Source: Diaporthe sp. PMI_573 (taxonomy: Eukaryota; Ascomycota; Sordariomycetes; Diaporthales; Diaporthaceae). From it: DNA of 64,000 bases. Below the pieces are notes generated by a model that worked only from the letters and a program-made list of their open reading frames with translations, searched no databases and was not told where the DNA came from. The stretch covers positions 1 to 64,000 of the forward strand of contig JAJTUP010000145.1 in the NCBI GenBank assembly GCA_021399435.1. The letters run 5' to 3'. The translations under genes and the position numbers were made by a program. The first letter of the stretch is position 1. Every line of letters begins with the position of its first letter. Of the stretch, positions 1 through 64,000 are shown piece after piece.

Positions 1-1310
1 ATCTTCGTCCAGGAGAGTGTATACATCATCAAATTCAAATCCAAGATCGCTTCTGTTCGCAAACACAAAATCAAGGTCAATATTAATAACAGACGCAAGC
101 ATTTGCAAAGCCGATTAATCCCTTTCGCGCGCACCGATGACTTCTACAGACCAGTCAAATAACGCAACCGGGAAAGTAATGAGACTGAGGAGGGCGGCGA
201 AGCAACCGACTCTTGATCGTCCATATGCAGCAGCGGAAATGCGGCATCCTGCTGTTTGCCCTTATTCTTGCCTGCCTTGTCGCGACGCATTGCATCCCCC
301 CCCCCGTAGGCCCTGCCGTCTGACAATCAATGACTGTGATATCCTCTTCCTCCCTATAAGCGGATTTGTACCCACTATCGCGACGCGAACATCTGCCTCC
401 CTATTCCTTCAGACCCAGCAGGCGGGTGTTAGGGTCAGCTAACAAAAACAATAACATGTATGCCAACATCTCAGCTGACCACACCGCTAGTATAAACAAG
501 TAATCACTCGTCCTACGGCCCCTTTATTTCGCTTAAGAGGGGAACCCAAAGAATACAAATAGTCCATACGAATCTTCGCTTTCTATTCCAAACATGACGA
601 TTACACTTTGACTGGGCGATCTTCAACACTTAGCAGTGTAAAGAACCAGGAATTCATGAGGAAGTACTGCATCCGGACGCAGGTCCTCGTCCCATGCGAT
701 ATTCTAGTAAAAAGAAATTTGGGTTGGTGGGGGGGAGGATGTAGAGGCTGTCGTGATGCGATCTGGCGAGGTCCTATATAGTGCATGTGCCACGCCTAGA
801 AACTGGGGTTAGGGTCTCGTCCTCCACAACAGAACCTCCTAGTGAGCTGCTGCATTAGTGCAACATATGCAGCCCGACACAAGCATGGACATTCACGCTA
901 ATGCAGGGTTCGATTTGTGGTTCTCGGTACCGGCATCGCTCAGCGCCACTGCATGCAGGGTGCTTCCTGGCCATATCACGCTTGTGTTTGCCATCTCGGG
1001 GCCAAGCATTAGAATGCCAGCGGCGGCGCACGAGATCAGGAACCGACATTGGGGCCTTAAGGCCTTTATATACCTAAGCAGTGGGTATGGAATGTTTTTC
1101 GAATGTGGTATGCATAGGACGGAGACACGGGCCACCAAGCCCAGTCCAGCTTATAAAATGTCTCTTGCCATCAAGCGAGACGAATGCCACAGCGCCGGGT
1201 GTGCACAGCGGTGGGCAGACGTTAGCTGAAAAATATGTTTATACATCGACGGCAAGTCGCTTCCGTTACGAGCCTATGCTCACATTCCGGGATGGTAAGA
1301 ATCGATGATA
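1..1310. other. No supported gene
   Basis: I find no coding region, repeat or recognisable transposon end here. The open frames are short, overlap one another on both strands and show no family motif. The segment ends at the 8-bp duplication flanking the hAT element that begins at 1319. Confidence 0.5.
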
Positions 1311-1318
1311 ACTGTAAG

Positions 1319-1450
1319 CAGGGTAGGGAATCAATCCATCCACGTCAATATCCGACTTTGTGGATTGAATTGACGGCTTACTCAGCAGAGTGCTCGTGGA
1401 TTGATGTCCACAGGGCTATCCGTGGATTGATGTCCATAATATTGAACCCG
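1319..1450. repeat. Left terminal inverted repeat and subterminal motifs of the hAT element
   Basis: The 20-bp terminal repeat at 1319 is followed by several copies of GTGGATTGA within about 130 bp, for example near 1360, 1395 and 1421. Arrays of a short motif inside both ends are usual in hAT elements, where they are transposase binding sites. Confidence 0.75.
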
Positions 1451-1526
1451 TGGAAGACCCCTGTCACATTAACTCGGATTTCCTAATCGGGCAATTCGGG
1501 AACCTATCGCCGAAATTTCGATTCCC

Positions 1527-3571
1527 TCACTCCTGCTGCTCCTCCAAACAAGCCCGTCCAACAGCCTCCTCTAACGCTGTATCGTCAAGCAGTATGCTAT
1601 CGACATCTTCGATAATGCCTGCGCGTAACCAAGATCGCAGCGTTTGGATTAGTCCAATCGTCCCAGCGTCTAAGCGGTTTCGGAGGGGCGTGACCATCAA
1701 CCCGGTGGCAGAGAACAGTCTCTCGCACTCCGAGCTCATGGCCGGCACTGTCATGACGTCAAGAGCCATTCGAGATAGTCTCGGGTACTCAAACCTCTTG
1801 AGGATCCAATACTCAACAGGGTCTGCGACGTCCTTGTCGCTCCCAGACACACTGGCCTGCCAGCGGATATATTCATCCGCTTGAGCAGCGGAGGGTTGGC
1901 TTTGACGGTATCGATTACGATACCGATCAAAGGAGGACAAGGTCGTCTTTCGCCTCTTCACAACCGGACCTTCAGGAGACGTGACTGTGATCTGTAGGTC
2001 CCTGTATTCCGTCTCCCAAAGACGTTGCACGATATCCTTCGCTTCATCGACCCAACCCGGATGCTGTTGACCCCAAACCTCGTCGAAATAGTCCCGTCGC
2101 AGGCTAGGGTGCAAGGCGGCGGCGGCGTAGTATGCTGGTGAGTCCCTCAAAGTATTGTAATATTTATCAAGCTTCTTCCAGCCAAGGTTGATATTAACAC
2201 TGAATTGCTCCGGCTCAGGATGCCTCTCAATATGCGATTTTGCATCCTCGAGCCTCCCAAGTAGGAATTCGAACGCCTCCAGCACATCAGTCATAGAGCC
2301 AAACGTTTCTCTAACTCCAGACGATCGGTATCGCGACTGTCCGTCTCCCTGAAGTACTTGCACAACCACGTGGAAATCGGAGAGGATCTCATCAAACGTC
2401 CTCAGCACCGCCCAATCACTCTCGTTGATAAAGCTCGACTCCTCGAGGCAGGGAGGAAGCCTCTGTCCTCCCTCACCTTTCCAAGCGTCTCGGAATAGCC
2501 TCTTGGCTTTGGCAATAAATTCTTCGTAGAAGGGCCGCAATCAAAGCATTCGTTTTATCATATAGTATGGGATAACCATCTAGTATCATTGTCAAGGACA
2601 ACGTCAACTGGCCGTTGCTTTCCACCTTCAGCATCGCCAGAAGCTGCAAATGAGTCTTGTTGCAGTTGACAAAGCAACTGAGTCAGTAAGTCGGACCGAT
2701 GGACCCAAACAACAAAGTTATGCGCTTTCCCAACAGGACCCTTCCGCATCCAATCGTCATGGGTTGCTCTCACCAAAGGCTCCCCCTTGACAAGAGATTT
2801 CTCAAACGCATCAACATCTTTTCCAAAGAGAAGGGATTTAACAACAAGGTTAAGGATGTGTCCCATGCATCAAACACGTCGTTGAACCGGGTCAAACTCC
2901 AGCTCTTCTGCAATCTCTAACATTGCCGTTTCATTATTTACTGCATTATCGAGAGTGAAGTAACCGACCTTGTCCTCGATGCCAAACAACCTGATAATCT
3001 CGAGGATCTCGGCGGCAATGTTCTCGCCAATATGTCGCTCTACCAGCTCCGGAATGCCGAGCACAACTTTTTGGAGCTAATTCTCGTGGTCTCTAAAGAC
3101 AGCCGTCACGCCATATAACGCGTAACGATTCCTAGTCCTTGCGCCGTCAAAAGCAATGTGGATCTGACCCGGCGACCTCTTCAAGACCTGTTGGACTGTG
3201 CTATGACATCGCTCGAATTGTTGCACCGCCAGTCTGTGCACAGTCTTCGCCGTAATGTGCGCACTCGTAACCTTGACCGCCGGATTGAGGTATTCGAATA
3301 TCTGTTGCAATCTAGGGTGTTCAACCTGCTTGAACGATTGCTGGCTTTCAACTATCCAGTTGACAATGAGCTTCTGGAACTCTCCTCGATCGAAGCGTTT
3401 GATCAAGCTATTGGCCAGCGCTTGATCCTTTGGATCAGAACGTTTGAGGCTCATGAAGTCCGAAATAGAAGCAAGCATCCTCTTGCCTCCTTTCTTCTCT
3501 GACGGTGTTGATCGTCGTCCTGATGGATCCCAGTAGCCGTGAATTTTCCAGAGGTGGAGTTCAGCGTTTTG
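1527..3571 (-). pseudogene. hAT transposase, middle and C-terminal part (broken)
   Basis: This is the main body of the transposase of the 1319-13117 element. Beginning at 3571, a zinc-finger-adjacent segment is followed by an RNase H-like core and then the C-terminal dimerisation block (about 1600-1760), with a motif of the type MSSECERLFS. Four reading breaks are visible: TAG at 3077, TGA at 2870, a frameshift near 2545-2558, and a TGA just before 2540. Each stop sits where an Arg (CGA) or Gln (CAG) codon would restore a normal reading, so each is a C-to-T change as RIP produces. The N-terminal end is displaced to 12474-12777 by the Gypsy insertion. The related copy at 16365-17775 supports the alignment. 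Confidence 0.88.
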
Positions 3572-3576
3572 GGTGC

Positions 3577-3758
3577 TGATGGGAAAATAATATTGTAAAA
3601 CGATGCCCTCCTGAATTCACAGAGAATTCACGGAGGATTCCCTAACTATATAAATACACGGTGAATTAACAGTGAATACACCGTGAATTCACCGTGAACG
3701 AATGGATTCACGGTGAATTCACGGGAAATTCACCAGTGATGCACCGTGGGGTGCATCA
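3577..3758 (-). repeat. 3' LTR of the Gypsy element
   Basis: 182 bp, identical base for base to 12287-12468. It is unusually rich in GTGAATTCAC-like palindromes. A TATA-like stretch (ctatataaata, about 3646-3656) lies inside. Confidence 0.95.
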
Positions 3759-3940
3759 ATTCCTCGCTCAAAATGACTTGGCTCCACCCAAGTCCATCCG
3801 GTATATGCAACCAACGGGCGGATGAACTCCGAGGGGTTCATGTAGCCACGTCGGGCGAAGCCCCTTCTCGTTGACCCCTAGCTAAGTTCATCCAGAGTAT
3901 GTGATGAAAAAAAAAGGGGGTAGATGAATTCACAAGGAAT

Positions 3941-4624
3941 TCACGCAGTAATGTCCTGAAAAGGCAGCGAAACCAGAGTGAAACCTATTGTGTTGATGGT
4001 GTAGGTATAGGCTTGGGTGATAGTATTCGGGGGCAGGAGGTGGTTGGCATGTACGCCTGGTCTGCTTCGCTGGTTAGTGGGAGCTCCGCGACTGTTTGCT
4101 CGCCCTTCCATGGGTGGGCGCCAAAGCTTCCAGCCGCGGTACAGCGGGCTGTTGCGGTCGACCCATCGCGGGATTGGGTACTGGTGGATGTATTCCTGCG
4201 CCAGGTACTCGGGGATGGCTCGGCCAATGGGGAAGTCGGGCAGAATGTCGCGAGGTACGTAGATGTTGCACTCAACATCGCGGTCAGGCAGGCCGTTGTA
4301 GCCTTCGTCGTGGAGAGATTGTCGGAACGCCGCGCAGCCGCCGGTTCGGCGAGCCAACAGGCTGTCGTATCGGCCGGTCGTGGTGTACGTTCGAAGCGAC
4401 ACACCTGTTTCTCCGCCGTACAAGTACGCAGCCCAACGGTACCCTTGGAGGGAGAGTTTGCCGGCCTTGCACGGCTCGGCCACCAGGCGACGATACTCGT
4501 CGGTGCGGCTTCGACGAGGCTGGTCCACGCCGGGGTCTCTGGACGTGGGAGTGTCGTGGGTATGGTTCAGACCGAATGGCGGGAGGGCCGTGGCAACGCG
4601 GGCTGGTCGGCAACTTGTTGCGGC
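3941..4624 (-). CDS. Unassigned third open frame between pol and the 3' LTR of the Gypsy element
   Basis: A frame open from a stop just above 4624 down to 3941 could encode up to 227 residues, but it has no ATG near its beginning; the first start-like codon is GTG at 4528. The product is rich in Arg, Tyr, Trp, Pro and acidic residues, with a compact stretch around EGYNGLPDRDVECNIYVPRD that reads like real protein rather than an antisense shadow. It follows the chromodomain end of pol by about 230 bp. I recognise no family. It could be translated from a spliced mRNA, be a captured host fragment, or be chance. The opposite strand has overlapping open frames of low-complexity V/A/G composition, which I regard as shadows. 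Confidence 0.4.
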   Translation of the reverse strand, partial: AATSCRPARVATALPPFGLNHTHDTPTSRDPGVDQPRRSRTDEYRRLVAEPCKAGKLSLQGYRWAAYLYGGETGVSLRTYTTTGRYDSLLARRTGGCAAFRQSLHDEGYNGLPDRDVECNIYVPRDILPDFPIGRAIPEYLAQEYIHQYPIPRWVDRNSPLYRGWKLWRPPMEGRANSRGAPTNQRSRPGVHANHLLPPNTITQAYTYTINTIGFTLVSLPFQDITA

Positions 4625-4850
4625 TTATGCGAGGATGGTTCGTCGCCGCTGACGGGCGTGAGGTTTGGACGGGCGGGCAAGCCGTGATGGTACAGGGCGG
4701 GCAGCGTGGTACAGACAGGCGGAGCAGATGGTGAGCAGTGTTCGTGAATGGTATGGGAATGCGCTGTGAATTCACGACAAGACGGTGAGGAAGGCGGTGG
4801 GTGGTTGCTTGGGTCGCGTGTGAATTCACCGTGTGTTGACGGTGAATTGT

Positions 4851-5957
4851 TTACACGCGCCTTGCCGCCCTACGATTGGCCCGTGCGTTTCGACTGAGCG
4901 ACGGGTCGACGGCAGCATGGCCGTCTGACATGGTCCCTTGGGCACCTTGGCCTTGTCCCTGCCGTGGTCCCCTTTTGTTTGCTGTCGCCGGCCGGTTGGC
5001 CGGCGACGCGTCCTGGTCGACACGGTCGAGGACCTTACGCGGTCCTCGGGGGGTGATGACTTCGCCTGGCTTGGGCAATGGTGGCTCCCTTGCTTCGAGG
5101 CCGTGGGCACGCTGACGGAGGGCTGCCATTTGTGCCCTCCGTGCCTCGAAGTCCTGAATCAGCTCCGCGGCCCGCATGTGCTTAGCGGGCATCCAGACGT
5201 TGTACTGGTTTGGGTGGTCCGCCCACTTGATGAGGTACTCGACCGTGGTAGCACCTCTCCCAACCTTGCGGTCCCGTCTCTGGATGATCCGCTCGACTTC
5301 GTAGTGTTTGAATGCCTCTAGTCCTTCGCCCTGGTCGTCCTCTACTTCCACGGCCTCCCCAAAAGGGGGGTCTCGGTGGTATGGGTCCGAGGCTGGAGGC
5401 TGTGCTGGTGACAACTGCGTCACGGAAACCACGTCGTGAGCGTTGATGTGTGGTGGGAGCCGCAGTTTGTATGCTAGTACGCCCAACTGGGAGAATTTTC
5501 GCGGAGGGTGCCCTGGTAGGTTATACCCTTTGCCTAAGGATATGTACACCCAGTCCCCCGGATGGAACTGTTTTCGCCGGTGTTTATGGTCGTATTGCAT
5601 TTTGGCTGCCATCTGGGCCTCGGCGATAGCAATTTGGGCTTCCTCCTGGTACATCTCGCGGAGCAATGGTGGGCATTCGTCCGCCAGCGAGCTTAGCTGG
5701 GACGGGTTGAATCCGTATAGCAGTTGGTTCGCCGTGCATTTGGTAGCCCGATTATACGCGTTGTTGAGGTTGAATTGCAGGGACGGTATAATGTCAGTCC
5801 ACTCGCCGTCGGGGTTTGTGGTTGCCCACATACGTATGGCAATTTCGACTGTCCTATTCTTAACCTCTGATTGCCCGTCGGTTTGTGGATGCCAAGCCGT
5901 GGAGAACAGGAGCTTGGTCTGGAGGTGCTGCCAAAGGCCTTGCCAGAATTCGGACAT
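4851..5957 (-). CDS. pol: Pol, C-terminal part: end of integrase plus chromodomain
   Basis: This continues the reading of 5971-8697 in another frame. It begins just after the second catalytic Asp region of integrase, carries the AWHPQTDGQSE block with the catalytic Glu, and continues through the integrase C-terminal domain (LYGFNPSQ and GDWVYISLGKGY regions). A chromodomain follows (about 5150-5320 in genome coordinates), with EVERII and EYLIKWADHPNQYNVWMP. The tail is basic. A single extra base near 5975-5985 separates it from the upstream frame: removing one G after the Pro-Lys codons would restore the usual integrase reading. I infer a disabling indel rather than programmed frameshifting, because nothing comparable is known at this position in integrase. 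Confidence 0.9.
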   Translation of the reverse strand: MSEFWQGLWQHLQTKLLFSTAWHPQTDGQSEVKNRTVEIAIRMWATTNPDGEWTDIIPSLQFNLNNAYNRATKCTANQLLYGFNPSQLSSLADECPPLLREMYQEEAQIAIAEAQMAAKMQYDHKHRRKQFHPGDWVYISLGKGYNLPGHPPRKFSQLGVLAYKLRLPPHINAHDVVSVTQLSPAQPPASDPYHRDPPFGEAVEVEDDQGEGLEAFKHYEVERIIQRRDRKVGRGATTVEYLIKWADHPNQYNVWMPAKHMRAAELIQDFEARRAQMAALRQRAHGLEAREPPLPKPGEVITPRGPRKVLDRVDQDASPANRPATANKRGPRQGQGQGAQGTMSDGHAAVDPSLSRNARANRRAARRV

Positions 5958-5970
5958 GAATTTCCGGTCC

Positions 5971-8697
5971 CTATCCGAGATGATTCGCTTTAGGAATTCC
6001 CCAGTTGGAGAGGTAGAGGGTTCGAAGCATGATGGTGGCCCAATCGGTGGCTGTGTATATTGCGTTGCCCGGTATGATAAGGGACGCTTTGCTGTATTTG
6101 TCCGTCACAGACATGAAGGCGTCGAAGAAGGGCGCCCGTGGCAGTTGCCACGGGGTGAGCGCAGCGGGTACATCGGGCAGGCTTGTGACGAAGTCAATAG
6201 ATATTGTATGGAACGGTGTTGGTGGTGAGAGTATGGGTTGCATCTCGCCTAGGGGTTTTTGATTGTCGTTGCGGTTCACCGAGCACACGGGGCAATTGTC
6301 TATGTAGTGGGCGATTTTGCGCTTGCAGTTCTTGATCACGTAGAGGTCGGTGAGGTCATGGTAGACCCGGTCTACCCCAAAGTGGTGTTTGGAGTCGTGT
6401 GCCTCGGCGATCAGTGTGTCAGCGACAGGGGACGGTATACAAAGTCGGTGCTTCCCGGTGAATTCCCTTAAGTACAAGAGACCACGTCCGTCCAGGGTGA
6501 ACGGGAGCTTGGCCTCTGAGTCGGATTGTTGCAGTTGTTGGATGATCTGAGACCACCGCTTGTGTTCTGAGTAGGCAGCGAGTAGTTGTTCCTTGAAATC
6601 CGGATCGATTTTGGTTTCAGACATTGAATGTATGGCGAATTCAAGAAGGTTGTCCAGGACTCCCTCATCTTCGACTGGCTGTTGGTAAGTCGGGAGGCGG
6701 GACAGGGCGTCGGCGATGATGTTCGTAGTGCCGGGGATGTGATGGACGTCAAGTTGGTGCTGGCTAAGGTATTCGGAGGCCAGCACCAATTTGAGGTTCA
6801 TTTTGGTTTTGTCCACGGTCTCCATGGAGGTTTGGTTGACGATCCCGACTGTTGCGGCGTGGTCGGTGAGGATGTGGACCGGTTGTACCCGGTTGGATCC
6901 GATGATTGTACGGAGCTTGCGGACGAGCCAGACAAGACATGCCACTTCCAATTCTGTTGGCCAATATTTCCTTTCCGCGGTGTTGAGTGTCTTGCTGAGA
7001 TATAGGACGGGGCGTATCCATGCGCGTGGGATAGGCGACTTGCCGTCCCAGGTCTGTCCGTCGGCGAGCTGGAAGCATATTCCTGAGAAGCCGACCTCCT
7101 TGGAGGCATCCAGCTGGATGAATAGCGGGCGGTCGGGGTCTTGGTGAAACAATGCGTTCGGTCCTGTTAGGGCGGCCTGCAGGTCGGTGAAGGCATTCAG
7201 TTCCTCCTTCGTTGGCGTGAAGTCCGCCCGTCGGGTGTACTGTTTTCGTGAGCTGCCCTTAGGCAATTTTCCGTCGGTGCGAGCTACGGACAACATCGCT
7301 GTCTTTCGGCGTTGGAGCGGGTTTACCCGTTGACTATACCGGGGTATTAGGTGTCTGAGATATCCGGTCAGACCGATGAACTTTTCCAATTGTTGGAGTG
7401 TAGCCGGGAACCGAAGTTCGCGGATGGTTTTGATGCGGTCTGATGTGTTGTATAGGCCGAGTCCGTCGACGCGGAATCCGAGTAGTTCCACGGAGGGGTA
7501 GCCAAGGAAGGATTTCTTAGAAGACAGGGAAATGTTTTTGTCTTGGAAGAGTTTGAAGACGGTGCGTAGGTGACGGATGTGCTCGGCAGCGGAGTCCGAA
7601 AATACGATCATGTCGTCGATGAACGCTGTTGCGAAGGCGCGGTGCGGTCGCAGCAGGTGATCCATGTAACGCTGTACATGCGCCGGCGAATTGCGGAAAC
7701 CCATGATGGCTACCTTGAACCGTTCTTGCCCGCGGTGGCTCACCACGGTGAATCGATCCTGGTGCGGAGGATAGACCATGAATTGATAGAAGAACAAGCT
7801 GGCGTCTACTACCGAGAGGTAGGCCTTGCCTCGTATCTTCCGAATGACCTCGGATTGAAGAGGCAGTGGGTATGCGTCGGGCACAGTAACCTTGTTGAGC
7901 GCCCTAAGATCTACCACAATTCTGCCTTTACGCTGACCGTGTACTGTCCTCCAAACCACGAAGATGGGCGAGCCAAATGGGGTGGCCGTGTTAACCCACT
8001 CAGCTCTACCTTTTGCGTGAAGGCCGTCCATGAGTTCATCGATGAGTTTCCGGTCTTCTTCGCTGGAGTAGTATGGTCTTTTACCAATTTTGTGGTTCTG
8101 CCATCCTTCTACCAGTGGTATTCTCATCTGGTGGTCTTCTGGGATGTCGATCGGTCCATTGTCTTCGAAGATATCTCGAAATTCCTCTACTAGTTTCCCG
8201 GCGTTATCGAGGAACTGGAGCGAGCCGTTGTACACGTGGACTCCGTTCGGCAATTTCGTCTCCGGTAGGTCCTTTGACTTGGAGATGCCTAGTTTGCCGT
8301 CTGGTCTTAAGTGTTCGCGGAACTCCGAGATCTCGCGTTCAGGCAATGTTTCGAGGTGTTCGGCGTCTGGCTCCGCTCCTGGAGGAGCAGTTGTGCCGTC
8401 CTTGGTTTGGATGTCGTGCGAACCGGCCAGAGTGTTTAAGAGATTGGTCGGGTCGAATGTCTTAGAGAAGGGCAATAGATTGTTCGTTGGTGGATGGGCC
8501 ATCGATTCCACGACAGCCTGTACTCCCAGCTTCCAGCTGGTGGGACTCATGTGTTCTGAAACGAATGGTGATAGGATTCCGAGGCGAGAGTTTCTTCGGA
8601 TGCGTATTGGGTACGGCGACTGGTTTACCGCCATGACTCCGCATGTTTGTCGGCCCACTAGGCTGTTCACCCAGCCTTCTTGTTCGGGCCTAAACAA
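5971..8697 (-). CDS. pol: Pol: reverse transcriptase, RNase H and N-terminal integrase (Ty3/Gypsy)
   Basis: 908 residues. RT occupies roughly residues 200-400, with fingers motif VDLRALNKVT and active-site box FIDD (F replacing the usual Y). RNase H follows, with FIQLDASKE, a TDH motif and the end motif IADALSRLP. The integrase zinc-binding HHCC region lies near residues 800-840 (H..H..CPVC), then the first catalytic Asp in SIDF. The listed start is a TTG codon. The frame actually stays open upstream across the gag stop at 8703-8705, so pol is probably made by -1 frameshifting from gag rather than from its own start. It makes the cDNA and, with the part at 4851-5957, integrates it. It ends at a TAG created by the frameshift near 5975. 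Confidence 0.93.
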   Translation of the reverse strand: MFRPEQEGWVNSLVGRQTCGVMAVNQSPYPIRIRRNSRLGILSPFVSEHMSPTSWKLGVQAVVESMAHPPTNNLLPFSKTFDPTNLLNTLAGSHDIQTKDGTTAPPGAEPDAEHLETLPEREISEFREHLRPDGKLGISKSKDLPETKLPNGVHVYNGSLQFLDNAGKLVEEFRDIFEDNGPIDIPEDHQMRIPLVEGWQNHKIGKRPYYSSEEDRKLIDELMDGLHAKGRAEWVNTATPFGSPIFVVWRTVHGQRKGRIVVDLRALNKVTVPDAYPLPLQSEVIRKIRGKAYLSVVDASLFFYQFMVYPPHQDRFTVVSHRGQERFKVAIMGFRNSPAHVQRYMDHLLRPHRAFATAFIDDMIVFSDSAAEHIRHLRTVFKLFQDKNISLSSKKSFLGYPSVELLGFRVDGLGLYNTSDRIKTIRELRFPATLQQLEKFIGLTGYLRHLIPRYSQRVNPLQRRKTAMLSVARTDGKLPKGSSRKQYTRRADFTPTKEELNAFTDLQAALTGPNALFHQDPDRPLFIQLDASKEVGFSGICFQLADGQTWDGKSPIPRAWIRPVLYLSKTLNTAERKYWPTELEVACLVWLVRKLRTIIGSNRVQPVHILTDHAATVGIVNQTSMETVDKTKMNLKLVLASEYLSQHQLDVHHIPGTTNIIADALSRLPTYQQPVEDEGVLDNLLEFAIHSMSETKIDPDFKEQLLAAYSEHKRWSQIIQQLQQSDSEAKLPFTLDGRGLLYLREFTGKHRLCIPSPVADTLIAEAHDSKHHFGVDRVYHDLTDLYVIKNCKRKIAHYIDNCPVCSVNRNDNQKPLGEMQPILSPPTPFHTISIDFVTSLPDVPAALTPWQLPRAPFFDAFMSVTDKYSKASLIIPGNAIYTATDWATIMLRTLYLSNWGIPKANHLG

Positions 8698-8702
8698 GAA
8701 GG

Positions 8703-11700
8703 CTACTGTTTTTCCAAGTTCCCGGTAAAGACGGGAACGATGCGATGGGATCGCGGCGGAATTATAGTGTTTGCGGCTGCTCTTACCACATGAGTCCTTT
8801 CAGGAACCTTGGCAAAGATAGCGGCATCCACCGTGGCGCCGCCGAAACATCCGAACGCGATCTCGCCCGAGCTGTTCAACACGTCCACTTGGTGCGGCAC
8901 CATGAATTCCTGGCCGACCAAGAGACCAGCATCTAGTCGATCCAGTACCCAGGCGCCAAGGCGAACGGCCAGGACCATCTTCTGGCCGCTGACGTTGCCT
9001 TGGTGGTAGATGTTGAATTCGGCCCATCCTAGTGCCTTGGTGTGGCCGACGCCTCTGATGTTGGCTTTTGCTTGCCAATTGACGGTGGCGTCTGGGAAGT
9101 AGCCTAGGTATGCCCGTGACACCGCGCACCGAGATGCGCCAGTGTCGTAACAAGCGGTGAATACGGGTCCATCTACCGACCCTCGGGTCTGAACTCTGGC
9201 GTATGTATAGCCACACCCTTTCACAGGGGAAACTTCTGGTGGGTTACTCATTCGCAGCACTGGCCCTGCCCATTGGCCGGGCCTGGAGCTCAGTCGCTCG
9301 CCTACCGGGCGGCACCTTGAATGGTGTTGGCGGTATAGTTTTTGGGAGGAGAGCGTGGCTCCGCAGCCGTAGCATTCCAGGTTTGGAGCTGTGTAGATGT
9401 ACTTGTCGTCGTATAGACCAGAGTCCGCACTCCGGCCGCTGGTGGCGGGTTCGACAACGTATAGGTCGACGTCGTCTACCAGCTGGTAGCCGGTTTCCTC
9501 GGTCGAGCCGTGTCCGGCTGAGTCGGCCGGTTCGTCTTCATAGCCGTCGTCGGCTTGTTGATCAGGGGCGTCCTGGTCGTCCTTGCTTTCACCAGCTTGG
9601 AGTTCGTCGTCGACGGGGTAGTATCCGTCGGTAAGGAGTTTCTCCTCACGAGTCGAGTCATATTGGAACTGGCCGTTGTCGACGTCAAACGCCTGGATCG
9701 TCTCAGCCAGGACGTTGCCTTGGTTGTCCCTTTGACCAAATCTTCGCCGCAGGCGGAGGGCCCCGGGGGCCCTGTCCTGAGGGCGACGGTCCCTTTGGGG
9801 TTCCTGGTCCGCTGCATTGGTGAGCAGCTTGGGTCGCTGCTGGGCTGGCCCGACCCTCTGCTGCCAGCCCTCTCTCACTGCTCGTCGGGCTTCCATCAGC
9901 TTTCGCCGTTGCTCCGGCGTCATGTTCCGGTACGTGTCATCCGAAACGAAATCTGCAGGTCGCGGGTTCGGTTGAGTAGGGCGATTCCGCGTATCCTCTT
10001 GTCGTCTAGGGTAGAGGTTAGGAATGTTGATGTGTATCGGGGGTAGGGCCGGTTGGTTGCGGCCGGCGGGTGCGTGGTGAAGTGGGCCTCCACGGATTTG
10101 CGCTGGTAGCGGCCGGAATTTCATACGGTCCTTTTCCCACAAATGCCACGTCTCTTGTTTGTCGCGGAGCGATGTCTCGAATTTGCGGGAGTCGTACCCT
10201 ACTGGCGGTCGGTCAAAATATGGGATCACCAGAGCCTTGTCGATCTGGTCCCACATGTTCCGTGCCACGAAGGATGGAGGTTGCTCCGCGAGGAGGGTAA
10301 ATCGGCGGACGCGCTGGGTGTACTCCTGCACATTGCGGTTGCCATAGGCGTCTGTGCGGGAGTAACGCTGTTGGTGAAGGATGGTCTCCGCGGTATCCCG
10401 CGGGATTTGGAAGTTTTCCAGGAGGTATTTCTTCCAACGGTCCCATACTCCCGGCGTAGGGCTGGTAAGAGAAGCCCGTTCTGAACCGTCGAGAGTGGTC
10501 CAGAACCACGGATGGGCTATTCCTGACAGGCAGGAGGGCAGGTTGTAACTGAGCCATGCAGCTCGATGGCTGTCTTGGCGGATGTATATCTCACATCGAT
10601 CAATAAAGCCCTGGGGGTCTTTCCATACAATCACTTTCCCATCTACCTTCGATACTTGCAAGAGTTCGGGGAAATTACTCCAGTTTTCATAAGGCTCGAA
10701 TCGCCCTATGTTGGTATCCTTGAATTCCTTATCGGCTCGGAAGTAGGAGAGCTCGTCGTAGTACGGGTCGTCCGGTGGATCTCCGGGCCCTTGGCTGCGT
10801 GAACCTGGCCAGCCGTCCTCTGACGGTTGGTGGGTGTAGTAGACATGGGGGTCGTCGTCTTCATCATGGCGTTGACTGCTCCTTTCTCGCGGTGGTGCTC
10901 CCGGGTTTGCTCCTGAAGCAGCCGGCGGATTGGGTGGTTCCGGCTGGGCTCTCGTGGGCACGGGCCGAATAGTTCGGCCGGGCCCCTGGTTAAAGGGCCG
11001 TGGCGGCTGCCTTGGAGGTGCCGCGTCCGTCCTGCCGGGATGTGCTGGTGTAAACACCCCGGAAGCTTGGGCAGGGGGAGATGTCCGTGATTGCCCGGCT
11101 CGGAAGGCCTTAGAGAGCAGTATTCTTGTTGCGGCACGCTGATCAGGGTTTATCAAACTTCCTAGGAGGATGGTTATCTCGTCCGATTGGAGATACTCTT
11201 CGACTGACCCCGGGGCTGGGGGGTCCATTCCTTGGCTCGGGAATTGGGGCGTGGCCGTCCGGGGTACCTGGGTACCGATACTTTCGGTGTCGTCTCGGAT
11301 TCCTTCGGGAGATACTGAATGCGACCCTGAACGTCCCTCGGTGTTTGAAGGCGAACCCGATGGGTTTTGGGGGTTTTGAGAGGTCCCCCCCATTTCCGGT
11401 TCCTCAGAGACTTGGGTTGTTGTTGTTAATTGTTGTGAGGTCGTATCCGCTGGGTCGAGAGTACTGTAGGTTGGTGGCGCGAAGTTGATACGTTCGACGT
11501 CAAAGTAACGCTTTACCACGACTTCTCGATCCTGGGCGGTGCCGCAACGACTAATCTCTTGGAGAAACTCGGTGTGTCGGGTTGCTGACCAAGGGGGATT
11601 CAGTTCGTCGAGTATTACCTGTCTGTCGGCTGGGTCAACGGTGGTCACTAGCTGGCGTAGCCGGTAGTGTATCTGGTGAGCATTGACAAGAGGTTTGTTG

Positions 11701-12080
11701 TGGAGACGCCAATTTTGGTAGTTGTCGGTGAATATTTTCGTGGGTTGGCTGCTTGATAGCCAGCTCCGTGGGACTTGTGTTCCTCCTTTTGCTTCCACCC
11801 ACTTTCTGGCGGAGTCAAATTGTTTGTCTGCTGACTTTAACGGGTTGTAGACCTGGGAGTACCGGTCGTATAGCGATTGCCAAGCGGCAAAGTTAGCAGC
11901 TACTTCTAGTAGATCTTGGTCCTCTAGAGTAACAGAGGACAAGAAGATATCTGGTTGTTTAGCTATTGCTGCTCGAAGGCGAAATAGTCGCGGCTGCTCC
12001 TTGACTGGTTGGAAGTCGGCGGGTGGCTGGGGGAATGTAGGTCCAAAGCGGGAGTCGAGTTTATAGGATTCCCGCGGCAT
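8703..12080 (-). CDS. gag: Gag polyprotein with C-terminal aspartic protease motif
   Basis: 1125 residues from the ATG at 12080; a GTG two codons earlier is less likely. The first half is a long Gln/Pro-rich region. The capsid-like part is around residues 480-640 (YENWSNFPELL ... EYTQRVRRF). Near residue 930 is a Cys/His finger (CYGCG ... HHSRC). Close to the C-terminus lies CYDTGAS, the DTGA active-site motif of retroviral-type aspartic proteases. It forms the virus-like particle and processes the polyprotein. At over 1100 residues it is longer than most fungal Gypsy gag products because protease is joined to it. No stop or frameshift is visible. Confidence 0.9.
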   Translation of the reverse strand: MPRESYKLDSRFGPTFPQPPADFQPVKEQPRLFRLRAAIAKQPDIFLSSVTLEDQDLLEVAANFAAWQSLYDRYSQVYNPLKSADKQFDSARKWVEAKGGTQVPRSWLSSSQPTKIFTDNYQNWRLHNKPLVNAHQIHYRLRQLVTTVDPADRQVILDELNPPWSATRHTEFLQEISRCGTAQDREVVVKRYFDVERINFAPPTYSTLDPADTTSQQLTTTTQVSEEPEMGGTSQNPQNPSGSPSNTEGRSGSHSVSPEGIRDDTESIGTQVPRTATPQFPSQGMDPPAPGSVEEYLQSDEITILLGSLINPDQRAATRILLSKAFRAGQSRTSPPAQASGVFTPAHPGRTDAAPPRQPPRPFNQGPGRTIRPVPTRAQPEPPNPPAASGANPGAPPRERSSQRHDEDDDPHVYYTHQPSEDGWPGSRSQGPGDPPDDPYYDELSYFRADKEFKDTNIGRFEPYENWSNFPELLQVSKVDGKVIVWKDPQGFIDRCEIYIRQDSHRAAWLSYNLPSCLSGIAHPWFWTTLDGSERASLTSPTPGVWDRWKKYLLENFQIPRDTAETILHQQRYSRTDAYGNRNVQEYTQRVRRFTLLAEQPPSFVARNMWDQIDKALVIPYFDRPPVGYDSRKFETSLRDKQETWHLWEKDRMKFRPLPAQIRGGPLHHAPAGRNQPALPPIHINIPNLYPRRQEDTRNRPTQPNPRPADFVSDDTYRNMTPEQRRKLMEARRAVREGWQQRVGPAQQRPKLLTNAADQEPQRDRRPQDRAPGALRLRRRFGQRDNQGNVLAETIQAFDVDNGQFQYDSTREEKLLTDGYYPVDDELQAGESKDDQDAPDQQADDGYEDEPADSAGHGSTEETGYQLVDDVDLYVVEPATSGRSADSGLYDDKYIYTAPNLECYGCGATLSSQKLYRQHHSRCRPVGERLSSRPGQWAGPVLRMSNPPEVSPVKGCGYTYARVQTRGSVDGPVFTACYDTGASRCAVSRAYLGYFPDATVNWQAKANIRGVGHTKALGWAEFNIYHQGNVSGQKMVLAVRLGAWVLDRLDAGLLVGQEFMVPHQVDVLNSSGEIAFGCFGGATVDAAIFAKVPERTHVVRAAANTIIPPRSHRIVPVFTGNLEKQ
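8706..8715 (-). promoter_or_regulatory. Candidate -1 frameshift site at the gag/pol junction
   Basis: On the minus strand gag ends GAA AAA CAG TAG. Slipping back one base at the five-A run enters the pol frame, which has no stop around this point. The A-site tRNA would re-pair perfectly, but the P-site would have a mismatch, so the heptamer is not canonical. Reinitiation is the alternative. Confidence 0.45.
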
Positions 12081-12274
12081 ATTCACCGTGGATTCACGGT
12101 GGATTCACAGTGAATCGTTGGCGACCACGTAGAGTGTTGGTCAAAGGTATTCTTTGACCCGATGGCTGACAGGAGTGCTGCAGCCCGATCCGTATAATTA
12201 ATACACAGCGATGGCGACGGTTTGTCTACCCGATCCTTTTAACAAGGCGATCACGCAACGGGGGCGTGCTAATT

Positions 12275-12284
12275 GTAGCTACCA
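12275..12284 (-). other. Primer-binding site of the Gypsy element
   Basis: On the minus strand, two bases inside the 5' LTR, the sequence reads TGGTAGCTAC. It starts with TGG (complement of tRNA CCA) and resembles the TGGTAGC primer site of yeast elements primed by initiator Met tRNA. The tRNA identity is inference. Confidence 0.6.
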
Positions 12285-12286
12285 TT

Positions 12287-12468
12287 TGATGGGAAAATAA
12301 TATTGTAAAACGATGCCCTCCTGAATTCACAGAGAATTCACGGAGGATTCCCTAACTATATAAATACACGGTGAATTAACAGTGAATACACCGTGAATTC
12401 ACCGTGAACGAATGGATTCACGGTGAATTCACGGGAAATTCACCAGTGATGCACCGTGGGGTGCATCA
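12287..12468 (-). repeat. 5' LTR of the Gypsy element
   Basis: 182 bp, identical to 3577-3758. It is followed at 12469-12473 by GGTGC, the same 5 bases that precede the other LTR. Confidence 0.95.
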
Positions 12469-12473
12469 GGTGC

Positions 12474-12777
12474 CTTTGGATTCGTAGGACTGCGGCGTGG
12501 GGGTCTTCTGGCGCACACATGGCATACAGATCCATCGTCGAGATGTTTTGGATTAAATCTCGACTCCGTAATTCCATACCCATAATAGGGTATCTTTGCT
12601 GCTCTCGGCCAGCGTGAATCCCTTCCAGACGCGGAAGATCCTCCGCTCCTCATCACTTATTGGTGCCCAAGTAGAAGGCTGGCGGACTTCGGGGTCCGGA
12701 TCCAGACTAGGCCGAGGGACCTCGGCATGCCCCTCGTTGTTGGTCGGTAGCTTAGAGTCAAAAGGGAAGTCCGCCAT
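12474..12777 (-). pseudogene. hAT transposase, N-terminal part (broken by stop and by Gypsy insertion)
   Basis: The reading starts at the ATG at 12777. It runs through an acidic leader to the WVWNYGVEI motif, which in related hAT transposases precedes a BED-type zinc finger. The next codon is TAA (12553-12555) where Gln (CAA) is expected, again a C-to-T change. Reading on in the same frame gives RWICMPC, the first zinc-finger Cys pair. The frame then reaches the Gypsy insertion at 12473 and resumes in phase at 3571 with the His pair (HLWKIHGYW). This in-frame continuity across the insertion shows that both pieces were one gene. Confidence 0.88.
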
Positions 12778-12959
12778 CTCGAGATTGAAGGTTCACCGAC
12801 TGTATGAATCGAGTAAATGAGGAGACATTTTGGGCTCAGGCGCTATAACGCGTTACGACGCGTCAGAACGCGTCCGAGGTATTGCCTGATCAGATCTGTT
12901 AGTGGTTGCGCAGAGATATATAGCAAATATTAACGAAATATATCAGGGCACCCATACCC

Positions 12960-13117
12960 ATGACTAGCGTCCACGTCAATCCACATCTCAATCCACGAGC
13001 CCCCAACGGTGGATGGATTGATTACATAACAACAGGTCTCGTGGATTGACGTTGACGTGGATTGAAGTCAACATATTGATCAATACCGTGGAAGTCGTGG
13101 ATTGATTCCCCACCCTG
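12960..13117. repeat. Right terminal inverted repeat and subterminal motifs of the hAT element
   Basis: Multiple copies of TCAATCCAC and its complement GTGGATTGA lie in the last 160 bp and mirror those at the left end. The terminal 20 bp pair with 1319-1338, with a single mismatch. Confidence 0.75.
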
Positions 13118-13176
13118 ACTGTAAGTCCTACACTAACTGGTAATGATTCCCACAGAATCCTTTGCATCTCCTGCGC

Positions 13177-13744
13177 TGTTGGAATAGCACCTGGTTGGAT
13201 CGCACGTAGTTCGATAGGTTGGTGTGCTTAGTCAGCCGGGGGCCCGGCTGGGGAAGAGTGGCCTCTTCCCCTTCGTACGAAGTACACCCGTTTCCCTAAG
13301 CAAGCAATACAATCAGAACCAACCAACAGACCCCTACGTACGTACGTACTATCGCCATATGGCAAAGGCCATTCAACACTGATCAGTGGATTGCTTGGCA
13401 ATTCACAGATTGGCAAGAGTGAAGAGACGAGGCTCGCACAAAGACGACTAGCCTGAGGAGATTGCAGCAGTGCTGCCTCGGGAGAGTCGGGAATCGTGCG
13501 CTTGTGCTAAATCCCAGGAGTACTTCTTTCTTTTGCTTGAGAAGGCGTCTACTACGGTAGAAGCTGAGATCGTACGAGAAAGAAGCACTTCTAGACGACT
13601 AAACTACTCAATTCTTTTGCTTGAGAAGGTCTTCACTATTGTGAAGGCTGAGATCGTACGAGAAAGAGTAGCAAGGTGTGCGCCATTGCACAACTATACA
13701 ACCCCAGACTATACGAGACGACATAGTCTATATATATATCAACA
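13177..13744 (+). repeat. Putative 5' LTR of the Copia element
   Basis: It starts TGTTGGAATA, a common Copia LTR beginning, and ends TCAACA, giving inverted ends TGTTG/CAACA. No partner LTR exists in the window, so the boundaries are inferred. It contains an imperfect tandem duplication of about 84 bp (units near 13529 and 13613, each ending gatcgtacgagaaag). Confidence 0.5.
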
Positions 13745-13780
13745 ACTCGATTCGCACGATACGACGTGAAGACCACCACC

Positions 13781-14671
13781 ATGTCAAACCCGACAACTCC
13801 GGAAGAACAGTCCCAGACTGAGGCGAGCAATAGCCAAATCCATCACCAGCTGACATACGAAGAAGTTCGAGGGGAAAGCACTATCCCGATGTCAGTATGG
13901 CGGAGCCGTACGAACCTCGAGATATGGTTTAACCCAATTGACCCTCACAACGCTCCCACGGAAGCCGAGCTGAACACATACATCGCACGGCTTACATGGG
14001 AAATAAGAACAATGGGAATATCTAGAAGAAATCTCCAAATATCTTTGTGCGAGGACTTTGAGGGATGGACCGAGGTCCAATACAACACAGTGGATCGTCT
14101 GTTCCTAAAGGAGCTGATTGAGGCCCTTACAAACAAGGGAATCGAAGTCCCACCCGCACGAAGATATGGAGAGCGAATACGCCGCCTGGTAGAGAAGACC
14201 CTAGAGGAAATCGAAGAAGAGGAAGCTCGGGAGGCCCAGGCACGGGCTAGCAAGGGGAAACAACCCGTACGGTTCCAGGAACGAACTCCTGTTCCGATAC
14301 AAACCCGAGACCCTCTCGCTGGGGAAGAACCAGGTGACCGTGTTGCCCAAGAGTCCCTCGCGCGAACAGAACCGCAAGGCGTATATTCTGAGAACATTCA
14401 GCCTACGGTAGAGACACACCAGAGTCCCCCAGCACCAGCCGAGTACAGAAGCCCACCCGCACGAAGCGTATATAATGGAAGTCAAGAGCCAGGATATATG
14501 CCGAGGCCACAAACGGTGGATTCACAGGCTGTACGACAAGCACCCCCGGGAGCACGGTTTTCGCACGAGGTGGAAGCATACCCACAACTACCTCGCACGG
14601 AAGACATAACGCGACCTATACCTGCTCGGAGCAATGGGTACGACCTTCCCCCAACTTCCAAGTATTCTTGA
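13781..14671 (+). pseudogene. gag: Copia gag, N-terminal part
   Basis: The frame runs from the ATG at 13781, 36 nt after the inferred LTR end, for 296 residues. It has a hydrophilic N-terminus, a central segment with a Glu-rich coiled-coil-like run (around EEIEEEEAREAQARA) and a Pro-rich tail. It ends at a TGA at the deletion junction. The conserved later gag region, including the zinc knuckle, is absent here but present in the fragment at 23035-24837. Assignment rests on position between LTR and RT rather than on a strong motif. Confidence 0.65.
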
Positions 14672-16332
14672 CCCAGAAGGAAAAGGATAACTTCGAGTTA
14701 GCCCTCAAACTCCGTGCGGATAACGTTATCAATGTGCCAGGAGGTCCCTTTGAGGAATCAGATGCTCTGGAACTGAATGCCCTTGCAAATGAAAATGTGT
14801 TTTCCTTCGTACGATACAAACCAGAGGGAATTCACAAAGGGCTTCGAGTATACAAGACGCGAATGGTACGAGAGATCAAGAACAAGTCTACCAAGCCTAT
14901 AGAGAAATCCAGGCTGGTCGTACAAGGTTATGGGGATGAGGAAAAGCAAGCTATCCTCACCCAGGCCCCAACTATTCAGAGGATGAGCCAGAGGCTAATC
15001 TTTGCCTTGGGCCCTACCCTCGTACGAAATTTTGGGGCACAAGGGGAACTCAGGGACATCACTCAAGCCTATACTCAATCTGAGGACAGGCTGACCAGGA
15101 CAATCATCGCACGATTACCTGCAGAGCTTGAGGAGAGGTACCACGAAGGAACAGTCCTCTTGATATCGAAGCCATTGTACGGGCTTGCGGAATCAGGGCT
15201 CTACTGGTTCAAAACATATCATTCGCACCACACGGAGGCTCTAGGGATGAAGATCTCTACGTACGACCCATGTTTGCTATATACCACAGATGGCCCAGAG
15301 AACTTTGCTATCACAGGTATGCAAACAGACGATACCTTTACTTTTGCAACTGAGCCCTTCTCGCACAAGGAGGAGGAGGAGTTGAGGAAGAAGAACTTCC
15401 GTGCGAAGCCCAAGACTATTCTGACCCCAGAACAACCAATTGAGTTCAACGGAGGCAGAATTGGTCTCGAAGGGGAGAACATCACCTCCGTACAAAAGGG
15501 ACAGGCGAGTCAACTCAGCCTGGTTGACCCTCGTGCGGAAGACGCACCTCAACAGTACATAGCCCAAAGGGCAAGGGGAGCATACATTGCTTCCATCTGC
15601 CAACCCGAGGCTTCGTACGACCTATCAGCAGCAGCACAAGTCAAAGAGCCAGAGGAAAAAGACATCGAGGCTCTGAACGCGCGAATAGAGTGGCAAATGA
15701 GGAACCCATCCAGGGGTCTAACATATGTGCCACTTGACCTCGCACGAGCAAAACTGTACATCTTCACAGATGGATCTTTTGCAAACAACAAGGACCTAAG
15801 CTCACAGCTAGGGTTCATCATCGTGCTGGCTACGGAAACAGGTCGTACGGAGAATGACTTTGAGATCCAGGGCAATATCATCCACTGGAGCTCTACGAAG
15901 TGTAAAAGAGTTACACGAAGCGTTCTGGCTAGTGAACTCTATGGCATGACTACGGGCTTTGATAGTGGGATTGCCCTTAGTACGACGCTCAACCGGATAC
16001 TAGACTCTTTGAACATACCACGAGTCCCACTGGTGATCTGCTCAGACTCACGATCTCTGTACGAATGCCTAGTCAAGCTAGGAACTACAGATGAGAAGAG
16101 ACTGATGATAGATATCATGTCCCTCCGAGAGTCGTACGAAAAGAAAGAGATCTCAGAGGTACGATGGATCGATGGCAAAGACAACCCGGCAGATGCCTGT
16201 ACGAAGAAGACCCCCAACCAGGCCCTGGAACGCCTCATATCTACAAATACGCTCAGAATTCGAATCGAAGCGTTTGTGGATAGGCTGGACAAAAAGGAAC
16301 CGCACGAAGCAAAGGAAGCTACCGTGCGATGA
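14668..16332 (+). CDS. pol: Copia reverse transcriptase and RNase H
   Basis: About 554 residues without internal stops. RT motifs include KSRLVVQGYGD, the ITQAYTQS region, KPLYGLAESG and the active-site region MQTDDTF (usual Copia form YVDD, so the first two residues differ). RNase H follows, with IFTDGSFA, the IHWSSTKCKRVTRS block, ICSDSRSL and a DNPADACTK-type end. The first codon is TTG and the frame is open upstream into the deletion junction, so it was once part of a longer polyprotein. The lack of stops suggests a fairly young element or selection. Without protease and integrase it could act only in trans. Confidence 0.85.
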   Translation: MTQKEKDNFELALKLRADNVINVPGGPFEESDALELNALANENVFSFVRYKPEGIHKGLRVYKTRMVREIKNKSTKPIEKSRLVVQGYGDEEKQAILTQAPTIQRMSQRLIFALGPTLVRNFGAQGELRDITQAYTQSEDRLTRTIIARLPAELEERYHEGTVLLISKPLYGLAESGLYWFKTYHSHHTEALGMKISTYDPCLLYTTDGPENFAITGMQTDDTFTFATEPFSHKEEEELRKKNFRAKPKTILTPEQPIEFNGGRIGLEGENITSVQKGQASQLSLVDPRAEDAPQQYIAQRARGAYIASICQPEASYDLSAAAQVKEPEEKDIEALNARIEWQMRNPSRGLTYVPLDLARAKLYIFTDGSFANNKDLSSQLGFIIVLATETGRTENDFEIQGNIIHWSSTKCKRVTRSVLASELYGMTTGFDSGIALSTTLNRILDSLNIPRVPLVICSDSRSLYECLVKLGTTDEKRLMIDIMSLRESYEKKEISEVRWIDGKDNPADACTKKTPNQALERLISTNTLRIRIEAFVDRLDKKEPHEAKEATVR

Positions 16333-16364
16333 AGGAAGAAAGAGGTCGAGGGAAGAAAGGGAGC

Positions 16365-17775
16365 TCGATACCAAGACTGCAGAACCTGGCACATCGCGAT
16401 AGTTACAGCTTCAAGCCGATTGCGTGTGGGTGTCACCGTGTAACCATTTGCCCTGCGGCCGAGAATGCCCTCTCGCACTCAGCTGACATGGGTTGAATAG
16501 TCATGAAGTCCATCGCCATTTGCGACAGACGAGGATATCGCTCCTGCCGTTCAAACCAGTAAGCTAACGGATCACGCACCTCGCCGTCGCCCACCTCTCG
16601 ATCAAGCTGCCAAGCCGTATACTCGTCGCCGATCACTGCCGCCGGGCGCGACGGCTTCGCGACCCGTTCAGCGTTATCAAACGGATTATGGAAGCGTGGC
16701 CTTTCGGCGACGGGCTCGTCGTCGCTTCTGCTACTCCCACAGCTAATAGTCCTAATATCGAGATGGGCATAGTCAGTTGCCCATACTTCAAGGACCAGCG
16801 CCTTCGCCTTGGCAACCCAAGCCGGCTTCTCGTGCCACATCTCGTCAAACCAGTCCCATCGATAAGCAGGATGAAGCGCCAGAGCTGTATAGTATATCGG
16901 AGTCTCGTCAAGCCGTTGATAATACTCATCAAGCTTCTGCCAAGCAAGGTTAATCCCAACTCTGAAGTGCTCGGGGTTAGGGAAGCTTTCAGCAAGCTGC
17001 TTATACTCCTCAAGCTTGCTCAATAGAAGCTCGAAGCCGAGGACCACATCCCACACGTTGCCATAAGATCCGGACCAGTCTTTGCGGATGCGGGCCTTGC
17101 CATCGCCCTCGAGGGTCTTGACAACAGTCTCGAAGATCGTCAGAATGCCCTCGGGGTGCTGGAGAGCGTCCCAATCCTCATCAGAGAGGTGATTCTCTTC
17201 CGTGAGATATCGTGGAAGCTTCTGAAGCTTCGTTGCAGATACCCGGCTTGTCCGCTTTGAAGCATTCTCGCGATCCCAGTCCTCTCGAGCGACGATAAGG
17301 AGCATCCTAATCGTCGTCTTCAACCGCAGCGCGCGTCTGATTATATACAATTGGGATAGCCAACGCGTGTTATTATCACTAATTACGCGTAATGGCCGTC
17401 GCTTTCGACTTGTTGCAGCCGACCGATCGATCTCGTCCAGTTGAAGCCGATAGAGGCCACGAGATAATACCTGAACGTTGCGGATATCGACGACGAGGTT
17501 GTGAAGCTTGCCAACTGGCCCTTGCCGTCTCCATTCTTGATAATCGGCGTCAGTCAACGCCATGGCGCCGTCAAGCTGTTGTTCGAAGGCGTCAGGATGA
17601 TGTCCAAATAACAGCGCCTTCGCAGCTAGATTGATAGTGTGGCCGATACAACGGCCACGCCGTTGACGGCCATTGAAGCCCAATTCGCCGCCGATGACCT
17701 CCATAGAAGTGCTGTTATTCTCAGCGTTGTCAAGCGTGAAATATCCAATCTTATTCCTCTCGATCCCAAAGGTAT
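16365..17775 (-). pseudogene. hAT transposase, truncated at both ends
   Basis: It is related to the transposase of the 1319-13117 element. The reading begins within the core near 17775 (FGIERNKIGYFTLDNA) and continues through the HTINLAAKALLFG block and NNTRWLSQLY. It reaches the C-terminal dimerisation motif PMSAECERAFSA near 16490. A frameshift at about 16435 separates the final VTP.RNRLEA segment, which ends near 16365 against the Copia fragment. The N-terminal zinc finger and early core are missing. The upstream residues in the open frame (to 17884) are unrelated flanking sequence. No terminal repeats were found. Unlike the first hAT it has no in-frame stops in its core. Confidence 0.85.
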
Positions 17776-19093
17776 GTGGAGATTGTATTGTGTCGTTGAA
17801 GGCAGAGGGATGACTTCCAAGGTTGGCTATACTGGCGTATCTCTTCTGAATCTGTCGATGTATATATACAACAGCCAACGACATGGTTTAAAGCTCAGTC
17901 GAAGCTGCAAAGTCCTCCTCTTGAAACATGAACTTGGTTATCATGTTGCTTATCTGAACCTTGAACAATGCTACGACTTGGGGTGGGGTTCTCGTATCGA
18001 GTCCTCCTTATCATGCGCCAGTGATGACCTCACCATCTACTTTTGGCAGACGACCTCATTCAAAACAGACAATGATTTAAAGATATGAATCCACTTTAGT
18101 CCCAGAAACAGCTGTCTGAGAACTGGAACAAGCACACGAACTCTCGTTTTTTGGAGCCCCTCCGTCTCCCGCGCCATGGGCGAGAACAGCCCGCCACACA
18201 ACAATATCCAAGAGACCGCATCACCTCGCTCGGCAACAATCATGTTTACATGGTCTGCCGCGTCGCGGATCAAAGTAAGTCGCCTTCTGAGAACGAGTGA
18301 ACGAAGATGAAGAGCAGCTGAAGAGACAATAGGGGTGTCTGGGGGCCAGAATGAAGGTTCAATCTGTCAGTCAAAAGTCCAACCTGAGGCAGCAGGACGC
18401 GGATAATCAGTGTGGCTAACAATCAAGCTCGAACTTGACAATTCTCAATCAAGTTCGACTTCTCGTCAAGTCAAGTTCTCAAGTCAAGTTGAAGAGTTGT
18501 CGTCAATCAATCAAGTTAAAGGAGTGTCAAGTTGTCAAGTACTTGATGCCAATAATTACTTATGTAGGGAGTCTAGGAGAGGATACCCTAGATATCGCTA
18601 ATTAGCCAATTACATCGCTTAGAACTAATTATCTAAGCTGCGCAAACTCTAAACTGGGGAGCAGCCGCCTCACCGGCTTGCTAGGAAGGCCTCCCGTTAG
18701 GAATAGGAAAAGGAGTGCTCTGTATCAGGACGCCTACAGGCAGAGAGGGTCATGTGCTCGGAGGGAATGGCCATGCGTCTACAACTTGCTCTCCTCCGTG
18801 CGATCCACTAACAAGGCCACAGCAATTTTACCTGTATGCAAGATATGTCTACCCGGTCCTGAGCACATCATTATGATCAATCAATCCTTGACACGGGCCT
18901 CCAATGTAGAGGCTCGGGCGAAAGCCTAAAATGTGATAAGTTGCAACACAACCAAAGCTAACTCTCATCACCTGATTCTTGGGCAGGGATCATGGGGGGG
19001 AGACGTCGCCTCGTCTCCTCAAATACTTCTCACTACGTCATCTTGACACAAGACATGTTTTCACATTCTACCTCCGATTGTGAACAGTTATAA
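17776..19093. other. Non-coding stretch with a TCAAGTT-rich patch
   Basis: I see no coding signature. The only structure is the repeat patch at 18418-18548, listed separately. Confidence 0.5.
18418..18548. repeat. Cluster of TCAAGTT/TCAAG repeats
   Basis: About a dozen irregularly spaced copies of TCAAGTT or its shorter core (and some complements) occur in 130 bp. It could be the subterminal motif array of a lost transposon end or simple-sequence expansion. Confidence 0.6.
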
Positions 19094-19855
19094 CGTCAAA
19101 ATGACAACAACACCCGTCGGTTCGATTTCCTCTGTTATCGTGTAGGCGTCAAGTTCGATGAGTCCTACGATATCCCCCTTCGCATCGTCAGGGCAGGAGA
19201 CCATTCAGACGAGGAGAAAACCGAGGACAAACCGTTGTGGAATGCGGCGATGAATACCATTATGGAGCATAGCGAGGCGACATGCCTCCGACGTGCCAGT
19301 CCGGCCTCGTGCGCGTGTGGGTTACTAGCAACGGCCACCGAATACCTACCACCGATGCCGTTCCTTGATGCTCCGAAACCTCACGTTGTGGCGATCGTGG
19401 ACCTGTTCTGCGGGAACCTGAAATGTCGGACGCGGACACGCCAGAGCATGCTGCAAGTCATGTCGCGGAACCGCTCGCCAGATGGCGGCCTTCGTGGCCC
19501 GGACCCAGGACTCTTCGCAGAACTTATGTCGTGTAGAGTATGCAAGAAAAGGGAGGGGCTGAGGGAATGCGGGGTCTGTCACGTCGCGGGGTATTGTGGG
19601 CAAGAGCACCAAGAGGAGGACTGGCCAAACCACAAGGCAGAGTGTACGCCGTGGCCGACGTTGACATTCGATGCAAGGCGCCCCCTGGACGAGGCGGACG
19701 CTGACTCCGACACCAAAGTGACCTACAGCGCCGTCTTCAATGTCGCGGGACCTGGCGAGCCGCCGCGGTTCAGGGAGATTAGTCGAGAGGAGGTCGTGAG
19801 ACGTTTATTGATGGGAGCAGCTGGAATGGAAGAGCTGGAAGTCGAGATGAAGTAA
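19094..19855 (+). CDS. MYND zinc-finger protein (5' end uncertain)
   Basis: The frame is open from 19094 (after a TAA) to 19855, with the first ATG at 19253 or a TTG at 19235. Residues before this (about 19112-19234) read like protein, so an upstream exon probably supplies the start. A MYND finger lies at about 19531-19650 with the pattern CRVCKKREGLRECGVCHVAGYCGQEHQ..DW..HKAEC: paired Cys, Cys pair, then His and Cys. MYND fingers bind proline-rich partner peptides and often accompany SET domains, but no SET domain is present. An N-terminal region has several Cys residues. The C-terminal third is acidic. No strongly coupled neighbour is visible. Confidence 0.7.
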   Translation, partial: RQNDNNTRRFDFLCYRVGVKFDESYDIPLRIVRAGDHSDEEKTEDKPLWNAAMNTIMEHSEATCLRRASPASCACGLLATATEYLPPMPFLDAPKPHVVAIVDLFCGNLKCRTRTRQSMLQVMSRNRSPDGGLRGPDPGLFAELMSCRVCKKREGLRECGVCHVAGYCGQEHQEEDWPNHKAECTPWPTLTFDARRPLDEADADSDTKVTYSAVFNVAGPGEPPRFREISREEVVRRLLMGAAGMEELEVEMK

Positions 19856-20912
19856 AATGAGTTCAGAAAGCGAGCGCAGGTCCGCGCACAGATTGTTTGG
19901 AAGAAATTGTGAACTTCCCATAAAGTTTCCAACAAAGTGGGACCCTTACGCTGACGAGGGCAACGGCAAGTGACCTATCACCCCATCAGCAGGGAGGTCC
20001 CCGGCAGGGCCACTCGATCACATATCATGCCCGCTGCCGTAGATGCGCGTGACAGATCGGCACAACAGAGTTCCCGGGGGCTATTGTGTGTTGGTAGGCC
20101 GCTTGGGAATAGGTGATGAGGAGACCGTGGCTGTACCATGGCACTCTGGCAAGAAAGAACAAGAGATATTCTGGCAACACTAGAGGACTCCAGCTAACCA
20201 AAGGCGCTGCTGGATTGTCATAGATCACGCCGAACGTCATGGGCAGAAAGCAGAGGATCTACCCACTGAGACGGCCGCTGGCCCGACTCCTTCCCAAGAC
20301 ACCGACCACACCACCAATTCGATGTCCTCCTATCGTTGTGACACCGAGTCTTAAGCGGCACGGTCCCAGACCAGGGACCGCTTACCGCATCCGCAGGAAA
20401 CATACGAGACCAGTCCCTACCGAGAAAGATGCGCGGGTCGGCCAACCAGCACGGCCAGCAGCTCCCTCAATCTTTCCGATAGTGGGTACTCCAGCCTCTC
20501 CGCTATTCCAAGAGCGAAAGAAGTCGTTGCATGAGGTCCTGAAGGCGAGGCTCCTTTCAGAATAACAAATGGTATCGAGTTCATAGCCGACAATCTTTCA
20601 CTGCAGATTTGGTTCACCGAGAATTGTTGTACTTTTAGCTCCCGATCTGGACAGCAGCAAGCAGGCAGGCAGGCAGGTGTCTCACCCACCTTCTCCAGCT
20701 TCAAGATGAGCGCCATGTGCCTACGGCAATAGCGTTACTGCTTTGCACGAGTAGTGAAGTGGCCCTTTTCCGCGATAATAAATCAGCTTGAAAGCACCTT
20801 CGTCAGTCACCACACATGTAGCATTTCACTCCCGGCATGCATTCGTCTACTTAAACTTGAAATACTGGCCGCCCACGAGACATCGCTTCCGTCCCAGCGC
20901 TGCTGCCACAAC
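19856..20912. other. No supported gene
   Basis: Only overlapping short frames. A small GGCA microsatellite lies near 20657-20672. The last 150 bp are presumably the promoter of the BRCT gene. Confidence 0.45.
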
Positions 20913-21779
20913 ATGCCTGCGGACGCCTCCCTGGCGAGCAAAGAGACCTTCTATTCTCAGCTTCGCTGGCTGGATGCGACTTCTGGCAGCGAGGACGAGA
21001 TCCCCCAACAAGATCGCAACTTACGTGACAAGACCCGAAAATTCTTCAAAAAGGCACTGGCCAAAGACAAAACCACGGCCGCCAGTCGTGAGCCTACCGC
21101 GGACTGGAGTCCTCAAATTGGCCTGACGGCAGCAGGTGAGGGCATGACAGGACTGTCAAGACGGTCCAAGACGGCCCCGACGCCACTCAACTTTACTACT
21201 GTCATCAAAGCCACACTTGACCCTGACCAGAGCAAGCAGGCCACGCACTTCTCGGGCAGCACTTCATTTATCCAAGACACGCCCCGTCCGTCGGCCGTGG
21301 CTAAGCTGAGACGAAGGGCAACCAATCCGTCATCGCTTTCCTCAACGCACGCGTCATCCTTCCAGCGGGTTCCAGACAGCAGCATGGGATCTCACAAGCG
21401 CAAGCGCAAGCCCGAAGCAGTGGTGCCTCTTCAAGATCAGATTCTCAGAGGCTTGCGATTCTTCTACATCCGGGAAGATCGCAAAGGCCTGCGGAGGCTT
21501 CGCATGGAGCAAGCTGAGAAGTACGGTGCCCAAGTTACCTCTGTGCTTGCAGATGCAACGCACGTCATCGTCGATGACGACCTGACCTTTGAGCATATCA
21601 AGGACATAGTGGCCTCAGTGATTGATCAAGGCCAGCCGCCCTGGGTAGTTCGAACACACTGGCCTCTGGACAGCATTACAGAGAAGCGACTCGTACCGAC
21701 CACGTCGTCATGGTATCGAGTCATCCCAGACTCGTCAATACCCTCCACATCCACTGCCCAGCAACCCCCAAAAGACTAG
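20913..21779 (+). CDS. BRCT-domain protein resembling the N-terminus of a fungal family X DNA polymerase
   Basis: 288 residues from the ATG at 20913. The first ~25 residues (KETFYSQLRWLDATSGSEDE) and a basic cluster SHKRKRKPE at about 165 precede a BRCT domain at about 180-265, with ILRGLRFFYI, THVIVDDDLTFEHIK and PWVVRTHWPLDSI. In fungal Pol IV/lambda the same order (acidic leader, basic stretch, BRCT) is followed by about 350 residues of polymerase. Here the frame stops at PPKD with no polymerase domain after it. It is either a truncated copy or a stand-alone BRCT protein; the untruncated gene would act in end joining. The family assignment comes from the arrangement and motifs and was not tested by search. 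Confidence 0.65.
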   Translation: MPADASLASKETFYSQLRWLDATSGSEDEIPQQDRNLRDKTRKFFKKALAKDKTTAASREPTADWSPQIGLTAAGEGMTGLSRRSKTAPTPLNFTTVIKATLDPDQSKQATHFSGSTSFIQDTPRPSAVAKLRRRATNPSSLSSTHASSFQRVPDSSMGSHKRKRKPEAVVPLQDQILRGLRFFYIREDRKGLRRLRMEQAEKYGAQVTSVLADATHVIVDDDLTFEHIKDIVASVIDQGQPPWVVRTHWPLDSITEKRLVPTTSSWYRVIPDSSIPSTSTAQQPPKD

Positions 21780-21879
21780 TTAGAGGTCAAAGCCGCCCGA
21801 ATTAATTTGATGTGGTGGTGGTTCAGGATGATTGAATCAAGTTTGTGGAGGCTGCCCGATTACTTACATGTTCTGTGCC

Positions 21880-22400
21880 TTCCTTGAGCCAAAACTGCGA
21901 TCCCTAAATATCTTTTGTTCTTGTGATCCGTAATGACCTTTACCGGGGACGGTGCCCCTTCTAGCTCTGGACGCCATTCCTCAAAACAGCGTATGAATGC
22001 AAGCAACTCTTTATGTTAGATCTCGTAGTTGCATTCAGTGACAGAGTGTATCTTAGAGAAGAACGCAACAGGTCGCAGGATGCCGTCGTCTCCATATTGA
22101 GACAGCACCCCAGCAAAAAAAGATCAGAGGCTTCCGTTCCCGCCATTACATCTCTCTCCCAGTCGAAGGATGCCAACACAGGGGCTTGGGTAAACGCGGT
22201 CTTCAGGTTGTTGAAAGCTTCCTCATAGGCTGTATCGAAAATTAACGGGACTCCTTTCTTGGCCAGGCGGACGAGTGGCGACACCACTCCGGAAAAGTTC
22301 CGGATAAACCGTCGGTAGAAGCTGCCAAGCCCGATGAAGGCTTGCACATCAGTCAAGCCGGTTGGTGTTTTCCAGTTGACAATCTAATCTGGAATGGATG
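21880..22400 (-). pseudogene. Ty3/Gypsy pol scrap (end of RT, start of RNase H)
   Basis: The minus strand reads TDVQAFIGLGSFYRRFIRNF, the thumb motif of Gypsy RT, then VPLIFDTAYEEAFNNLK, and after frameshifts RNase H residues including VITDHKN near 21930. It is unrelated in sequence to the intact Gypsy at 3577-12468. No LTRs remain. Confidence 0.8.
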
Positions 22401-22436
22401 CAGACAGCTTCGAGTAAAACATCTGAGGTCAAACTT

Positions 22437-23125
22437 CTAGTTATCCATTCCATAAGAGTACAAGCGTGGGAGGGGCTCCTGCCTAAATGCTGGTCGATTA
22501 GGCGCGTCGATTTCAATGGCATCTGACTCTTCGTACGGAGCTCCGGGAGTCGTGATAATATTGTCTTGCCGGAGCTTCACCGCTAGGTCGTAGTTATCCC
22601 TATCTTTTTGGGTAAGGAATTGTCTCGGTGATGACCGTACGGCGTTCTTCCTTGGTCTTCCTCTCTTTCTGAGCTGAGCTGGTTCTGGCCTAGGTGGTTC
22701 CGGGGGATCGTCACTATCTGGTTGTACGATCTCGTTGGACCGGTAGTAAGGTTTGACGTGGGTTGCACGAAACTGTGTTGGGCCGTTGACCATGTCAACA
22801 GTTATCGTGTACCCATCGATTCCTTTGATTTCGTACGGTCCAGACCACCCTTTGTTTTCTCTCCTGACCATGACCTCGCTTCTAAGCGGGAGGGATAGCA
22901 CTTCGTGCGTATTTGGGCCATTTCTTGTGTTGATCGCGCGGTTGATGTCAACTTCCACACGAATAGACTTTAGCATTCTCATGGCTTTCTGGACAGCCTC
23001 AGCTCTTTGTACGATGTTTGGTGAGGGTGGAGAGTCATTGTTGATTCTTGGATATGCTCCAAAAACCAAAAGTGTGGGTACGATTCCATTTGGGCCTGCT
23101 GTGTCGTTCAGAGCCTTTGACTGCC
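22437..23125 (-). pseudogene. pol: Copia integrase C-terminal part and linker to RT
   Basis: It continues the 23035-24837 frame after a one-base shift near 23125. It contains the ALNDTAGPNGIVPTLLVFG block of Copia integrase C-termini, a long charged linker (RRENKGWSGPYEI, then a Pro-rich stretch and RKRGRPRKN), and the beginning of the RT linker, where it is cut off at 22437. Confidence 0.8.
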
Positions 23126-24837
23126 ATTTGGAGCACCGTCTCTTCATCCGTACAATGGCCGATTTCAGCCATCAGAATGTTGTACGCTCTTCTTAGCGGT
23201 GCATGGGATCTTTCTACCTTCCCCACAGCCCAGTGTGCTTCCACTGGCATCTCTTCGCACGAGATACCCATGATCTTTGCACTATTCCGGAACTCTTCTG
23301 AGGCAAAGTTGGTTCCTGGGTCATGTACGATGTGGTCAGGTGGGCCGGTATATGTGTATATCCAACATCGACATAGTGCGTTCCATGTGTCCCGTGCGGA
23401 TAATGATTTGAGGAAAGTTGCGGCTTGGAAGCTTGTGTCTGCATCTATCACATGTAGTGCATTTCGGCTGTCTAATCGTACGACGTCGATAACTATCTCG
23501 TAGTTGAAGTGGCTTTCGTCCTTGATTGAGAACTTAAACCTCTTTGGAGCCGGGTCGTGCGACTGGCAATGATGGCAGAATTTCTGAATCTTCTCCAGCA
23601 CGGACTCTTCGACGTCTGCATGTCCCGCACTTTTCAAGAGTCGATAAAGACGTTCCGTACGGGGGTGTCCAAATCTTTGGTGGAGTCTCCTCAGTTGTGC
23701 TTCTGTGAAAAATGCTCCCGCTTCCGTACGGCTAACGTTGAAGAAAGGATGTCCCCACTTTCGCACAACTGGAATAATCTTTCCATCCTTTCGTACGATC
23801 ACGTTTTGGACATTGTTGAAGTATGCCTTCAGCCTGTCGGCGTCGCGCAACGAAAAGAGGAATGGTGTTGAGGTATCCAAGATATGGTATGTAACACGTC
23901 CGAGGGGGTTGTGTATCTTGATCGTACCAATGGGTGAGATGGAAGTATGTGCGCCGAACCGTACTTGGGCCTTCCCCGGCTTCCAGGATACCTTCGTACG
24001 AGGGTTCTCACGAAGGTACGCAAGCACCTGTGGTTTTCCGACTGTAGAGAACTTCGCAGCTCCAGTATCCCACAGTTCGCCCTGATAGACCACACTATAT
24101 GGGTCTTGTAGTACGAACTGGCTTGCCTCTACTGTCTTTGGTGCTGAGAAGATGTCTTCGCCCGTCGTACGGTGATGAAAAGCTGAATCCATCAGGTATG
24201 TTGACTGCGTTTCATCTCCTGTGTCCGGATCGTCGTCGTCCGACTCTATTATCACTGGATTCTCGCCTTCATAGTCAAGTATGTATGACGTGAACTCTTC
24301 GTGTGAGATATCTTGTTCTAAGATCTCGCACGCTTGGAAGTATTGATCTCTCGCACGCTTCCTCTCCAGTTCTGAGTGATTTGTTGACCAGCAGCCTTCC
24401 TTTTTGCACACAAAGCATTTCTTGTTTGGGTTACTCGTACGTGTAAATCGGAAGGGTTGTCGACTTGGGCCCGGATTTGCCGCACGGAAAGGGATTATCT
24501 GTTTAGAGAACCTTCCCTTGTTGTAGGGCTGTTTTTGCCGGTTCTTGAAATTCAAAGTATATCGTCGGTCGACAAAGTTAATATCTGCCTGGTCGTCGTG
24601 CGAAAGGAATTGCCTTGTGGATTCTCGGTCCATAGCAACCTGAAGTGATGCGCGCAAGTCGGAGAACAGTGCTTCGCACGTTGGCTTTTGTTGTACGAGA
24701 GCTGCTTCCAGCTGTGGTACTCCTCGACATGCTCGGGTGACGGTCGTGCGTAGGGGCACTTCCCCCTGGTATCCTTCTCCCAGGGCTCGTTGTACGAGTT
24801 GGAGTCTATCTAGAAGCGTTTCCAGAGTGTCGACCAT
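23035..24837 (-). pseudogene. pol: Copia gag C-terminus, protease and integrase core
   Basis: 600 residues from an ATG that lies inside gag rather than at its true start. In order: gag helices (LETLLDRLQLVQRALGE), a CCHC-like knuckle (CFVCKKEGCWSTNH), the protease motif (LWDTGAAKFS), the integrase zinc region (HQRFGHPRTERLYRLL ... CHHCQ), and the catalytic D..D..E core (FNYEIVIDVVRL; DPGTNFASEEF; with Glu in VGKVERSH). The frame breaks around 23125. Upstream of 24837 a stop follows within a few codons, so the 5' part of gag is lost. Confidence 0.85.
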
Positions 24838-24880
24838 TGCCTTTTCTGGACTTTCTCTTCTTAATCATACGAAAGAAAGA

Positions 24881-25578
24881 GTTGTCCAATCTGCCCAGTA
24901 GACATTATGGTTGATGTTTGTGACCTTTTAGCGTCTCCCGACAAAAAAAGTCTCCTATTTGGCAGTATCGTCGAAGAGAAGAAGGCAAGAGTATCCCGGC
25001 AGCTTGGGTCGATTCCAACGGAACGAAATGGTGGCATTGCCAGCCCTGCTTCGACAAGAAAAGAGCGAAGAAATACAATTACTCTAGAGGGTCGACCGTC
25101 GACACAAATGATAGATTTCGTGATTAGCCATCAACAATGCCTATAGATTAGTCCAAGACGGAAGGTACAGCGAAAGGTTCGGTACATCAACTTATCTACT
25201 ACCCAAGTCGCTCCAGTAGGCATGGCTTCCCGAATTAGATGAAAAGAACATAATTGAGCTTGGAGAGTTTTATAAACGAATAAACGTAGTGATCGGTCTT
25301 TTGAGCCGGATAACCACAGGCTCCAAGCTAAGTGTATGATAAGCGACTTAGTCTAGATAAGCATGAACCTGAACGGATAGGTAGGACAATTGGTGCCTGC
25401 AGGAATTATGGTGGCTGTGAGTGTGGTCAATGCGGTGGGCTTACAGGGAGTATATATAGTCCAGGCATGATACCCTCCCATAAAGGGGCCTTCTCCCTTT
25501 AATATTTCCAGAAGATCACATCCTTGTCAACCAACTCTACCATTACTAATCGCATACCGAGGTGGAAACTTACGAAAT
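24881..25578. other. Intergenic, promoter region of the AAA ATPase gene
   Basis: No coding signal. A TATA-like stretch (gtatatatagtcc, about 25449-25461) lies about 120 bp before the ATG at 25579. Confidence 0.5.
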
Positions 25579-27304
25579 ATGTTTCCTGACCTATCACTCC
25601 AACTCCTACTGCCTCGAAGAGACGGCTGGAAGAAATGCTGCTACTGGCTATTCGCCGGTGCATTAAGCATTTTGCAATTCTTATATACGCAACTAGATGT
25701 TTGCGTTACCGCTATCCTCTCATCATCAACACCACTGGTTTCTTATTTATCCAGATTGAACCAGGAGGTTCCACCTTGGGAGACTAAAAACCCTTCTATG
25801 GATAATCGCGAACACCTTCAGAGGCTCATTCAAAACGCTTCCCAACCCCCACTGAAGCAGATATTTTTGTCAGTTGGCAAAGATGTCTTAATTGCTGCTT
25901 TCAGTATTACTGCTGGCCTGCTGGCAGCTAAAGTCTCGAGTTGGGCCGAGTCTGGCCAAAGATTGACTCCCGTTATTGGAACATCGATGTCGTCTGTAAT
26001 ATACCCGCATATGGAAAGAATCGTTGATCACCTAGCAAAATCTTTCTTACCAGTTCAGATGGACGAGATGTGAAGCCCTATTTGCTGAGATTGTTAGGGG
26101 GTCAGAAGCCATTCTACCTAAGCTTTCAAGGCACATTCAGGAGGCTGTGGCCAGAATTGATAACGAGGTCAGGGATGCGCTTGAATGGAGAACACAAAAG
26201 GAAAGGTCTTCCATTCTTTCTGTCCAGGAGATATACGATAGGCTTCTCTTTAGGCAAGCGTTCTGGCTTGGACAACACCGGCGGTGCATCGATTATTCCA
26301 AGACATGCCACAGAGATAGTCTGGATCTACTTTTTAGCACACAGCCACCGCTCGCTAAGCAGTATCTCAGAGAAATAGTCAGCTCGATCATGGCAGCATC
26401 AATCCGGGGGCCGGTTTGTGGATGCCGTCCGCAATTCTTGGTCTATGGCGCACCTGGGACCGGAAAGACTACGACTATCGAGGCACTCTCAAAGGCACTC
26501 GGCGCCCCACTGATCAAATTAGATTTTGAGAGCCTAGAAGCAGACGACCTTTCAGGTGTGAGGCGCACATGGTCTGCCCCCTGCCTGCCAGGAGAGACCA
26601 AAGGTCTTCGAGTCAAAGGGGCTATCAGAGACGGTGTCCGTGATAGTGGTGTCCGAAACCCAATTGTGTTGATCGACGAGTTTAGGGGGCGAGATCTGCT
26701 TCGCAACACCTGGAAAGAAATCGCCTATAAGAAGTTGTTCAACCAAAACCACCACCTAGCTAATGAGCAAGGCTTGGAAGACCTTTCTCACGTCATATTC
26801 ATTCTGCTCACCAATGATAGTCGGCGGGATTTAAGCCCTGCGATACGAAGCCGATTCATTGAGTGCGACTGGCCGGATCTAGATGATGAAACGCTTACCA
26901 AGGTTCTGAGCTCATGCCTGTCGGAGACAATTTCAGAATTACAAAATTCGCTGGAGCAGAAGCTACAAGAAGGGGAGAACACGAAGGAAAAGCACGAGGC
27001 TGCTGTCAGGGCCTTATCAGAAGCTCAAACGACTACAAAGAAGCACTCTGGCTTCATCTTGAAATGTAATTCGGACCCAGGAGCAAGAACGATACGAGCT
27101 GTTGTCAAACAAGTCATCGACTGTGTTTTCATCGCGGGCCTAAAGGGAATATGGTCGGATGATACGTGCGATTCACTACCGGATGAACATGTTAAAGATA
27201 TGATTCGCAGATTGAGTGCTGAGCTAAAAAGGCAAGATATCTCAGATATCAATTCATCTTCGGGTGAAAGCGATAGCAGTGAGGATGCAGAAGAGGAGGC
27301 ATGA
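25579..27304 (+). CDS. Membrane-anchored AAA+ ATPase with a Lon-like core, no protease domain
   Basis: I read two exons, 25579-25995 and 26054-27304, joined across a 58-nt intron (GTAATA ... CCAG). This restores one frame of 555 residues. Without splicing the first frame ends at a TGA at 26071. The N-terminal part has two hydrophobic segments (about residues 20-45 and 100-120), suggesting membrane anchoring. The AAA+ module starts near 215: Walker A GAPGTGKTT, then LSGVRRTWSAPCLPGETKGL, which resembles the GHRRTY..AMPG loop of Lon proteases, Walker B IVLIDEF, and the arginine-finger region AIRSRF. A coiled-coil-like stretch (QNSLEQKLQEGENTKEKHE) and an acidic Ser-rich tail follow. The Lon N-domain and Ser-Lys protease are absent. 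The function is unknown. Confidence 0.75.
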
Positions 27305-28036
27305 GTGATTAGGTGGTTTCCTTTGCATTCGATACTTTCCGGTTTATAAATACACATTTCTAGGCGATACTGGTGTGAAGCAAAAGCGGAACCACCACAA
27401 AAATGAGTGACTATTAACAATTCCAAGTGTCTATTAAAGAGGAAAAAGGGGCGAGCTTAGAGGGCATCCGAAGCATATATGTAAACGTTGCATGAATGCC
27501 ACCTTTATTTCCACAACTGGCCATCTCCTAGCCCTCTATTAGGTTCTTCCAGGCAGTATCGCAGAGAAATAGTGCAAGGCTGCTTCCATTATCAAAGACA
27601 ATGCGTTTTAAGCACATTTCTGAATGTCGGCTGGTTTCTGCGTCGGGATCGATCTAGCGCGACAAATTTCCAGATGCCCTAACTGCGGGTGAGAAATACA
27701 GCATATCTTTGTAAAGTGTCTCGATACTTGAAATACGCCGCCTGACTGCGCACACGGGGCCCGAGGGGGCCCCCTCTTGACGTCGGTTCTAGAGAATTCA
27801 GAGCCTTCTATTCCCTCGCTTTTTTCGTGTGACGTGATAATTCTTGAGCAAGAACCACAGAGAGGGTGAGTAGCCTTTGTTCTAAATGATCTCACTCCAC
27901 AATTTTCCGTTCATAAAGAGCCGGCATATCAACAACTCGGCTAGGAGCAGGACAAAACATGCAGCAGAGGCTGCTACTTTGGTTGTGAAGATGCAAAGCG
28001 GGATGAAGACTAGAAAGTGGCTACAATTAACATTTC
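27305..28036. other. Mostly non-coding; possible LINE remnant
   Basis: Around 27650-27720 the plus strand reads CPNCG, a stop, then EIQHIFVKCLDT, with Cys/His spacing like the zinc motif at the C-terminus of Tad-type LINE reverse transcriptases. It is too short and interrupted to be firm. The remainder shows nothing. Confidence 0.3.
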
Positions 28037-28918
28037 CAGTGTAGGGTTCCGGTCGAGGTAATTTACCGAATGGTAATTTACCTATCTGACCAAAGTTTTT
28101 GACGTCATAAACTTCTAGGAATTTTACATGTCAAAAACCTCTCATTGGCCGATGTCCATATCATCCCCACTATTTTCCAAATCGGTCTCTTCCCAACCCC
28201 AGCCATCGACAACAGTAGAGTCTTGGAAGGCGTTTTCTATCTTTACTAGCTGAGCAACATCAACTGTCTCCCAGTTTTTGACAACCATCGGTTCTGCCGC
28301 ATTATCTTTCACCGTCTTGAGCCTCGTGAGCACCCGACTGTTCATATAGGTGAAAGTGACCTTGTCAGTGCTAAGTGGACTAAGCCGATTCCGAAGCTTA
28401 CAATGAAGGTAGTTCGTAGCACTGAAGGAACGCTCTGAAGGAACAGAGTTCGCCAAGGATCCTAGAACTCTCCTTGCCAACGTAGCCAACTTGACTCCCA
28501 TAGACCCAAAGTATCTCCACGCGCTTAGGACGTAATAGTGAGAAGGCGTATGAGGAGTATTCGGCTGTTCTCGATAGATCCGCGAGGTTGGGCCAAAGAG
28601 AGCACCTTCGCGATCACGGAATCGACAAAACTCCCCAAAGAGCTGTTGGTACTCTTCGACACTAGTGTTTTCTTCTAGGAAGCAATGTGCTCTCTCCATA
28701 GTGTCAAGCCCAAGACCCTCCCCTATTGTTGTCCGTGGGTCCAGGGCAAATGCAAAGTAGTAAATGTCTGTCGTTTGGCCTTTCATCCTTTGGACTCGCC
28801 ATTGCCTCAGCTCCGAGTAGTTGAATAAGAGGATCTTGGTTAGCCTCTTCAAGGGCGTCAACAAGGCAGCAGTGGTTCGACGTTTGGGACATCCTATTCC
28901 CGGACAAAGACAGACCAA
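28037..28918 (-). pseudogene. hAT transposase C-terminal part, second subfamily, with left element end
   Basis: The frame 28142-28918 reads to a hAT dimerisation block: RRVLGSLANSVPSERSFSAT followed by LHCKLRNRLSPLSTDKV. It differs clearly from the other hAT copies here (NSVPSERSFSA rather than MSSECERLFSA), so it belongs to another subfamily. The tail is acidic. The upstream part of the transposase is missing. The sequence at 28037 (CAGTGTAGGGTTCC) fits a hAT terminus starting CAGTG. Just inside lies a small palindromic patch made of GGTAATTTACC-like units (28055-28083). No matching right end was seen. Confidence 0.75.
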
Positions 28919-28941
28919 GCTCTATATACCTTGGGAACTTC

Positions 28942-29342
28942 ATGGAAGAAACACTCGGTTACATTCGAAATCGGTGTCAGGACGGGAACTTGGAGGCAAG
29001 ATTGCGCACCCTAAGGAACAGACACGGCGAGGCAGTGGATACAGAGCTTGTCAAAGACGTCGTCACTGTCGTTTGGGACTGGTTCCATACGTCATCGACA
29101 ACACGCACGCAGGCTGCGAGTCCGGACCTGTTGAGGCAGATACTTCTTCTCAGTCAGACACGAGCAGTTCAACCACGTCCATTTCGGACCTCGGCATTCT
29201 ACATAAAGGTGTCAACGTTGGTCGCCCTTGGCATTTGACGGACGTTCCCCATATGTATGGTTTTGAACCAGGCGGCTTATGGCCGGAAACATCATACCAA
29301 GACTTTTTGGACATTTGGGACCTGGAGGATGTAAGCACATGA
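28942..29342 (+). pseudogene. Unassigned coding-like fragment
   Basis: From the ATG at 28942 one frame reads like ordinary protein for about 55 residues (ETLGYIRNRCQDGNLEARLR). A neighbouring frame then does so from about 29100 to 29342 (Ser/Thr-rich, then DVPHMYGFEPGGLWPE and SYQDFLDIWDLED). A single frameshift near 29100 would join them. I recognise no domain. Confidence 0.3.
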
Positions 29343-30428
29343 AGTTACTTGTTTTCTTTGGTAATCTCTTGCTCGGAAGCATTTCTATGTGATATATTTG
29401 GGTGGATCGCTATCAATTACCCGTGTACTTTGACTCACCAGGGAATGGTTTGCTCAATTAGGACCCTGTCAATCCAGTCCTGTATTGCTGCTTGATCCAA
29501 CCATGCGCTTGAGGCGCCTGCGGTTCCGCGACCGCCCGCGGCCTTGAAGGCCGCAGCTCCAGACTCACGTCGTCATCAAGGTCCGCCCGCTGTGCCACTC
29601 GCCTAGCCCACCACAACGACACCGTAGCTAGATATTTAAAGGGCAGACGCCTCTTTGTACCTTCTCTTGAAATCTCTTCTCTTGTCTTTCATTTTATTCT
29701 CCTGCAATATCTGCTCAACGCCCTCGTCATTAAAAACTTATGAGCTGGGATAATTACTAAATTCTAGTTTCGTTAGCTAACAATCGAATCCTCGCCACCT
29801 CGGACTAGATGGTCGCCGAGAATATACGCTTCTAGTATCCCAGACATCTTGGCACAGTGTTATCAGATCTGGAGAGGGGGTTCTCAATGCAAGAACGAAA
29901 TGATGGGAGCTTCCACAAATGTGGTGTGGCGGGTGTGCTGGTGGCGCTGGAAACGTGCCGAATGAATGAGGAACCTCAGGGTTAGCTTATAAGTATATAA
30001 TAAAGCTATGTTTTAAATTGGAAGTAATTAGGGTTTAAATCGATTTAGTTATTAATAAAAACTGAGGTAATGCTTTCCAAACCACAGTCATTACTGTACA
30101 AAATCCTAGCCAAGTTCTTTTATTTGCATGATAGTCATTTTGATAGGCGGCAGATCCTTGAGACTTTGGATACTCTTCGCGCGAGTGGAAAAATTACAGA
30201 GACATTGCAGAGCCTGTTCATTGAAGGCAGAGCTAGAGCCCGTGGAACGATGAGGAGAGAATTGTGATCATAGGCACGTGCAGCAGTGATCGGCGCCTGG
30301 ACGTCCGCCTGATCCCCTCACATAACTTCCACGTCCCTCCAACCATCACGTCAACCATCAACAACTGCACTCCAAAGCCCGCCACAAGGAACAGCAATAT
30401 CGTTGAAGAAACACAAACCATTATCACA
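29343..30428. other. Intergenic, including promoter and 5' UTR of the H2A.Z-tail/HET gene
   Basis: There is a GC-rich hairpin near 29525-29560 (gcggccttgaaggccgc) and an AT-rich stretch around 29985-30060. The last 160 bp are C- and A-rich with ccaaccatcac and caaccatcaacaac tracts, as in leaders of well-expressed fungal genes. No gene is supported, though a short frame at 30070-30267 is open. Confidence 0.5.
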
Positions 30429-32261
30429 ATGACCGGTGGAAAGGGCAAGTCCTCGGGCGGCAAGAGCTATGGTGGGAAGACGTCGGCCACCGATAGCCAA
30501 AAGAAGCAGCGGAGCCACTCTGCCCGTGCCGGTCACACTGCTCTCTCCTACGTCTGGGGCGAACCGGCACCGATTGAGACTATCATCCTCGATGGCACAA
30601 GTGTCGGTATCACAGCCAATCTGGCCTCGGCTTTGAGGGACACACGGGATCCAAGCCGCACGCATCGTATCTGGGCCGACGCCTTATGCATTGACCAGGC
30701 GAACACTGATGAGAGGTGAGCGAGGCGCCCGTCCCTCAGGATCTCCCCACCCGCCCCTTCCCCGACTTGTTGTTTATTTGCAGGTCCGATAGCGGTGGCT
30801 CAGGCCTTTATAATCGGACCTACTGACCTTCAAAGAAACCAGCAAGTCCCACTGATGGGGCAGATTTATTCGTGCGCCAGAAGCACGATCATTCATCTGG
30901 GACCTGAGACCGAGGTTGTTAAAACTCTTTTCGCGGAAGACCCAAAGAGTCAAAACCTCGACCTCATATTAAAAGATCTGGTAAAACGTCCTTGGTTCAG
31001 CAGGACCTGGGTCTTTCAAGAGCTCGTGCTGTCAGCCGACCCCTGGGTACAAATGGGCAGACGACGCATTCGTTGGCGCGAAATGTGTAAACTTCTACTC
31101 CCAGTGACACCACATTCATCTGCTCCTCAGCCCTACCACGCATCGCAGGACTCTAGAGAGCAGATCCTACGGCAGATGGAAATGATCCGTGGTCGCGGAT
31201 CAAACCGTGACTTGCTGAGCATACTCAATTTAAGGGCTGGCTGCCGCGCGACTGACCCCAGGGACGTGATATTCGCCCACATGGGTATGATAACAGACGA
31301 GCAGGAGGTTTCAAAATTCCTAAAAGTCGACTACAGAGCATCCATTAGAGACATTTATGTATCCGCGGCAAGGTACGCGCTGGCTTCGTTCGGCCTCGCC
31401 GTGACAGCTAGGAGCATCAAGAGACCACAGGGATGGGCACATCTGCCATCTTGGGCCCCCGACTGGGGTCTCCACTCTTGGCCAGGCGACTTTCCCTGCA
31501 GGATGTCCCAGGATCTGCTCGCAGGCAACGGGGACTGTCGTACCTCAGTGCTCGTAATCCCGACCACGAATCCATCTCTCCATTATGTGCGGGTCTCTGG
31601 TAGCACTTTTCCTTGGTCCGGCCCTCTTGAGCACATTCACGGCGTGGGCAAATTGCTGCCGCAGGCATCAGAAATGGATCTTCGAAAAAAGTTAATGAGA
31701 GAGCTTGCTTTGGTGGAAGAGTGTCCACGATTGGTATCGGACGAGGAATCGGGAGGGCTGGACGGCTCTTTCTTTTCCTGTGAGTTCTGGACTCCCCCGT
31801 ACCAGCAGGGAACGTCGGCAGAGAAAGCGTCGTATATTCGGGACCTCCTGAAGAAGCACTACTATCTGCGGAATAATGGGCATAGACTTGGCTTGGACTT
31901 ACCAATGAGAATCGTCATATCGCGATCCGGTTACTGCGCGTTGGTCTCTGCCAATGCGCAATTCGGAGACATCATCGCCAATTGCCCCAAGGAGCAGTAC
32001 GGCTATCTTCTTGGTGAGCAAATATTTGGCTACTCTGGCGACCGCAGAACAAAATTGCTCAGCTGTCTTCTCAGGCCGTCCCAGTGGGAAGGTGGCAAAA
32101 GCGTGGAAGACACTATTGCACGAATGACGGGCCATCCTGCAACGCAGCTCAATGTAACTCATTGTGTGCTGGTCGACATTCTTGGCGAGACGGAGATGCA
32201 TACCCTGCCACTGGATCTGAAAATGGCACCCGGAGACATCAATTGGCTGATTATACACTGA
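30429..32261 (+). CDS. HET-domain protein with a histone H2A.Z-like N-terminal tail
   Basis: Exons are 30429-30715 and 30836-32261, giving 570 residues; the intron starts GTGAGC and ends AAAG. The splice is chosen because it gives IDQANTDER-NQQVPLMGQIY, the normal HET consensus. Residues 1-35 read MTGGKGKSSGGKSYGGK, then TSATDSQKKQRSHSARAG, which matches the N-terminal tail of fungal histone H2A.Z up to the SHSARAG point. Histone continues from there into LQFPCGR, but here the HET domain begins at once (HTALSYVWGEPAP). Further HET motifs are RIWADALCIDQ and RPWFSRTWVFQEL. The long C-terminal half lacks a recognised domain. HET proteins trigger cell death in heterokaryon incompatibility. The gene lies upstream of and co-directional with the NLR gene. 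Confidence 0.85.
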
Positions 32262-33146
32262 ACGCATGCGAGATTCTCTGTCAGCGGGAATAGTATAAGC
32301 CCAGTCAGGAGACATTGGCTGGCTCTGCAATCTAGTCTACAAGATCTGTCAGAAGAACAACCAGGTTGCCAATTGTTCTTGATCGCATTTTTGTCTGTGT
32401 TCCTTCCTCGCGAAATACCGGTACGTGGAGCCGACCTATTGCCCAATTGTCGGCTTGCCTGCCTCTCCCATCAAATATTGTAGCTTGTAGATTTGCTTTT
32501 GGCGGTGGCTGTGTGGGTGGGGGTGCTGAACTTCTTTCAGAGAAAGTGCAACATTCTCCAGCTGTGAGCGAGGATCAACAAGCATATGCAGGCTCTCACC
32601 AAAATGAGGCTATCATGCAGGTAAGAGAGGCTAGTTTTCAGCTCGTAGACGCCATGTCAGCATTTAGTTTCTCCACATCAGGCTGGGGTATATGATGTAA
32701 CGATCGGGAATCTCCAGGCGTGAATGGGTATTTAGTTCGGCGAAATGCGAGGTGTGTGATTCAAAATAATGTTACGCCTCAAGTCTTTAATTCTGCCCAT
32801 ATTGTACATAGTGCAGAGTGGTATGTATTATCTACAGACAGGTTGTCGAATTTCACAGGCCAGCCGAACTGATCAGCTGTTTACAGGGGTTTGATAATGC
32901 CGCAGGCGCTTACCTGCATATTGCACTAACAGCACCCCATGACATGTAGGGGCTCAAGGCTGAGCAGGGTAGCAACGAGATGATTCTTAAGATCGTCGCA
33001 CACGGAGCCTGATTCTTGAGCGTCGATCGTGTATGAATAAAGTCTCCGCCTGAAGTCCTTCGTCGCGACCACGAAAGCTGTCTTGTCCCTAATCAACATA
33101 ATCCGAATTATCAGCCGGCACGGAGAGACAGATCTCTGGCATAAAC
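32262..33146. other. Intergenic between the HET and NLR genes
   Basis: No coding signal in either direction. It presumably holds the terminator of the HET gene and the promoter of the NLR gene. Confidence 0.5.
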
Positions 33147-36100
33147 ATGGCGGAGCCCACCATCTCTCTGGAGGATATCTGGGCCGAGGCAGCGAAACGC
33201 TTTCAGGAAATCTGCGGCGAGTCACTTCAGAGAGGTGACGTGAAGAACTTCGATGATGTGAAGAATAAGATCGAAAATGTCAACAAGCAACCGTACGGCG
33301 CTAGTGATGAAGAAGACGACAAGTGGGATAAGGCGAAAAGCGTGGGCCTTCAATCTCTGAAATACATGAAAATGCTGCTTGGAGCCGCATCTCAGGCAGC
33401 TGTCTTTGTGAGTCTTCTTGTAGGGTGTTTTAAGGGAAACAAAGCTAATATTGCTAGATTCCTGTGCCGTCAGCTGCCGCCAACATCGCAGGCTCTGCTC
33501 TAAGCTTTGTTTTCGACGTACCTGAGAAAATCAAGGGCTACAATGACGCGGTGGATAGTGTCTTTACAGAAGTCTCTTCAGCCCTTTCACAGTTCCGGGT
33601 TTACCAGTCGATCGACAATATGAATCAACCATTGCTGATCGAGCAAATCCATCTCGTGATGGCCAGCATGGTCAAGATATGCGCGCATGTCGTGAAATAT
33701 CGCCAGGGCCGGCGACGCGACCGGCTCAGGAGGCAGATTGCGGCTATCTTTGATGACAATAAGCCTCTGGACGCAGAGATGAGCGAGTTCAGGAGACTTT
33801 TACAGGCCCAGCGGGATGTTGAGGGGACAGTGACCTTGAGCGTGGTGGTGAAGACGCAGTCTGGTGTCGCCCAGCTGCTGGAAAGCTTCGCGGTTTTCGC
33901 CAAGACGGCCGACGACACAAACCAGGGGGTGCACGCTCTCAAGGACGACAACGACCGCACCAAATCTCTCAACAATATTCGTGACACCTTGCAGATACCT
34001 TCGACTGTGCTCCTCCATACACGAACCACGCAGACTTGCACCGACCACGCGTCCAAATGTTTGCCTGGCACCGGGTCCTGGATATGGACGGATGAGGCAT
34101 TTTCCTCCTGGAAAGAAGGGAGTACAAAGGTTGAGGATCGTCAAGTGTCGAACGTCCTTGTCATCTCAGGCCCTCCCTCAAGCGGGAAGACTCTGGCCAC
34201 CGCACAAATCATCAAGCACCTGGAGGAGGAGAAAGGCCGCACGTACGTTGCGCATTACTTTTTTCTGCCCGCCAGCAGGAAGGCAGACGAAGACAACAAG
34301 TATCCTGTTCACACATGCCTGCGCTACATGGCCTTCCAGATAGCTAGGGTGGACGCGACTGTGAGAAAGGCGTTGGGAAAGGCGTGCGACTCGGCAGGTG
34401 CCTCGGTGTTGACGCGGAACACGTCTTCCAACCTTGATAGCTTGTGGTCAGAGTTCAAGATCGGAGGTTCAGGGTCGACTTACTACCTTGCTTTCGATGG
34501 GATCGAGAACCTGGATGATAAGGACCGCGATATGCTGCTGCGCTTTATCTTCAGCTCGAAATTGGCCGAAGAACCTGCCGGCCGTGTGCGAGTGCTGGTC
34601 AGCGGGACGGAGAAACTGCTAGACGGCCACTGTAAACCCAGCAGAGTGTGTCGAATCGATATGGAACGATACAATGAGAGGGATATGCGTCTGTACATCG
34701 AGGACAGACTCAACAAACAATCCTTACTCCGGCATGCCAAGCCTGGGTCCATACAGCAGAAGGCAAGGAACAACGTACTAGCGAAATTGCCCCCAAAGGC
34801 AGCCGGAAGCTACTCTCAGCTACAATTTGCATTGGACGAGGTGGCTCGGATGCTGAGTTCCCGGACATCCTTCGATGAGCTCGATAAAGTGTTGGATCAG
34901 GCTATGAACAGTCACGAGACAGCCATCAAGGCCTTGCAGCGGTCCTTAACAGTTGAGGAGATTGAGGAACTGAATGAGCTACTGAAATGGGTCCATTTTG
35001 CCAACGATAGAATGACGGTCGCCGAGCTTGAATCAGCAATGGTAAGTGCATCTCATGCTCCTAAAGCTTCACCCCTGAGGATTGCTTTCACTTTACCCAC
35101 TCATTTTGGAGGCCAAAGAGCTGATGCCTATTGTGAAGCTGCTGTATTCGGACAAAGAGTCCATTGGTCTCCTCGAGGACATAATCGCTAGCAAGTACTT
35201 GGCAATCCTCAAGATAGACACCTCAGCCGACGGCACGTTCGTTGAAGGCCAAGATGGAGCACTGGAGTACTTGCAAAAGGAGAAAGCGCACAAGGTTCGA
35301 CACTCGAAGGACCAGCCCGTCATCAGTATGACAATCAACATCAGCAATGTGGACCAGGAGATCGTGGGCCATTTCCTGTGGGACTTGGCCCAGAAGGCAA
35401 TCCGCGACCAGTTCCGATTCAACTTGGACTCAGCCTCGAATACTTCACACGCGAGGCAGATATCCATTGCCGTGGATGAGTTCGAGGCACACCATGCGCT
35501 AGTCATGCGAGCCTTCAAGTACTTGACTGGAGAGCCCAATGAAGCAACCGACTTAATAGGGCGCTATCTCTTTTACTGGCTGCCGTACCATTTGGGCGTG
35601 CTCACGCAGCTTGACTACGAGGAGAAGGGATACCTGATGCCAGATGAGCAACTCGACATTGGGAAGAATCTTTATGAGCTCTTCAAGGACGCAGAGCTCT
35701 TCAATCGTCACAAAGCTACCGTGGAGCGTATCTGGTGGACTGCTGAAGAGATTGAGAAGGTGCACAAGTGGTTGATGAATTCGGCTGTCGTGCGGAGGGT
35801 GCCAAAGCAGTGGCGCGAAGAGGTTCAAGGCGCTCCAAGTCCTGTGAGGGGTTTCATGATGCCTTTCGTCAAAGCAGTCATCGAGAATTGGTTGAGAAGC
35901 CGTGACCGCTTGTCGGAAGAGGCGTCATTGAATTACAGGGCTTGGATACGTGGTTTCATGGAGGTGGTGAGTTGACTACTGATGTCTTCTTTTTTCTTCC
36001 CCAGTATCCAAACGGACTGATCCTCTACGGGTATGACTCTTTTCTCTACTGATTCATTAACATATCCTCCTGTTAGGACGACAAAACACAACAACGACCC

Positions 36101-38086
36101 CAGACACCTCGTACACCCCGTACAAATGCAGCAAGCCCAAGTTCACCAAGCTCAACAGATAGCGAGCCTTCAATGACCGATTGGGAGCGTGTCAGTGCGT
36201 GGTGTCAGACCTTCCTGGACCTTCCAGAGTCTGAACTTGACTCTCTGTGGTGGGAACGCATTGCGCAGGGAGCACTCAATGAGAGCAGAGATTCCCCAGA
36301 GGTCGTTATGCCGCTTTTCAGGCGCGCACTAGCCCAAGAAAACCCAAGTTGGTATTGTCACTTTAGCCTGGCCGGATGTCATTATCAAATGGACCATCTG
36401 CCAGAGGCCATTTCTGAAGCCGAGCTAACACTGGAATCAACGAAATGCGAAGGTTGTAGGCCGACTCCAAGCGAGGCCGACCTAATGATGATTCATTTTC
36501 GGCTTGGGTCCTTGTACTTGGGAACCGAAAATATTCAACAGGCAACCGAGCAGTTTCTGATTGTCTCCAAGGGCTCAGATGTGTACTGGGCGGAACAAGG
36601 TCGAGTGGCTTACATGAAAGCAATCTTGAAAGCCAATGATTCAGAAGGGACAAAGAATATGCTCCGCAGCGCCTTTGTCACGGATGAGAGCGAAGCAAGC
36701 AAGGTGCGCGTCCTGAAGATGATTGCCAGAGATTATGAGCACAACTACACGATATCGAAGATCTTCGACATTACCAAGGGCGACCCTGAGCTTTTCAAGG
36801 AGCTTACGGCTATTTTCAAGAAGGCAACAGATCCTCTGGCTTCGGGGCAAGACCAGGCCACCGACATGTCCAGAGATGACCGGTTTGCAGACCAGGAAGC
36901 CCGCGGGGTACTGCTCTATCATTGGGGAATGACAGTGGCATATAGGATGTCATCAGGGGACACCAAGTCCGTCACAAATGCGCTGACATTCTGGGAGGAT
37001 TGCCGCGATCAGCTCCGGATCATCGGTGGTCCAGTGGCGTCCACGACCAGAACGAACGCTACCTCCCAGCTCGCCAAGTACTATTTCCAAAGCCTACTGA
37101 CGGAACAAGGGCCCACGGAGCACTTCGATGGACTCTCAAAGCTCGCGGATGAAGATTCTAGCGCCGAGGGCGAAGACCCTGCCGGATATTTGGCCATACT
37201 TTATGCCCTCCGTGATGAAAAGGAGAAGGCGAAAAAGAGACTTTCGCGACGGATCAAGATCGCGATGGATATCCTGTCAGACGATCAGCCCCAGAACGAC
37301 TATCTGGGACACCGGGCCCTTTTCAAGTGCCTGGCCTATTACCAGGATTTCGACAACGCAGCCGCTGCCTTGACGCTGATGGGAGCGCCGGACCTCATTA
37401 CCAATGCTTTCCAGTTCGAGGATTATGACTTTTCCGGTGAAGACGACGTCGGAAATGAAGATGGAGCCGGAAAAGATCTCGTTATCGAATTCCTGAAAAG
37501 TACGGGCAAAATGATCTCGCACCTGGTGAAGATGAAGGTCCCGGACTCCTCACAGCAGACTCGGCGTATCGAAGTGGCCAAGGAGGAAGTCGAGGGTCTG
37601 GTGGACACGGACTCTACAACATCCAAAGTCAATGTCATCCTAAAGGCACGCATATCAGCCCTGCAGGATTCACAGGCCTCGGTGATGCAAGAAGCGGTCT
37701 ATACATATGGCTGGGGGTGCAACGGGCTTGGGCCTCCGGGCACGACGTGCGACAAACAGGCCGACTTTGACCACGAGTTTGTCCACTGCATCTACTGTGC
37801 CAGCTCTGACTTTTGCCCGGACTGTTTCAGGAAGCTGCGGCAACAGTCGACTCCGGCCATGCAGTGCAGCGCAGAGCACGTGTGGATAAAGATCCCGCGG
37901 CAGGGTAGTGACTTCTACCGAGGATCCGAGGCTAAGATCTTAAGGGTGCCAGTGGTCAGGCCCGTCGAGGGTGATAGGAATTTGTTGGAGGCGTGCTACG
38001 ATGGAGGTCAAGGAATACAGGAGCTAATGTTAGAGGCATGGAAGGCAAAATTGGCAAAGGAGTGGGACATAGCACTGGAAGAGTAA
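33147..38086 (+). CDS. STAND/NLR protein: Goodbye-like N-terminus, P-loop NTPase, helical repeats, C-terminal zinc finger
   Basis: Four exons (33147-33407, 33458-35041, 35112-35966, 36077-38086) add to 4710 nt, 1569 residues, in one frame. Introns are 50, 70 and 110 nt with GTGAGT or GTAAGT donors. The N-terminal ~110 residues (ISLEDIWAEAAKRFQEICG) resemble the Goodbye domain of fungal STAND proteins. The NTPase has Walker A VLVISGPPSSGKT (about residue 315) and Walker B YYLAFDGIENL (about 425). An all-helical half follows, with TPR-like segments such as AEQGRVAYMKAILKANDSEG. A Cys-rich finger sits near the C-terminus (about 1440-1510: CNGLGPPGTTC, CIYCASSDFCPDC, then C..HVW), ZZ-like. These proteins are fungal analogues of immune receptors, with the C-terminal half sensing and the N-terminus signalling. 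No break is visible. Confidence 0.82.
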
Positions 38087-38605
38087 AGCTCGAGAAGCCT
38101 GCTGGACGGAACGGTTCGGTGTCTTGGTGGGATTGACTGGAAGGCAGCCTCGATGTTGTAGCAGCCCCGACGGATAGCCACAAAACTTTGCCTAACCGCC
38201 AGAGCGTTTCTTTCAATCCGGATCATGAAGCACAGGACAGGCAGATCAAAACAAGGGCGGGCTTAGTAAATGCCAAGGGAGAGGGTGCAATTAATCGTGT
38301 TTACATTGCACTCGTCTGGAAGCCATGAGTAGGCCGATAGACCGTAGTCTTATGCTGACCGCATCTAAACATATACAGTTGAAAGTGGATGTGACCGGGT
38401 ATATTCATCCACAGGACAGCCATGACGGCCGTCCGTCTCGAAACTCGCCACCCATTCCCAGGCGTGGACAGAGCTTGAGCAATCCCAAAGTGAAGCGAAA
38501 TCCATTGCCGTCGACAATGAATGGATTCTCCGTCATCAACTGGCTATCCCACCGTCACCACAACAATACACCTTCACAGTGACGGATCAGAGGTCAATCC
38601 CAGTG
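38087..38605. other. Intergenic
   Basis: Convergent intergenic spacer after the NLR gene. Nothing recognisable. Confidence 0.5.
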
Positions 38606-40040
38606 TCATTGCCATCCCGCAAGATGGGCCATGCCCCGGACCGCGAGCGCAGCAACCTCCCTCTTGGCCTCGGTGGCATTATTGTTGTCCTCGCCACCGC
38701 CAATGCTGTTGGCCTCGTCGCTATCCGGGTAGAAGAAAGCTGCCACAGCAATGATCACGTATGCGGCGCACAGCAGAGCGCCCTCAAGATAATTGCTGCG
38801 GCCGTCGAGAACGAGGAAGTTGACGATGAACGCCGAGACAAACATACTGATGGTCTCAAAGAGGGTGAAGTAGAGACTCATGTCTTTGTTCATAATCCAA
38901 CCCAAAATGACAACCAGCGGCATCACAAAGATGGCGATCTGAATGCTGGACCCGATGGCGACACCGATGGCCAGGTCCATCTTATTCTTAATTGCCACGG
39001 TAATGGTAGTCACGTGCTCGGCCGCGTTGCCCACGATGGGCAGGAGGATTAGACCTATAAATGCCTCCGAGATACCCGACTGCCCGGAAACTACTCCGTC
39101 GATGGCATTGACCATGAATTCGGCGCAGAGTGCGACCAGGGCTGTTGACCCCAGGAGTAGGAGCACAGCAGACGTACTGGATATCTCGGGCTCTTCGTCC
39201 TCCTCATCGTTAGCACCCTGCGTCAGAGGCCGGCTATTCACAACGATGGGTACGATGGGAGATAAGGCGCCGGGTTGACCGCGGTAGTACTGGTTCTGCG
39301 ATGGCATAGACTGCGTGCGGCGCAGGCCCGGGCGAGAATCATGATGACGCTGCTGATGGTGCTGATTTTGTTCCTGTGTGCCTGAGTTGGCATTGACAGG
39401 GCTAGTGAAGACGTTCTGAGTGAGGTTCTTAGCCAGATTAGGGCGCAGAGTGCGCAGGGAGAACGGCTTCGGCCGAGTCGTAGCAGGCTGGGCTTCGAGG
39501 TCGGGGCCGACAGCAAAGTCAACACGCTTGTTGCTGGCCTCATCAATTGGGCCGGCAGCACCACCAGTTACGGCAGTGACGGGTGCGCCGGCCGCTGCTG
39601 CCGCCTCTGCGTCTTCACGGGGCTGATCCTTATTCTTGCGACGGCTCTTGTGCTTGTGTTTCCTGGTCTTCTTCCCATCCCGTGTGTCTTGCAAAGCTTG
39701 CGCTGCTTCCTCGGTGAGTTGAAGCGTGACCGGCTCCTGGCTGGAAGACGCGGTTGGTTCACTGACAGTCCGCTCGACCGTTTCGGACGGAGACTCAGCA
39801 ACAGGCGAGGTGGACGATGAAAGATTAGAGGGCTTGTCTGCATCAGCCGAAGCCGTACTTTGCTTGCGGGTCCTGCCCTTCCTGATGGCGCGCTTGATTT
39901 TCTTGGCCGTGCTGACAGAGTGGCCTGAAGAGTCTGAATCGGAACTAGACGACGAGTCCGAGTCTGAGCTGTCCGAGGATTCGAAGTACTGAGCCGCAGG
40001 GCCAGGGACCGACTCCTGCTCGATGATATGCTGCGGGGTC
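38606..40040 (-). pseudogene. C-terminal half of a vacuolar-type Ca2+/H+ antiporter (CAX)
   Basis: The reading frame (open to 40051, starting only at a GTG) encodes about 330 residues of Ser-rich, acidic and then Lys-rich linker. The second repeat half of a cation/H+ exchanger follows: AEFMVNAIDGVVS, the signature LLPIVGNAAEHVTTITVAIK, then MDLAIGVAIGSSIQIAIF, and three more membrane segments ending FFYPDSDEA. A working CAX has about 11 membrane segments with two such signatures; the first half is absent. No ATG occurs before the middle of the linker. At its 5' end it abuts the F-box fragment on the same strand. The full-length gene would load Ca2+ into the vacuole, but this copy looks inactive. 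Confidence 0.82.
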
Positions 40041-40474
40041 GATTCGTGCACACGGCTTCGTATTCGAATTCAACGCGGAAAGTGCGCAGAAGTCTTGCAT
40101 AAGCACCCTCGGCATCGCAGTCGACAGAGTAATAAGCTATCTCGCGTACTTTTTCGGCTAGTCTTCTGTTGGATACGATGTGGAGAAAAGAGTCACGATC
40201 GCGGGTGAAACAAGAGAGCACGATTCGGTAGAAGAGTGCGGCGCTGGCAGCTCTCTCGACGATTTTGCAGGTTAATCGCAAGTGCTAAAATGTGGATACG
40301 ATGCAGGTATGTCAGATGAGATACTTTTGATGTAGTCGTATAAAGGCATGAGGAGACTGGCATGTAAGCACCAAAAGGAACAGTGTTAATTACCTTTCGG
40401 TCAGCCTGGTTGAAAAGGGCGCATAAAAAGAGACGACAGAGAACTTCGTATGGCAGGACTACCAAGGAGGGCAT
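40040..40474 (-). pseudogene. F-box protein, 5' end only, joined to the CAX fragment
   Basis: Exon 1 (40474-40394) encodes 27 residues starting MPSLVVLPYEVLCRLF, an F-box opening, and ends QADRK. A 109-nt intron (GTAATT ... TTAG) is followed by exon 2 from 40284, which continues in frame HLRLTCKIVERAA ... DRDSFLHIV. The normal F-box layout and phase-0 junction support the splice. After about VEFEYEAVC the reading runs into the antiporter linker in the wrong frame (about 40040), so the substrate-binding part is gone. F-box proteins recruit substrates to SCF ubiquitin ligases; this stub could not. Confidence 0.65.
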
Positions 40475-40557
40475 TGTGAGCTTTTAGCTGATTAGTAACG
40501 AGAGTCATCTGGCTAGACTCGACTTTAGGCGCACGGAAGGGCCGAAGGAAAATTAAG

Positions 40558-41085
40558 GTGGATGTTTGGGAGCCGCCGCATGAATCCAGCTCCCAATCGC
40601 AGAGCAAGCGACCCGCGGTTATCAATTTCCACGGCGGCGGCTTCGTCCTGGGCCAAGGAACGGACGACGCCCGTTGGGCAGCCGCTGCCATAGCCCATCT
40701 CGGCGCCACCGTCTTCTCCATAAATTACCGTCGTGCACCAAGCTACCCGTTCCCTACAGCCGTCGAGGACTGTGCTGACTCCATTGTCCAAATTTGCAAT
40801 CGCGCGGATGAGCTCGGCATCGACAGAGATCGTGTCATTCTCAGCGGCTTCTCGAGCGGCGGAAATTTGGGTCTCGCGAGCTGGGTGATGGTTCAGGATC
40901 CGAAACGATGGGGCTATCAGCTCAGTGCACCACAGCCCACGGTTTCTGGAATAGTCCTCTTCTATCCGCTGCTGGACTGGACCATAAGCCGCCCTCACAA
41001 ACGTTTATCTTGCCCTCGACCGGATCTCACTTGGCCCACACCTCAACCTGCAGCCTGTCCCCGGTCACTGCACGAGGCTGGCTAG
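40558..41085 (+). pseudogene. Alpha/beta hydrolase (HSL/arylesterase-type), N-terminal part
   Basis: The frame has the oxyanion-hole motif NFHGGGFVLGQGT, INYRRAP, and the nucleophile elbow GFSSGGN with the active Ser. These are features of hormone-sensitive-lipase-type esterases and deacetylases. After YPLLDWT the reading deteriorates, and the sequence to 41370 shows only mixed frames, so the Asp and His of the triad are not found. It lies head-to-head with the F-box stub, 83 bp away. No ATG upstream of GTG 40558 was identified. Confidence 0.75.
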
Positions 41086-42069
41086 CTGCGCCGCGGCACC
41101 TCTTGAGGCTTCTTGTCAAAAGACCGTTGGCTGGTCGGCATTGGGCCCGACCGTCTCCTCGAGAAGGTTCAAATCAGCATCATTGCTTTTTCACTCAAGT
41201 GTGGCAGCCAGGCTTACCCCCGGTCCTGAAGGTAACTTGTGGGGTGCGACCCCAGATGAGTAGGGGCTGGAGAAATCGAAGTCTGGACCAAGTACGAAAT
41301 TGGCCGGGCTGCAGCGTAGACAGCCGGCTGGAGAGTCCCATCCTCACTCGTATTGGCGGTTAAAGCCGCATCTACCAAAGGTATGCCGAGAGGCTGAAAC
41401 AAAATGGCAAGGTATAGCTGGTTAGGGGTGCTAATTACTGGCAGATGTATTTTACAACTGGTGGACAGCGGCCGAGACTAACAGCTCCCAGGGCCGCGGA
41501 GGGGCTTTCCACCTGGTAATTGTGGAGAAAGGATACTTATCGCGGTCACTTTTGGGACCTCCCTACGAAGGTGATAAAAAGCACTATAGGGTTCCCTGCA
41601 CCCTCTTGCCGCGGCCCGCTGCGCGGTGCTATGCAGTTTATGCGCTTGGTGTTGCTCTGTCTGAAACAAAGAGATAACGTCTATCCCTGCGTGGCGAAAA
41701 CCCCCCCCGTGCCGAAAGAAATGACAGGTACTTTGACTTTAAACATGTCAAAAACTCCACACACATCGACTCCTCTGAAATTTTTGCAAAGTTCATATTC
41801 TCTAGCCACTCTTGAGCAAGAAATTTACGCTGGGGTTGTCGCCCTCGCGCCTGATCTGCAACACGTCTCCGTTTACAGCAAGAGAGAGTCTCGTCAACAT
41901 GCGTCCACCATTAAGCCCTTATCACCTTCTAAAACTTATTAAAAGATCATATCCGAGCTTTAGAACCTCGGTACTACGTCAGTAATCGTTACGAGCCTTT
42001 TGGCTGTTGTGGTGTCCAAATCTTTGGGAAATCGCGATGCAGAACAGTACCTCGGATCAACGATTTTGG
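41086..42069. other. No supported gene
   Basis: This region carries the degenerate 3' part of the hydrolase (to about 41370) and unassigned sequence. A C-run (41700-41707) is present. Confidence 0.45.
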
Positions 42070-42935
42070 TTAGTGCGAAACGACTTTCACACAGGGGCCT
42101 TCATGTGGCTGGTACCAAGATCTGCGGTCACGTGAATCAGGTGCTGGTTCATGTCTTCGGTTGGACCACCGGTGGACGAACTTGCGGAAGCACAACTTGC
42201 AGTACATGACGGGTCCCGTCGATGCGCCAGGAGAGGAGACTGGCTGGGTGCTCTGCGGATGAGGCACTGGCTGCGCAGTCGGTTGCTGAGATGAGGGGTG
42301 CATGGCAAGCTGGTGGCGGACTGGGGGCTGGGCTGCCGCAGGGTCGGCCTCCTCACCCACAACATCACTGGGTTCGTAGCCGAGACGCTCAGCCCTAGCG
42401 AGGGCATTGATGAGGCGCTTGGCGTCGATGGACTTGAGACGAAGCTCAAGGGCGGCGTCGAGAAACGAATCGCTGGCCTTGGAGAGCAAGCGTGAGGCCA
42501 CGGCGTCGATGTCGGCAGGGGTCATGACGTCGACAATCTCGGCCCTTGCGGAAGAAACCATGGATCTTCCGAAGTCACGGATCCCGCGCTGGACGGCCGC
42601 GTGGGTAACATGATGTATACTGGCGTTGAGCTATTTTGGAACGCGTCAGTCAGGTCAGGGGTGGGACGAGTGACAGGTGGCTGTTGACGGACAAGAGGTT
42701 GGAGCAGTGTCGTGCGGGGCGGAAATCGAGAGCAGGGCAAGAGAGCAGGAGAATAATGAGAAAAGTGAAACGAGAGTGTGGCATGAAGATAGAGAGGGAC
42801 TTTGACTCACGATAAAGGCCTGGTGGAATTCGGAGCCGAGTAGGCACTTCTCCCAATTGTCACGCACAGAGCGTCTCACCGCCTCTGGGACGGCCTGCTG
42901 GATACCATAGGTGATCTTTGTTCTAGGTGCCGTAA
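42070..42935 (-). pseudogene. Fungal protein with a C-terminal Cys-pair zinc-finger remnant
   Basis: Two exons are readable on the minus strand. One ends at 42811 (TKITYGIQQAVPEAVRR ... GSEFHQAFI) at a GTGAGT donor. The second starts at 42630 (LNASIHHVTHAAVQRGIRD) after a 180-nt intron and runs to about 42073. The second exon has helical sequence (DAVASRLLSKASDSFLDAAL), a Pro/Gln-rich linker and then YCKLCFRKFV, the first half of a C2H2-type finger. The His half is not present: the frame continues as charged sequence. The first exon is open upstream and its start was not found. I infer a degraded copy of a DNA-binding gene; the family name is not known to me. Confidence 0.5.
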
Positions 42936-44711
42936 GACATAATGCAGTTCTCTAACAATGCTGCATCGGGGGAGAGCTGAGAGGCATAGGGGCTATACCG
43001 AGACAGACTTTGCTCGAGAATTACTATAACCTCAAGCAGATGATTAAATTCAACAATGAATCCATAGCTCCGTCCGCAGCCATTGATTCGTAGCCTTCAA
43101 GTTGTCTCAGCAACAATTCGACTGACGGGTCAGAAGAATCAGAAACACCATCTGAAGCGAGGTCAACTATCGTGGTTGCGACGTCGTCGGCGACGGGGCG
43201 AAGGGGTCGTGGTTGACGAAGGGGTGGCGGAAGTCGAGAGTAAGGACGGAAGGTGTCGAGACAGGATCATCAGTTTTGCCGATACCCAGAAGCTCCCTTT
43301 CCTGCAGATATCAGCAGGGTCTCCCACTTTTCACAGGTCGAAACAACTATTCGGCTGGAGGAAATTCCACTGTACCTCAGATCTGAGAATGACAAGGATA
43401 TTCTCCCGAGCGATGCTTTCCTTCCGTTTAGCAGCGACAACGAGGCTAACTTGCCCCAGCATCACGTCCCTGCAGCTGGTCTAAGTCGACCGCTAACACA
43501 GCGGACCCAAAATAATGCCTCCTCCAAACCTCGTTCCTCTTCGCACCCGTGCTGGCCGTCTGCCTCGTACCTCCATCATCGCTCCTTCGGTTTCTCCTCT
43601 CCTCGTCCGTGATGGCCTCCAGAACCCGCCAGTCATACGCAAGAACAACCATCATCAGGTAATAACCGAAGTCACCATAGACAGTGACACGGATTTCTTG
43701 CGGGGAAGTAGCCATGTGGCAGAGAGGGGTCCCACATTCTCTTTTCTTTGTCGGCGCGCGGAACGCGGCCGCCTTGCCGGGTTCATAGGACACAACAGAC
43801 AGTGAGCCGTTCTTCAACATCATCCACCTTGTCCAAACGCTCCATTGCTTCCATATCTCTTATATGGCGCTGGAGCGAAGCCCCTCCCGGCTCGCACGCC
43901 ATCAAACTTGAAATTGCCCCTCTTGGTATTTCAAGAGTTGCCATGTCGGGCATCACGAGAGCCTGGGGTGAAGTCCTTCATCGGGCTAAGGGGGGCAGGT
44001 TGCCACATTAGGTAAATTACCAACCTCGTCAGCGGTATGCGAGAAATCACACCGCATGTCGCGGAAACTGGCATCCGGCTGGACTACTGATCAAAAAAAA
44101 AAAAAAAAAAAAAGGCCGGAGTCTGCCTCGCTGATAGCTTCAAGGGGGCATTAGAGAGGTGCCAAGGTTTACACCACAGAATTTCCTTATTGGGTAATTC
44201 GCGCCTTGACTGTAGCCTGGACATTCGGCTCATCTAACCTGGGCGAGGTTCCACCGACGATGACGACCTCACAAAGCCTAACCACAGCATGGCCACAGCA
44301 TCTTGAGATAGCCTATTTCACCAGAGGCGGTGGCTCATACAACGTCGGACCAGACCGGGGATTTAGCCCGAGTCTTCAGCCAGGGTGCAGCAATCCGGGA
44401 ATTGGCAGTAGCGAAGCTCCTCTGTCACCAAACGCTAACAAAAACGCCTGCAACACTTCGCACGATTACGAGCGAGGGCTCGCCGATGAAATTGCCCCAT
44501 CGGGATACCAACACATTCCTACATTGGAAGACGAATATGCACCCAGCGATGGGTAGCAGCCAAAATTGCCTGAATAGGGAATTCTGGTCTCGAGATTTGA
44601 GAACGTGTTCGTACTGCACGACAACGAGTTAGACTACTTTCAATACAAGTACCCATGAGTGAGACACCACTAGGGCCTCTAGACACTTACCATCGACTTC
44701 AGCTAGACACC
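42936..44711. other. No supported gene
   Basis: Several short frames on the plus strand (43253-43612, 44206-44556) lack motifs and are not supported by splice-compatible neighbours. The stretch contains a 21-base A run. Confidence 0.4.
44093..44113 (+). repeat. 21-base poly-A run
   Basis: Uninterrupted A21, which could be the tail of a retroposed sequence. No internal RNA polymerase III box or flanking duplication was recognised. Confidence 0.6.
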
Positions 44712-46119
44712 GTCTCAAGTCCATGCCGTTGCCAACCTGCAGTCTACTTTCGCCAACACTTCGACTCTCAAGTTAACATATCCCAATACTGTCACGCTAC
44801 AGCCGACGATGGGGATCTCTGTGGGCCAAGAATACCCTGCCCAAGCTCCTGGCGGCAACTTTGAACTCAACATCCCACTAGGAAGTCTGCAGTACGGCCA
44901 GTCTCGGGACATCTACTTGAGGTGGAAGAGCAGCTCTACAGACAGTGACATAGAGCCGTCGTTTCTAAACGTCGCACTTCAGTACAACAAAATGACAGAA
45001 GCACAGCATGTTAACCATGCCAGCCGGGACCTCATGGACCTATCCTTCACATCGCTCTCCGACGCCGAGATAGCCAGCCAGGTCTCCCGATCCCGCATCT
45101 GCGCCTTTCTCTCCGAGCTCTTCTTCCCGATAGACGCCCTCGGGGAGCACCGCCTCAACCCCAACCTCGAGTGCCCGGCCGGCCTCGCCGAGAAGCAGCA
45201 ACAGCTCCGCGACCTCATCGCCTCGCTGCCCGCAGCCCACTTCCCCGACGACCCGATGTGCGTAGCCTTCATGCAGGACCTGGCCGGCGCCGAGCCCCTA
45301 GGCCAGGTCTCCCTCGCGCTCTCCAGGGACAAGTACCTCACCCGGTACGTGCCCACCGGGAGACTCGCCTCCAGCAGCAGGTTGATGCCCGCTAGTCCCA
45401 CAGCAATCTCGATGAGGGCTTATAACTCCTCTTCCGTGCCGTGCTTCGCGGGACGGACGCCCGTGCGCCTCGCCAACAACAAATACCTCCGGATCTCGTC
45501 GCTGCGCAGGGGTCACATCGTCGCCACGCCCGCCGGGCCCCGCAAGGTCGCCGCTGTGCTTTTGACGCCAGTGCACAAATATGACATGGTTCGTCTCGGG
45601 GATGTCCTCGTGACGCCCTGGCACCCCGTCGCCCTGCCCACTGACCTTGTGGACGGGCTGGAGGACGGGCACGGCTGGGTGTTCCCCGCGAAGGTGCAAC
45701 CGGGTAAGCTGGTGAGGTACACCGGCGCGATATACAGCGTGTTGCTGGAGAGGGACGGGGATATTGACGCTCATGCTATTTACCTTGGGGGTAGGTCAGA
45801 CGAGAGTCTGCTGTTCTGGGGCGTCACGCTGGGCCATGGGATGGCTGAGGCGAGGGAGGGCAGTGACGTGAGGGCACACCGGTTTTTTGGGAGCTACCAG
45901 AAGGTTGTGAGAAGCTTGGGGTCTTTGGGAAAGCGAAGTGATGGACTAGTTATTGGCGGTGGCGTGAGGAGAAGCAAGACCACTGGCCTGGTGATCGGGT
46001 TCAAGGCGTATCGGCGTCGAGCGGCTGGCAGCCTTATGTACCCGGCTCTCGCCGTTGGTGCGAAAGGACCACGCATGCTTCGGCCAGTTCACAAGAGGCG
46101 TAGAGCCGTGGCGTACTAA
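44712..46119 (+). pseudogene. VWA/Vint (Hint-like) domain protein, N-terminally truncated
   Basis: From the ATG at 44809 the frame has 436 residues. It stays open back to about 44712 (LQSTFANTSTLKLTYPN), where a CTAG could be a splice acceptor. The first ~50 residues fit the end of a VWA module (IPLGSLQYGQSRDIYL). A helical segment with Cys residues follows. From about 215, CFAGRTPVRLANNKYLRIS, RRGHIVATPAGPRKVAAVL and VTPWHPVALP match the Vint/Hint fold. A conserved C-terminal tail (GGGVRRSKTTGLVIGF) completes the protein. In fungi such proteins normally start with a U-box or VWA domain, which I could not find upstream. The ORF is not interrupted, so expression of a short form is possible. 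Confidence 0.65.
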
Positions 46120-47372
46120 GGGGGGGGGGTTTATATTCTTCATTATTGTCGTCGCCCTCTTTAGCTTAGCTAGATTTGGCTTCAAAATTTACAATATCGT
46201 CGAGGCCTTTAAATCGCTTCAAGAAAATGTTGTTCAACTCTCGGAACGCCGTAGCAATAACCGGAACTGGACTATGTCCATCCTTGTTTTCGCCTTTACC
46301 AAAGTTTTGGGTAATGGCGTCGGGCAGCGGCGCACATATCCGCAATCCATCTGGCTCTGAGCGTGCTGCCTGCGGCCGCCCAGCTGTGATGACACTGGCA
46401 GCAGAGATGTTCCGATACATAACGTGTTGAGTATAAGTAAGGGACCATGTTGCCGCCAACGCGCAGCTTTTCCTTGTCCACCTGCACTTCCTCTAAGGCC
46501 ATCGCATGCTGCATATTGTGTATACCACACTAAGACAGCGCATACTACAATGATGAACCGCTCGATTAAAGCTGCAACCCCGGGTACCTCTTTGGGACGC
46601 AATCATGGGCTGAAGGTTGAGCAACGTGATTCTGTGATCGCAAGTAAGCAACCTGGCTTGGATGACGACAGCGCCGACAGCAATGATGAAGAGCTTCCTG
46701 CCTTCGGTCGATGAGTTCATGAAGCTTGCCCACTTCTGGTGCGAGAGTATGTGTCTTCTCTCCACCACGGCACCTCTATTCCCACTGCGTTCTTTACTTA
46801 TCGGGAAGCAGTTCACCGGCCGCAGAAGGCTAAGAAGCTGAAATTCCAACGATCCAGACTGAGACGGTCGCCACGCATCAAGATAAAGGTCAGGAATGGT
46901 AAGATTCGAGCACCAAAGGGCGTGAGACGTTCGGCTCGTATCGCGGCTAGGATGAAATCTCGAGGACATTTACAGAGTGATCTGAGGACCCGATAATGGT
47001 TAATATTCCTGACGTTTGGAGAACATTGTGGGCAGCTCGCGAGAATCTGAATCTGCGGCGGCAAAAAGAGGAGGATAACTTTTAGCATGATGTTTGTTCT
47101 TAAAGGAAATCATGGGCGACTCAGTGGCGTACCAAACTATCCAGTCTTGTCCGTCTGCAAGCGTTGGAAGGAGTGATTAGAGCTCGAGCACTGTCACGAC
47201 ATCGCCATTCTCTGAATTCCGTACTTGGAGGCAATGCATTGCGCGATATATAACCGCGACCCAGTGCAATGTGCCTTCCGCTAAGTAATACGACAACGCA
47301 TCGCAATATGGGGGCCACATTACGTTGCGGTGCGTTGCTTGGAGCCTTGACCGCCATCGAGCGGATTGATAG
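46120..47372. other. Mostly non-coding; two short basic reading frames
   Basis: Plus-strand frames near 46550-46714 and 46739-46996 could be exons of a small gene. The second is very basic, with RRSPRIKIKV and VRRSARIAAR, the type of cluster seen in nuclear proteins. No splice pair was convincing. The G9 run at 46121-46129 follows the Vint gene stop directly. Confidence 0.35.
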
Positions 47373-48005
47373 TTACAAACGCCCCCTTCTCTTCCACGAT
47401 CTTAATTCCTGAAGACCCCGCATGGCTTTACTGACTCGTTTCCGAGGCCGGCGTCGCGACCAGACCACATCGCGATTACGGTTGTTCTGGTGAAAGCTCA
47501 TGTTTTGTTCGTAATCATTTACGAGGGTTTTGTCCAAGATGTTCGATGGTGGCTCCCAAGTGTCGTGCTTGCTGCCATAGCCCTTCCAATGGATCAGAAA
47601 TTCCGTCTTTGTTCTGGACCTACGATGGCCCACGATCATATCTACTTCGAATACGTCCTCTAATTCGACATCTTCCCTTGACTTGTGGTACAGCGGAAGG
47701 TCAGCACCTTGCACGCCATTCTGGATTTTCTCGGCCGCGTCTGCGCTGTGGTCGGTGGTTCGGATCGGTCTGAGGGACTCGTGAATGGGTCTTTGATTGA
47801 TTGAGGTATAGCAGCCGCCCATCCTGAGATCCTCTTGGATGTCTTGAGCGACAACAGAACCGCTGCGACAAACGTGATCTGCTTTCAGCTCCTCCCTAAG
47901 CTGCTTCAAAGTGTATTTGAGTTTCCCATTTTTGTCGAACAACTCTGATGTGAAATCGATTCTACTTGTAGTTTCGGCTACTGTAGGGGTTTTCTTTGTG
48001 CGCAT
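47373..48005 (-). CDS. Small chromodomain protein
   Basis: 210 residues, uninterrupted, from an ATG at 48005. A chromodomain is at about residues 115-170: FEVDMIVGHRRSRTKTEF, LIHWKGYGSKHDTWEPPSNI, then L and a helix. The aromatic cage positions (Phe/Tyr, Trp in HWKGY, Trp in TWEP) are present, so methyl-lysine binding is plausible. The N-terminus is charged with no domain; the C-terminus is strongly basic (SRRRPRKRVSK). There is no chromoshadow domain, which separates it from HP1. The WKGY..TWEP form is typical both of host chromatin proteins and of chromodomains in Gypsy pol genes, so it could be a domesticated retroelement piece. The sequence differs from the chromodomain at 5150-5320. Confidence 0.75.
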   Translation of the reverse strand: MRTKKTPTVAETTSRIDFTSELFDKNGKLKYTLKQLREELKADHVCRSGSVVAQDIQEDLRMGGCYTSINQRPIHESLRPIRTTDHSADAAEKIQNGVQGADLPLYHKSREDVELEDVFEVDMIVGHRRSRTKTEFLIHWKGYGSKHDTWEPPSNILDKTLVNDYEQNMSFHQNNRNRDVVWSRRRPRKRVSKAMRGLQELRSWKRRGRL

Positions 48006-49074
48006 AGTTACCTAGGTAGAGGTAGCTTCCGGACGGATGTAAAGACAATTGTATGGTAGACCAACCGTGGAAGTAGATGTTGTTGGTCGCATTTTATCGT
48101 GGCCACCTGCTAGCAGACCGGCTTATAAAATCTCGTCAAATGACTCACGGAAACAGGGGTCCTGTCCGGCCAGATGACAAGCCGGGGCTGAATGAGTGCG
48201 CCAAGACAGTACCCGACTAAACAAGAAGGAAACTGAAAGAACTTCAAAGAAAGATCAATTATGGAGGCTAATTATCATCCACGCCGTGCCAGGGTCTGTA
48301 TTATTCAGTGCTTTAGACAATGTTCCATAACGCACATGGTAAATCAATAATACAGCTCTAATTACAGTAATCAACTTGTGTTGGAAGGCAGCACTTCGGG
48401 CCCGTCGGAGGTCCGGTGAAGGGCACCGTAGTATCGGCGAAAGGCACCGCAGCACCGCTCAGGCCCATACGGCGCCCAATAGACGCACTGGAATCACAAT
48501 GTAGTTAGGCATAGCAACATACTGTAGCACAAAATGTTCAGATCCTGATCTGCCCTCATGCAACCCCTTGCCCAGCATCTTCCCCAGAGACTTCCGACAT
48601 AAGTACTTCACAAGGAAGCAGCGTAAGTGGGGCGGAAGTATCCCAGATTCGAGCTGATCGAGCCATACCTTGGTTCATCTCGGTACATATGTAAAGTACC
48701 TTGATCAAAATTACAGTACATATGGACAGTAGATGATTCCATTCATTATTCTCGTGCATAATATGTACGTGCTGTACAGCTGTACCGTGGCGTTTGTGTC
48801 TTCAATGGTCTGGGTACTTTTTATCAAACACCATACAAAATGTACTTGTAAAATTCAAGAATACAAGACAGCGAGAAGCGTCACAAGTCCTTTGTACACT
48901 GTAAAGTATTCAAAACGTACTTTCCAACGGATTTCGAGACTATATAATAAATCAAATATTCCAGCATTTGATCATGATGAGATACCGTATCCACTATTTA
49001 TTGCGACTGAGCTCTTCGAATGCCTTTGCAATCAAGACTGCGACCTATATTTTGTAAATTACATCGAGAACAAA
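48006..49074. other. No supported gene
   Basis: An upstream open stretch in the frame of the next gene (48733-49074) has hydrophobic residues and mixed composition; I take it as non-coding leader. Nothing else was recognised. Confidence 0.4.
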
Positions 49075-49478
49075 ATGTCATTCAGTCCCCCCTCACTTCG
49101 ATATCCGGGATTTGAAAACGAGTTAAACTTTTTGCGAGAGACAGCTTCACATTGGCACCGCGCTTTTCTCAGTGAAGCCGACAACAACCGAAAATTGCAG
49201 TCGAAGTTGTCTGACTTAATCCTGTACACTCAGCGTATTGAAAGCCTGATTTACTCAATCTTATCTAGAATGGTATGTTGGTAGTAGTGCTACATAAAGT
49301 TCATGATAATCTAACAAAACATTTACAGCCTGAGAATCCTACTCAACGTCAAGTTTTTGATGGCGATCACAGCTCCGACTTGATTGCACCAGCACGGACC
49401 AAGCAGGATACTCGAATAAGATATGAATCGGATATGAGTGATTTCAATCATATCTCCGGCGAAAGTGATGATGAGTGA
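49075..49478 (+). CDS. Small two-exon protein of unknown function
   Basis: Exons are 49075-49272 and 49329-49478, giving 115 residues. The 56-nt intron has GTATGT, a CTAAC branch site and TTACAG, about as clear as fungal introns get, with phase 0. The product has an N-terminal helical segment (FLRETASHWHRAFLSEADNN ... LYTQRIESLIYSIL) that may form a coiled coil, then an acidic Ser/Asp-rich tail. I recognise no family. The splice signals make a real gene likely. It sits 3 bp upstream of a SET-like fragment in a different frame. Confidence 0.6.
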
Positions 49479-49481
49479 CGA

Positions 49482-49697
49482 TTGACCAAGGCGGGCGAGG
49501 AGCTCTTCTTCAAATACGGACAGAATCTCCCCAACTTTACGAAGAAACTTGACCCTCAAATTGTAGGACACCAAGCAAAGCGCGGCGGCAATGTGGGGGG
49601 ACGTCGCGGTCGCGGTTGCAAGAGGCGTAGGGTGTGGGGCGAGAGAGCCCGAAGATTACCACTACCAGGACCAAGTTCTGAGGGCCTCTCTGGATGA
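49482..49697 (+). pseudogene. Possible end of a SET-domain methyltransferase
   Basis: The frame begins TKAGEELFFKYGQNLPNF. This matches the last strand of SET domains, where GEELFFDYG closes the active site of EZH2-type histone methyltransferases. A basic tail with RRGRGCKRRR follows. There is no catalytic NHS motif upstream, so only the end remains. The motif is short and the call tentative. Confidence 0.4.
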
Positions 49698-51822
49698 GGA
49701 AGATCAGGTGTCATCAGCCGAGACTGTCGACGCAGACATGCAAAGATAACGAAGCCGACCGAGGCTGGGGCAAATGATCCGTGCCAGTATGAAGCTAGAA
49801 CGAGGGAGGCGGAAGCGAATATTTCAAGATTCAATTGCACTACTATGGAAAAAGGCTGTCCACTGTAAGCCAAAGTGAATACAAGCATATTTACTAGGAA
49901 TACAAAAAGTTTTACCGTCATATTAACCTCAAATTATAACATTATCAGCACTGCTCAATGATATATTGGATAAGCGTTTGCCCTTCAATTGGGTCAAGTT
50001 TGTGTTGTCTGACGCGTGATTCTTCACGACGGGGTCGGTTGTTCATCCTGTCGGATATCGTGCTGTGAGGCACAGTGAAGATCTGTGCAGCCTGACGCGC
50101 ACTTAAGTGGAACGATTATCTCGCTGCCTGTGTCCGTCTGAACTAGTCCTGTAAAGCGCAGGTTCGATGAACCAGGAATGAGAAGTGGAGAAAGGTATTT
50201 ATCATGCAAGGTCTCTGAGTTGATTTCCAGGCAGCACAGCCGGCCCTTGCTTCGGGTCTCAAACTTTCAGTATCCGCGAGGGAAATTGTAGGATATCGGA
50301 TCGGACGGGTGGAAGATATTGAACAGCTGGGACATTTTGGGCGAGGAAACAGAATACGGCAGGCCTGGGATAGGAGAGATGCGGTGGTTATCGACTGCCA
50401 GAGGCGTCGTTCGGAAGGGGTCGTCGGTTGAGTCTGGATCAAAGGGACTGTTCGCTGGTGTGAGTTGCGACTGCCCCTTCGGCGTTGGCTTTTGACCAGT
50501 CCCCTGCCACCAAAGTGGGATGGCTTCGTTTCTGTTGAGAGCAACCAACAGCAGAAGAGACGGAAGAGAAGATATGCCTGATTGGGCAAAGCCAAGGACG
50601 AGGCCACGGAGAGGGTGGATCTTCATGACATGTTCGTGGTCATCCTCGAAGAGCGACGCGTGCGGCTTGGGCAACATGTCAATGACATGTCACATACTGT
50701 GCTCACCTCTCTCGGACGAAGCCCCGACCCAAACCAGTGCGTTTTGCATCACGGTGATGCCAACAGAGCAACAACTTCGTACGAGCAGAATGCCAAGGTT
50801 CCCTGTCATCGACCAATAAAGCCCTTCGAGAAGCCCCTGAAACAAGGAATTAAATTCTTCTGATGGGCAAGCCCTGACAGATGGGATACAATAAAGGTTG
50901 TTGAAATTAGGTACTTTAATGTATTTTTGTTCATGATCCAAGGTGATCGCAAGGAAGGAGAATGATTGGTCTTCGCAAGGTCGAGGGAATGCGTTGAATT
51001 GAGCGCTAAACTAGCCGCGATGGTTGAAGTCGGAGAATTCATCATGCCGCAGAAAGGATTCACAGATGTGTGAGGATGATTTCAACATTGAAAAAGACAA
51101 AGAGATGTATAAAGCAATGGGAAAGGTGTCTAGTTCTACAGCCCGGGTTGAGCCCGTCATGAGGCATTTGGTGTGTCATCGTGACTGCCTCGCCCTCCGG
51201 TCAACCATGTCGATCCCAGCGCGTATGCACAAATGGCACGATGGCCTCGCGATGGTGCCTTGATTCGGTCGTTGACCCCATGGGTGGCCAAACAGTATCA
51301 TCGCGGCGCGGCGCAGTGTACAGTTGGTCCAACCCTATAGGCTGGTATCTCGGTGAAACTGCCTTGTTAGACTTGTGACACTGATTCTGCCTCACGGTAG
51401 CCTGTTTTCATCGCGTCCAAGGCGCAGAAGGAAGCCCAGAACCATCCCCGGGGATGCTGGGGTGGCCCTGCTCGTCAGTGACCGCGGACGGTCCTTTCGC
51501 GACCTCCTGACGTCTCACAAATGATGCAGTGTGAAATATAGATGGCGGCTACAAAATCATCCCGAGTGGCTGCTTGTCGTTTGTCCAGCCGGTCAAGAAC
51601 TAGGCACATCTGCCTGTCGAGCCGCAGGAATATCCTAGGTATGGTGCTTTTGGATGGTGACCAGTGGCTTGACAATGCTATTGCACCAGTGGCTGAATGT
51701 CGTTCGGATTATAAAAAGGCTCGACCTCCCTCCTTTTTATCAGTCTGACTGTGATATGGCAGAGCTCCTCTCTACTACCTGACTTAACCTGCTTGACCAA
51801 TTATCAAACCAAAGCAATCACT
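49698..51822. other. No supported gene
   Basis: About 2 kb with only short overlapping frames on both strands. No repeat or transposon end was recognised. Confidence 0.4.
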
Positions 51823-52455
51823 ATGCAATCCACCAAACTCATCAATATGGACCTCGAGGACGCTGAAGACTTTCAGTGTCTCCGAGACAGACTGTACAAG
51901 TCCTTGGGGTCATCTTTCTGGCAAAACCATGAAGTGCCCAAGCTTCTTCAGTGGGTACGCACTGTCGATGCCATTCACAACTGGCTTGAAGAAGCAAAAG
52001 AGCACTACAGCCGGTTCATACAACAACAAAACCGAGAGACGGAGAACTTCCATCTGCCCGACAGCTATATCCACGAGAGATTCGGGGAAGTCTACAGACG
52101 TCTCGGTGCTATGGACCCCTACCTTCCAAGGACATTACGGAATGGAACACATTATGGGCGCCTCGAAGAGGTTACCAGACGGATTGCTGATGAGCTTTGG
52201 AGCGGCAACTTCTATTGGTTGGACTGTTTTTCAGGGCTGATCAATGCGGTGCTTTTGGATCATGATGAATGGCTTTTCGAACTTATCAAGCCAGTGTGTG
52301 AATCTATCCAACCCATCACAGTGGACCAGCACAGAATCGTGGATTTTCGCTGCCGCTGCAAGCGGTGCAATCGGGTTCACAGTGGCCAGCAGGAGAGGTC
52401 TCGATGGCGATGGTTTCTACCGGTACTCATCATACTACTCGTCACATTGGGCTGA
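51823..52455 (+). CDS. Unknown protein with C-terminal membrane anchor
   Basis: 210 residues from the ATG at 51823; an in-frame GTG or ATG further up is less likely given the stop-rich leader. A mostly helical, Trp- and Glu-rich body (KSLGSSFWQNHEVPKLLQWV; RIADELWSGNFYWLDCFSGL) ends in a Cys-rich patch (FRCRCKRCNRVH). A hydrophobic segment at the extreme C-terminus (WRWFLPVLIILLVTLG) follows. The arrangement suggests a tail-anchored protein with a cytosolic body, possibly metal-binding just before the membrane. No family recognised, no break seen. Confidence 0.55.
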   Translation: MQSTKLINMDLEDAEDFQCLRDRLYKSLGSSFWQNHEVPKLLQWVRTVDAIHNWLEEAKEHYSRFIQQQNRETENFHLPDSYIHERFGEVYRRLGAMDPYLPRTLRNGTHYGRLEEVTRRIADELWSGNFYWLDCFSGLINAVLLDHDEWLFELIKPVCESIQPITVDQHRIVDFRCRCKRCNRVHSGQQERSRWRWFLPVLIILLVTLG

Positions 52456-52874
52456 GCCGATGCATCAATTATGTATGGTAAACACAAGTAGGAACGCATT
52501 TGTTTACCAGTTACTTCCCCTTCTGACTAGGTCAAGGCTCATCATGAACATTGCGACGGCGACTCAAGGAGACAAGATGGAAGGAGGCAAGTGGGATTGA
52601 TTCCAGGGCTGGATGGGATAGGTAGGACTATTTCGGCCACGCTCATCACATACTGGGGGTATATCGTAGAACAGTTGCTGGCTGATATAAGACCCGAATA
52701 TAGATATCAACCCGGTTGAGTCTTTCTTGTTCAGCCAAAACAGCCCCGTCGACTATGCGTAGTGGCGGCTCAGCATATATAGGATCGATATGTCGGAAGC
52801 TCTTCTCGTTGTGGTATACTTTGGTTGGTGAAATCTGTTGTATATAAGGATACATTTTAACTATAACTCAGAGA
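52456..52874. other. Intergenic
   Basis: No coding signal. The last bases (ataactcag, ending at 52871) could be a splice acceptor for the following fragment. Confidence 0.4.
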
Positions 52875-53258
52875 GTAAGGAAGTGTCACAACGAGCTTAT
52901 AGCATATGCGCCAGCCACTGGGACCATCAATGCAACGCATCTTGCCAAGACAGGTGGTGTTTCGAAACGTAGACTGGAAACGTTTCTCGCCAGATGCCCA
53001 GACCTGCAGAGACACATGCTAACAGCCACCAAGCACTGGAGCGTCAGCGGGTTTTGGATCAACGTGGAAGATGCCCCACGACTGTGTCGACATTTCAACC
53101 TGGGCGATGACCTGATCAGCCTGGTGCAAGGGCTTTTGGAAAACTGGGAAGGACGTCAAGCCGGCGCCGGCGCCGGCGCCGGGACGCTCCGCGAGCCCGT
53201 GTCCGTCGAATCCACCAGGTTTGGCCAACTCGTGCGCATAAATTTGCCTAACAGTTAG
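52875..53258 (+). pseudogene. KilA-N/APSES-type DNA-binding fragment
   Basis: The open frame reads GTINATHLAKTGGVSKRRLE, then about 30 residues, then VSGFWINVEDAPRLCRHFNL. This is the pattern of KilA-N/APSES domains: G.(I/V)NAT..LK at the start of the recognition helix and G.W(I/V)..E.A..L after the wing. No ATG precedes the domain (the first is at 53018), so an upstream exon is needed or lost. After the domain there is a GC-rich run encoding an Ala-Gly repeat (53159-53181), and a stop at 53258. The family is known from fungal cell-cycle and developmental transcription factors. Confidence 0.55.
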
Positions 53259-53445
53259 TCAAGGGACATCAAATTGTACGATGCTAAGGATTCTGACTGG
53301 CCTCTAAATCTGCCTTATGTGGCTGCGTCATGGACCCAGTCCGAGGACCGCGCTACTCCGGGACATAAGAAGGCGACTTAACGCTCCCTATCGCCAATAT
53401 TGCGGAGCTTTTGGAGCAGCTGCCCTCCATAGGTACCCCGCATCA

Positions 53446-53482
53446 AACCCTAACCCTCCAAACCCTCCCCTAACCCTCTAGG
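53446..53482. repeat. Degenerate telomere-like CCCTAA repeats
   Basis: About four irregular units (aaaccctaaccctcc, then aaaccctcccctaaccctc). Most fungi have TTAGGG telomeres, so this could be an interstitial remnant, or chance in C-rich sequence. Confidence 0.45.
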
Positions 53483-53670
53483 TGCGTGGAGGGGCCCGGG
53501 GCGGAGGTACAAGAAGTTATAGTAGGATGCACGCTTAATTGCTAACGCATATCATCTCCCAACTGCCAGCCTGCCCGCCTGCCTGCCTGTCGTGTGGGCG
53601 GACACCGTATCCATAAGGGGCCAAGCCACCACCTGCACGGCAACACGTGATCACTACGGTTCGGCTTTGC

Positions 53671-53813
53671 TTACCTCAGGCACTCAGACCCACACACTAG
53701 CCGAATAGACGCAAGCGCTAAGCGCACGTGATTCTGTGTGTGGGAGCCATTACCCCTTTAGGGAAGGCGTCGCGCTGTTAAGCGCGCCCAGTGGGTCTGA
53801 GTGCCTGAGGTAA
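53671..53813. mobile_element. 143-bp hAT-type MITE
   Basis: The ends form a perfect 23-bp inverted repeat starting TTACCTCAGGCACTCAGACC (53671) and pairing with the end at 53813. The flanks are an exact 8-bp direct duplication GGCTTTGC (53663-53670 and 53814-53821), the length made by hAT transposases. No coding capacity. The interior has GC-rich imperfect palindromes (agcgctaagcgc, cgctgttaagcgcg). The ends do not start CAGGG, so the mobilising transposase is not one of those in this window. Confidence 0.9.
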
Positions 53814-53917
53814 GGCTTTGCCTCATTGGCATCACAAACCAGAAATCTCTTCCTAGACCGTTTAATCCAAACAACATATCTCCGTCTTATCTTAAACAAC
53901 ACATATCAGATTTAAGT

Positions 53918-54586
53918 ATGAACACGCCTACGCAATTCATCTTCCAGCCCTTCAGACCTGAAGAGCTTGTCGAGGGCCTGGGGAACGCGGCTAAGGACCT
54001 GGAATAAGCAACGCCTGAGCTCGAATCTCCCAACAACCACATCGAGCAGTCATACAAGTGGATCTGTGAAGACCAACACCGGCATTTCAAACAAGATGAA
54101 GTTAACAGGCTGCGACAGGGAATCGCGAGCCCCCAATACTGGCAGTGCGAAGCACAGCATCTTTTCAGAACGCTCTGGCAACAGCTACTTGTCGAGCACG
54201 GCTTGACTGACATGTCCACTGCAAGTTGCTGGCTGAAACTCACGCAGGCGTTGGAACACATATTGCGAAACCACGGCCTCTCTTCGGAAGACGTAAAGGA
54301 GTGTCGGTTCTCTATCGAAAATGAGAGCTACTGGCAGCATGAGGCGGAACTCCTCAGGCGCATGTCCGCGTTACAGGAAGCTCAAATAAGGGATGACTAC
54401 CGGCTCAAAGGGACACGATTGCGGCAACCACCGCCACAAAAAAGCGGAAGGACATCACGCTCCGCAGCAGCTCCAGCTGACAGGATATCAGCAAGGACAA
54501 GATCACAAACCGGAGGGAAAAGCACAAGAGCGGGCAAGCCCAGTATTAGCGCCAAATCGCGCCCTTTTCGGAAGCCACGGGTTTGA
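53918..54586 (+). pseudogene. Unassigned gene with one in-frame stop
   Basis: From the ATG at 53918 a single frame runs to 54586 (222 codons), broken only by TAA at 54005-54007. Replacing TAA by CAA (Gln) would restore it, again a C-to-T change. The product is helical and Glu/Gln-rich (DEVNRLRQGIASPQYWQC; HLFRTLWQQLLVEHGL), with a strongly basic Ser/Arg tail (SARTRSQTGGKS) suggesting a nuclear protein. No known family. It starts 97 bp after the MITE duplication. Confidence 0.5.
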
Positions 54587-54771
54587 TTGGCTCTGCACGA
54601 CGTATGACCCTCGACTTAGAGTCTACTCCACCGTTCAGGTTTAAATACCTAGGTACCTAGGTTCTTCCGCCCCAACTGCCCTTTTGTGATGCCACCTTAG
54701 CACAACCCCATGTTGACACGTCGGAACATCACCGTTACTTCATTTCTACACACGGTAGCCGCCTTTTTGAC

Positions 54772-56895
54772 ATGGATCTATCTGATTTATTGTTGATTCT
54801 CGGCTCGTTCGAGGGCTCCCCTAATTTCCTCGAGCTATCCCAGAACTCGGCGTTTCAATTTACTCCCCCCAGCGGCAGAGACTGGCGTGGAGGTCAATCC
54901 ATCCAACAACTTGTTGCGCCATTCGTCTGCCTTAAGTTCAGCTCGCCACCATATGACCCCCAGGGCTGGGTCGCTGGTTCTGATGGTGACGCTGAGGCAT
55001 GCGACCTGTAACTAGTCGCTAACAACAAGGCTGGGGTTAGTCGTACGCATTTCAGGATCGATATTAATCCGAGCACGTTCCTCCCGAGAGTTACCGCGCT
55101 GTCCTCGAACCGACTCGTCATAGCAGACGAGAAACGTACCGTTCGTCTGGAACAAAGTCACTCAATGGACATCGCCGGCGCAGTCACCATCACCGTGGGA
55201 AGACTTGGTTTTCGTGCCTGGCGTCCGACGTTGTTATCCCATATAGAGACTCAATACAGGAAAAGAGCACAAGAATTCTTTGAGGAGCAGATGCAAGCCG
55301 TACCAACATACCTCCCCAGCCTGAAAAGCCCATACAGCGCCAATGCCACCTCCAACCTCCGCTACGGGAAAAAACAACACAGTCTACATACAGAGACGGG
55401 CTGGCGAAACCAAAGGCGGCAGAGCCTCAATCCTCCAGGTGGAAGAAGCGAATTCAGGGTCCATATTCGCAGCTAAGGAGCTCTTCTTCCATTGTAATGA
55501 CGGTGCCGGCAAAAGGAAGGAGCGCTGGGAGAGACTAAAGAGCGAGTACGAGATTACAGTCGAACTCAAGCATGCAAGCCACCCCCGACAAGTCGTTTTG
55601 AGATGTAGTCGCTAATAAACAATACAGCCACATGTGGTGGAGGCTATCGATATCGTCACAACAGATAACCCCCAACTGCCCCCGTGGCTCATCTTGGAGT
55701 GGCTCCCGCTCAACCTTTCCAACTTTGAGCTTGACGAAGCCAGCCACCACATAGCGTTGCTGCAAATATGCCTAGGGCTTGAATATATACATTCGAGAGG
55801 GGTTGTCCATCGGGACTTAAAGCCGGGCAATATCCTCCTCCGCATTGAACAACAAAGTCTGGCTGCGAAAATCGCTGACTTCGGGGAGGCGAAGCGCAAT
55901 GCTCTAGACGTCATGACCACCTTCACAGGAACAGGGCATTATATGGCTCCCGAGCTGTTGAAACGGCCATTGACCTACACCAGTGCCATCGACATGTGGT
56001 CTCTAGGAATGATCGCGCTTCAGCTCGTCACCGGCTGGAAACCTGCATCATCTTTGCCTTGGAACCCTAGCATGCCCCCCTCAGGGAGGAAGCACAAGCA
56101 CTGGGTTCAAACAGTTGTCTTACCTCGCATTTGTTCTGCATCAGCCAAGTACAAGCCTCTTTTGGAAGGTCTGCTGCGCCAGGATCTGAAGCAAAGATGG
56201 TCCGCAGAACGGGCTTGTGCCTGGTTCCTAGACACTGACTTCAGGAGCCACGGAAGGCGCGCTAAGCGATCTGCTCCAGTACTTGAAGAAACGAGAGGCA
56301 AACGAAGGAACGCACCCAGTATATCAACAACGCGTACAAAAACTAAGCTCCATGGGACAACCGCTATAGTTCCCCTACACAACACGTGGCAGGAAGCTAG
56401 CAGCATGCCCGACACGCTGTCTTGGGCAAACGTACCGTCCGAGACGCCAGCGCCCTCTGAATCCTTAGACAGTTGGTATTCAGCCAGGTCTCAAATCCCC
56501 GCGATTGATGATGAACTTTCTGAAGCCGTTACCGTGGTAAAAAGGCGTTCTGCCGCGTCCTTGACGCCTGCACCGGAAGACGGTGATTTGGATGCCTTTA
56601 ACAGTTGGTATTCAGCCATGTCCGAGATGCCCACATTCGATGTACAAGATGGTTTTTTTTGAAGGCAACATGGTCGGTGGCTTGGCACGCTCGGAATCTG
56701 CTCGAAGATGATACGGGATTTGATAGCAAAATATATGTTACGGTTCCGAGCATAGTGATCCACCTCAGGGGGGAGAGGCTTGCAAGGGAGCAGATCGAGG
56801 AGGAGAGGAGGAGGGAGGAGGAAGAGCTGTGGAGATTGAGGGACCATGGCAGATTTGCGCCGAGGCAGGCTACTAGGTTTGACGATATGTGGTGA
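54772..56895 (+). pseudogene. FHA-domain Ser/Thr protein kinase (Rad53-like layout), disabled
   Basis: An N-terminal FHA domain is readable from the ATG at 54772: WVAGSDGDAEACDL, then TAA at 55009 where Gln fits, then KAGVSRTHFRIDIN, the GVSR..F phosphothreonine-binding motif. A frame change near 55330-55345 leads to the kinase N-lobe (IFAAKELFF with the ATP-binding Lys). A 36-nt intron ends at 55627. The C-lobe follows with VVHRDLKPGN, IADFGEA (DFGE) and YMAPELL. The tail has two copies of a SWYSA.S..P..D motif (about 56472 and 56602). An eight-T run at 56652-56659 interrupts the frame; one more T would let it continue to 56895 through a coiled-coil segment rich in REE. FHA-kinases of this type act in checkpoint signalling. 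Confidence 0.72.
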
Positions 56896-57991
56896 TATGT
56901 GGTGATTTATGGTTTTTGATTGTTTGGGAGCGGGATATTAATACTAATGGAAGGCTTCATGGCCTAGGTGTGAAGTTTTCATGATTTACACTGCCACATA
57001 TATAGATCAACATGATTTCATTCATCAATAGCTTAATGTGTAACAAGGTATCACTAGTGACACCAATCTGAGGCATTGCTCGGAAATGTTAGCAAAAGGC
57101 AATGGGAAGCAGCGGATGAATATGGAATTCCACTAACCAATCACCAACGATTCCGTGGCCACTAACCTCAACCTCTACATCCTCTACATAGCGCACAAGA
57201 TGGCGTTGTAGCGAATCAACAAGGAATTGACCGACCTGGGACGGTATGTCATCTCGCCCCGCTATCCATTAGCCATCTCCTTGGTCCCAAGCTGCAAGGT
57301 GGGGTGCCTGCAGCAGTGATACAGAGAAGATCGTTGAAGAGGAGTAGATCTACACGGTTTCGGCGGCGAGGAGCGCAGTGTAATAGTAGAGTGGTACGGC
57401 AAACTTAGTCCAAAGCCGATATTCTCAAGCCTAATTGTGAGAAGAGATTTCAATATAAGGTCTGACCCAGGATCTAAGATTTTCAGCTTTGCATCCTTGA
57501 GTGCCTATTATACTACCTTTTGGAACAAGGATTATTAACCAGAGCCTTTAAAATATCGGACCGCCTTACACTCACCACACCTTTCACAGACGACATCAAC
57601 TTGGGCATCATCGTTATTGTCGTCTAGCAACTGGCAGGCATGCATACTGAATCGTCCGCCTTCTAGGGCGTAGCTCTCTACGGGGTTCCCACTACCCTCA
57701 GTCGGAACGTTTCAATGTCGGAAAATGGTCGGCCTTCAAATTATGATAATAGCTCACACGGTAAATTGCATCTCTATGACCAACAATCTTTTGTTTCAGA
57801 CTGGCGACCAAGGAATGAAGGGGCTGCTAGGTTTAGGTTGGCTGGCCAGGCTTGCGATATATACAGAAGCTTTAAGGACCGCGATGGTTGTGAAACATTG
57901 GCACTGAGGTTAACAAGAGACGCGACATTAGTATCATCGCCGGCAACACAATTAGAACTAATTCTGAAGTGCACTGCCAAGTGCTTATTGA
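56896..57991. other. No supported gene
   Basis: Two weak frames (57262-57453 minus, 57715-57999 plus) lack motifs and are not reported as genes. Confidence 0.4.
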
Positions 57992-59050
57992 TTATATAAT
58001 TGGATAACCACTAAAGACACAGCCGGTTCCCAGCAAAGCGCCGCTTGCATCGTCCAGTTGTTTGAGATTGATGTATCCGGTAGTGCGATGTTTGTTCTTT
58101 GCGACCTTCTGCCTCTTGGGAGGAGGCGCGGTGCGAACTTTGATTTCGTCGCTGGTTGTCCATCCCCGGCCTTGGCAAGTTGAGTCGAAGTAGAGTTGGG
58201 GCGGGCGCGTTTGATGGTGGTGACGATTGCCTGGGGGACAGGTTTGAAAGGATAGAAAGGAGTTGGAACAAACTTGTCGCATCCGAGCCAGTGTTGAAAT
58301 CTGTACCGTCATGGCTCGTGACTCAACTGCTTGGACGTTCTGGACAATCCGAATCGCGCCAATCTGAGCTGGACATGTCGCTGTTGTGTGTGTGCAGCTT
58401 CTCTGCTTGTGAAAGAAGTCCAGTTCAAGGGCCTGGAGCAAGGATAGGAGGGGGGGTGACAGTCCGTACTGGTGTAGAGTGAGTTCCGGGCCTTCCGGAC
58501 TGTCTTTAGTGCGGTCAAGCTGCTGGCAGAGTCGATTGTAGTGGATTGATAAATTGCCAAACTACCTCAGATGATCGATTTGCCTCATCAGTAGCGGAAG
58601 TGAATACGAAAGCTGAAAGTGTCGCAATACGCTTTGCGCGGTCGTCAGGGATGCATACGTCCCACGAATACATCTGCCGTACACCACCAATTTGTCCAAT
58701 TGTCCTAACTTCTTCTCCAGAGATGGCCACCTTACCGGTTTGTTGTATCCGACGGCCTTGAGGAGCTGAGTGATATTTACCAAGCCGTCGTTTAATCTGT
58801 ACAAGGGCGTGATTCGGCCACCGGATTTTGGAACGTGAAATTTCATGGTCATCACGTGAAGCTTGCGCCAGAACTGGGCCTCCCTTTTGCTTGGGAGGTC
58901 TTTCGAGGAGGTAGTGGGCAGGACGCCAAGGCTCGCAATCCGGGGATCGAGCGGCGTGCTCGGGGGCCGGAATCGAAGGCCGCAGAAGTTGGTCCGTGTC
59001 AATATATGGCAAGTATGGATGTCGAATGCTGCTAGTGCTACGGCATGATT
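57992..59050 (-). pseudogene. KilA-N/APSES-type DNA-binding protein, frameshifted
   Basis: The minus-strand frame from about 59040 reads LPSKREAQFWRKL, then TMKFHVPKSGGRITPLYR, NDGLVNITQLLKAVGYNKPV and YGRCIRGTY, a KilA-N/APSES domain to its wing. The next expected residues (IPDDRAKRIATLSAF) are in another frame, so one base has been gained or lost near 58645. A later stretch (57992-58190) has a basic segment PPPKRQKVAKNKHR that could be a nuclear signal, and is probably a separate exon. No start codon was settled. The domain differs in sequence from the one at 52875-53258. Confidence 0.55.
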
Positions 59051-59120
59051 GACTTGCACAATGCAGGACGAAGTGAGATGAAGATTTGGCCTAAAACTGG
59101 GTACCCGGTGCCTCCCACGG

Positions 59121-60511
59121 CAGGGTTGAAAGCCACTCCACTCAATCCACTGGCTGCTCGAGTGGAGTGGGTGGATCATAATCCACTGAATGTCTCAGGA
59201 TAGTGGATCCACTGGAGGCTGTCGTGGATTAGGGTGGATTGGGTGGATTGGCAAGTGCCTCAATTCGTGATGGCGAAGCTATTCCCGAAGCCCTTGCCCA
59301 CCTAAGTGCCCTGTTCCAGGCTCCAAGCGAGACTATCTCCAACTGGCTTCCATCTCGTCTTGAACACTCGCCACCTGAGTAAGCCACTGTGTTGCCCACT
59401 CTTCAAGCCCCCGATATACAAAACGCCAGACATCGTGAACGATTTTTTTCGCCTCGTCAATCCACTCGGGGCGGTCAGTCCAGTTGCGTTCAAACCATTT
59501 CCATCGGTATGCGGGATGGAGCGCCAGGCCAGTGTAGTACATGGGCGTCTCACTCAATGTCTCGTAGTACTTGTTTAATTTTTGCCAGCCCAAATTGATG
59601 TTGATCCTGAAGTGTTCAAGATCAGCGAAGTCCTTGGCGATATCCTTGAAACGTCCAAGCTACTCGAGAAGGAATTCGAAGCCTTGAATCACGTCCCAAA
59701 TATTGCCATATGACCCAGTCCACCCACGCTTCCGCTTGCGGATCTGGCCGTCGCCTTCGATCATCTTGATCGTGGTTTCGTAGTAACCAAGGATTTGCGC
59801 AAATAATTCGACCACCTCCCAGTCCTTGTCGGACAGCTGGTTCTCTGGCTGGCAAATAAAGCGCAATGTGAGCGACGTCTTAGGGCCGCCCCTCTTGGTC
59901 TTGTTCTGTTGCCCGAAGTCGATTAGATGGTGGGCAACGAGTCGCTCGATATAGTCGCGAAGCAGTAGAGCTCATCGTATCATATACGACTGTGACAGCC
60001 ATCTGGTATCGTTGTCCAAAATAACATCCAACGGCTTTCTGGCGTTGAGTTTAGGGTCAGACGACTTGGTGAAGGCTTCTTGTTGAATGATAGCTACCAC
60101 AGAATTGAAACAGGAAAAAGTACATGTATTGACGGCCTCATGACAATATGGCACTTACGGAGCAATCTTAAGTATATCTATCGAGACTTATGTCATCCCA
60201 ATGAGAAAAGCCCAGGACATTGGAATGGTACTTATTGTATGCATTCCAAAACTGCGCTGTTCAGAAGCTTCATGGTGTGTTTGACATAGGGTAGCAACAT
60301 TGCCAGGCTCTGTTAGAGGCATTCTGCCAAAATATATGGGCGCCCTTAACTACCCCACTTCTAATCCACGCAAATCCACCCAATCCACCCACGACACCGT
60401 CGAGTGGATTCGGTGGATTAGCCAATCCACTGGGATTTTGCCAGTGGAGTGGACAGTGGAATCTACGAGTGGATCCACTACGTGGATTGGGTGGAGTGGC
60501 TTTCAACCCTG
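59121..60511 (-). mobile_element. Internally deleted hAT transposon inserted in a secreted-protein gene
   Basis: The ends are inverted repeats, CAGGGTTGAAAGCCACTCCA at 59121 and the same 20 bases read inverted from 60511. Both subterminal regions contain many copies of GTGGATT and AATCCAC (59145-59245 and 60360-60490). The element is 1391 bp, about half the usual length. No exact 8-bp duplication was found: the outer flanks are TCCCACGG (left) and CCCGCTGG (right). That suggests rearrangement or recombination between copies. The transposase remnant lies inside. Confidence 0.85.
59302..60154 (-). pseudogene. hAT transposase remnant in the deleted element
   Basis: Pieces in order on the minus strand are LDVILDNDTRWLSQSY (near 60000), an ENQLSDKDWEVVELFAQILG segment (59760-59850), GWTGSYGNIWDVIQGFEFLL, then WQKLNKYYETLSETPMYYTG and LALHPAYRWKWFE (59333-59593). 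The zinc finger, the early core and the C-terminal dimerisation block are missing. The frames are interrupted several times. It aligns with the middle of the transposases at 1527-3571 and 16365-17775. Confidence 0.85.
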
Positions 60512-61010
60512 CCCGCTGGTCACTTGGCGAAGCAAGCCACATGGCGTCCATAGCACATTTGGCTCTAGGAGGGCCCGAGAGGTAGAACGTCAGCAGCACG
60601 CCAGATCCCCAGTTCTGACAAGTCCAGTACCATACCTGGTCGCACTGGCCGCGAAGATTGTCAAGGGCTCCCTTTCCACACCCGTCATGTTCTTGACCCC
60701 AGCCGTCCAGGTAGATGGCGTAGTAGCCCGCCATGACTAGGCTGCTGGAGGTAAAGCAGAGCGAGTTGCGCCCCTTGGACCAGCGCTTGTCTACAGTGGC
60801 CTGGCTGCCATTTGTGTCGACGTTGTTGATGGAATCAGTCGCCGTGGCTAATACTTCAGCCACAGAGAGTGGAGTCGCTTCTCCAGCGCAGCCGTTGATG
60901 CAGAGTGGCTCCGTCATGGTGGCGGTCACGGCCGCAGACACGGGATCAATCGCTATGCCCGTTACAGTAATGGCTGAGAAGAGGAGGACATTGGTGAATA
61001 TGGATTTCAT
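60512..61010 (-). pseudogene. Secreted protein with propeptide and conserved Cys residues, cut by hAT
   Basis: The ATG at 61010 starts a signal peptide (MKSIFTNVLLFSAITVTG), cleaved near DPVSA. A region of about 65 residues with CINGC follows, then a likely Kex2 site (TVDKR), then a domain with regularly placed Cys residues: LCF, GCGKGALDN, QCDQVWYWTC and AKCAMDAMW. The frame runs into the inverted repeat of the hAT element at 60511 and continues only as transposon sequence, so the C-terminus is lost. The architecture (signal, pro-region, Lys-Arg, Cys-containing domain) is typical of fungal secreted effector-like proteins. I do not recognise the family. Confidence 0.65.
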
Positions 61011-61383
61011 GGTGACCTCGCTTTTGAAAAATATATAGCACGACGTAAGAATATGTTTGATGCCACGACACATTGAAAATCGGAGTTTAGATGAGTAACT
61101 GAATATATAACGCTAGATGATTGACAAAGGATAGAAAGAGAAATACGTATGAAATTAAGTGGTAAGTCCTGCTGGGATGAATGTTCCACCGCGGAAATTC
61201 CTGGCTAAGCAAGCCCTATGGACTCAAAGTATTGCATAATTAGAGATTTTCACGTAGAAAGCTGAATTTAGGTACTGGGTGGGCGGAAAGTGAAATACTG
61301 GGTGGGCGGACGCTCAACGCTTGGTGGGCGGACGCTGGCTGAGGACAATGCTGAGTCCACAGCTCACCGTTTAGGCGGCACTG
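61011..61383. other. Promoter of the secreted-protein gene and a GC-rich tandem repeat
   Basis: At about 61275-61335 the motif GGTGGGCGGA occurs three times at intervals of about 26 bp. Nothing else was recognised. Confidence 0.45.
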
Positions 61384-62135
61384 TCAACTACGCCAGTCTG
61401 AGAAACCATCGGAGACAGCAGCAATCGTGGGGTGACGACATGGAATTTTGGGTAGGGCGCGGTGATATTCACGCAAAAGGACGCGAACAAGGGTTTTCGA
61501 GTGTGGTAGGTCCTTCTCCTCAAGCACGGGGTTGTTATACAGCTGTTGACGGCGCCAACGAGTATCATTCACGATATTGAATGGCAGATTCGAGCAGACA
61601 AGCCAGTCAAGTATCAATAAGTCGTTCACCGGCTTCTTGAAGCGTATTATTAACTGCCCGTGGACTGCTTGTTGCGCCGGTTTCGAAAAGTCGATCATGG
61701 AGTTGAGGGTCCTCTGCGAGGGTACAGGCGTAGACTCGGCTTCATTAATCTGCACAGCATTCTAGGCGTCAGCTTATGAACCCTCATCTATTTTGTCACA
61801 TACCTTAGGGTCTATAACGCCATGGCTATCCTTTAGATGCTCTCGATGGACCTGCTAGTTGCAGCCACGAATTTGGTATCCTTCGCAGGTTTCTTTGCAA
61901 GAAAACAAGACTCGCACACCCAGATCTGATCTTGGTTTTTAGGCCGAGAACAATCTCTGAGTCTGAAGCCATATCGCCACCACCATTTGCGTTCTTTTGT
62001 TGGGTTATGGTAGTTGGCAAGCCCTGGGTAAGCTGCCCAGCGTTCCTCAGTCCAAACGGAGTAATCAGGGTAGCCCACGATCTCGGTATCTTGTGGCGTG
62101 GAGGAAACGAGGGACGAGGGCGTAGGTGAGTCCAT
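61384..62135 (-). pseudogene. hAT transposase N-terminal part (Restless-like), with intron
   Basis: From the ATG at 62135: an acidic leader, WTEERWAAYPGLANY, then WWWRYGFRLRD and IWVCESCFLAKK, a BED-type zinc finger with its Cys pair. After a one-base frame change near 61840 comes HLKDSHGVIDPK with the His. A 42-nt intron (61803-61762, GTATGT ... CCTAG) precedes INEAESTPVPSQRTLNSM and a segment typical of the early hAT core (LLILDWLVCSNLPFNIVND). The rest of the transposase is absent. An intron in this position recalls Restless-type fungal hATs. Confidence 0.75.
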
Positions 62136-62275
62136 TTTTGGCGCCCGCGAGGTCGAAAAAGAAACAATTCTTCGAGTACTAAAGTAATGTAGGTATGAAT
62201 AGGTAAAGATTCTACGCGTTCCTCGCTTAGTAATATACCTGGAACGGCCCTAACCAGGGCCTCTAGCGCCTTTAG

Positions 62276-62460
62276 TTGATAAGGGTCGCGATAACCTCAC
62301 ATCCGAATCGGTCAGATCCGATATCGATCGGATGGCCTCAAAATATATCGGATATCGATCGGATGGATGAGCCATCCGATCCGAATCTTAATCGGATGGC
62401 TGGCAAAAAATCTCATCGATCATCTATCGGATCGGATAGCCGACCGATGGCCTGCTCTGA
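62276..62460. repeat. Subterminal motif array (ATCGGAT) and probable end of the hAT element
   Basis: At least ten copies of ATCGGAT or ATCCGAT occur in about 150 bp, ending in gcctgctctg at 62460. Read inverted this begins CAGAGCAGGC, a plausible hAT terminus. The matching other end was not found. Confidence 0.6.
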
Positions 62461-62928
62461 ATGTCAACCCCCGAGTACGTCATGGAACACGCACAATTTG
62501 AAATCTCTGGCAGTATCCTCATGTCAGGGCCCAATCGGGGGACAATGAGCAATGATGATTGGGCAGTCAAGACGGCGATTTTTACCTCGCACGCCCTTCG
62601 TCATCGATACACTGTTGATCCGCTCTCAGACTGGAAGGGTTATGTTGAAGACCGCCTCAAGAGATGGGTCTTGATTGAGCTGTTGAAGATGGATCCAGGA
62701 GTTCGGCCGCAACGTGTCGCTTCTACCGTTCCTCTATCCACGTACAACATCTCTCTTTCAGACAACTTTGTACCACCACAGACATGGGACTGCGCTGATG
62801 ATCAGATACCCGGATGGTATCGCGAGTGGGAAAATCAGAAATTTGGTCGAAGCATACTTAGGCTGCTTACACGTATTAATCCTGACTACGAAGCAAAGTC
62901 GTCTGTAAACCACAAAGTTGTACTGTAG
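62461..62928 (+). CDS. Unassigned small protein
   Basis: 155 residues from the ATG at 62461, uninterrupted. It starts one base after the inferred hAT end, so its promoter would lie in transposon sequence and the 5' end may have been changed by the insertion. The body is Trp-rich and mixed-charge (DDWAVKTAIFTSHALRHRY; DWKGYVEDRLKRWVLIELL), with no membrane segment or known motif. Confidence 0.45.
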   Translation: MSTPEYVMEHAQFEISGSILMSGPNRGTMSNDDWAVKTAIFTSHALRHRYTVDPLSDWKGYVEDRLKRWVLIELLKMDPGVRPQRVASTVPLSTYNISLSDNFVPPQTWDCADDQIPGWYREWENQKFGRSILRLLTRINPDYEAKSSVNHKVVL

Positions 62929-63272
62929 TACCATGGCGTCTTGAATTATCAAGCTGATAAGCTCAATCATCTGTGAAACCCTCTCTTGAATCGATCTGCC
63001 TAGTTGCAATAGTCTCTGCCTCTAACAGGATTATCCTGAGCTTTTGGACTTTATAGCGTCTGTCTCTAAAATGGTGCGCCTAAGTCATTTCTGGAGCCTT
63101 TTGGTCATGCTCTTTAGCCAAGCTGTAGCCACTGAAGAACGGCGGCGGGTGGCGGAGAGATCCCGGCCGGGCAGCGAGCGGGTTAGCGTCGACATCAGAT
63201 AGGGTAAATGGTGAAAGGAGGACAGTGTTTCTTGTTGTCTTGCATGTCAGATTATGCCGTCGGTCCGCTTGT
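62929..63272. other. Intergenic
   Basis: No coding signal; it lies between convergent genes. Confidence 0.5.
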
Positions 63273-64000
63273 TCAAACCCTGAATACTTCAAGTCCCATC
63301 CTGCCAGTCATCAAAGTCCAAATCCAGAGTCCATCTACGACACAAATATCAACGAAACTAAAGACAAGACTACCACCAAAAACGAGACTATGATAGGTCC
63401 AAGCCTTATCAGCCGACAAACTCGCTGTCTGACATACAATAGCCCAAGGCAACACATAGAGCAAATTGCTCGCTAGACTTTGCCAAAGGTACCACCCTGG
63501 TCGCGTTGCCAACAAGATTGTCGCTAGCATCGTAGACACGGCATAGAAGATGTAACACCAGTCGATAGTTCGCCACATCATTGCCGTCACGCCAGCAACC
63601 TCATCCGAGCCGCTGAGGTATCGGGCGAAAGGACGGGCACCGAAATATGTAAGGAACAGACAGACAGGGACCTCGATGATGAGAGCAATGATGAGGGAGA
63701 CGAGAGCTGGCCGGGTGATTTTGATGATGTTTTGCTTCGTAGGCTTTGGACGGCGGGTTTCAACCCCGATCGCCTGTCTCCAGGCACCCCATGCATGACC
63801 GACAAAAGCGAGGGAGGTCTGTTCGAGGGCTTGTACAGGGACCATGATAAGCCCCCATCGAATCGTGTTGAAAACGCCCCATGCTGTCGCATATGTTGAT
63901 CCCATTGACACGATGTTGCTGACTAGCCAGAGATAAAGTGCGTTGCGGATTGCCGACTCGCTGAAGGTCAGGATGCCGGGACGAAGCAAGATTAGAAGCG
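63273..64000 (-). CDS. MATE-family efflux transporter, C-terminal part (runs off the window)
   Basis: The frame is open from the window edge to the stop at 63273 (about 242 residues). It contains several membrane segments: [40 protein letters not shown] followed by [48 protein letters not shown] and [21 protein letters not shown]. The QALEQTS.A.VG..WGA segment matches fungal MATE transporters, which export small molecules using an ion gradient. The N-terminal half and the start lie beyond 64000, so integrity cannot be judged. Confidence 0.78.

Follow-up and report, generated by a model that had tools for sequence, protein, structure and literature searches.

Histone H2A.Z leader and tail codons joined in frame to a HET-domain gene in Diaporthe sp. 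PMI_573

Results

The genome of Diaporthe sp. PMI_573, a plant-associated fungus (Diaporthales, Sordariomycetes), holds a true H2A.Z–HET chimeric gene, in which sequences of two origins meet at a sharp in-frame junction within an open reading frame. The gene lies in the 64,000-nucleotide stretch analyzed here (“the window”, C52:1-64000), and own-genome searches covered 83.7 Mb in 217 contigs. With positions 29900-32600 as a DNA query, two strong sets of matches were obtained that meet at 30534/30535. In the left set, 30415-30534 displayed 90% DNA identity to four near-identical H2A.Z copies (contigs C7, C78, C81, and C156; E = 1.9e-38), across their exon 1 and the end of the leader, and 30409-30532 displayed 90% DNA identity to the canonical H2A.Z gene on C142 (E = 3.9e-38). 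In the right set, 30535-32267 displayed 75% DNA identity to a single locus on C2, a paralog encoding a HET protein with an ordinary start (MDQYEYAPLTEPDGMRLLLLLPAADRAAELCGSLLQTSIAVCSFDILSCYTALSYVWG). Because the paralog match starts at 30535, the break can be placed at 30534/30535 on the forward strand, where GCCGGTC passes into ACACTGCTCTC, in frame, inside an exon, and with at most about one base of common sequence. Since exon 1 of native H2A.Z codes for 37 residues, this is 5-6 bases before the native splice donor. The beginning of H2A.Z has six matches in the genome, of which only that on C52 continues into a HET gene.

The H2A.Z-derived tail comprises 35 codons (30429-30533, forward strand; MTGGKGKSSGGKSYGGKTSATDSQKKQRSHSARAG), matched in both DNA and protein, which confirms an earlier note on this DNA that had described an H2A.Z tail on a HET protein at this position and establishes the homology at the DNA level. 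A search with full-length H2A.Z matched only residues 1-34 on C52: the chimera has the H2A.Z leader and first 35 codons, and the histone fold and C-terminal part are missing. Gly, Lys, and Ser abound in the tail, as a chance or low-complexity likeness would predict, but this explanation is practically negligible given the 90% DNA identity over ~120 bases (E ~1e-38), which takes in the SHSARAG end of the tail, and the additional leader match; the note's view that a chance match is implausible was thus borne out. An assembly error that joined copies of H2A.Z and HET is also very improbable: the tail diverges by ~10% from every one of the other five exon 1 copies, the leader has its own deletion, and a misjoin gives no reason for an in-frame junction.

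Downstream of the junction, the predicted gene consists of the HET part of exon 1 (TALSYVWG... WADALCIDQANTDE; 30535-30715), assigned by Pfam, a 120-base GT-AG intron (30716-30835), inferred from the alignment with the C2 paralog and located at the same position in both, and HET exon 2 (30836-32261), open to the conserved end INWLIIH, all on the forward strand. Joined, the exons predict 570 residues with zero premature stops, and the HET domain (PF06985) was detected in both, at 47.4 bits in exon 1 (residues 37-95) and 34.4 bits in exon 2 (cut-off 22.5). The HET portion of exon 1 is 84% identical to a HET relative with a normal start, P0121, and a protein search for exon 2 of the P0121 gene returned only the known relatives P0010 and P0012. 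A solved-structure search by sequence yielded one match, which was irrelevant (E = 0.37), and a Foldseek search of the paralog model against the PDB gave no match at E ≤ 0.001 and hence did not demonstrate a TIR relationship; the HET core of the chimera is probably TIR-like. The closest upstream in-frame stop is at 30234, and the H2A.Z ATG presumably stands in a good fungal start context. The second methionine of the chimera is residue 103, beyond the WADALCIDQ motif, so that only the H2A.Z ATG yields a product with the first HET motifs, and we infer that translation starts there.

Next, we evaluated how far the H2A.Z similarity extends upstream of this ATG. The leader (30344-30428, forward strand) is collinear with that of canonical C142 H2A.Z, with CACA preceding the ATG. 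Its block at 30344-30402 displayed 77% identity to C142 over 60 columns, and the alignment of 30345-30428 to the C142 leader scored 29.5, with a maximum of 22.5 in 300 shuffles. From this block to the ATG, the chimera lacks ~48 bases relative to C142. Further upstream, no H2A.Z similarity above shuffles was detected: the scores for 30260-30345, 30219-30345, 30150-30260, and 30063-30150 were equalled by 127, 175, 49, and 127 of 300 shuffles, respectively. The earlier note had proposed that recombination captured the H2A.Z promoter along with the leader and first codons. The leader and first 35 codons stand, and the alignment reaches back to 30344; promoter capture is unsupported, as the similarity ends 85 bases before the ATG with nothing detectable beyond.

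At most ~125 bases are left for any H2A.Z promoter, because the segments at 30148-30218 and 29976-30062 have other origins. The former (forward strand) is a gene fragment with 83% DNA identity over 71 bases to a gene on C138, which we take to be kinase-like by motif recognition. The latter (forward strand) is one arm of a palindromic MITE-like repeat that is present whole elsewhere in the genome and whose second arm was not found in the window. Farther out are a repeat at 28855-29440 with two further copies (98-99%) and a multi-copy repeat at 28042-28860, for which seven other matches of 93-98% span all or nearly all of its length, a further one reaches 78%, and additional matches are shorter; the latter repeat overlaps an ORF with a hAT dimerisation domain (28142-28918, reverse strand; Pfam 23.5 bits, cut-off 21.4). 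The region 5′ of the HET gene is a patchwork of transposable element (TE) and gene fragments and contains no recognisable H2A.Z promoter. No TE border or terminal-repeat element enclosing the H2A.Z piece was found in the window, and a search of a plasmid collection gave no match.

On the other side of the chimera, the matches of 32262-36500 to other parts of the genome are all weak and partial (66-68%). An NLR-type gene with a Goodbye domain and an NPHP3_N NTPase (33147-35191, forward strand) lies outside the fusion, ~900 bases downstream and on the same strand. Elsewhere in the window, 3577-12468 encodes reverse transcriptase, RNase H, and integrase zinc-binding domains between two identical 182-base direct repeats and is probably a young retrotransposon, and 44809-46119 encodes a protein with a strong match to a Vint (Hint-type) domain (177.5 bits).

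Besides the canonical gene on C142, the genome has four extra H2A.Z genes that are 97.7-100% identical (C7:186109-186955, C156:590021-590867, C78:18046-18896, and C81:39188-40038; L010-L013). The copies on C7 and C156 are embedded in identical sequence reaching to the contig ends and have a 2-base insertion in exon 2; those on C78 and C81 have neither such identical surroundings nor the insertion. Two of the proteins retrieved, P0128 and P0142, are named histone H2A.Z by NCBI. Judged by silent sites, the tail of the chimera is nearer to the duplicates (dS 0.10) than to C142 (dS 0.29), a comparison resting on only ~26 silent sites, and residue 28 is arginine in the chimera and the duplicates and glutamine in C142. 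Yet the leader block is found only in C142 and is not common to the four duplicates. This combination disfavours canonical C142 as the immediate donor, which was more probably a sister H2A.Z copy, since lost or undetected, that can no longer be recognised.

Fragments of H2A.Z were also detected at eight other places (C153, C198, C14, C212, C168, C211, C159, and C184). At C153 (C153:336149-337100; L014), the fragment runs from residue 38 on and comprises exons 2-3 without exon 1, with the intron sequence between the two exons retained; it may represent the other half of a copy that was broken. This piece stands directly behind, and out of frame with, a repeated BED-finger ORF (PF02892, 20.9 bits, cut-off 20.6) with eight further copies of 96-99%. 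The C198 piece (C198:113200-114300; L067) covers about residues 94-143 and lies directly behind a transposase-like ORF that recurs nine times elsewhere (97-99% across the entire query); this ORF had no match in Pfam, and we presume from recognition that it is hAT-like. C14 and C212 carry last-exon fragments with an identical match at both. The fragments on C168, C211, C159 (L064-L066), and C184 are exon 2 pieces within residues 41-91, and these four places have one repeat in common (95-98% over most or part of an 801-base query), in which the exon 2 piece displayed 94% DNA identity to canonical H2A.Z in the three copies read. Since C14 and C212 match alike and C168, C211, C159, and C184 carry one repeat, these fragments represent fewer events than places. 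Own-genome searches with H2B (one locus) and H4 (two loci), the only two control genes, listed no fragments, and canonical H2A turned up once within the H2A.Z search.

We then considered what the HET gene has lost. Unlike most HET proteins of the P0011 subfamily, the chimera has the H2A.Z tail in place of a native block of ~50 residues before TALSYVWG (MA.YEYAPLTE.DGMRLLLL...); neither this replacement nor the scatter of H2A.Z fragments figured in the earlier note. Of 79 aligned family members, 67 have the block and 9 of the remaining 12 are exon-2-only ORFs, and the native start is kept in all seven close relatives with a readable exon 1. In a high-confidence model of the C2 paralog, the block is predicted to form two strands (residues 14-20 and 30-38) and a helix (residues 39-44). 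Its loss argues for damage, because the block is both conserved and confidently folded in the paralog model. The annotated relatives P0031, P0034, and P0090 also begin inside or after the block, and their late starts may represent gene-model truncation or real tolerance of block loss. Insertion of the H2A.Z piece into a complete HET gene can be rejected for this window because it contains no native HET start; the best tblastn hit (E = 0.029, 46369-46316) is far from the chimera.

We next asked whether the chimera is maintained or decaying. Compared with the C2 paralog, its HET part displayed dN 0.197, dS 0.755, and dN/dS 0.26 over 535 codons, and dN/dS 0.16 in the first 90 codons. When the exon 2 proteins of the chimera, the C2 paralog, and nine relatives were placed in a tree, the branch length was 0.19 for the chimera, 0.32 for the C2 paralog, and 0.05 to 0.20 for the relatives, and changes at otherwise invariant sites numbered 12/176 in the chimera, 11/175 in the C2 paralog, 12/176 in P0008, and 1 to 9 in the other eight. 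Both the dN/dS values and the branch comparison span evolution on either side of the fusion event and so cannot reveal constraint on the chimera as such. When neutral change was simulated with indels left out, the probability of no premature stop was 0.55, 0.28, 0.16, 0.03, and 0.006 at divergences of 0.01, 0.021, 0.03, 0.057, and 0.1, respectively. The intact frame leans toward a maintained gene and is no proof of one; the locus may be a young gene or one in early decay.

A genuine but dead or dying chimera, i.e., a beheaded HET gene in front of which an H2A.Z piece landed in frame too recently for stops to accumulate, is accordingly an alternative that we regard as somewhat doubtful and yet serious. 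It would fit the replacement of a block that most family members have and that is confidently folded in the paralog model, the patchwork surroundings, and the ease with which a recent fusion stays open by chance (0.55 at 1% and 0.28 at 2.1% divergence). However, if the fusion is as old as the tail divergence, this chance falls to ~0.03. By manual reading, ~6 of the 105 tail bases carry changes seen in the chimera alone (5.7%), and part of these may predate the fusion.

The tail itself differs from both H2A.Z lineages at four residues (A2T, S14Y, E22D, and G23S, from a manual reading of the codon table). Against the duplicates on C7, C78, C81, and C156, it displayed dN 0.087 and dS 0.103, counting both branches together; replacement and silent changes are about equal, and the tail shows little sign of constraint. 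An H2A.Z-like promoter and an acetylatable tail that would direct the HET domain to the nucleus or chromatin is a reading in line with the earlier note; it agrees with our favoured explanation on the origin of the fusion and departs from it on what the tail does. It could draw on the retention of all six tail lysines and the SHSARAG end, although lysine retention says little because the tail has so few changes. We consider this unlikely, given the lack of promoter similarity beyond 30344, the similar replacement and silent rates in the tail, and the missing histone fold.

Finally, we searched for other H2A.Z–HET proteins. With the full chimera as a query, 199 proteins were obtained at E ≤ 0.001 among 7995 scored candidates, and the tail was absent from all 120 of these 199 matches that were listed. 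In the exon 1 search, 40 of 49 candidates matched, i.e., six HET exons with native starts and 34 sequences with H2A.Z tail words. Tail and HET motif occurred together in 0 of the 160 proteins examined; the word SARAG in P0008 is a chance match in the C-terminal part of a HET relative. A chimera elsewhere could be missed by these searches because the closest relatives are in many cases lone exons on contigs without annotation. Among the matches listed from literature titles and the beginnings of abstracts, a body of text outside which most subscription journals fall, none described an H2A.Z–HET fusion.

Discussion

On balance, we favour a chimera in which the H2A.Z leader and part of exon 1 were placed on a beheaded HET gene whose product would remain a HET-type effector of death or defence, though one of altered activity, the tail serving as start and leader. 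A rearrangement in a transposon-rich island would have set the H2A.Z 5′ leader and most of exon 1 before a HET gene from which the native start codon and the first 50 residues were missing; ahead of its HET core, the product would carry a basic and probably flexible tail of 35 residues. The H2A.Z piece probably came from the same process that scattered H2A.Z exons across the genome, some of them adjoining transposons. Because the histone fold is absent, the tail is probably a start and leader and not a chromatin address. The chimera most likely keeps working as a HET-type death or defence effector, and its activity would be altered because the conserved two-strand-plus-helix block is gone. HET-domain proteins are described as distantly related to TIR and as eliciting cell death during heterokaryon incompatibility (PMC10890737, PMC12881547), overexpressed HET domains are reported to suffice for cell killing (PMC12881547), and the way in which they kill is given as unknown (PMC10890737).

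The closest known parallel to the H2A.Z fragments is the transduplication of histone H3 by hAT elements, which PMC6710886 describes for Pseudocercospora fijiensis and relatives and for Pyrenophora tritici-repentis; the term H2A does not occur in the main text of that paper. There, as here, a housekeeping histone gene was copied mostly in pieces with transposons and the original remained intact. The present case differs in that it concerns H2A.Z and involves few copies, at least one of them genomic and not a transcript copy, as indicated by the intron sequence at C153, and in that a host gene has received one piece as an in-frame fusion. The C153 and C198 pieces adjoin repeated transposon-like ORFs; no enclosing element was found for the chimera. 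Another parallel is provided by Pack-TYPE transposons, which, according to PMC8903248, capture and shuffle coding DNA in plants: the fragments from several loci adjoining host coding sequence resemble that pattern, but the host here is a fungus and no enclosing terminal-repeat element was found.

Overall, the scatter of H2A.Z provides a second histone, besides H3, for studying transposon-linked copying in fungi, next to H2B and H4 searches in which no fragments were found. The traces of its origin have not yet been erased from the chimera: the junction can still be read, as can relatives of either parental gene and the fragment-rich sequence around it. If expressed, it would be a natural case of a chromatin gene supplying the front end of a cell-death-type gene.
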